Notes under the pieces: generated by a model
What the model was told of the DNA's origin: nothing
The model's database searches: none
What the model saw: only the letters and a program-made list of their open reading frames with translations
In this document: piece after piece, positions 1 through 25,291 of the stretch
Position numbering within the stretch: the stretch's first letter is position 1
Layout of the letters: each line of letters begins with the position of its first letter
Translations under genes and position numbers: made by a program
Virus record (IMG/VR): IMGVR_UViG_3300030104_003310
Span: 1 to 25,291 of that record
Direction: 5' to 3' (one strand)
Length of the DNA stretch: 25,291 bases
From: a virus

Positions 1-40
1 GGCGTGCATTTTTTTCCCACAAATTGTACGATTAAATTTT

Positions 41-493
41 ATGGTTCGAGGACGCAAAAAATTACCGAGTGAAATCTCGCGTCTGCGTGGACAAGCTAAG
101 AAAAACCCGCAGAATGTTAACCATAATGAACCGAAACCCACACAGAAAAAAACCCGCCGGCCAGCGTGGATAAAAGACAAACACGCGAAAGAGGCTTACA
201 CGTATTATGTCAACCTGTTAGACGATTTAGGCGTTGTAACCGTAGCCGAACGGGTAGCAATGGAGCAGTTAGCCGTAGCCTATGCAAACTGGCGACGGTG
301 CCAGGAGGCCAGTGACCGCGAAGGAATCGTAGTAGATGGCAAGCGTAACGCTAACGACATAGCGGCGCGGGATTGGTATGATCGCCTATTGAAAATATTA
401 GTAGAATTTGGCTTAACCCCTTCAAGCCGTGCGCGAATAGTTGTAAATAAACCTTCCGAAGCTATACAAGCGATTAACCCACGCCAGCGATGA
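41..493 (+). CDS. terS: Terminase small subunit, P27 family
   Basis: 150 residues, the usual size of P27-type small terminases (Terminase_4). These bind the packaging site and hand DNA to the large subunit. The N-terminus is basic with a RxRxKxLP-like start and a proline-rich linker around residues 28-45. A helical core follows, and then the family-typical C-terminal block AARDWYDRLLKILVEFGLTP (about 110-129) ending SSRARI. It overlaps the TerL gene by 4 nt (ATGA). There is no clear Shine-Dalgarno sequence before ATG 41, but only 40 bases of upstream sequence are visible. Position immediately upstream of TerL supports the call. Confidence 0.9.
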   Translation: MVRGRKKLPSEISRLRGQAKKNPQNVNHNEPKPTQKKTRRPAWIKDKHAKEAYTYYVNLLDDLGVVTVAERVAMEQLAVAYANWRRCQEASDREGIVVDGKRNANDIAARDWYDRLLKILVEFGLTPSSRARIVVNKPSEAIQAINPRQR

Positions 494-2130
494 CCGACAA
501 ACTAACTAAACGCTGGATATTCAACGAAGCCGACGAAAAGGCTGCTGCTAACGGCTATTTTATGGAGGAAGAACGCGGCGAGCACGTTTGCAATTTTATA
601 GAGTCGCAATTGTGCTTGTACGAAGGAGACTATGCCGGCAAGCCTATCCGTTTGATGGATTGGCAAGTAGAGATGTTTTACCGGCTGTTCGGCTGGGTTT
701 CTCACAGTGAATTCTACGAGCGTACGCTCCGGCGTTTTAGAATCGCTAGCGTTTGGCTACCAAAGAAAAACGGTAAAAGTCCGACAGGAGCCGCTGTCGG
801 TTTGTACTTGATGGCCGCCGACGGTGAACCTGGCCAGCATATCTATAGCTGTGCCCGCGATATGAAGCAGGCGCGAATCGTACACAAAAACGCCTGCATG
901 ATGGTTGAACAATCGCCGGCGCTTAGCCAGGTTTGCATGATTAACAATTCAACCGGCGTTATTAGCTATGAGCCGACGCATTCAAACTATCAAATTGTTG
1001 CCGGTTCTAATCATCAATCACTAGAGGGGTTAAACGGTTCTACTATTGTGGATGAAGTGCACGTAGTAGACAGCCGCACGGCGCATGCTATAGAACATGC
1101 TGGGATCAGCCGTAGCGAGTGGATGCGTTTTGAAATATCAACGGCCGGAAATAACCTTTTAGGCTACGGCCGTAAACAATGGGAATATGGCGAAAAAGTC
1201 AACGCCGGCGAGATAGACGACGACGAGTTCTTTTTTTTAAAATACGCCGCCGATTCTACGATGACCGATGATGAGCTAATGAACCCTGACGTATGGAAAA
1301 AAGCTAATCCGTCAATGGGGACAATTATCAGTGAGGCAGAATTCAAGAAGTCGATGACCCGCGCACAGCGTAGCCTTACAGACTGGCAAAACTTCAAAAT
1401 GTACCGGCTCAACATTTGGTCAACGTCGTTCAGTCCCTGGCTTAAAAAATCGGACTGGGACAATTGCCGGGTAGTGTTTGATGAGGATGACTATTTAGGC
1501 CGAGAGTGCATCGGCGGATTAGATTTAAGCCGCACAAAAGATATGACTGCGTTTGTATTGGTATTTGATGAGGGCGATGGGAATTACGCCTGTTTGCCTT
1601 ACTTCTTTTACCCAGAAAAGGCTGCTAAAGAAAATGACCACTTGGCCCCATACTTGCAATGGGCAGCAGATGGCTATGTAGATTTGATACCAGGCGACGT
1701 AATTGATTACAACGTTGTAGAAAATAGAATAGCGGAACTGTCCGAAAAGTTTATAATTACCGAGATAGTGTATGACCGTTTGTTTGCTGAAGATTTAACA
1801 ACACGGTTAGAGAATCAGCTAGGTTGTTTACGGACAAACTTCCCACAAACGATCATGCACTTTGCAGGGCCTACGGCCGAGCTGGAGCGATTAGTAATCA
1901 GCGGCAATTTGCGCCACAACAACAACCCGATTTTGAATTGGCAAGCGCAAAACGTCACTATTAAAACCGATCCAAACAACAACAAACGGCCGATAAAACC
2001 CAGCAGCGACAATCCGGCAAAGATTGACGGAATGGTTGCCCTGATTATGGCATTAGGGAGAAGCATTGCGGAAGCTGAGCCAATGCCTACGTATGACTAT
2101 TACGACAACAACCCGATTGAGTTAATGTAA
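490..2130 (+). CDS. terL: Terminase large subunit (ATPase/nuclease)
   Basis: 546 residues, Terminase_1 family. It is the packaging motor that translocates DNA into the prohead and cuts it. Visible ATPase motifs are a Walker A PKKNGKS (91-97), a Walker B with catalytic acid TIVDE (185-189) and a coupling-type STAG (217-220). The RNase H-like nuclease half shows GGLDLSRTKD (Asp345), VYDR (Asp429) and a late acidic position in KIDGMVA (Asp513). Full length, no truncation. It starts at ATG 490 overlapping terS and abuts the portal gene with no gap, so packaging and portal genes are translationally linked. Confidence 0.95.
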   Translation: MTDKLTKRWIFNEADEKAAANGYFMEEERGEHVCNFIESQLCLYEGDYAGKPIRLMDWQVEMFYRLFGWVSHSEFYERTLRRFRIASVWLPKKNGKSPTGAAVGLYLMAADGEPGQHIYSCARDMKQARIVHKNACMMVEQSPALSQVCMINNSTGVISYEPTHSNYQIVAGSNHQSLEGLNGSTIVDEVHVVDSRTAHAIEHAGISRSEWMRFEISTAGNNLLGYGRKQWEYGEKVNAGEIDDDEFFFLKYAADSTMTDDELMNPDVWKKANPSMGTIISEAEFKKSMTRAQRSLTDWQNFKMYRLNIWSTSFSPWLKKSDWDNCRVVFDEDDYLGRECIGGLDLSRTKDMTAFVLVFDEGDGNYACLPYFFYPEKAAKENDHLAPYLQWAADGYVDLIPGDVIDYNVVENRIAELSEKFIITEIVYDRLFAEDLTTRLENQLGCLRTNFPQTIMHFAGPTAELERLVISGNLRHNNNPILNWQAQNVTIKTDPNNNKRPIKPSSDNPAKIDGMVALIMALGRSIAEAEPMPTYDYYDNNPIELM

Positions 2131-3807
2131 ATGCACCAAACTTACATAATCAACCCTGGCCAAGACGCGCGAGCAATTGAAAATCCTAATATTCCGCTGA
2201 GCTCGCCGGAGATATGGAACGAAGTATTTGGCGACCAGACTACCAGCTCAGGAATTACTGTAAACCCGCAAAAGTCGCTAACAATTGGCGCAGTATTTCA
2301 AGCGGTAAACCTAATTAGCGGAGATGTTGCAAAGCTGCCGTTAAACGTCTACAGACGCCGGCCGGATTTAGGCGTTAAGGGTAGAGAAGTAGACGAAGTA
2401 CACCCAGCCCAGAAGCTGGTTAAATATCGCCCTAACGCTGAAATGAGCGCGTTTAAGTTCTGGCGTCGGTTAATGACTCATGCCCTAATCTGGTCTAACG
2501 CTTACGCATTGATTGAACGCGATCCAATGGGTAACCCGATTGCATTGTTTCCACTGTTGCCGGATCGCACAGCCCCAGCCAGAACGAAAGACGGCGTTTT
2601 ATACTACACGAGCGAGATAGACGGCGATTTACACGGCTTTGCAGCTTCCAATATTTTACATATCGAACAAATTAGCATAAACGGCGAATCTGATTGCCAA
2701 ATGGTTTACAAAGCCCGTGAAGCATTTGCACTGGCGTTAGCAGCAGAACAATTTGCGTCAAAGTATTTTAGAAACGGCGGCCGGATTGGTGGAATTTTAG
2801 AAGTGCCGCCGGGCATGACTAAACAGGGAGCCGACAACCTAGAAAGCGGCTTTCGTAAAACCTACGATCAGCTAGATGCAGCCTTCAAGTCTGTCATTTT
2901 GAGAGATGGCGCTAAGTTTCACCAGGGACAATTTACCCCTGAACAAACGCAAATGTTAGGTGCTCGCCAAGAGCAGGTAAAAGAAATAGCTCGTTGGTTT
3001 AATATTCCACCGCATAAACTCGGTGACGATTCAAAAGCCAGCTACAACAGCCTAGAGCAGGAAAACCGAGCCTATCTGAATGGCTGTTTGTCGCATTGGC
3101 TCAAAACTATTGAAGCTGAATGCTATTTGAAGTTATTAACGCCAGCCGAGCAGGAGCAGAACAGCAGGTTTATTGAGTTTAACGTTGCCGCGTTAGTAGC
3201 GGCCGATATTGCGACACAATACGGCATATTCAGGACGGGCATTGAAGCCGGTATTCTCTCTCCTGACGAAGTTAGGGCAATGCAAAACTTAAACCCACGG
3301 CCTGACGGTCTGGGGTCTAAATATTTACGGCCGCTCAACATGGAATATGCGGATCAAGAGCCTGAAACGGAAGAGACACCGGCAGAACTAGAACCAGCCG
3401 AGCAAATAATCGACGAATCAGACGACGATTTAAGAGCAACGGCTAAAACGGTATTAGATGACGCCGTAGAACGATTCACAGCCTACCTTGTACGCAAGGT
3501 AAATCGAGAAGCGAAGCAAAAGACCGCCGGACGCTTTGTTAATTGGTTAGAGGTAGGGTATGAAGACGAAATTATCGGTTTGCATAAAGAAATAACGCCG
3601 GCGGCAATGGTTTACGCTGGATTAACGAATCGCAATGCAACGGAATTAATCGAATCCATCGGAAATCGTTTGTTCTTTGGTCTCGCCGGTGAAATAAGTG
3701 AAGTTCTAAACACGGCAGACAGTGAACAAATGCGAGCAGCACTAAATGCAGTAACCAAATCATTCAAAACTAACGTAATCGCGTACTATAGCGAGGCAAT
3801 AAATTGA
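2131..3807 (+). CDS. Portal protein, HK97 type
   Basis: 558 residues, phage_portal family (HK97 gp3-like). It forms the dodecameric ring through which DNA enters the head. Family features include the N-terminal SLTIGAVFQAVNLISGDVAKL block, a KYRPNAEMSAFKFW segment, and the wing/clip region with IARWFNIPPHKLGD and SYNSLEQENRAYL. Residues about 405-437 are very acidic and link to a C-terminal extension of about 120 residues, longer than the minimal family core. The gene starts directly after the TerL stop and overlaps the protease gene by 4 nt. Confidence 0.93.
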   Translation: MHQTYIINPGQDARAIENPNIPLSSPEIWNEVFGDQTTSSGITVNPQKSLTIGAVFQAVNLISGDVAKLPLNVYRRRPDLGVKGREVDEVHPAQKLVKYRPNAEMSAFKFWRRLMTHALIWSNAYALIERDPMGNPIALFPLLPDRTAPARTKDGVLYYTSEIDGDLHGFAASNILHIEQISINGESDCQMVYKAREAFALALAAEQFASKYFRNGGRIGGILEVPPGMTKQGADNLESGFRKTYDQLDAAFKSVILRDGAKFHQGQFTPEQTQMLGARQEQVKEIARWFNIPPHKLGDDSKASYNSLEQENRAYLNGCLSHWLKTIEAECYLKLLTPAEQEQNSRFIEFNVAALVAADIATQYGIFRTGIEAGILSPDEVRAMQNLNPRPDGLGSKYLRPLNMEYADQEPETEETPAELEPAEQIIDESDDDLRATAKTVLDDAVERFTAYLVRKVNREAKQKTAGRFVNWLEVGYEDEIIGLHKEITPAAMVYAGLTNRNATELIESIGNRLFFGLAGEISEVLNTADSEQMRAALNAVTKSFKTNVIAYYSEAIN

Positions 3808-4433
3808 AAAAGCAATTTCCAAATCAGCGAGCGGTTACAGTAGAAACCCGCGAAGACGGAACAAATGTCATCAGCGGATATGCAGCAGTTTACTACCGGG
3901 CAGATGATGCAGGCACTCAATACGAGCTGATGCCTGAATACTTTGAACGCATTAAGCCTGGAGCGTTTGACCGAGCACTAGCTGAAGGTCAGGACGTTAG
4001 AGCGTTATTCAATCACGATCCTAATCACGTATTAGGCCGGTCTAAGTCTGGTACGCTAAGAATGACCGCCGACAGCGTAGGGTTGCGGTATGAGGTAGAT
4101 ATGCCAAACACTCAAACAGCACGAGACCTGGCCGAAAGCGTTAAACGCGGCGACGTTAGCGGGTCTAGTTTTGCGTTTAGCGTAACCAGCGAAGGCCAAG
4201 AGATAGAGCGAGCGAAAGACGGCAACACCTACCGAAACATTAAAGACGCTGACTTGTATGACGTTTCTGTTGTAACTTATCCGGCCTATGAATCAGCGAC
4301 TAGCGGCATTAGAACCGCTGAAAATGTCGAAGAAGCACGGGCAGCGCTTGAACGCTGGGAAAACGAACAAAACAGCGAGATTGACGCTGTTCGGGTAAGG
4401 CTCCGAGAAATTAAGTTTGACCTAGAACGTTAA
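3804..4433 (+). CDS. Prohead protease, S78 (HK97 gp4-like)
   Basis: 209 residues, Peptidase_S78. It cleaves the delta domain of the capsid protein during head maturation. Family landmarks are ISGYAAVYY near residue 23, PGAF (52-55), the catalytic-His motif FNHDPNHVLGR (His71), the Ser motif GDVSGSSFAF (probable nucleophile Ser122) and DLYDVSVVTYPAY (150-162). The start is TTG at 3804, nested in the portal stop codon. A weak start like this is common for coupled genes, and no in-frame ATG lies near it. The C-terminus is a charged helix. A promoter-like site for the next gene lies in its last codons. Confidence 0.92.
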   Translation: MKKQFPNQRAVTVETREDGTNVISGYAAVYYRADDAGTQYELMPEYFERIKPGAFDRALAEGQDVRALFNHDPNHVLGRSKSGTLRMTADSVGLRYEVDMPNTQTARDLAESVKRGDVSGSSFAFSVTSEGQEIERAKDGNTYRNIKDADLYDVSVVTYPAYESATSGIRTAENVEEARAALERWENEQNSEIDAVRVRLREIKFDLER

Positions 4434-4444
4434 ATAAGCATAAT
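4417..4444 (+). promoter_or_regulatory. Candidate promoter for capsid gene
   Basis: TTGACC (4417-4422), 16-bp spacer, CATAAT (4439-4444); five of six matches to each sigma70 consensus box. It lies across the end of the protease gene and would start RNA near 4451, giving a leader of about 140 nt before the capsid ATG. Inferred from sequence only. Confidence 0.45.
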
Positions 4445-4501
4445 AAACAACGTCGGCGAAACGCTCAGTATTAACCGGCCCCAAAAATAAAGTGAAACCG
4501 C

Positions 4502-4586
4502 AAAGGCTGTATCTTTATTGCTCAAACAGGCAATATAGGTGCAGCCTTTTTGAATGCACCTATCCAACACTAAACTAAAAAGGTGC
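4502..4586 (+). promoter_or_regulatory. Structured capsid leader with alternative hairpins
   Basis: Four pairing elements are seen. AAAGGCTG (4502-4509) pairs with CAGCCTTT (4542-4549), followed by T's and enclosing a TATTGC/GCAATA hairpin (4516-4521/4530-4535). ATAGGTGCA (4535-4543) pairs perfectly over 9 bp with TGCACCTAT (4555-4563). GCACCT (4556-4561) can instead pair with AGGTGC (4581-4586), which is the Shine-Dalgarno site of the capsid gene. The pairings exclude one another. The first resembles a weak terminator, the last would hide the ribosome site. This is the layout of an attenuator or RNA switch; no known riboswitch class is recognised. Confidence 0.5.
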
Positions 4587-4590
4587 GAAT

Positions 4591-5904
4591 ATGTCACTTG
4601 ATAAAATGCAAGATTTGCAGGAAGAACGTAACCGTTTAGCCTCGCAAATTCAAGAACTAGGCGAACGCCAAGCCGATTGGTCAGCAGAAGACCGTGAAAA
4701 ATGGGACGTTCTTAATTCTGAGTATGAAAGAGTTGACGAAGAACGAAACGCTACACAGGAAGCGCTAAACGTAGCCGCTAAACTAGACGCCATCAAAGGC
4801 GCCGAAGATCGTGCAAACTACGAAGCTGAAAAAGCCGGAGACGGACGAGTTACCGAAGCTGTAAAGCGTGACGCTATGCGAGCCTGGGCATTGTTCCAGT
4901 CCGGTGTTAACCTCAGCCCAGAACAACGCGAAGCAGCTCACCGTTGCGGCGTCGATCCTCGTCAAAGCTACTTTGAATACAACCTGCGAAGTAACGCACC
5001 GCGTTATTCTCACAACGGTTACGGAAAAGAGCTACGAGCGCAGGCCACAACTCCGGCATCGGCTGGTGGGAATTTAATTCCTGAAGGCTTTGCAGATTCG
5101 CTAGAACAGGCTTTACTGCAATACGGCGGGATTCGTCGAGTTGCTAACGTTATGCGTACGGCATCCGGTAATGATTTACCAATGCCAACCGTTAACGATA
5201 CTAGCAATAAGGGCGCCTTGCTTGCTGAAAATACGCAAGTTTCAGAGCAGGACGTAACCTACGGTAGCGTAACGCTGGGAGCTTACAAGCTAACCTCTAA
5301 GTTAGTGCGTATTTCTTCCGAGTTGATGCAAGATAGTGCGTTTGATATGGGCAGCCAACTCGGCTCACTTATCGGCGAACGTCTGGCACGCGGTGCATCA
5401 GATTACTTTGTAACTGGTACTGGTTCAAGCGAACCACAGGGCGTCGTAACTGGATCGAGCTTAGGCGTAACAGCCGCAAGCGCAACCGCTGTAACTTTCG
5501 ATGAAATCATCGACTTGATCAACAGCGTTGATCCAGCCTATCAGGCGTCAGCATCTTTCGGACTTGCAATGAATAACAGCACTAAAGCTGCTATCCGTAA
5601 GCTGAAAGATTCTAACGGTCAATACCTCTGGCAAGCTGGCCTAACGGCTAACGATCCTGACACTATTCTTGGAAAGCCTGTGGTGGTTTTACAAGAGATG
5701 TCATCCATCGCTACGGGTAACAAGTCGATAATCGCAGGCGACATGTCTAAGTTCGTTATTCGCGATGCTGGGCCAGTCCGATTGGCTCGAATGGATGAGC
5801 GATACCGAGACTACGACCAGACCGGATTCGTAGCCTTCTCACGTGTTGATTCTATCGTAATTGACGCGGGCACTAACCCAATTAAACACCTGATTCAGGC
5901 GTAA
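4591..5904 (+). CDS. Major capsid protein, HK97 fold
   Basis: 437 residues, Phage_capsid family, of the size that includes a fused scaffold. Residues 1 to about 70 form a charged coiled coil (delta/scaffolding domain) starting LDKMQDLQEERNRLASQIQ. The mature part begins about residue 150 after KELRAQATTPAS, a typical cleavage neighbourhood for the S78 protease upstream. Fold landmarks include GGNLIPEGFADSL, LPMPTVNDTS, SSELMQDSAFD, GTGSSEPQGV, GKPVVVLQEM and FVAFSRVDS. The start ATG is preceded by AAAAAGGTG. It is the only head gene with a large upstream gap, a likely promoter and a structured leader, fitting the need for high separate expression. Confidence 0.95.
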   Translation: MSLDKMQDLQEERNRLASQIQELGERQADWSAEDREKWDVLNSEYERVDEERNATQEALNVAAKLDAIKGAEDRANYEAEKAGDGRVTEAVKRDAMRAWALFQSGVNLSPEQREAAHRCGVDPRQSYFEYNLRSNAPRYSHNGYGKELRAQATTPASAGGNLIPEGFADSLEQALLQYGGIRRVANVMRTASGNDLPMPTVNDTSNKGALLAENTQVSEQDVTYGSVTLGAYKLTSKLVRISSELMQDSAFDMGSQLGSLIGERLARGASDYFVTGTGSSEPQGVVTGSSLGVTAASATAVTFDEIIDLINSVDPAYQASASFGLAMNNSTKAAIRKLKDSNGQYLWQAGLTANDPDTILGKPVVVLQEMSSIATGNKSIIAGDMSKFVIRDAGPVRLARMDERYRDYDQTGFVAFSRVDSIVIDAGTNPIKHLIQA

Positions 5905-5914
5905 GGGGTTAGAT

Positions 5915-6130
5915 ATGAAGGTTGAGCTGTTAGTAAGTCGAGCCGGCGTCGGTTTTACCCAGAATTGTGGTGAAATAATCGACGTAGGCGAAGACGAAGC
6001 GCAGCGCCTCATTGATAGCAACCAGGCAAAAGCTGTTAGCGGTCGAAAGGCCGCTAGCAGCAAGCCTGTTATTGAGGCAGCTGTAAAAAAGAAGCCAAGA
6101 GCGCGAAAGCGAAAATCAGTAGATGAATAA
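5915..6130 (+). CDS. Small head-region protein, unknown role
   Basis: 71 residues with a good ribosome site (AAGGGGTTAGAT) before ATG 5915. The N-terminal half (MKVELLVSRAGVGFTQNCGE, then IIDVGEDEAQRLIDSNQA) resembles small beta-rich proteins often found just after the capsid gene in siphophages, in which a G-x-x-V-D-V-x-x-x-E-A-x-R-L-I pattern recurs. The last 25 residues are Lys/Arg-rich. It could be a minor head or decoration protein, or a DNA-contacting one; no function is assigned. It overlaps the connector gene by 8 nt. Confidence 0.75.
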   Translation: MKVELLVSRAGVGFTQNCGEIIDVGEDEAQRLIDSNQAKAVSGRKAASSKPVIEAAVKKKPRARKRKSVDE

Positions 6131-6734
6131 CTACGCTATAAAGACAATCACAGCGGCGACGGATTACCCAATCAATAGCACCGAGGCGAAAGCCCACATG
6201 GCTATTGACGACAGCACGTTTGATAGCCAAATAGACGATTTCATAAAAGCCGCTACGGCTTATATTGAAAACCGTACTAGCCGCCAAATATGCACGGCAA
6301 CCTATGAGCTGATCTTTGATAAGTTTCACAGCGTAAACGGCAGGGTTTATTTGCCTAAAGGCCAGCTGCAGAGCGTGACTAGCGTTAAATACAAAGACGG
6401 CGACGGGGTAGAACAAACCCTGGCAAGTTCCGAGTATATCGTAAGCGATAGCCGAGAGCCGGCGTTTGTAGAGCCAGCATATTCCAAAAGCTGGCCGACA
6501 ACGCGACTAGAGTCCGACGCCGTTAGGATTCGCTACGTTTGCGGTTACGGCGACAGTGACTCAACGCCGGAGGCAATCAAACAGGCGGCTTTGTTACTTG
6601 TTGCTCATATGTTTGAGCACCGTGAAGCAGTGGTATTTAATGCCAGTCCGCAAAAAGTGCCGATGGCCGTTGAATCCCTGATTAACCAGTATCGTTTAGG
6701 AGATGAATATACGTGGTACGATCAGGAACGCTAA
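6123..6734 (+). CDS. Head-tail connector (gp6/phiE125 gp8-like)
   Basis: 203 residues. The N-terminal helical part (ITAATDYPINSTEAKAHMAI, then FDSQIDDFIKAATAYIENRT) is the hallmark of the phage gp6-like / phiE125 gp8 connector family, which forms the ring below the portal. The middle has the usual LPKGQLQSVTSVKYKDGDGV beta segment and VRIRYVCGYGD. The C-terminal helix (AIKQAALLLVAHMFEHREAV) is also typical. Gene order capsid-connector-closure supports this. It overlaps the next gene by 22 nt. Confidence 0.88.
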   Translation: MNNYAIKTITAATDYPINSTEAKAHMAIDDSTFDSQIDDFIKAATAYIENRTSRQICTATYELIFDKFHSVNGRVYLPKGQLQSVTSVKYKDGDGVEQTLASSEYIVSDSREPAFVEPAYSKSWPTTRLESDAVRIRYVCGYGDSDSTPEAIKQAALLLVAHMFEHREAVVFNASPQKVPMAVESLINQYRLGDEYTWYDQER

Positions 6735-7039
6735 GACACCGCGTGCAATTGCAAAGCCGAGCAACAACGGTAGACGCAGCCGGCCAGCATACAGGCACAT
6801 GGTCAACCTATAGAACTTGCTACGCCGAAGTCATCGACAAGGGCGGAGCGGAAAAGATACGCGGCCAGCAGGTAGACGCTACGGTTTCGCATTTAGTGCG
6901 GATCAGATACCCACAGGGCACGTTTCCAACGCCAGAAAACCGCGTCGTATACGATAGCCGGAATTTACACATTGAAAGCGTACAACGCCGAGACACCCAC
7001 GAGCGCGAAGTGTGGCTGTATTGTCGGGAGGATGTGTAA
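6713..7039 (+). CDS. Head closure / head-tail joining protein
   Basis: 108 residues, SPP1 gp16-like (Phage_H_T_join). Diagnostic features are the LRHRVQLQSRATTVDAAGQH opening, W-x-x-Y-R-T-C-Y-A-E-V and H-L-V-R-I-R-Y. It plugs the connector after packaging. Start GTG 6713 is chosen because LRHRV must be near the N-terminus and TTAGGAGAT sits about 10 nt upstream. Overlaps the connector gene by 22 nt and the next gene by 1 nt. Confidence 0.85.
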   Translation: MVRSGTLRHRVQLQSRATTVDAAGQHTGTWSTYRTCYAEVIDKGGAEKIRGQQVDATVSHLVRIRYPQGTFPTPENRVVYDSRNLHIESVQRRDTHEREVWLYCREDV

Positions 7040-7602
7040 TGACTGTAAAAGAAAATACTGGCTTCAACGTCGATATGAATGTCAACCAGTCCGACCTAAA
7101 CGACTTTTATAAACGATTAAAAGCATTGACGCCGAGCCTACGGCGCGAGGTTGAGCGTAAGGTTATTACAGCCGCCGGTAGTGGTTACAAATCGCATTTG
7201 AAAAAAGAAACCCCGCAAAGCAGAAAAACGGGAACTAGTAGCAAATGGAGCCGATCCACAAAGATTGCTAGAGGCGGTCAGACAGATGCCTTGAGACGTT
7301 CTATTGTCGTGAAAAAGTCTACCAAATGGAACAACCCCAACAAATGGCGAAAAGCTGGGGTAATCGGGGTAACCGTCGGACATGCCTACAGAAACAACCC
7401 AGTAATAGGGGCACATGCACATTTAGTAAACGCCGGACATCGTGCGTATTACTGGAGCGATACAGACAGCGGCCAGCGGGTTTACGGTAGCGGTTATCTA
7501 ACTAGAGCCAGAAACACAGGAACACAAGCGGCAGCCTCTAAAATGAAAGCTAAAAGTGTTCAAGCATTAGAAGTAGCAATCAGAAAGGCGGCCAGCAAAT
7601 GA
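7039..7602 (+). CDS. HK97-gp10-like tail completion protein
   Basis: 187 residues from ATG 7039, which overlaps the previous stop (TAATG) and has GGGAGG 8-13 nt upstream. An upstream in-frame GTG at 7012 is less likely. It shows the gp10 signature: an N-terminal helix DLNDFYKRLKALTPSLRREV, a basic K/R-rich middle, and GAHAHLVNAGHRAYY followed by a C-terminal helix. These proteins act at the head-tail interface or tail completion. It overlaps the next gene by 4 nt. Confidence 0.85.
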   Translation: MTVKENTGFNVDMNVNQSDLNDFYKRLKALTPSLRREVERKVITAAGSGYKSHLKKETPQSRKTGTSSKWSRSTKIARGGQTDALRRSIVVKKSTKWNNPNKWRKAGVIGVTVGHAYRNNPVIGAHAHLVNAGHRAYYWSDTDSGQRVYGSGYLTRARNTGTQAAASKMKAKSVQALEVAIRKAASK

Positions 7603-8021
7603 GCGCAGTATGCAGCAGCCTTAGAACCTACCTTTTAACGATTACCGGCGTAACTGATTTAGTATCAACGCGGATCAGGCCAGACGCACTAGCGCAGAAT
7701 GAGACGTTTCCGGCGGTAGTACTAAGCGAAACACGCAGCGACCACATGCACACAATTAGCGCATCGGCTGGCTTTGTTGAATCGCTGGTAGAGGTGGCCT
7801 GTTTTAGTTCAACCCGGTTAGAGGCCGAAAGCGTAGCGGAAGCGGTACGCCAGGCGTTACAGGGATACACAGGAACCGCCGGTAGTGAAACAATAAAAAG
7901 CTGTATCCTAGAAAGCCGCGACAGCGGTTATTTAGTACCTGCCGACGGTAGTGATGACGGTTTATATGTTACAGCCTTAGACTTTAGAATTGTATTTTCG
8001 GAATCAATCCCGACATTTTAA
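7599..8021 (+). CDS. Tail terminator (DUF3168-like)
   Basis: 140 residues. The pattern L-R-x-Y-L-L-T-I-T-G-V-T-D-L-V, then RIRPDALAQNETFPAVVLSE, then a V-E-V-A-C-F-S strand and a LEAESVAEAVRQAL helix matches the DUF3168 / lambda gpU-like tail terminator group, which caps the tail tube and joins it to the head. ATGA overlap with the gp10-like gene. Position just before the tube gene fits. Confidence 0.85.
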   Translation: MSAVCSSLRTYLLTITGVTDLVSTRIRPDALAQNETFPAVVLSETRSDHMHTISASAGFVESLVEVACFSSTRLEAESVAEAVRQALQGYTGTAGSETIKSCILESRDSGYLVPADGSDDGLYVTALDFRIVFSESIPTF

Positions 8022-8036
8022 GAAGGAGCTTTTACA

Positions 8037-8420
8037 GTGGCTTTACAGACTGGAAATGGTGTCACTATCGTGTTTGGCACCAGCGGATTTACCGCAAACT
8101 ATACACGAATTGGCGGCACTGAGATGAGCCGCGAAAGCATCGAAACGACGCATTTGGGCACAACGGATTACAAAACGTTTGTACCTGATGACCTGATTGA
8201 CGGCGGCGAGTTTAGCTGTGAATTTTATTGGGACCCGGCTTTTACTACGTTTCCGCCGATTAGTGAAGCTGCTGAAACAATTACTATAACCTACACGTCC
8301 GGCGAAACGTTGAGCGGTACCGGTTTTCTGACAAGTAGCACAGGGCCAGACGCGGAAAACGGTTCTTTGTTGTCAGGTGAGTTTAGCATTAAATGGGCAG
8401 GTCAGCCGACCTACGCATAA
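8037..8420 (+). CDS. Major tail tube protein
   Basis: 127 residues with a strong ribosome site (AGAAGGAGC) 7 nt before GTG 8037. The sequence is beta-rich (TIVFGTSGFTANYTRIGGTE, later TTDYKTFVPDDLIDGGEFSC and ITITYTSGETLSGTGFL). The pattern 'ET..LGT.DYKTF.P.dL.d.GE' is typical of siphophage tube proteins of about 130 residues, which polymerise into the hollow tail. It lies between the terminator and chaperone genes, as expected. Confidence 0.88.
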   Translation: MALQTGNGVTIVFGTSGFTANYTRIGGTEMSRESIETTHLGTTDYKTFVPDDLIDGGEFSCEFYWDPAFTTFPPISEAAETITITYTSGETLSGTGFLTSSTGPDAENGSLLSGEFSIKWAGQPTYA

Positions 8421-8439
8421 AATTTAGAAAGGGGATAAA

Positions 8440-8697
8440 ATGAAAGTATCATTCGAGCCACACCCAAACGAATCAGTTGACGACGTTCAAAAGATTCTTA
8501 TAGACGGTGTGCACGTTGGATATTGTGGCACGGAATCAGGACGGCCGGTATGTTTTATACAGGCCGTATCCTGTGATGTGTCGGAGTTAGTTAAAAAGGC
8601 GGTAGCGGAACACGTCGGCGAAGCGTCGAGCGTTAACCAACCTCCCGAGTCGGTAGAGATTGAAGGGGTAGACGATGACGATAGCAACGAAGAATGA
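8440..8697 (+). CDS. Small acidic protein, unknown
   Basis: 85 residues; ribosome site AAAGGGGATAAA precedes ATG 8440. The N-terminal half contains ILIDGVHVGYCG and a Cys pair, and the C-terminus is strongly acidic (last 16 residues mostly D/E with VDDDDSNEE). No family recognised. It overlaps the chaperone gene by 23 nt, so it is part of the tail operon. It could be an extra chaperone-like or tube-associated factor, but nothing in the sequence proves this. Confidence 0.65.
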   Translation: MKVSFEPHPNESVDDVQKILIDGVHVGYCGTESGRPVCFIQAVSCDVSELVKKAVAEHVGEASSVNQPPESVEIEGVDDDDSNEE

Positions 8698-9055
8698 TTT
8701 ATTTTCTCGGGCCGGTAGACGGTTTAAAACTGTTGAAATTGCTGATTTGACGTTTCGTATTAAATCATTAAGCGAGGCGGAAAAGAGCAGATTTGAAAGA
8801 GCAGTCGTAAACAAGAAAACCGGACAAGTTAACATAGATGCCAGGCGTCGATTAATCATTACTATGTTGGTTGATGATAAAGGTGAGCCGCTGTTGACGT
8901 TGGCAGATATGGAAGCACTAGGCGAGTTAGACGGCGCAGTTATTGCAGCGTTGTTTGATGCTTGCAGTGATTTTGCCGGTTTCGGAGACAATGAAATTGA
9001 GGAACTGGAAAAAAACTGCGAAACGATAGCCGACGCCGTTTCGCCTACAAGCTAG
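8675..9055 (+). CDS. Tail assembly chaperone, short form (gpG-like)
   Basis: 126 residues. It occupies the lambda G position between tube and tape measure. It begins MTIATKNDLFSRAGRRFKTV, has a beta segment FRIKSLSEAEKSRFE, and a region RRRLIITMLVDDKGEPLLTL resembling tail chaperones that bind the tape measure. Near the 3' end, in frame, is the heptamer A AAA AAC (9010-9016), where ribosomes can slip -1 into the following frame to make the long form. Without slipping, translation stops at 9055. Confidence 0.85.
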   Translation: MTIATKNDLFSRAGRRFKTVEIADLTFRIKSLSEAEKSRFERAVVNKKTGQVNIDARRRLIITMLVDDKGEPLLTLADMEALGELDGAVIAALFDACSDFAGFGDNEIEELEKNCETIADAVSPTS

Positions 9056-9333
9056 GTTTGGCTTTGGGCGTTTGGAACGTTCCCCAAATGCTCGAAGATA
9101 TGCCAGCGGAAACGTTTGATGAGTGGATCGCGTTTTATCACGTGGAACCATTCGGCGAAGACTGGCTACAAACTAGCTATCTTTGCTCAATAGTGTTAAA
9201 CCTATTAGCAACGAATAAAAGCGACCTGTTGGAACTAGATGCGTTTGTGCCTGAGTTCAAACGCAAAAAGAAAAAACAGGTCATAGATGATCAGTATATT
9301 AACGCTATGAGGTACGGTAAAAAGAATGGCTAG
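8675..9333 (+). CDS. Tail assembly chaperone, -1 frameshift product (gpGT-like)
   Basis: Predicted 219-residue fusion: 114 codons read to the AAC at 9014-9016, then a -1 slip continuing from CTG 9016 to the stop ending 9333. No stop lies between the slip site and the downstream frame. The joined sequence reads RRRFAYKLGLALGVW, followed by EWIAFYHVEPFGEDW, which is the C-terminal T domain signature of GT proteins (a FAYrLGL...G.W and W..Y...EPFG pattern). The downstream frame alone has no ribosome site and would need a TTG start inside this motif, so frameshifting explains it better. The product ends 8 nt into the tape measure gene. Confidence 0.85.
9010..9016 (+). promoter_or_regulatory. -1 programmed frameshift site A_AAA_AAC
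   Basis: The heptamer fits X_XXY_YYZ with AAA AAC as zero-frame codons of the G-like gene. It is preceded by GG (GGAAAAAAAC). Both tRNAs can re-pair after slipping back one base. This is the conserved device for G/GT ratio control in siphophages. Confidence 0.85.
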
Positions 9334-10726
9334 CATTGGATCAATTGCGGCAACCTTTGTGGCTAAAACTGCACCGTTTGAGGCTGGAGTGCGCCGTGCT
9401 AATGCCTCGATGGATTCATTCGGTAAAAAGGTTATCGGCACTGTAACAAAGGTCGCAGCGGCGTTAGGCGGTTTGCAGTTCTTTAAAACTGGGATAGGAT
9501 TAGCGGCCCAGTTAGAGCAAGATATTATTGCGATTAAAGCGTTTACGGGGTCACTAGAAAGCGCTAATGCACTGATCGAACAGCTAACAGAATTTGCTGC
9601 TAAAACACCGTTCCAATTAAAAGACCTAATAGGGTCGGCTAAACAGCTTTTAGCGTTTGGCGTTAGTGCCGATAAAGTGAAAGATACTTTATTTGTGTTA
9701 GGCAACCTAGCCGCAACGGCAGATGCTAACATCGGCGACCTAGCCCAGATATTCGGCAAGATTAAAAGCCAAGGTAAACTAATGGGCGAAACGCTAAATC
9801 AGTTAGCTGAGCGTGGAATCCCTGTTATTAGCGCCTTAGCCGATCATTTCAAAGTACCCGAAGAAGCCATACGGGATATGGTTAGTGCTGGGCAAATTTC
9901 ATTTAACGATTTTGAAGCCGCTATGAATTCTTTGGCGGGCGAGGGGGGGCAGTTCGGCAACGCAATGGCCGAGCAAGCCGACACGTTAAAAGGTAAATGG
10001 TCTACGTTTAAAGATGCTATTGAAAAACTATCAAGAGAAATAGGGCAGGCGCTAATTCCTGTTATGAAAGATTTGCTAAATGTCGGGTTTGTGGTCGTCG
10101 AATGGATACAAGGGCTAGACATGGATACCGTTAAATTTACGGCATCTGTTATAGCTGGCGTTGCCGCGTTTGCGTTAACGATTAAAATGATTGGCAAAGT
10201 CGCTAAGGTAGTTAAAAGTTTTATTACGACGTTAAGAGCATTGGCAGCGGCGAAAGCTACAGCCATGGCATTTAGCGGGCCGAAAGGCTGGGCTATGTTA
10301 GCCGGAGCAGGGATCGCAGCGGCTGGAGCGGTTGTCGGTATCAACGCGGCGTTTGACTCGATAGCAGGCGGCGCAGAAACGGCAACGAATGAAATAGACA
10401 ACCTATCCAATAGTACCGATAACGTAGCAGCGGCAGCGGCTCAAACTGAAACAATTGGCGACGTTGCAGAAGAAAACACAGAGAAACTAAAACAAGAAAC
10501 TAAACAAGTAGAGAAGCTAGCTAAAGCGTTGGGCATTATTGCAAACCGCGCAGGCGTGGGCGTTGCTATACGCGGAACGGTAGAAGCAGCGCAGGCAAGA
10601 ACAGATGCAATTAAAGCGCTGCAAAAACACCAGTTGGCACAGATAAAGGCGCAACAAGAAGCCAACCAGCATTTGGCGAAAATTGAAAACAACACAGGCG
10701 CACAGCCGGCAATAGTAGGAATCTAA
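9326..10726 (+). CDS. Tape measure protein (short)
   Basis: 466 residues, with the tape-measure N-terminal domain: GSIAATFVAKTAPFEAGVRR start, AFTGSLESANALIEQLTEFA, KTPFQLKDLIGSAKQLLAFG and MGETLNQLAERGIPVISALA. It sets tail length and is injected. Two hydrophobic segments follow, at about residues 265-285 (ASVIAGVAAFALTIKMIG) and 315-340 (MLAGAGIAAAGAVVGINAAF). A charged helical C-terminus (400-460, many K/Q/E) follows. At roughly 1.5 angstrom per residue this predicts a tail of about 70 nm, short for a siphophage. It overlaps the GT frame by 8 nt and the next gene by 1 nt. Confidence 0.9.
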   Translation: MASIGSIAATFVAKTAPFEAGVRRANASMDSFGKKVIGTVTKVAAALGGLQFFKTGIGLAAQLEQDIIAIKAFTGSLESANALIEQLTEFAAKTPFQLKDLIGSAKQLLAFGVSADKVKDTLFVLGNLAATADANIGDLAQIFGKIKSQGKLMGETLNQLAERGIPVISALADHFKVPEEAIRDMVSAGQISFNDFEAAMNSLAGEGGQFGNAMAEQADTLKGKWSTFKDAIEKLSREIGQALIPVMKDLLNVGFVVVEWIQGLDMDTVKFTASVIAGVAAFALTIKMIGKVAKVVKSFITTLRALAAAKATAMAFSGPKGWAMLAGAGIAAAGAVVGINAAFDSIAGGAETATNEIDNLSNSTDNVAAAAAQTETIGDVAEENTEKLKQETKQVEKLAKALGIIANRAGVGVAIRGTVEAAQARTDAIKALQKHQLAQIKAQQEANQHLAKIENNTGAQPAIVGI

Positions 10727-11865
10727 TGGCAGTTACAAGCGTAAAGATTTTACATAACGGATGGACGGCATCCGAAACGATCGGGAGCGGGATAACGTTC
10801 AACGTGGTTTACCAGGTTGAAGTAGATGACCGGAACGATGGCCCGCTGATTGTTTTAAACGCCGACGATGGAACTAACAGAATTCCGATTCCTGGCGAGT
10901 CCTATAATATAGGCAATGAGCAAGACGCATTTGCTTTCGTAAAATCAGTTAATCCAACTCCTGTGGCAGAACTTGTTTGGAATGTTAGCGTAACATTTGG
11001 ACCGAGAGAACCAGGAGACAGTAAAGACGGGCCAGACGGTCAAGAGCCGAAAGGCTTAGATTCCAATGGGCAGCCGACAGATGACCCGCTTAAAGAAACG
11101 GCAATTATTAGAGTTTCTACGGTTAACACTCGTAGAGCGGCGTTAAGGGGAGCATATTTGGGACAAGGTACCGAATATCTAGACGGAAAATTTGAATTTG
11201 ACCAAATTGGGATAGCCGGCTCGAAGCCGCCTATTCCTAACCCTTGGAATACAACCTGGGATTTTTTAGGAGGCATCGAAGACACAACCCCTTTGACAAA
11301 TTCAGTATTCACCCCGTTTGAGCCGCCACCGGAAATGGACTATTCTCGAATTCGAGTTAGTATTAGTATGAATTTGAAATTCAACGACTGGTGGCATCCG
11401 ACATTCTGGCTGCGTTACGTTAATTTGGTGAATACTCATGAAATTACTTTTCTTTCACAGTTCCCCGGTATTTTGCAAGAAGTAGCGTACGCTAAACCAT
11501 TCTGTTGTAGAGTTATGGCGGTTAGCGTTAGCCCAAAAATCAAAAATGGAAAGATGTTTTGGGCCGTAGACGTAGAGCTGTTGATAGATAATTTGTTTAG
11601 TTGGCGGCTTGATATACTAGATAGAGGCTACTGCGAAACCAGCAATAAAATGGTCAGCGAAGGCGCTCCAGCTAAAAATAATATAGTAGACGGGCAAGGG
11701 CTACCACTTGCTGAGCCGGTTCTTTTGGATGGACACGGAAACCAGCTAGACCTTGAACAAGCTAACGCTGTTTATTTGCGTTACGGAGTGTACCCAGAGA
11801 TAAATTTCAACACTTGGTGGGGAATCCAAAACCCTCAAGACTTACAAGATAAGATGAACAACTAA
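10726..11865 (+). CDS. Probable tail-tip/baseplate protein
   Basis: 379 residues, TAATG overlaps at both ends. No family is recognised with certainty. The N-terminal 90 residues look like a beta-sandwich (INVVYQ-like strands, FVKSVNPTPVAELVWNVSVT). A Gly/Asp/Pro-rich linker (about 90-120) follows, then a second beta-rich part with many Trp (NDWWHPTFWLRYVNLVN, FSWRLDILDRGYCE). Position directly after the tape measure implies distal tail or initiator hub function. An 'LDRGY' box near the C-terminus recurs in tail proteins of other phages by memory, but this is only suggestive. Confidence 0.6.
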   Translation: MAVTSVKILHNGWTASETIGSGITFNVVYQVEVDDRNDGPLIVLNADDGTNRIPIPGESYNIGNEQDAFAFVKSVNPTPVAELVWNVSVTFGPREPGDSKDGPDGQEPKGLDSNGQPTDDPLKETAIIRVSTVNTRRAALRGAYLGQGTEYLDGKFEFDQIGIAGSKPPIPNPWNTTWDFLGGIEDTTPLTNSVFTPFEPPPEMDYSRIRVSISMNLKFNDWWHPTFWLRYVNLVNTHEITFLSQFPGILQEVAYAKPFCCRVMAVSVSPKIKNGKMFWAVDVELLIDNLFSWRLDILDRGYCETSNKMVSEGAPAKNNIVDGQGLPLAEPVLLDGHGNQLDLEQANAVYLRYGVYPEINFNTWWGIQNPQDLQDKMNN

Positions 11866-12680
11866 TGACAAATATAATTTGGACTAACGGAAATAGTGAC
11901 GGAGACTGGGCAAATACAGCCAACTGGCTCGGCGGTGCAATTCCGACAGCCGGTGACAACGTGTATTTTACAAGCGAATACACCGGCGACGTTACAACGA
12001 ATCTAGATAGAACCGCCGACGGTACGCTCGGCAATTTAATTATTGAGGAAGGCTACACCGGCAAGATTGGAACTAAAGCCGGTTATCTGCAATTGATATG
12101 TAGCGGGGTAACGTTTGATGGATCGGGCCTATGCTTTATCGACGTTAACACCTCGGCAATAGATATAACGGTTACAGGCACCGCTAGAGCGTCCACAGGG
12201 CAGCAAGGCTTATACTTGAAGGGATCAGCTATAGACGAATTAAACGTAACCGGTGGAACCGTAGGCATAGCAGCCAGATCAGGAGAAACTGCAACCGTAG
12301 CCACGATTAACTTAAACGGTGGAACTGTAAACGCTGGAGCAGGTGCAACACTTACAACGCTCACAGGCTACGGCGGTAACATGAATAGTAAAGCCGGACT
12401 AACTACCGTCAATCTAATCGGCGGCAATGCAAAAGTAGAGGGCAACATTACAACTGCTAACCTGGAAGCCGGCACGCTAACCTATAACGGGACCGGAACA
12501 ATTACAACCTGTAACGCGCAAGGCGGAACAATTGATTGTTTTAGAACGGCACTAGCTCGAACTATTACAACGCTAAATTTGAAGCCTAACGGCGGTATTG
12601 TCTACGATCCTGACGTGGTAACTGTCAGCACATTAACAAGCAACGGCAACCCTATTAATATAAGTTCAAGCAATGCCTAG
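11865..12680 (+). CDS. Beta-helix-like tail fibre/adhesin
   Basis: 271 residues, rich in T, G, N, A and almost free of charged clusters. It opens with an adhesin-type motif GDWANTANWLGGAIPTAGDN (about residues 13-32), which resembles the G-x-W...NW...P..gD repeat at the start of autotransporter passenger strands. After that come short repeating strands with NLNGGTV, NVTGGTV and NLIGGNA rungs, typical of a right-handed parallel beta-helix. It is likely a receptor-binding or virion side-fibre protein. It overlaps the previous stop (TAATG) and the next gene by 8 nt. Confidence 0.6.
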   Translation: MTNIIWTNGNSDGDWANTANWLGGAIPTAGDNVYFTSEYTGDVTTNLDRTADGTLGNLIIEEGYTGKIGTKAGYLQLICSGVTFDGSGLCFIDVNTSAIDITVTGTARASTGQQGLYLKGSAIDELNVTGGTVGIAARSGETATVATINLNGGTVNAGAGATLTTLTGYGGNMNSKAGLTTVNLIGGNAKVEGNITTANLEAGTLTYNGTGTITTCNAQGGTIDCFRTALARTITTLNLKPNGGIVYDPDVVTVSTLTSNGNPINISSSNA

Positions 12681-13290
12681 AGGGTTCATGTTGACGGCCG
12701 AAGCCGTCCAAAAGATTAAAGCTGACCATCAAAGCCTCCGGCAAAGAGTGCGTGAACTGGAAGCCAAAGCAGGTAGAGCACAAAGCCAGGTAGCAATTGA
12801 AAATATGATTTTAGTCAAAGTGACGGAAATCATTACACCAAAAACGGACGATGTGTTTGGCAGTGGTAAGGCAATAGTGCAGGATGTTGATAGAGACAAT
12901 AAGACAGTTAGCAACCAAACTAAAAGAGAATCTTATGGAGGCGACTTAACCGATCGAGAGATTGATATTTACAATGAGTCGCTAGTTCCAATTCCAGTAG
13001 ATACCGTCGTCCGTTGCTTCCGAGATTTTAAGAGTGGCTTATGGTTAGTAGAATCACCACAAACAGCGATAGGCAAAGCCCCTAACGGAATAAGTGCGAG
13101 GTCAGAAATAACCGCCGGAAATGGGCAAGTAGATATTTATTATATTGACGACGGAGACCTTATATATTCTGAGTATGGGTTGACTGCATACAATATTGCA
13201 GATGCAGCAGTTGCAGGCGGTCAATATGTAATGATAAAGCGCAATACGATGAGTAATGATTGGTTTGTTGATATGGCTGAGTGTGAATAG
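12673..13290 (+). CDS. Coiled-coil tail protein, unknown
   Basis: 205 residues. Residues 8-45 form a coiled coil (AVQKIKADHQSLRQRVRELE), then come mainly beta segments such as IPVDTVVRCFRDFKSGLWLVE, and a C-terminus with YVMIKRNTMSNDWFVDMAEC. No enzyme motifs. It sits between two fibre-like genes, so a trimeric fibre or tail-tip accessory is the simplest reading. ATG 12673 overlaps the upstream gene by 8 nt; ATG 12688 after AGAGGG is an alternative start. Confidence 0.6.
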   Translation: MPRGFMLTAEAVQKIKADHQSLRQRVRELEAKAGRAQSQVAIENMILVKVTEIITPKTDDVFGSGKAIVQDVDRDNKTVSNQTKRESYGGDLTDREIDIYNESLVPIPVDTVVRCFRDFKSGLWLVESPQTAIGKAPNGISARSEITAGNGQVDIYYIDDGDLIYSEYGLTAYNIADAAVAGGQYVMIKRNTMSNDWFVDMAECE

Positions 13291-14658
13291 ATGCTATCAC
13301 GATTTAACGCAGGCTGTGATTGTGACTGTTGCATAGTTTACAGATCAGAATTCTGTAAAAACTGGTATGAATCAGTATTTGAGCGAAAGTACTTTGGCTC
13401 AACAGATGGAAACCCGTCGGCAATGAATCTCAACGGCGGATCGTTTGACCAGGTTGGTGTGTTTACAGAAGAAGATACTAAGATTTGGAAAATCAGGAAC
13501 GATGCTTGTAGTTCTGATTTAAGCAGCTGCGATACTAGCACAGATTCTAAAGGGTGGAGATACAGTCAAAACCATTATTTAACGCCGACTGGAAACCTCG
13601 CATCCTCTTATTTGTCTACGCTTTTAGTAGCGTCAAAATTTCAATGGTGGTTATATACGTTCTGGGATACATGCGATTCGACCGACGGTGCGCATTGCTG
13701 GGATTCATCCACCAACGCACCGGTTAGAAATCAGAAAATGCTGTTTGCATTTGATTACAAGGATCAAGATAATTGGGTCGGGATTGAGGTGGAGTATAAG
13801 CCAGATTTTGACGTCACTCCTGGTGCCGTTGAAAACGTGTTTGAAATTCGAGGCCGGCAGAACGTAAGCGGAACATCCACTTATATTACTAATGCTGTTA
13901 GTGTTGATCTGGGTACAGGTTCCACAAAAAAAGAAGTAGGAATCGAAATCAATGTCGACCAAAGAACAGAATGTGGGTCGAACAAATTTGTTTTTATAGA
14001 TTTTGCAGGATCAGATATTAATTTTGAGTTTGTGTCGGTCGATGGTGATAAATGCGCACTAACTCAGCTAACGCCATCGGGTGTGGTTGATACGCTGAAT
14101 TGCGATGGTACAGATTACACGATTGGTGTAGGTTTTGGAATCTACAACTGGGTGAATCAGTATCTCGACAGCGAACAATCTGGATGTGCAAGCTACACCG
14201 TTGGTTGTGGTTGTGATTGTTACGTTCCTGATGAATATGAAGTAACAATTACAGGCGTTGCGAATAACGACGATTGCAGCACATGCACAAACCTAAACGA
14301 TACGTTTACCTTAACTAAGATAGACGATAGCGAATCTAAGGCGGGGTTTGACCCGTGCACGCTTGGCGGCTGCTTATGGGCATATGAAGCGAGCGGCTAT
14401 ACTCCCATAACATGTGACGTTGGCAGAATAGAATTGTTTAGATGTGGCGACGACTGGAAGTTGTTATTTCTTTATCATACTGGGTTTGGCTCTTATGAAA
14501 CAATCGGCTATTTCGTTTTGGCAGATCAGGATTGTATAGTAGAAGATTTAAATTTAGGCTCAAATACTAACGGCTGCTGGTTTACTACTGAGGGCTTTTT
14601 CTGCCCGTCAAATTTATGCAACGCGTCATCAATATCGGTTGAAATAAGCAGTAGCTAA
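13291..14658 (+). CDS. Cysteine-rich virion/fibre protein
   Basis: 455 residues with 26 cysteines by count, a striking 5.7%. It opens with CDCDCC (residues 9-14) and has CGCDCYVPDEYEVTITGV in the last third, the start of a separate beta domain with CSTCTNLNDTFTLTK. The middle part (about 60-290) is aromatic and beta-rich, like a concanavalin/LamG-type sandwich, with no catalytic motif visible. So many cysteines in an extracellular virion part suggests disulphides or metal binding in an exposed adhesin. It starts directly after the previous stop. Function beyond virion/host contact is not known. Confidence 0.6.
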   Translation: MLSRFNAGCDCDCCIVYRSEFCKNWYESVFERKYFGSTDGNPSAMNLNGGSFDQVGVFTEEDTKIWKIRNDACSSDLSSCDTSTDSKGWRYSQNHYLTPTGNLASSYLSTLLVASKFQWWLYTFWDTCDSTDGAHCWDSSTNAPVRNQKMLFAFDYKDQDNWVGIEVEYKPDFDVTPGAVENVFEIRGRQNVSGTSTYITNAVSVDLGTGSTKKEVGIEINVDQRTECGSNKFVFIDFAGSDINFEFVSVDGDKCALTQLTPSGVVDTLNCDGTDYTIGVGFGIYNWVNQYLDSEQSGCASYTVGCGCDCYVPDEYEVTITGVANNDDCSTCTNLNDTFTLTKIDDSESKAGFDPCTLGGCLWAYEASGYTPITCDVGRIELFRCGDDWKLLFLYHTGFGSYETIGYFVLADQDCIVEDLNLGSNTNGCWFTTEGFFCPSNLCNASSISVEISSS

Positions 14659-14660
14659 CA

Positions 14661-15650
14661 ATGGATTGCGTTTTTACAGACGAAGCGGAAGGCGTTCGAT
14701 GCTTAAATTGCGGAGCCGTTAAGAAAAAAGCCACACGCAGAAATTGCGGTCTTAAAAAAGGGCTGGGGGATACTGTTGCTAGGGTGACGAAAGCAGCAGG
14801 CGTTAAACCGTGCGGTGGATGCAACAAACGACGCGCAAAGCTAAACAACCTAAAGCCAACGCCAGCGTATAGAGATGCTCGCTTAGTTTACACGGCAGAT
14901 TTAGTAGCGGACGCAATGAAGCTGGCCGAACAGGTGCCACACTATATAGATGGAATTTGTGGAGTACCTCGGTCTGGTATGATCCCTGCCAGCGTTATTG
15001 CGACACACTTACATTTGCCACTGTTTACGTTGAATAATGGCTATATAACCGAAGTAGGCAAAGGCCAGCGGCTTAGAGCCAGCGAGTCTAAATCGATTTT
15101 AATTGTAGATGACACCGTAATGAACGGTAACACCTTAAAGCGGCTGGAATCGTTTAAGTGCTCTACGGCTGCCGTATACGTAAACCCTCACGCAAAACGC
15201 AAGCCGGAGCTATTTGCTAAAGAGCTGGAGCCGCCTCACCTTTTAGAGTGGAACCTATTCAATAGCGGATACCTGGCACGAATGGCTTTCGACATGGATG
15301 GGGTAATTTGTCACGATCAGCCGTTTGAGCAGTGGTACACGGTACCGGCTCGGCTTAGATATTTGCCAAGAAAAGAGCCGATAACCATAATTACGGCGAG
15401 GCTTGAAAAAGATCGGCAGTTAACGCTAGACTGGCTGGCTGGCCATGATGTGACGGTAAATGAGCTAATCATGTTTGATGGATCAGACAGCGACCGGGCG
15501 AAGCAGGGAGTAATCAGCAACTATAAAGCCAAAGCGTTTGCAGCCACTGGAAAAGATTGGTTCGTAGAGAGCTGCCAGCAGCAGGCTCAAGAGATAGCAG
15601 AACTAACCGGCGCGTGGGTTATTTGTACCGAGAACGGAAGGGTGTACTAA
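14661..15650 (+). CDS. Zn-knuckle + phosphoribosyltransferase + HAD fusion
   Basis: 329 residues, three parts. Residues 1-66 hold Cys pairs CLNC (14-17), Cys29 and CGGC (51-54) with GLGDTVARVTKAAG between, a motif found in other phage proteins and probably metal binding. Residues 70-180 are a type I phosphoribosyltransferase domain: GVPRSGMIPA (101-110) and the PRPP loop ILIVDDTVMNGNT (147-159). Residues 205-329 are a HAD-type hydrolase: AFDMDGVICHD (Asp211, Asp213), TIITAR (Thr245), and a late WFVESC acidic site. It could move or clean nucleobases or nucleotides. Placement between virion and lysis genes is odd for metabolism. Start ATG 14661, two bases after the previous stop. Confidence 0.75.
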   Translation: MDCVFTDEAEGVRCLNCGAVKKKATRRNCGLKKGLGDTVARVTKAAGVKPCGGCNKRRAKLNNLKPTPAYRDARLVYTADLVADAMKLAEQVPHYIDGICGVPRSGMIPASVIATHLHLPLFTLNNGYITEVGKGQRLRASESKSILIVDDTVMNGNTLKRLESFKCSTAAVYVNPHAKRKPELFAKELEPPHLLEWNLFNSGYLARMAFDMDGVICHDQPFEQWYTVPARLRYLPRKEPITIITARLEKDRQLTLDWLAGHDVTVNELIMFDGSDSDRAKQGVISNYKAKAFAATGKDWFVESCQQQAQEIAELTGAWVICTENGRVY

Positions 15651-15886
15651 TGGTAGGACGAAAAAAACGATACAGGCAAAGTGACGGTTCCTATATTTAC
15701 ACTCACGGCGAGATGGAGCCGATAACAAAAAAAGCTAGCCGGCAAGACTACAAACTCGATAAAATTGAAGCTAAAACAGAAAAAGCAAAAGCAGTTGCAA
15801 CGAAACGCAAGTGGACGGCTTTACTGTTATTGCTGGGGCTGTTGGCAGTTGGGGCAGTTAGTTTGAAAGGATGTTTGCCGATATGA
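15650..15886 (+). CDS. Small membrane protein, basic N-terminus
   Basis: 78 residues from ATG 15650, which overlaps the previous stop (TAATG). Upstream in-frame codons back to 15557 lie inside the HAD domain and are unlikely to be used. Residues 1-52 are hydrophilic and K/R/E/Q-rich. One membrane segment spans about 54-73 (WTALLLLLGLLAVGAVSL), followed by KGCLPI. With the holin-like gene next door it may belong to a lysis cassette (holin partner or spanin-like), but no lipobox or other proof is visible. Confidence 0.6.
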   Translation: MVGRKKRYRQSDGSYIYTHGEMEPITKKASRQDYKLDKIEAKTEKAKAVATKRKWTALLLLLGLLAVGAVSLKGCLPI

Positions 15887-16068
15887 AAAAATGGTATCAG
15901 TCAAAAACAATCTGGGTTAATGTTCTAGCGTTTATTGTTAGTTCATTAACAGCATTAACAAATGGAGAATGGGTCTCAGAAAATCCGGAAGTTGCCGCGA
16001 TCGTTGGTGGCGTAGTTGCAGCAATTAATATCGTGCTGCGAAAGATTACGGATAAGGAAATCGGCTAA
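15883..16068 (+). CDS. Holin-like two-span membrane protein
   Basis: 61 residues. ATG 15883 is chosen since it gives an ATGA overlap with the previous gene and AAAGGATG lies about 10 nt upstream; ATG 15871 in the same frame is closer to that site. It starts MKKWYQSKTIWVNVLAFIVS with a first hydrophobic span, then a short loop (NGEWVSENPE) and a second span VAAIVGGVVAAINIVLRK, ending in charged residues. Size and topology fit small class II-type phage holins that open the inner membrane at lysis. No endolysin gene follows. Confidence 0.65.
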   Translation: MKKWYQSKTIWVNVLAFIVSSLTALTNGEWVSENPEVAAIVGGVVAAINIVLRKITDKEIG

Positions 16069-16758
16069 ATGACAACTACTACAACATTTACAGTAGCAGC
16101 AAGTGCAGATGATGGCAGGTCACTGAAATCTACTAGTTCTGCGTCTACTCCAACTTCTGGCTGGTTGACTCCCCAAAATAGCGGGACATCACTAACAATT
16201 GGGATGATGTTAGACTACGATAATTGGCCTAATTATGTAGACCATTTTTTAGGCTATTTCAGATTCCAGAATGTAACGGTTGCACAGGGAGCAACAATCT
16301 CATCTGCCTACCTAAAGCCATATCAAAGTAGTTCTGCTTCAAGAACACTGTCGGTAAAGGGGTTTAACAAAGATAACGTATCTGCCCCTACTGCTGGCAG
16401 TGATTTAGCGGCAAGCAATTTCACGACTGCTGGCATAACTAATTTTGTGACTGGAACGGGTTCTGGACAAAAGACAAGTCCTGACATCAAAGATATTGTT
16501 CAGGAAATCGTAGACCGTGCAGGATGGTCTAGTGGAAACTCCATGATGTTTGCATTATGGCTTGATTTAGGTGGTGCAAGCGATACATACGTTTTGTTAA
16601 GGTCGTACGACTATTCCAGCGCAAGCGAAGCTGCTCAATTAGTTATTGAATACGAAGGTGGCGGTGGTGGCGGCGGAGGCAGTATATCCGGTATCGCACA
16701 CAAAATAGGATCAAAAATCGCTAATTCATTAGCTTATAAAATACCGAATAAGGAATAA
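16069..16758 (+). CDS. DNRLRE-like beta protein with Gly8 linker
   Basis: 229 residues, starting directly after the holin-like stop. The body (about 40-195) has the pattern FLGYFRFQNVTVAQGATISS then AYLKPYQ, and ends LVIEYE, as in DNRLRE-type secreted beta-sandwich domains, usually for binding surfaces or carbohydrate. Residues 197-204 are eight glycines, followed by a 25-residue basic amphipathic-looking tail (SISGIAHKIGSKIANSLAYK). It is Ser/Thr-rich, with no catalytic motif. A virion or fibre accessory is likely; the flexible tail could contact membrane. Confidence 0.55.
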   Translation: MTTTTTFTVAASADDGRSLKSTSSASTPTSGWLTPQNSGTSLTIGMMLDYDNWPNYVDHFLGYFRFQNVTVAQGATISSAYLKPYQSSSASRTLSVKGFNKDNVSAPTAGSDLAASNFTTAGITNFVTGTGSGQKTSPDIKDIVQEIVDRAGWSSGNSMMFALWLDLGGASDTYVLLRSYDYSSASEAAQLVIEYEGGGGGGGGSISGIAHKIGSKIANSLAYKIPNKE

Positions 16759-16762
16759 AAAA

Positions 16763-17074
16763 ATGTATACGTACGATAAAGTTTTTACATCACAAACCGC
16801 CAATGGTTCCACCAGTTCATTGAACTGGGACGGTCGAACAGGGCAAGTTATAGCTTCCGGCACGTGGGACAGTGCAACATTACAGCTGGAAGTTAGCCCA
16901 GACGATGGAACCACTTGGATCAGCATAGGCGACGAAGGCAAGCTGTCAGACGATGGAGCATTTAATTTCAATTTGAATCCATGCAACGTACGTTTAACGG
17001 TTGCAAGTGCTGGCGGTTCTACCAGCCTAAACGCATGGATTACATCTGAAGAATACGGCAGTAGCAAAGTATAA
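16763..17074 (+). CDS. Small beta-sandwich virion protein, unknown
   Basis: 103 residues; AAGGAATAAAAAA precedes ATG 16763. The sequence pattern VFTSQTANGSTSS, then GQVIASGTWDSATLQLEVS, then PDDGTTW resembles a recurrent family of 100-residue phage beta proteins of unknown role, often near tail genes. No cysteine cluster and no enzyme motif. Likely structural. Confidence 0.6.
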   Translation: MYTYDKVFTSQTANGSTSSLNWDGRTGQVIASGTWDSATLQLEVSPDDGTTWISIGDEGKLSDDGAFNFNLNPCNVRLTVASAGGSTSLNAWITSEEYGSSKV

Positions 17075-17093
17075 TTGGATCCTCCGAAGGGAA

Positions 17094-17126
17094 GCCGGCG
17101 GCGTGGGTTTCGATCCGCCCGCCGGC
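17094..17126 (+). other. GC-rich hairpin at start of XhlA-like gene
   Basis: GCCGGCGG (17094-17101) pairs perfectly with CCGCCGGC (17119-17126), with two more pairs inside and one bulged base. The GTG start at 17103 lies in or beside the stem, and the ribosome site AAGGGA (17087-17092) is just outside. It is not followed by a T-run, so it is not an intrinsic terminator. It may limit translation or transcript decay. Confidence 0.5.
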
Positions 17127-17369
17127 GTCTTAAATATGCAAGAAGACATAACCGAAATCAAGCTACTGCTGGAACGTCTCACAGCACGTCTAGAGCCAAT
17201 TTGTAAGCTACATGAGGGAAATGGACAGCCGCCACTAGGCACACGGCAAGCGCTAGCTGAAGAACGAATCGAAAAGATGGAAGACAATAATAAATGGCTA
17301 GCCCGTAGCACGTTTACGGCGTTAGCCGGAGCGGTTGGCTCTTTGGTCTGGCATCTACTGACGAAATAA
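17103..17369 (+). CDS. XhlA-like membrane-anchored coiled-coil protein
   Basis: 88 residues from GTG 17103 (AAGGGA 10 nt upstream). ATG 17136 would give 77 residues but has no ribosome site. The middle is helical and charged (DITEIKLLLERLTARLE, later ALAEERIEKMEDNNKWLARS). One membrane span closes it (STFTALAGAVGSLVWHLL). This shape matches XhlA-type haemolysin/lysis accessory proteins, which pair with holins. It is the last gene before the late terminator, a usual place for lysis functions. Confidence 0.55.
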   Translation: MGFDPPAGVLNMQEDITEIKLLLERLTARLEPICKLHEGNGQPPLGTRQALAEERIEKMEDNNKWLARSTFTALAGAVGSLVWHLLTK

Positions 17370-17401
17370 ACACGATATTTTTTTAATATTCGTGTTTTCT
17401 T
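17368..17401 (+). terminator. Intrinsic terminator of late operon
   Basis: AAACACGA (17368-17375) pairs with TCGTGTTT (17390-17397), with extra A/T pairs inside, followed by T-rich TTTTCTTT. The stem is AT-rich but symmetric, so it could act in both directions. It separates the long late operon from the early region. Confidence 0.7.
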
Positions 17402-17443
17402 TATCGGATTATTGTTGACAACTGGCAACAGATAACCGATACT
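17402..17443 (+). promoter_or_regulatory. Early promoter covered by a 40-bp dyad
   Basis: TTGACA (17415-17420), 17-bp spacer, GATACT (17438-17443) form a good sigma70-type promoter. The same bases make an imperfect dyad centred at 17421.5: TATCGG (17402-17407) with CCGATA (17436-17441), and TGTTG (17413-17417) with CAACA (17426-17430); 14 of 20 paired positions match. A repressor such as the XRE protein downstream could bind here and block the -35 and -10 boxes. Confidence 0.6.
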
Positions 17444-17482
17444 ATACATATGAGAGTTAAACATTACTTCGGAGAAATAAAA

Positions 17483-17803
17483 ATGAAACAGATGCAAATA
17501 GTAGAGCTGACAGCAAAATTGAACTCGGCAGGATTCAAGGCAAATATATGGAAGGGTTTTAGAACATACTTAAACGGCTACGGTCGTGATATAAACGCCT
17601 ATTTTGATTTTGATGATTGTGATTCGCGAGACTGGAAAAACCTTCTCGATGGAGTAGTCCTGAAAGTTTTCAGCTGTGCAAATCAGTCATTTGCTTGGAA
17701 AGTCAACCGATCCAAAGACGTTAAGTTTCAGATTATGAATGAATTAAAGCGTGCTGGATTTGTTGCCGATGTTTGTGAGTCTGCTGAGGAAGTATTGATT
17801 TAG
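17483..17803 (+). CDS. Small early protein, unknown
   Basis: 106 residues from ATG 17483, with GGAG 10 nt upstream. ATG 17450 would fall at the predicted transcription start and is rejected. It is the first gene after the dyad promoter. Content: a helix QIVELTAKLNSAGFKANIW, a strand-rich middle with YGRDINAYFDFDD, and SKDVKFQIMNELKRAGFVAD near the end. The two halves each contain an 'L...AGF.A.' pattern, hinting at an internal duplication of a small alpha/beta fold. No family recognised; first-expressed position suggests a host-takeover or regulatory role. Confidence 0.65.
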   Translation: MKQMQIVELTAKLNSAGFKANIWKGFRTYLNGYGRDINAYFDFDDCDSRDWKNLLDGVVLKVFSCANQSFAWKVNRSKDVKFQIMNELKRAGFVADVCESAEEVLI

Positions 17804-17863
17804 TGTTTTGCGTTTTTTGCAATAACTATAAATCAACCCTTGAAGCTGGAAAGCTGGGGACAA

Positions 17864-18049
17864 ATGCTTAAAAAGATAGAGCAGAGGAGAGAGCGGCTCG
17901 GCCTGTCTGTCGCAGAAGCGGCAGCCAAGGCTGGGCTATCTAGAAGCGGCTGGCACCGGATCATCAAAGGGGAGAGGGTGCCGAAGTGCGACACATTGAA
18001 AGCAATGGCTAACGCTGTTGGTTTGGGTTTAAGTTTGAAAGATAATTAG
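17864..18049 (+). CDS. XRE-type HTH regulator
   Basis: 61 residues from ATG 17864, which has GGGGA 4-8 nt upstream; a TTG at 17840 would add eight residues. The HTH_3 signature is clear: RRERLGLSVAEAAAKAGLSR, S-x-x-x-I-I-K-G-E-R-V-P, and TLKAMANAVGLGL. It is a minimal DNA-binding domain with no separate dimer or peptidase domain, so Cro-like or antirepressor-like rather than a full CI. The dyad at 17402-17441 is a natural operator candidate. It could hold the early operon in check. Confidence 0.85.
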   Translation: MLKKIEQRRERLGLSVAEAAAKAGLSRSGWHRIIKGERVPKCDTLKAMANAVGLGLSLKDN

Positions 18050-18066
18050 ACAAGGGGAAGCAGGGA

Positions 18067-18654
18067 ATGTTTCAAATGGAATCTGGCCGTGCTGAAATAA
18101 TAACAGTACCCAAAGCAGTGCGAGGCCGCATTAATTCTAAGGCAAAGCAGCTGGCAGAGTTTGGCCAGCGTACAAAGGGATTCAAGGGAAGAAGCTACAC
18201 GGCAGCAGATGTAGCGTTGCACTTGATTGGGCAATGGGCATTTAGTAGATGGTGCGTAAATAATCGCATTTATCACCAGTGGTCTTATTCTGAGAGCCCT
18301 AATGATTTTACCTGCGAAGGGTCGACAACCGGGCAGCTGTTTGGCGTCTGCTGTATACCATTTGAAGCCGGCTGGAATTTCAACGAAGCCACTGACGGAA
18401 TCAGGATCAGCAGATACCGTTGGATGCATGAAGAATGCGTTACGTTCTATCTTTGCATGAGGTTTGACGGCTCGAAGGTCCATTTCTACGGTGCTAGTGA
18501 ATGGACAGATTTTGCCGACGCAAACATCTTTGCAATGCGTCCCACTGTTTACGAAGTGCCGGTGGACGAATTAGCCTGGACAACGGATCAGTTGCTCGAA
18601 GTATTAAGGGATACAGACGAACAGCAAACAATTTTAGAAAGTGTATTTGATTAG
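18067..18654 (+). CDS. Early protein of unknown function
   Basis: 195 residues; GGGGAAGCAGGGA lies just before ATG 18067. It begins with a basic segment (VPKAVRGRINSKAKQLAEFG), then YTAADVALHLIGQWAFSRWC, then Trp/Cys-rich strands (FTCEGSTTGQLFGVCCI) and WMHEECVTFYLCMRFDGSKV. The order helix-G.wAF..w-D-strand faintly recalls PD-(D/E)XK nucleases, but the D..E-x-K core is not present, so the idea is weak. Seven cysteines. The C-terminus is an acidic helix. Its last base pairs overlap the ribosome site of csrA. Confidence 0.65.
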   Translation: MFQMESGRAEIITVPKAVRGRINSKAKQLAEFGQRTKGFKGRSYTAADVALHLIGQWAFSRWCVNNRIYHQWSYSESPNDFTCEGSTTGQLFGVCCIPFEAGWNFNEATDGIRISRYRWMHEECVTFYLCMRFDGSKVHFYGASEWTDFADANIFAMRPTVYEVPVDELAWTTDQLLEVLRDTDEQQTILESVFD

Positions 18655-18662
18655 GGGATATT

Positions 18663-18842
18663 ATGGGATTAGTTTTAAGACGTAGAAAAGGGGAAACAAT
18701 ACGCATCAATGATGATTGTGTAATCGTTTTCCATCATGTAAATAACTCGCGTGCTAAGGTTGAAATCAAAGCACCTGAATCTGTGAAAATTTTAAGAGGG
18801 GAAATAGAAAATGGGGAATCCATTCAAGAAGCCAAAAGCTAG
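18663..18842 (+). CDS. csrA: CsrA/RsmA-family RNA-binding regulator
   Basis: 59 residues (ATG 18663, GGGGAT 4-9 nt upstream). The start GLVLRRRKGETIRINDD matches the CsrA opening L-[IV]-L-x-R-[RK]-x-G-E-x-[IL]-x-I, and KAPESVKILRGEI matches the A-P-x-x-V-x-V-x-R-x-E-I end. Arg45 equals the RNA-contacting Arg44 of E. coli CsrA, and the first strand is kept. CsrA dimers bind GGA in mRNA leaders to block or aid translation. The gene overlaps the Sak4 gene by 32 nt, so it carries that gene's ribosome site inside its last codons. Found in a phage early operon, where it could rewire host or phage mRNA use. Confidence 0.9.
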   Translation: MGLVLRRRKGETIRINDDCVIVFHHVNNSRAKVEIKAPESVKILRGEIENGESIQEAKS

Positions 18843-19695
18843 AGGTAGCCAGCGAGCAAAGATCATTCTTTCGGGCAAAGCCGGGGTTGGTAAAACTGTG
18901 TTTGCTATGCAGTTTCCAGCCGTGGCATTTATAGACGTTGAAGGCAGTGCCGAGCGTGAATGGTACGCCGACCAACTCAAAGCCAATGGGGCTAGTTACT
19001 TTGGACGTGATGATGGCAGCCAAGATATAGCTGAAGTAATCAAGCTGATTAAATGGCTGGCAACCAACAAGCACGATTTTAAAACTGTCGTGATTGATTC
19101 ATTCAGCAAGATGTACAGCGTCGAAGCTGCACGGTGTGCAAAGCTGAAGCGGAACGGCAAAGAGATTGGGACGGACTTTGGTGCGGATCGGCGTGAAGCC
19201 AACAAGCAGGTCAGAATTCTGTTTGAATGGCTTGATAAGCTGGATATGAACGCCGTCCTGATATGCCACAGCAAACAGGACTACGGCTCTGAAACCAATG
19301 AAACCACATTTGACGGCATGAATCTGATGGATCATGAACTTGATTTGTGGCTGGAATGCCTATTGCGTGGCACTGATAAACGCGAGATTCGTGTTAGGAA
19401 GCAGCGTTTGCAGGGATTCAAGCTAAATGAGCGGTTTCCGTTGGATTTTGAGACATTTGCCAAGAAGTATGGGGAAAAGCACCTAAACGCCAGCGTTGAA
19501 GCCGTAGAAGTAGCCTCAGATGCTCAGGTTGCAATTCTAAGAGGTTTAATCAAAGAAGCTGGCATAGGGCAGGTAACTGTTGATAAGTGGCTACAGAAGG
19601 CCAAAGTGCAGCACTTGGAGGAGTTGCCGCATGATTTGGTGAACAAGTCTATTGAATATTGTGAGGGGCGATTGAATGCGACGGGTGCGAGTTAG
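18811..19695 (+). CDS. RecA-like ATPase, Sak4-type (AAA_24)
   Basis: 294 residues. Walker A GKAGVGKT (22-29) and Walker B TVVIDS (92-97) with a RecA-like core; FIDVEGSAE (40-48) and ICHSKQDYGSE-type middle strand are typical of the phage AAA_24 nucleotide-binding family. Some members (Sak4) are single-strand annealing recombinases that need a partner SSB. The C-terminus (about 240-290) has a small helical domain. An SSB-like gene lies 168 bp downstream, which supports the recombinase reading. Start ATG 18811 has GAGGGGAAAT upstream, inside csrA. Confidence 0.8.
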   Translation: MGNPFKKPKARGSQRAKIILSGKAGVGKTVFAMQFPAVAFIDVEGSAEREWYADQLKANGASYFGRDDGSQDIAEVIKLIKWLATNKHDFKTVVIDSFSKMYSVEAARCAKLKRNGKEIGTDFGADRREANKQVRILFEWLDKLDMNAVLICHSKQDYGSETNETTFDGMNLMDHELDLWLECLLRGTDKREIRVRKQRLQGFKLNERFPLDFETFAKKYGEKHLNASVEAVEVASDAQVAILRGLIKEAGIGQVTVDKWLQKAKVQHLEELPHDLVNKSIEYCEGRLNATGAS

Positions 19696-19873
19696 TAGGA
19701 AAGTATTAGACGCCTGTATTGCGTTTGAGTGCATCACAGACTTGCCTAGATATTTTGACGGCATGACTTTGAAGCAGATCCAATCATGGATTAAAACCAA
19801 CCACGGCGTACGTATAGGTTTAGTTACTTTGGAAAATATATGCATTTATAGGAGCGTTAAGTATGCAATTTGA
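19676..19873 (+). CDS. Small HTH-like protein, unknown
   Basis: 65 residues; GAGGGGCGATTGA lies before ATG 19676. It overlaps Sak4 by 20 nt and the SSB-like gene by 11 nt, filling the gap between them. Sequence TLKQIQSWIKTNHGVRIGLV has the shape of a helix-turn-helix with a strand, after a basic N-terminus (RRVRVSRKVLDACIAF). No family recognised. Tight packing and a good ribosome site favour a real gene. Confidence 0.55.
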   Translation: MRRVRVSRKVLDACIAFECITDLPRYFDGMTLKQIQSWIKTNHGVRIGLVTLENICIYRSVKYAI

Positions 19874-20291
19874 TCCGAATACTGTTAAAGATGCCAGCTG
19901 GCTAGTGCCAGAGGGTGAATATGATTTCGAGATTGTTCACGCTGAAGATTCAGTCAGCAACTTTGGTTTGCAGCAGATGTTTTTTAAGTTTAGGGTATTC
20001 CTGGCGGATGGAAACACTGCGTTGATTCATCAGTATATCGATGAAAACCACTTATATCAGTTGAAACATTTATGTAATTCGATCGGATGTATTGAATTCT
20101 GGAATGATGGCGATTGTGATCCAGGCGATATGTTTAACAAGTCTGGGAGGGGGTTTCTCGGAACCTATGACAAGAAAGACGGAACCAAACGCAACACATT
20201 CAAGCGTTTTCTAGAGCCGGAAGAAGCTAGCAAGAAAAAGCTAGAGGATGACATAAAGAAAGTCGAAGGCGATGACGATATACCATTTTAG
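19863..20291 (+). CDS. DUF669-like single-strand DNA-binding protein
   Basis: 142 residues; TAGGAGCG precedes ATG 19863. It starts PNTVKDASWLVPEGEYDFEI, the DUF669 pattern, with later FFKFRVFLADGNTALI and FLGTYDKKDGTKRNTFKRFL strands, an OB-like arrangement. The last six residues are DDDIPF, identical to the C-terminal tip of E. coli SSB, which recruits many genome-maintenance proteins. The tail before it is acidic and helical. It is the likely ssDNA-binding partner of the Sak4-type protein and the host replisome. Confidence 0.82.
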   Translation: MQFDPNTVKDASWLVPEGEYDFEIVHAEDSVSNFGLQQMFFKFRVFLADGNTALIHQYIDENHLYQLKHLCNSIGCIEFWNDGDCDPGDMFNKSGRGFLGTYDKKDGTKRNTFKRFLEPEEASKKKLEDDIKKVEGDDDIPF

Positions 20292-20294
20292 GGA

Positions 20295-20370
20295 GCAGCC
20301 ATAAAACTTTCGGGTGGCTGCGACCGTCTGGGTTACAGCTGCCAGTGGGGACATTGGCAGCTATTTTTTT
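20295..20370 (+). terminator. Tandem hairpins ending in a strong terminator
   Basis: GCAGCCA (20295-20301) pairs with TGGCTGC (20315-20321). After 15 bases, AGCTGCCA (20337-20344) pairs perfectly with TGGCAGCT (20355-20362), extendable by a G-T and a T-A pair to a six-base loop GGGGAC, and followed by ATTTTTTTA. The second is a textbook intrinsic terminator for the early operon. Its loop shows a GGA, the core bound by CsrA in hairpin loops. Confidence 0.85.
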
Positions 20371-20493
20371 ATGAATAAACAACTCGAGATAGGGATCGTG
20401 TTGGCGATTGGGATAGTGATGCCAGGTCTTTTAACAGGGGTTGTTTTAACGGTTTATATGATTTGTAGATATTTATATTTAAGGGGCAAATAA
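20371..20493 (+). CDS. Possible 40-residue membrane protein
   Basis: Open frame of 40 codons ending in the TAATATG junction with dcm. Nearly the whole product is one hydrophobic span (IGIVLAIGIVMPGLLTGVVL, then TVYMICRYLYLRGK) with a positive C-terminus. The ATG directly follows the T-run of the terminator and has no ribosome site; GTG codons at 20398 or 20416 with GGGAT before them are alternatives. It may be a chance frame. Confidence 0.35.
   Translation: MNKQLEIGIVLAIGIVMPGLLTGVVLTVYMICRYLYLRGK
20431..20460 (+). promoter_or_regulatory. Weak candidate promoter for dcm operon
   Basis: TTAACA (20431-20436), 18-bp spacer, TATATG (20455-20460). It lies downstream of a strong terminator, so some promoter is expected before dcm. 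The match is only moderate. The dcm ribosome site AAGGGG follows at 20481-20486. Confidence 0.3.
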
Positions 20494-20494
20494 T

Positions 20495-21364
20495 ATGTTA
20501 AAAGTGGGAGAACTATTCGCTGGTATAGGCGGCATTGGTCTAGGTTTGGAGATGACCGGAGGCTTTGAGGTTAAGTGGCAAGTTGAGCGTGACGAATACG
20601 CCTCTAAAGTATTGGCGAAGCATTGGCCAGAAGTTCAGCGCTTTAATGACGTGCGAACTTTTCCACCCGGCGACAACAATGATTATTACGTCGATTTAAT
20701 AGCAGGCGGGTTTCCTTGTCAGGACATAAGCGTAGCCGGTAAGGGTGAAGGATTAAAAGGTGAACGAAGTGGCCTATTTTACGAAATTGTGCGAATTGCG
20801 GAAAGACTCAGACCAAGATACCTACTCTTGGAAAACGTCTCAGCTCTCCTTGTTCGGGGGTTTGGAGACGTTCTCAGAGAGCTGGCCGAGATCGGGTATG
20901 ACGCGGAGTGGCATTGCATACCGGCTGCCGCCGTTGGTGCGCCTCACAGACGTGATCGGGTCTTCATCATTGGGTACGCCAACAGCGACCATGAGAGTAC
21001 GGTCGGAGAAGTTCAGGAAGGGAAGATTACCGAATCCAGCGGAAGCCGTACAGCCGATGCGGTGGCCGACACCGATCGCGACGGACGGCCGCAAGACGTT
21101 CATACCGACCCCGACGGCGTCAGCCGGCAAGGGAGCGGCGTCGAGTCGTTTCTTGGGATCGAAGAACTACAGGGGCAACTTGAGCGAATACGTTCGGACG
21201 TCGGCCGACGACAGTGGGAAATTGAACCCGACGTGGGTCGAGTGGCTGATGGGTTTCCCGGTCGGGTGGACCAACTTAGATGTTTAGGCAATGCGGTAGT
21301 ACCGCAGGTTGCACAGTTCATAGGGGAAATGATATTGAGGGCTGAGCAATGCAAGGATACGTAA
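20495..21364 (+). CDS. dcm: C5-cytosine DNA methyltransferase (Dcm-type)
   Basis: 289 residues, ending with a C5-methyltransferase order of motifs: I FAGIGG (8-13), IV GGFPCQDIS with catalytic Cys75, VI ENV (113-115), VIII GAPHRRDRVFI (148-158), then a target-recognition region of about 100 residues, and IX-X RVADGFPGRVDQLRCLGNAVVP (broken: RVADGFPGRVD, LGNAVVP about 264-270). It makes 5-methylcytosine, probably to shield phage DNA from host restriction. It is on the short side for the family. No restriction nuclease gene lies nearby. AAGGGG precedes ATG 20495. From 20760 to 21287 a second gene reads the same DNA in the +1 frame. Confidence 0.92.
   Translation: MLKVGELFAGIGGIGLGLEMTGGFEVKWQVERDEYASKVLAKHWPEVQRFNDVRTFPPGDNNDYYVDLIAGGFPCQDISVAGKGEGLKGERSGLFYEIVRIAERLRPRYLLLENVSALLVRGFGDVLRELAEIGYDAEWHCIPAAAVGAPHRRDRVFIIGYANSDHESTVGEVQEGKITESSGSRTADAVADTDRDGRPQDVHTDPDGVSRQGSGVESFLGIEELQGQLERIRSDVGRRQWEIEPDVGRVADGFPGRVDQLRCLGNAVVPQVAQFIGEMILRAEQCKDT
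20760..21287 (+). CDS. Overprinted gene nested in dcm (conserved phage protein)
   Basis: 175 residues, fully inside dcm in the +1 frame. GTG 20760 has GAAGGA 6-11 nt upstream. The sequence shows features I recognise from proteins next to or within phage methyltransferase genes: SWKTSQLSLFGGLETFSESW, PRSGMTRSGIAYRLPPLV, several WPTP / PTPTAS repeats, and an end LNPTWVEWLMGFPVGWTNLD. At the same bases dcm encodes its conserved motifs VIII-X, so both frames carry family-like sequence. The function is unknown; pairing with dcm suggests a role in methylation or its control. A chance frame would not be expected to show this ordered, family-like motif set. Confidence 0.75.
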   Translation: MNEVAYFTKLCELRKDSDQDTYSWKTSQLSLFGGLETFSESWPRSGMTRSGIAYRLPPLVRLTDVIGSSSLGTPTATMRVRSEKFRKGRLPNPAEAVQPMRWPTPIATDGRKTFIPTPTASAGKGAASSRFLGSKNYRGNLSEYVRTSADDSGKLNPTWVEWLMGFPVGWTNLDV

Positions 21365-22185
21365 AGATTCACCGGAGGATTCTAGAATCAGAAGTATTTG
21401 AAGACCCGAGGCTATTTAAAACGTGGATGTGGATTCTATGCAAAGCAAACTTTAAGCCGGTTGTTTTGAACAACGGAACAGCACTAAAAACGGGCCAATT
21501 TGCTATGTCGTACGGCCGGGCTGCAAGGCATTTAGACTGCAGTGTAAACACGGTCAGGCGGCATTTTAAGCGATTAAAAGCCATGCAAATGATTGACACG
21601 CAGAGCGGCGCGCAGTTTACCGTTGTAAGTATCTGCAATTACAGGACTTACCAACACAGTGATGGAAATGGCGGCGCGCCGACGGATACGCAAACGGATA
21701 CGCAAACGGATACGGACACGGATACGCAGACGGATACGGAGACGGCACACAGAAGAAGAAATATAAGAAAACAAAAAAATAATAATAAGGGGATTGGTTT
21801 TTTTTCGGGGATGGAACCAGCCAGACAAGCACAACTTGAAAAGTGGTATCAGTACCGTCAGCAGATGGGTGGCTACACACAACAGCAGCTAGAGGAATTT
21901 GCTAAAACCGTGCAACATCTGGATTCTAAACAGCTAGAATTAAAAGTGAGCCGTGCAATCGCTAATGGCTGGAAGTCTCTAGTGCACATGGACGTTGAGC
22001 CAGTGCCTAAAGCAGCTCCGGCAAAACGTACAACCCAAGCCGATGTTATGGCTGGCGAGATATACAGCATAGAGCAGAAGATCAGCAAACTGAAAAAACA
22101 CGGTGATCCTGAAACTATAAACAGCCTGGAATCCAAACTGAAGGAGTTGAAAAGTGCTCAGAGCAAAATACATCAAACAGGGTGA
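21349..22185 (+). CDS. Replication initiator / replisome organiser
   Basis: 278 residues. The N-terminal 100 residues are a winged helix of the phage replication-protein type: YVKIHRRILESEVFEDPRLF, KTWMWILCKANF, and ARHLDCSVNTVRRHFKRLKA as recognition part. A T/D/Q repeat (about 112-131) follows, encoded by 12-bp iterons, then a basic stretch HRRRNIRKQKNNN. The C-terminal half is helical (QQLEEFAKTVQHLDSKQLEL), likely to load helicase. As in lambda O, the DNA origin would lie inside its own gene. It overlaps dcm by 16 nt. Confidence 0.75.
   Translation: MQGYVKIHRRILESEVFEDPRLFKTWMWILCKANFKPVVLNNGTALKTGQFAMSYGRAARHLDCSVNTVRRHFKRLKAMQMIDTQSGAQFTVVSICNYRTYQHSDGNGGAPTDTQTDTQTDTDTDTQTDTETAHRRRNIRKQKNNNKGIGFFSGMEPARQAQLEKWYQYRQQMGGYTQQQLEEFAKTVQHLDSKQLELKVSRAIANGWKSLVHMDVEPVPKAAPAKRTTQADVMAGEIYSIEQKISKLKKHGDPETINSLESKLKELKSAQSKIHQTG
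21682..21741 (+). repeat. Five 12-bp iterons (probable origin)
   Basis: Units start at 21682, 21694, 21706, 21718 and 21730. The first nine bases are ACGGATACG in all five; the last three vary (CAA, CAA, GAC, CAG, GAG). A partial ACGG follows. Units are contiguous, near one helical turn each. They are in frame and encode T-D-T-[QDE]. Confidence 0.75.
21746..21807 (+). other. A/T-rich probable unwinding region
   Basis: Directly after the iterons, the top strand is A-rich (GAAGAAGAAATATAAG, then A7 and ATAATAATAA) and ends with a run of eight T's at 21800-21807. This is the layout of a duplex-unwinding element beside initiator-binding repeats. Confidence 0.55.
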
Positions 22186-22408
22186 AAACAAACGGTGCAA
22201 AGTAATCACGAACAATGTTGATATTCTAGCGCAACTCGACCAACAACTAGGAAAAGCAGGTTTTAAACAGGTTGGTATAATTGCACATCTTATATCATTC
22301 ATTACAGCCGGCAGGAGGCCAAAACGTGCTAATTCTAAAGCCACAAAAGCTGGTGATTCTAACGCCGCCCGGGACACAGGCAAGCGGGATCCACAACTGT
22401 TTGGGTGA
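22154..22408 (+). CDS. Small basic protein, unknown
   Basis: 84 residues from GTG 22154, with GGAG 7 nt upstream. It overlaps the replication gene by 32 nt and the next gene by 83 nt. It is basic with a helix VDILAQLDQQLGKAGFKQVG and a hydrophobic part IIAHLISFITAG. The second half lies under the strong ribosome site of the next gene and is low-complexity (R, K, A, N). It may be real because it fills a 140-base gap, but evidence is limited. Confidence 0.4.
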   Translation: MLRAKYIKQGENKRCKVITNNVDILAQLDQQLGKAGFKQVGIIAHLISFITAGRRPKRANSKATKAGDSNAARDTGKRDPQLFG

Positions 22409-22919
22409 TCGTAAAGGTGCAATGGTTTTAATGGCTTCTGGCCAGACACACTGGACACACCTACACAGCACAAAAATCCCAGATGACTACCTGCACTATC
22501 GGAGAGCTGTGGTTGTACGTAATCCCTTTACCAGAGCTCTGCAAATGTATGATGATTATTGTCAATTATCGGAATCTAATAACAAAAAGCCGATTAGCTT
22601 TTACGAATGGATCAGCAACCTAAAAACGCAGGACTGGGAGATACAAACAACCATCCACGAATGGGTTAGCGACCAAGTGCCAGCCGAACCGATTAAGTTT
22701 GAACAAGCAGCTCGGGACCTAAAACAGAGCTTTGGAATACGTATAAAATCACCGTTTAAGGATTACATCAACTGGAAAAAGCGATGGTGGCCGATTGGTT
22801 CAACCGCTATCTGTGAATTCAGGCAGCATGTAATCCAAGATATTGATCCCTACGGTTACACGACTAAAGCGATTACCTGGCTGGAAGCTAAAGCTATTGC
22901 AGGAATTTACGACGTATGA
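22326..22919 (+). CDS. Sulfotransferase-like protein
   Basis: 197 residues. GTG 22326 is chosen because AGGAGG (22313-22318) sits 7 nt before it. A TTG at 22281 would add 15 residues. It opens KLVILTPPGTQASGIHNCL, where TPPGTQAS (13-20) matches the PAPS 5'-phosphosulfate loop (often TPPKTGST). VVVRNPFTRALQMYDDYC (63-79) matches the 3'-phosphate-binding R-[ND]-P-F-x-R-x-x-S-x-Y motif. It has the sulfotransferase fold order but lacks the usual Ser after RNPFTRAL, so activity is uncertain. The replication-module location is unexpected. Confidence 0.6.
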   Translation: MLILKPQKLVILTPPGTQASGIHNCLGDRKGAMVLMASGQTHWTHLHSTKIPDDYLHYRRAVVVRNPFTRALQMYDDYCQLSESNNKKPISFYEWISNLKTQDWEIQTTIHEWVSDQVPAEPIKFEQAARDLKQSFGIRIKSPFKDYINWKKRWWPIGSTAICEFRQHVIQDIDPYGYTTKAITWLEAKAIAGIYDV

Positions 22920-23257
22920 ATTTCATATTGCCATATCCGCCAACCGTAAACACCTACTGGCGAAAGTTTAACAACCGGATGGTTATTTCACCTAGAGGCA
23001 GGCAGTACAGAAAAGATGTAGTCCAGCAGCTGCAAGGGTGTGAAACACTAACAGGCCGGCTGAAGCTAACAGTCATTGCAACTATGCCGGATAGACGCCG
23101 GAGGGATTTGGACAACATCCTCAAAAGCCTACTGGATGCAATGGATCATGCAGGGGTATTTGAAGATGATGAGCAGATAGATGAACTGCACGTATTCCGT
23201 AACGGCGTCGAAAAGCCTGGAAACGTTGCAATCTCACTTCAGGAAATAGAGCAATGA
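22916..23257 (+). CDS. rusA: RusA-type Holliday junction resolvase
   Basis: 113 residues, close to the 120 of E. coli RusA. The N-terminus LPYPPTVNTYWRKFNNRMVI and the core RRRRDLDNILKSLLDAM then FEDDEQI match the family. Asp64, Asp66, Lys70 and Asp85 align with E. coli RusA Asp70, Asp72, Lys76 and Asp91, so the catalytic set is complete. It cuts Holliday junctions formed in recombination or replication before packaging. It overlaps the previous gene (ATGA) and the next by 4 nt. Confidence 0.93.
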   Translation: MNFILPYPPTVNTYWRKFNNRMVISPRGRQYRKDVVQQLQGCETLTGRLKLTVIATMPDRRRRDLDNILKSLLDAMDHAGVFEDDEQIDELHVFRNGVEKPGNVAISLQEIEQ

Positions 23258-23652
23258 TAGATTTAACTAGGTTGAAGTACCGGATCAGAAATTGCGTATT
23301 AAGCCAACACGGCACAGATCATTTGGCAGATTGTAATCAATGCGGAATGAAACCTAAACGCATGTGGAGTCATTCAGGTGCTGTGATCGGGTGTGAATGT
23401 AATGTTCTCACTAACGCAAATGGCGCCGGATGGGGTACACTCGAACATAGCTGGCAAATCCTACAAGGAGCAAGCACCGAAGCCGACGAACTAAGGACAA
23501 ACCTGGCAAACGCACATGAGGATCACAATTTATACCGTGCTGAAATGCGTGCTAATTTGGAAGAACTTATAAGGCTTTATAAAGGCAACGCAGAAAATAC
23601 GTTGATCTGGCAATTACAGAAAATGCTAAAGATAACTAGGAAACAGGATTAA
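23254..23652 (+). CDS. Zinc-ribbon protein (possibly Lar-like)
   Basis: 132 residues, ATGA overlap with rusA. Residues about 27-50 carry a zinc ribbon: CNQCGMKPKRMW, then CEC after 18 residues. Then WGTLEHSWQILQ, loosely like the Lar restriction-alleviation pattern C-x-x-C-G...C-x-C...A-i-x-x-W. The C-terminal half is helical with ANAHEDHNLYRAEMRANLEE. Lar-type proteins blunt type I restriction, a plausible phage role, but the match is loose and a general DNA- or RNA-binding zinc protein is as likely. Its stop overlaps the convergent phosphatase stop by 4 nt. Confidence 0.55.
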   Translation: MIDLTRLKYRIRNCVLSQHGTDHLADCNQCGMKPKRMWSHSGAVIGCECNVLTNANGAGWGTLEHSWQILQGASTEADELRTNLANAHEDHNLYRAEMRANLEELIRLYKGNAENTLIWQLQKMLKITRKQD

Positions 23653-24506
23653 ATATCAGTTTCGTAAATTTTGCGGTACCAGTTGCGGTTTCTAAAGTAC
23701 CACTCTACCCAGTAACCACCCAGCGGTCTTGCACCCATGGCTCTTTCATTAGCCCAGCCGGCTGCACCGTCTCTAAATTCATCTTTGTACGTGCCGGTTC
23801 TAATGAAGTCTATTTTGCGCTGTTTAACTTTATTCCTAGTGTCGATGTAAGCCTGCACGTGCGGAAAGGTTTCTTTCCTGTGAATGTGGCCGGCTATGTA
23901 CATATCAGCTCGGCATTGGGTCATGTACTTTTGAAAGGCGTTTGTCTGCCGTCCCCATGAAGCACTTCCACCGTATCCATGATGCGAATAGATAGTGGTT
24001 TGTGATTTGTTTTTCTGGTATTCAAGTCGAACCTTGCAGAAGTTACCATAACCACCAGAAACCGTGATTGCGCCAGAGGATCGCATCATATGAGCGAACC
24101 TATCAGTTAGATCGACCTCATGCCGTTTGAGGACGCTGGTTTCATGGTTTCCAGGGCACACAAGCGCTAAGTGCTGGCCGTATGGCTTAAACCATTCAAC
24201 TGCCTCATGCACAATGAGATCAAGATAAGGGCCACCGGCTGAAGGCATGTGCTCAGGCCGAATAGATTTTGAGGCGCGAGGATCGCCAGCACCTTCCATG
24301 GCACAGAACAGATCGCCAAAGATACAGATGAACGCATTACGTTTAACAGCTTGGTCTAGGTGACGTTTCAACAAATCCCTGTTACATTTGGGATTGTCAA
24401 AGTGCAGATCTGACAACGCGAGCATTGGCACATGCTGACGAACAGATTTGATTTGTGCATCAATGATCTGAACGTTGCCAGATTTGCGAGTAATTGTGTA
24501 CTTCAT
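23649..24506 (-). CDS. Calcineurin-like metallophosphoesterase
   Basis: 285 residues, the only minus-strand gene. All five family motifs are seen: SDLHFD (Asp33, His35), FGDLF (Asp65), PGNHET (Asn120, His121), YSHHG (His175/176), and AGHIHR (His207, His209). These bind two metals and cut phosphomonoesters or phosphodiesters of proteins or nucleic acids. No lipid anchor or other domain. It is transcribed against all other genes and has an AT-rich upstream region of its own. As a moron-like gene it could act on host signalling nucleotides or DNA ends; the substrate cannot be told from the sequence. Confidence 0.88.
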   Translation of the reverse strand: MKYTITRKSGNVQIIDAQIKSVRQHVPMLALSDLHFDNPKCNRDLLKRHLDQAVKRNAFICIFGDLFCAMEGAGDPRASKSIRPEHMPSAGGPYLDLIVHEAVEWFKPYGQHLALVCPGNHETSVLKRHEVDLTDRFAHMMRSSGAITVSGGYGNFCKVRLEYQKNKSQTTIYSHHGYGGSASWGRQTNAFQKYMTQCRADMYIAGHIHRKETFPHVQAYIDTRNKVKQRKIDFIRTGTYKDEFRDGAAGWANERAMGARPLGGYWVEWYFRNRNWYRKIYETDI

Positions 24507-24549
24507 TCTTTCATTGTAAGTAGCCTAACGGTTATGCCGATAGTTCAAT

Positions 24550-24555
24550 TATAAT
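24550..24555 (+). promoter_or_regulatory. Candidate -10 box of small RNA
   Basis: Perfect TATAAT at 24550-24555. No good -35 is seen at 15-19 bp. It is the only -10 match before the terminator downstream, on the strand where no gene lies. Confidence 0.35.
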
Positions 24556-24561
24556 TAGCGT

Positions 24562-24625
24562 TCCCCCTTGAAAGCGTCTGTCGGTCATTCCAAACAATCC
24601 CCACAACCGGCAGGCGCGTTTTTTT
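24562..24625 (+). ncRNA. Candidate small RNA with C-rich loop and terminator
   Basis: About 64 nt from the predicted start after the TATAAT. It has a TTCCCCCTT 5' segment, a 12-bp stem GCGTCTGTCGGT (24574-24585) with ACCGGCAGGCGC (24606-24617), two of the pairs G-U, a 20-base loop holding ATCCCCAC, then a run of seven T's. No + strand gene precedes it, so the terminator must end a short transcript or an antisense one. The C-rich parts could pair with GGGGAT or AAGGGGA ribosome sites of early genes. Expression is not shown. Confidence 0.4.
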
Positions 24626-24626
24626 A

Positions 24627-24645
24627 TTCAGTTTGCTATACTGAA
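24627..24645 (+). promoter_or_regulatory. Extended -10 promoter with dyad
   Basis: TGC-TATACT (24634-24642) fits an extended -10. TTCAGT (24627-24632) and ACTGAA (24640-24645) form a 6-bp inverted repeat across it, an operator-like layout. It precedes the 56-residue gene by about 50 bases. Confidence 0.5.
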
Positions 24646-24694
24646 ACACCGATATTAAAGGGGAAGCAAATACTATCTAACTAAGGGGAATAAA

Positions 24695-24865
24695 ATGTTT
24701 GGAAGATTAATTGCAATAGTGAAACGGTTATCACCTGGTGCAGTAGCCTATCTGGAAGGGTGCAGTGATGATGACATCATGGAGCTGCTACTACTGGCTG
24801 GTCAGCATGGCATTGATGAAGCAATAGAAGCCATTGAAGCACATAATGCAGGGATGATGCTGTGA
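24695..24865 (+). CDS. Small early-type protein, unknown (56 residues)
   Basis: 56 residues with a strong ribosome site (CTAAGGGGAATAAA) before ATG 24695 and its own promoter-like dyad upstream. The N-terminus is basic and hydrophobic (MFGRLIAIVKRLSPG). After that come AVAYLEGCSDDDIMELLLLA and a helix HGIDEAIEAIEAHNA. No family known to me. The sequence shape suggests a helical bundle for protein contact. Followed 30 bases later by the HNH gene. Confidence 0.65.
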   Translation: MFGRLIAIVKRLSPGAVAYLEGCSDDDIMELLLLAGQHGIDEAIEAIEAHNAGMML

Positions 24866-24895
24866 CCATGCGTAGCGTACACGTTAGGGGTAGTT

Positions 24896-25240
24896 GTGGG
24901 ATTATGTGCCTACTGCATGAAGCGTAAGTGTAGCTGTACTACAACGCGACGCATAAAGAAAACCTGGAGCACCCCAGAGGGTACCCCCCTAGACCATGAG
25001 CAAAGACGGGGTAACTCAAACGCTAGGGGTTATAATCGTAGGTGGCGTAAGGCTAGGATTACCTGGCTAACAAGGGAGCCGCTTTGTGTTAGCTGTAGTG
25101 CTAAGGGAAAGACCACCCCAGCCACTGTGGTAGATCACATTACACCGCACAGGGGAGACAGCAGTCTGTTCTGGGATACCTCAAACTGGCAGAGTTTGTG
25201 CGAAAAATGCCATAATAGAAAGACTTCAGGCGGTTTGTAG
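24896..25240 (+). CDS. HNH endonuclease, packaging-associated
   Basis: 114 residues from GTG 24896 (AGGGG 7-11 nt upstream). It has an N-terminal Cys cluster (LCAYCMKRKCSC) and the HNH core: CVSC (64-67), VVDHITPHRGD (His81), NWQSLCEKCHNRKT with Asn97, Cys102/105 and His106. The size and gene order (next to TerS if the ends join) match HNH proteins that assist terminase in cos cleavage. A basic middle (RGYNRRWRKARITWL) likely binds DNA. The last residues SGGL are the usual end of this family. Confidence 0.85.
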   Translation: MGLCAYCMKRKCSCTTTRRIKKTWSTPEGTPLDHEQRRGNSNARGYNRRWRKARITWLTREPLCVSCSAKGKTTPATVVDHITPHRGDSSLFWDTSNWQSLCEKCHNRKTSGGL

Positions 25241-25291
25241 ACGTAGTAGGGCGGGGGGGGTATTATTTAGGGTACCGTTTTAGCTGTAGAC
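25241..25291. other. Non-coding end with G8 run, cos-site candidate
   Basis: After HNH the sequence holds GTAGGGC followed by eight G's (25253-25260), then TATTATTTAGGGTACCG. Together with the 40 bases before terS this is the expected place for the packaging site. No inverted repeat or terminator is clear. Confidence 0.3.

Follow-up and report, generated by a model that had tools for sequence, protein, structure and literature searches.

A reading frame overprinted on a phage dcm gene probably encodes the second subunit of a C5-cytosine DNA methyltransferase

Introduction

The dcm gene of a viral DNA window (the whole stretch analysed, 25,291 nucleotides of IMG/VR record IMGVR_UViG_3300030104_003310) carries a second, conserved coding sequence in its +1 frame. 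This overprinting is a correct observation and not the product of chance. Very probably, the product of dcm (frame A) and that of the overprinted gene (frame B) are the two subunits of one C5-cytosine DNA methyltransferase, written in different frames of one stretch of DNA, a reading that does not yet rest on expression, binding or activity data.

In such an enzyme, A would supply the large domain, which binds SAM and catalyses the reaction, with motifs I–VIII and X; this role is assigned to A because the roles of these motifs are established. B, inferred to be translated from its own ribosome site inside dcm, would supply motif IX and probably also the variable region with its WPTP repeats. 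Motif IX belongs to the small domain, which faces the major groove of the DNA (PMC3404938). B would complete this small, DNA-facing domain in trans, and it would add an N-terminal module (SWxTSQ..SGMxRNGxAYxLP) of unknown role. Since A lacks motif IX and B has it, the two are most likely subunits of one enzyme, and A alone or B alone would be expected to be incomplete. The binding of A to B, the methylation activity of the pair and the assignment of target recognition to one or the other chain are inferences only.

An annotation that lists only one of the frames therefore misses one subunit of an apparent two-subunit enzyme, and the annotated dcm, cloned alone, should be inactive. Furthermore, the family is a rare and well-replicated case of deep dual coding, extending over more than 500 bases and found at more than 200 loci before removal of duplicates. 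Natural returns to a single frame make it suitable for tests of how overlapping genes originate, persist and are resolved.

The dcm locus of the window

The features of the locus, most of them read directly from the sequence, are as follows.

20495–21364, + strand: frame A, dcm, alpha-like subunit of 289 aa, with motifs I–VIII and X and without motif IX
20714–20722, + strand: dcm motif IV PCQ (catalytic cysteine), upstream of the overlap
20747–20752, + strand: GAAGGA, Shine-Dalgarno-like, 7 nt upstream of the GTG at 20760
20760–21287, + strand: frame B (+1 of dcm), beta-like subunit of 175 aa, entirely nested within dcm
20880–20900, + strand: SWPRSGM motif of B, belonging to its N-terminal module, which overlies dcm motifs VI–VIII
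20936–20965, + strand: dcm motif VIII GAPHRRDRVF
20973–20987, + strand: B GTPTA, first of three PTP units
21063–21074, + strand: B WPTP unit; the same bases give VADTD in dcm
21102–21119, + strand: B IPTPTA unit
21222–21272, + strand: B motif IX LNPTWVEWLMGFPVGWT, assigned by profile comparison with single-ORF methyltransferases
21239–21289, + strand: dcm reads RVADGFPGRVDQLRCLG where B has its motif IX and stop
21284–21307, + strand: dcm motif X LGNAVVPQ, opening with TTA GGC, within which the B stop TAG (21285–21287) falls

The B ORF has 175 codons, from the GTG start at 20760 to the TAG stop, and overlaps dcm residues 89–264, that is, from past motif IV, through motif VIII and the variable region, to the first codons of motif X. 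A preliminary description of this DNA had placed dcm motifs VIII–X under B. Motif VIII is indeed there, in an overlap that starts earlier, after motif IV, but motif IX lies in B itself and motif X is not overlapped beyond its first codons. The B motifs quoted in that description are found where it had located them, and the GAAGGA before the GTG is also present.

Frame A matches Pfam PF00145 (DNA_methylase, E 4.9e-50), with residues 3–181 aligned to positions 2–180 only of the 324 in the profile, as well as PHROG 363 (E 1e-77); among PDB sequences, residues 4–164 match M.HhaI. With motifs IV (PCQ), VI (ENV), VIII and X present and in order, A qualifies as a C5-cytosine methyltransferase. It does not meet the requirement of a motif IX and a small domain within its own chain, as the Pfam match ends at 180 of 324 and motif IX is read in the +1 frame: the dcm site where the canonical motif IX is expected is occupied by the motif IX of the other frame. 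Frame B matches PHROG 1008, 'DNA methyltransferase' (E 3e-26), over its residues 10–111, a label that is silent on members lying over dcm in another frame. No match for frame B was found in Pfam, NCBIfam or the PDB sequences. An alignment of 83 B sequences gives the consensus FSxTWPRSGMMRNGxAYxLPPL in the SWPRSGM region, and the consensus of the WPTP unit in B homologues is WPTPxAxDxK.

Two other ORFs of the window contain repeats. The one that follows dcm (21349–22185) has a tandem repeat at 21680–21745 around ACGGATACG, read as TDTQTDTD in the protein, and an ORF at 11865–12680, downstream of probable tail genes, has a repetitive Gly-/Thr-rich pattern.

Conservation of the +1 frame

The longest open run in the +1 frame of dcm in the window is 176 codons; when the gene is shuffled 100 times among synonymous codons, it averages 61 and never exceeds 121. 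When 80 dcm relatives were retrieved with the A protein alone, without the use of B, the +1 frame proved open in all 80, at about twice the length seen in synonymous shuffles. With the window included (81 genes), the median +1 open run is 230 codons versus 102 after shuffling, and that of the +2 frame is 48. The pattern LNPxWVEWLMGFP is readable in the +1 frame of 80% of the relatives in this A-only set. Searching with B yielded 80 more loci, many of them on contigs already in the A-only set. Nearly all B-profile domains (226 of 230) lie in the +1 frame of a dcm; the remaining four belong to three actinophages, where the PTP/motif IX segment has left its place over the dcm segment. The spacing between motif IX (+1 frame) and motif X (frame 0) is fixed at 26 nt in 212 of 236 pairs, from a redundant set of loci.

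It could be imagined that the +1 ORF is merely the shadow of a conserved, stop-poor dcm. Such a shadow exists and is not small: part of the similarity among B sequences stems from it, and shuffled dcm genes still score about 114 bits against a B profile made from half of the homologues. However, the median of the real +1 frames in 67 homologues is 293 bits, versus 114 for the shuffled ones, and in every one of the 67 the real sequence outscores each of its ten shuffles. For the window, the +1 frame of dcm reaches 264 bits, its shuffles 107 on average and 118 at most.

Canonical dcm genes, which read motif IX in frame with the rest of the protein, served as controls; they came from ten bacterial genomes that also contain dcm genes of the overlap type, and from E. 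coli, plasmids and viral contigs. None of the 14 scored has a +1 excess (p 0.05 to 1.0). Among the dcm genes of the ten genomes whose Pfam match stops at about position 165, the 7 scored do have one (p 0 to 0.04), and motif IX is readable in the +1 frame of most of them. Where B has motif IX, A is therefore without it. A search for M.EcoHK31I itself led to two Escherichia plasmid dcm genes (L266 and L267), both of other types and lacking a nested B. The synonymous shuffles, these controls and the third-base conservation described below rule out a chance or shadow ORF, and the dN/dS of B also speaks against it.

Selection on both frames

Synonymous constraint was estimated from third-base agreement between codons that share a four-fold degenerate amino acid, the expectation being 0.27 throughout. 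The third-base identity of dcm is 0.30 in residues 1–75, 0.61 in residues 110–170, 0.93 in residues 225–262 and 0.32 in residues 266–289; it is 0.93 at LNPTWVEWLMGFP and 0.93–0.96 over motif IX of B. For dN/dS, 23 independent pairs, all of the overlap form, were used, and two values were obtained, depending on which changes were held fixed. B has a dN/dS of 0.49 (95% interval 0.36–0.59) or 0.32 (0.24–0.40), and the same statistic in the non-overlapping part is 0.84 or 0.73. B is thus under purifying selection, with a dN/dS of about 0.3–0.5. The dN/dS of dcm rises from 0.15 outside the overlap to a relaxed 0.57 within it.

The preliminary description had proposed a conserved second protein, widespread among phages, and these data bear it out: the +1 frame recurs, open, across dcm homologues, and profile scores and synonymous constraint agree. 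Stops scattered through the +1 frame of homologues, or a lack of reduced synonymous variation in the overlap, would have refuted it, and neither was encountered; the comparison of dN/dS in both frames, which it had put forward as a check, points in the same direction.

With positions fixed, a Shine-Dalgarno match of at least 6 nt precedes a B-frame start in 43% of the 67 homologues; shuffles reach 13% and the +2 frame, used as control, 1%. This is relevant to the possibility that B has no start of its own and that ribosomes shift from A into the +1 frame, giving an A–B fusion with motifs I–VIII and IX. Frameshifting would likewise require the +1 frame to be open downstream, but we regard it as very improbable, given the excess of Shine-Dalgarno sites at B-frame starts. 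The synonymous freeze, moreover, begins at dcm residues 101–120, over motifs VI–VIII and upstream of any shift that would keep motif VIII in A, and the resulting fusion would be without motif X. Separate translation of two subunits remains the preferred reading.

Motif IX and the architecture of B

The preliminary description regarded B as a protein of unknown function. As to its kind, the function is no longer unknown, since B contains the C5-methyltransferase motif IX that is missing from dcm, and the arrangement has a studied counterpart in M.EcoHK31I. The LNPxWVEWLMGFP segment is assigned to motif IX on the basis of its position in single-ORF relatives, because the direct comparison of B with canonical enzymes is statistically weak. 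Profile comparison equates the B segment with the stretch that directly precedes motif X in single-ORF methyltransferases (probability 97%), whereas the direct comparison of the B and canonical dcm profiles aligns LMGFPVGW to IQQFPDDW with an E of 0.04 and a probability of 1%. Structural modelling adds little: AlphaFold gives a low-confidence model for B alone (mean pLDDT 59), with no usable fold, the variable region is also unresolved in the model of a single-ORF relative (L318), and a match of the single-ORF model to M.HhaI covers only about 163 columns and is uninformative on motif IX.

WPTPxAxDxK units occur at 20973–21119 in the window and in most B homologues, in numbers varying from one to several. 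They could be target-recognition modules, for which there are no test data. In B of Bacillota (L209, L222, L233, L237 and L257), the same PTP repeats and motif IX are accompanied by a different N-terminal module, QLTLFPADSPASRS..GSEEARRMTVTSG..FLTWKxSAT..LFRLVPSMP.

Comparison with known methyltransferases

The two polypeptides of M.EcoHK31I have 309 and 176 aa, and the gene for the smaller one lies within that for the larger in another frame. In the window, the corresponding polypeptides have 289 and 175 aa, and the smaller is likewise nested in the larger in another frame. The motif split is also the same: in M.EcoHK31I (YGGCCR, Escherichia coli), the larger polypeptide contains motifs I–VIII and X and the smaller only motif IX (PMC3404938). 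According to the title of the 1995 paper by Lee, Kam and Shaw, which PMC3404938 cites, in vitro methylation requires two proteins. There are also differences. The target-recognition domain of M.EcoHK31I is predicted in the larger polypeptide (PMC3404938), whereas the frame that the single-ORF relatives of the window have kept beside motif IX is B-like. M.EcoHK31I is part of a restriction-modification system, whereas an unsystematic look at the ORFs of the window recognised no restriction enzyme.

M.AquI (CYCGRG) is an alpha/beta C5-methyltransferase whose smaller subunit carries motif IX as well as motif X (PMC3404938). It resembles the window pair in consisting of two polypeptides split in the variable region, but the window does not meet this type of split, since motif X is in frame A. 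An M.AquI-like arrangement, with motifs IX and X in the smaller protein, is found in KBurrousTX gp80, Heather gp36 and Peaches gp76. Canonical monomeric C5-methyltransferases (M.HhaI, E. coli Dcm, PF00145) share motifs I–VIII and X with A but differ in that their single chain also includes motif IX and the small domain, and in having no conserved +1 frame.

The kind of arrangement is thus already known from M.EcoHK31I, of which the window is a further case, homology to M.EcoHK31I itself being unestablished. What is new is how broad the family is, how often annotation omits it, and that B has an N-terminal module whose constraint outlasts the move of motif IX. No description of the breadth of the nested family was found in the literature searched.

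Fusion, splitting and evolution of the overlap

In some actinophages the two frames have given way to other forms. In Estave1, Babsiella, DotProduct, PFR1 and xhp1, motifs I–VIII continue in frame into the PTP repeats, then motif IX and motif X, and the Pfam domain of PFR1 then matches to position 312 of 324, nearly the whole length. In KBurrousTX, Peaches, Heather and Eesa, the segment and motif X form a separate second gene. PHROG 1008 also matches the PTP–IX–X segment of these single-ORF and split proteins.

A tree of the I–VIII part, with 91 rows besides a canonical outgroup of 12, was built by a quick method; some branches are long. The single-ORF and split actinophage forms make up one group of 15 rows (98%) nested inside the overlap clade. 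L154 had appeared as a single ORF, and L084 and L197 as unsure; these were artefacts of the motif pattern, and the sequences read as overlap. Because the single-ORF and split forms nest inside overlapping rows, the overlap is likeliest the ancestral state of the clade, to the extent that such a tree can tell.

In this actinophage group the synonymous freeze at motif IX is gone (1.55–1.64 times expectation, versus 3.5 in overlap forms). The freeze at residues 121–140, over the SETWPxSGM of B, persists at 2.76 times expectation, with a background of about 1.5, and in Babsiella a short +1 ORF, gp55, is annotated at this residual freeze. That the N-terminal freeze outlasts the move of motif IX indicates that B has two parts.

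The persistence of this constraint after motif IX has moved to A, and the lack of a recognised homologue of known function for the N-terminal module, would also suit a B that is a separate protein overprinted on dcm with a job other than methylation, such as regulation or the countering of restriction. Such a role seems improbable, as B was never found away from a dcm in the searches made with it, its C-terminal segment joins the dcm chain itself in actinophages, between motifs VIII and X, and motif IX is missing from A where B has it. We therefore retain the two-subunit enzyme. It also appears reasonably likely that the overlap, far from being peculiar to one E. coli strain, is ancestral to a dcm clade spread across phages and many bacterial phyla, and that B is bipartite, consisting of motif IX and of an N-terminal module overprinted on motifs VI–VIII even after motif IX moved. 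If so, few other long overlapping gene pairs on the same strand would be as widespread in prokaryotes.

Distribution and annotation

The overlap family is large and extends across phages and about eleven bacterial phyla. Contigs with overlap loci are labelled Pseudomonadota, Actinomycetota, Bacillota, Bacteroidota, Planctomycetota and Myxococcota, and further Elusimicrobiota, Acidobacteriota, Chlorobiota, Calditrichota and Verrucomicrobiota. Many of these labels come from metagenome bins, so some may be phage contigs. The window query gave no match in E. coli genomes; four prophage relatives were found there via an Acinetobacter phage.

In the records examined, usually only A is annotated, less often only B. 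Partial precedents are the 'g62 internal gene' of Lily and gp55 of Babsiella. RefSeq names only dcm in both E. coli records examined. In the prophage of E. coli PT62 (L334, 1100–1960), where dcm alone is annotated, the ATG of B lies about 4 nt after the annotated dcm start and opens a frame of 251 codons, so that nearly the whole gene is dual-coded. In that of E. coli PCP07014 (L333, 1200–1961), the annotated dcm is a pseudogene, and both frames are broken at about the same place. The dcm of Gordonia phage Ailee (L260, 318–2192) is annotated as two joined pieces with an HNH endonuclease gene between them, a layout that suggests an intron or a similar insertion.

Follow-up and report, generated by a model that had tools for sequence, protein, structure and literature searches.

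Replication origins that lie within the coding sequence of their cognate initiator are known from lambda O, SPP1 G38P and pSK41 Rep. The sections of the published accounts cited here describe iterons and an A/T-rich tract midway along the lambda O gene (PMC7466680), direct repeats and an A/T-rich region inside the replisome-organiser gene of SPP1 (gene 38, oriL; PMC6316719), and a proposed origin inside the replisome-organiser gene of 80alpha (ORF20; PMC5499656). In the pSK41 rep gene, Rep boxes lie centrally and are bound by the winged-helix NTD, and for the RepA_N initiators of pSK41 and pTZ2162 the same section reports that the origin-encoded central region is dispensable and that the NTD and CTD are similar to DnaD (PMC5703833).

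Here we describe a locus of this type in an IMG/VR virus record of 25,291 bp, which was analysed in its entirety and is called the window below. As in origins of this type, tandem iterons lie inside the initiator gene, here in the linker, and an A/T tract adjoins them. We consider it probable that positions 21682-21805, made up of iterons and an unwinding element, are the phage replication origin inside its own initiator gene. This had been proposed in the initial annotation and is the best-supported reading of the locus, given the predicted winged helix, the array and A/T tract in the linker, and the same layout in homologues. The arrangement itself is known; the variant appears to be its family-wide, frame-crossing 11-bp form, and searches of open-access PubMed Central papers turned up no account of frame-rotating 11-bp iterons in this initiator family.

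The initial annotation had also stated that the locus copies lambda O. That is true of the layout, with iterons and an A/T tract inside the initiator gene, and apparently not of kinship: lambda O gets no match from the N-domain profile of the window's family, and among the fold alignments listed the longest are with plasmid RepA. The lambda iterons differ as well, with four 18-bp units at 20-24 bp spacing in the record annotation, against contiguous 12-bp units in the window. The window protein itself matches phrog_345 ('replication initiation O-like') at E 4.2e-6, a weaker match than those given below. SPP1 gene 38 resembles the window in the layout published in the cited section, an origin in the replisome-organiser gene. 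The 80alpha module, with a Sak-type protein, SSB and RusA, resembles the window module, where the order is Sak4, SSB-like, initiator and RusA, but ORF20 is unmatched by the family's N-domain profile. The RepA_N initiators of pSK41 and pTZ2162 may be alike in N-domain fold, the predicted fold aligning with plasmid initiators over 89-95 residues at Z values that CRP-type domains tie, and differ in their iterons; pfam06970 (RepA_N) matched neither the window protein (E <= 0.1) nor 26 family members (0.001).

The initiator gene and the replication module

The module runs in the order Sak4-like ATPase, SSB-like protein, C5 methylase, initiator, RusA. Its features, and those within the initiator gene, are as follows.

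18811..19695, plus strand: Sak4-like recombinase/ATPase (phrog_124 E 5.4e-21; AAA_24 E 1.2e-19)
19863..20291, plus strand: possible single-strand-binding-like protein (C-terminus DDDIPF; weak DUF669 match, E 0.085)
20495..21364, plus strand: C5-cytosine DNA methylase, directly upstream of the initiator (PF00145 E 4.9e-50)
21349..22185, plus strand: initiator gene, 278 aa, overlapping the end of the methylase gene
21349..21654, plus strand: N-terminal winged-helix domain, about aa 1-102 (AlphaFold2 and structure alignment)
21664..21795, plus strand: linker coding region, aa 106-149, predicted disordered (pLDDT < 50)
21682..21745, plus strand: array of five contiguous 12-bp iterons ACGGATACGNNN plus a partial sixth, proposed as binding site of the initiator
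21746..21805, plus strand: A/T-rich tract, 77% A+T, proposed DNA unwinding element
21820..22185, plus strand: C-terminal region, helical (AlphaFold2, less certain than the N-domain)
22916..23257, plus strand: RusA-type Holliday junction resolvase (PF05866 E 2e-17)

The DDDIPF end of the 19863..20291 protein is what we take to be an SSB-like acidic tip. Between the SSB-like and methylase genes lies a strong terminator-like hairpin (20337-20362; 11-bp stem, T-rich tail), close to an A/T tract at 20444-20483, and the interval between the initiator and RusA may encode a sulfotransferase-like protein (22281-22919; weak PF03567 match, E 0.021). Of the window proteins scanned with Pfam and PHROGs v4 profiles, none was recognised as a helicase or loader. 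The gene that follows the homologue is annotated as a DNA helicase in Vibrio phage 1.182.O and encodes a DnaC-domain protein in Pseudomonas phage KLEP17-4.

The initiator belongs to the sequence family of phrog_2514 (E 3.9e-25, residues 1-147) and phrog_186 (E 4.9e-16), whose name, 'DnaD-like helicase loader', implies a loader; phrog_2514 is matched by all 26 aligned family members. The DnaD domain (TIGR01446 / PF07261) was matched by three of these 26 and not by the window protein, which had no NCBIfam match at 0.01 and no Pfam match to this domain at 0.1. From their sequences, the family proteins that bear this name look like origin-carrying initiators.

The gene had been described as encoding a winged-helix replication protein, and as a prediction this was borne out by the AlphaFold2 N-domain, the PDB fold alignments and the phrog matches. 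Residues 11-100 were modelled at pLDDT 88-97, within a whole model of mean pLDDT 72.9 and pTM 0.40. Among the PDB alignments listed for the N-domain model, the longest were with 4pt7, 4pql, 5kbj and 4pta (Z 7.6-8.7, 89-95 residues); 4PTA and 4PT7 are described as plasmid RepA structures in the cited section of PMC7145576. CRP-type winged helices reached Z values as high over 66-75 residues, so that the fold resembles winged-helix proteins generally and does not single out RepA_N. Searching PDB sequences with the initiator gave weak, generic HTH-regulator matches only.

A contiguous 12-bp array in the linker

The five full units start at 21682, 21694, 21706, 21718 and 21730 and end at 21741; a partial ACGG follows, reaching 21745. 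Each consists of an invariant ACGGATACG followed by NNN, which reads CAA, CAA, GAC, CAG and GAG in order, and the translation is TDTQ TDTQ TDTD TDTQ TDTE. The five contiguous 12-bp repeats with an invariant core noted in the initial annotation were thus confirmed: the array is the top-scoring tandem array that TRF reported for the window (score 96), and its linker repeat score was reached in none of 300 codon-shuffle and none of 300 synonymous-codon null trials (p 0.003).

Two ways of extending the unit beyond the window were dropped. Three exact copies of ACGGATACGNNN, tried as a wide consensus, occur in 34 stretches of viral contigs, one of them with an initiator as judged by the N-domain profile (L018, the same contig as L002 below). 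A frame shift between the window ACGGATACGCAA and L050 ACGTATACACGG is matched equally well by a second, in-frame register (window TACGCA, L040 TACACA, L038 TGCACA). The window unit agrees with the L051 unit at 10 of 11 positions with one base dropped, which 24 of 500 shuffles also reach when taken over 19 units; with a PWM test at p 0.04, this likeness is suggestive only.

Many of the other stretches with three ACGGATACGNNN copies are ACGGAN hexamer arrays of up to 336 nt, with a varying sixth base and often open in several frames. These lie in viral contigs, outside initiator genes (L005, L006, L012, L015, L021, L022, L029, L032, L033, L034 and others of L004-L037). In L013, L030, L031 and L035 a common flank (..MPIFFSVGSGDGDG..) precedes a GGATAC-type array, which suggests a single element whose array varies.

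An A/T-rich tract adjoins the array

The array is followed at once by the A/T-rich tract, with an A7 run at 21773-21779 and a T8 run at 21798-21805, as had been noted. The weakest 40-mer of the initiator gene starts 4 bases past the array. By nearest-neighbour energy this 40-mer, 21750-21789, is the joint weakest duplex of the whole record, tied with the intergenic 20444-20483; the tract ranks third-weakest over 60 bp and falls outside the top twelve over 80 bp. In the first 27 homologue clusters (see below), the post-array 40-mer ranked as its gene's weakest in 15 clusters and within the weakest 5% in 23, counts that are somewhat inflated since part of this sample was retrieved by a pattern inside the A/T tract. 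The searches that yielded L055-L085 and L169-L272 likewise used peptide patterns covering the tract, and A/T richness there is not independent.

The tie with 20444-20483 bears on the reading that the array serves as an operator or incompatibility site, bound by the initiator or by a different phage protein, and that the start of replication lies elsewhere, possibly near that tract, which is equally weak and lies behind the terminator-like hairpin. We regard this as an unlikely alternative, as a tandem repeat was looked for at 20444-20483 and none was found, and the arrays of most relatives have a weak tract of their own behind them, as the cited sections report for lambda and SPP1.

Close relatives and the codon argument

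The closest relatives, L002 (93% identity) and L003 (79%), have four units each. L002 lacks one whole 12-bp unit relative to the window; in L003 the units are degenerate and 3 of 12 core codons are changed, two of them with amino-acid changes. L038 and L039 (47%) have only a degenerate array, left unscored by the detector (7.0). A tree built on 89 N-domains groups the window with L002, L003, L038, L039, L040 and L050 (100/100). All seven carry the 12-bp label, which for L038 and L039 was assigned by eye on their degenerate arrays and which needs at least four changes on the tree. Because 12 is a multiple of three, arrays of this clade are frame-locked and free of stop conflict.

The initial annotation had argued from fixed codons to selection on the DNA. 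The codons are indeed fixed in the window; the conclusion does not hold on the window gene or its clade alone. Across the window's listed genes ACG makes up 27% of Thr codons and GAT 55% of Asp codons, and the 11 ACG and 5 GAT of the array would have p about 3e-8 under independent codon choice. This is no proof of selection, because tandem duplication copies codons. Codons for the same amino acid were identical to those of the window at 16 of 16 array sites in L002 (206/243 elsewhere) and at 11 of 13 in L003 (147/209 elsewhere), so identity in the array is above that in the rest of the gene, on codons too few to decide. The argument is weak alone, since a unit of 12 bp preserves the frame, codons are carried along by duplication and 3 of 12 have changed in L003; with the frame kept, constraint on DNA and on peptide is inseparable in this clade.

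Linker repeats across the family

Homologues were collected from viral contigs and phage records, a first scan of genome contigs having returned no relative of the window initiator. The N-domain profile was located in 127 of 131 sequences; the four without an initiator by this profile were omitted, and the rest formed 27 clusters at 80% identity. The tested linker was the 135 nt after the N-domain. As controls, the detector returned the annotated iterons of lambda O (gene positions 348-425) and, in 80alpha ORF20, picked up repeats that lie within the annotated putative origin.

In this first set 26 of 27 clusters passed the codon-shuffle test and 22 the synonymous-codon test (both p <= 0.02), and in 26 the linker repeat score exceeded anything in the N-domain. 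The best period was 11 bp in 15 clusters, 22 in two, 12 in three and 24 in one. For validation, 104 loci were taken from viral contigs and from named bacterial genomes, most of the latter Bacillota or Bacteroidota; they gave 58 new clusters, of which 57 passed the codon-shuffle and 39 the synonymous test, all 58 scoring higher than their N-domain; best periods were 11 in 40 clusters, 22 in four, 23 in three, 12 in one, and 9 or 18 in ten. Over both sets, tandem repeats occupy the same linker in 83 of 85 clusters, with a best period of 11, 12, 22, 23 or 24 bp in 69; periods of 8, 9 or 18 (15 clusters) mostly look like the A/T tract itself. One search pattern, QQQMDNKW, lies within the repeat, and the loci so found make up two clusters.

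A score of at least 17 was reached by 23 of the 27 linkers and by 8 of 1,795 windows from 188 further ORFs at these loci, all eight from one gene at period 18. That gene, neighbouring the initiator in L048 (1-460), carries a tandem 18-bp coding repeat of the AATTGGCTCTAATTCAGT type.

The universal core RRNNARYARCA, which scored 6.90 in the first 19 clusters against a null of 4.65 (sd 0.21, 40 permutations), was rejected after reaching p <= 0.05 in 13 of 48 new clusters (mean z 0.86). We therefore keep period and place, and not a core motif, as the apparent general feature of the family.

Frame rotation and stop triplets

Because 11 is not a multiple of three, the reading frame changes from one 11-bp unit to the next. 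In 19 such arrays the core C falls at codon positions 1, 2 and 3 in 30, 33 and 33 cases. Counting arrays with a score of at least 15, the consensus unit contains TAA, TAG or TGA in 26 of 59 eleven-bp arrays. Copies in which this triplet is out of frame kept it in 86 of 96 cases; copies in which it is in frame kept it in 0 of 31 and were exactly one base off in 28. An in-frame stop is never kept because the frame is open, and the informative part is the one-base difference. The other eight bases of in-frame copies are as near the consensus as elsewhere (0.43 vs 0.72 mismatches). An example is the array of Pseudomonas phage KLEP17-4, which reads GTGAACAGCAG, GTGAACAGCAA, ACGAACAGCAG, GTGAACAGCAG.

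This pattern is not expected of a repeat driven by its peptide and indicates that, as far as sequence comparison can tell, it is the DNA and not the peptide that is maintained in the relatives' arrays. The initial annotation had suggested comparing related phages for repeats kept under a changed protein code, and the comparison agreed with its proposal: the repeats persist in the 83 clusters, and homologues encode unrelated peptides there, among them RTHG, VTAEQQPSN and TTNQQQMDNKW.

The same data make it very unlikely that the array is a functionless product of neutral slippage in a tolerant, disordered linker, with A/T richness there by chance. Slippage would accommodate the one-unit difference between the window and L002, the degenerate L003 array with its two amino-acid changes, and the fixed codons, which duplication alone yields; it does not lead one to expect a significant repeat at the same place in nearly every cluster and in so few control windows, a period that is not a multiple of three, or stop triplets that yield by a single base only where they are in frame. 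That the T-D-T-Q peptide itself was selected, as a spacer or interaction segment with the DNA repeat as by-product, is hardly credible, for although the frame is constant in the window clade and three close relatives retain a Thr-rich linker, the linker is predicted disordered, homologues encode unrelated peptides there and the synonymous-codon null was rejected in most clusters of both sets.

A model for initiation

We infer binding, melting, helicase recruitment and origin use at 21682-21805. In an origin of this kind, the winged-helix N-domain would bind the five 12-bp iterons side by side, at about one site per helical turn, and assembly of the protein on them would strain and open the adjoining A/T tract. 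The C-terminal part, connected by the flexible linker, presumably brings in the host helicase by way of loading factors that are either the host's or unrecognised, and the linker peptide would be whatever the iteron DNA happens to encode.

GC skew, named in the initial annotation as a check, gave no origin signal: it passes from 0.21 to 0.07 across the array, not from negative to positive, and third-position skew is flat around it (0.05 and 0.07). The flanks of 72 relatives have no skew shift, with the right exceeding the left in 37. The window contains no DnaA box, two promoters were found against 3.1 expected, and Rfam returned nothing.

Implications for the family

Taking the lineages together, we lean towards a broader view, which takes in a very large class of phage initiators that currently carry the helicase-loader label. 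Their origin may consist of helical-turn 11-bp iterons running across all three frames of the initiator's linker; one copy in three, where the unit would spell a stop, would escape by a single base. In a few lineages, including this phage, a frame-locked 12-bp unit would remove the conflict. Since the unit differs by lineage, initiator and origin would evolve together as a linked pair and travel as a single cassette.

Such a family rule would make the origin of many uncultured phages predictable from one gene, and annotations of 'helicase loader' could be re-read as origin-carrying initiators. The arrays would also provide a natural case of two codes in one stretch, where a DNA site and an open reading frame collide and one base yields, and would make the co-evolution of initiator and origin testable across dozens of lineages.
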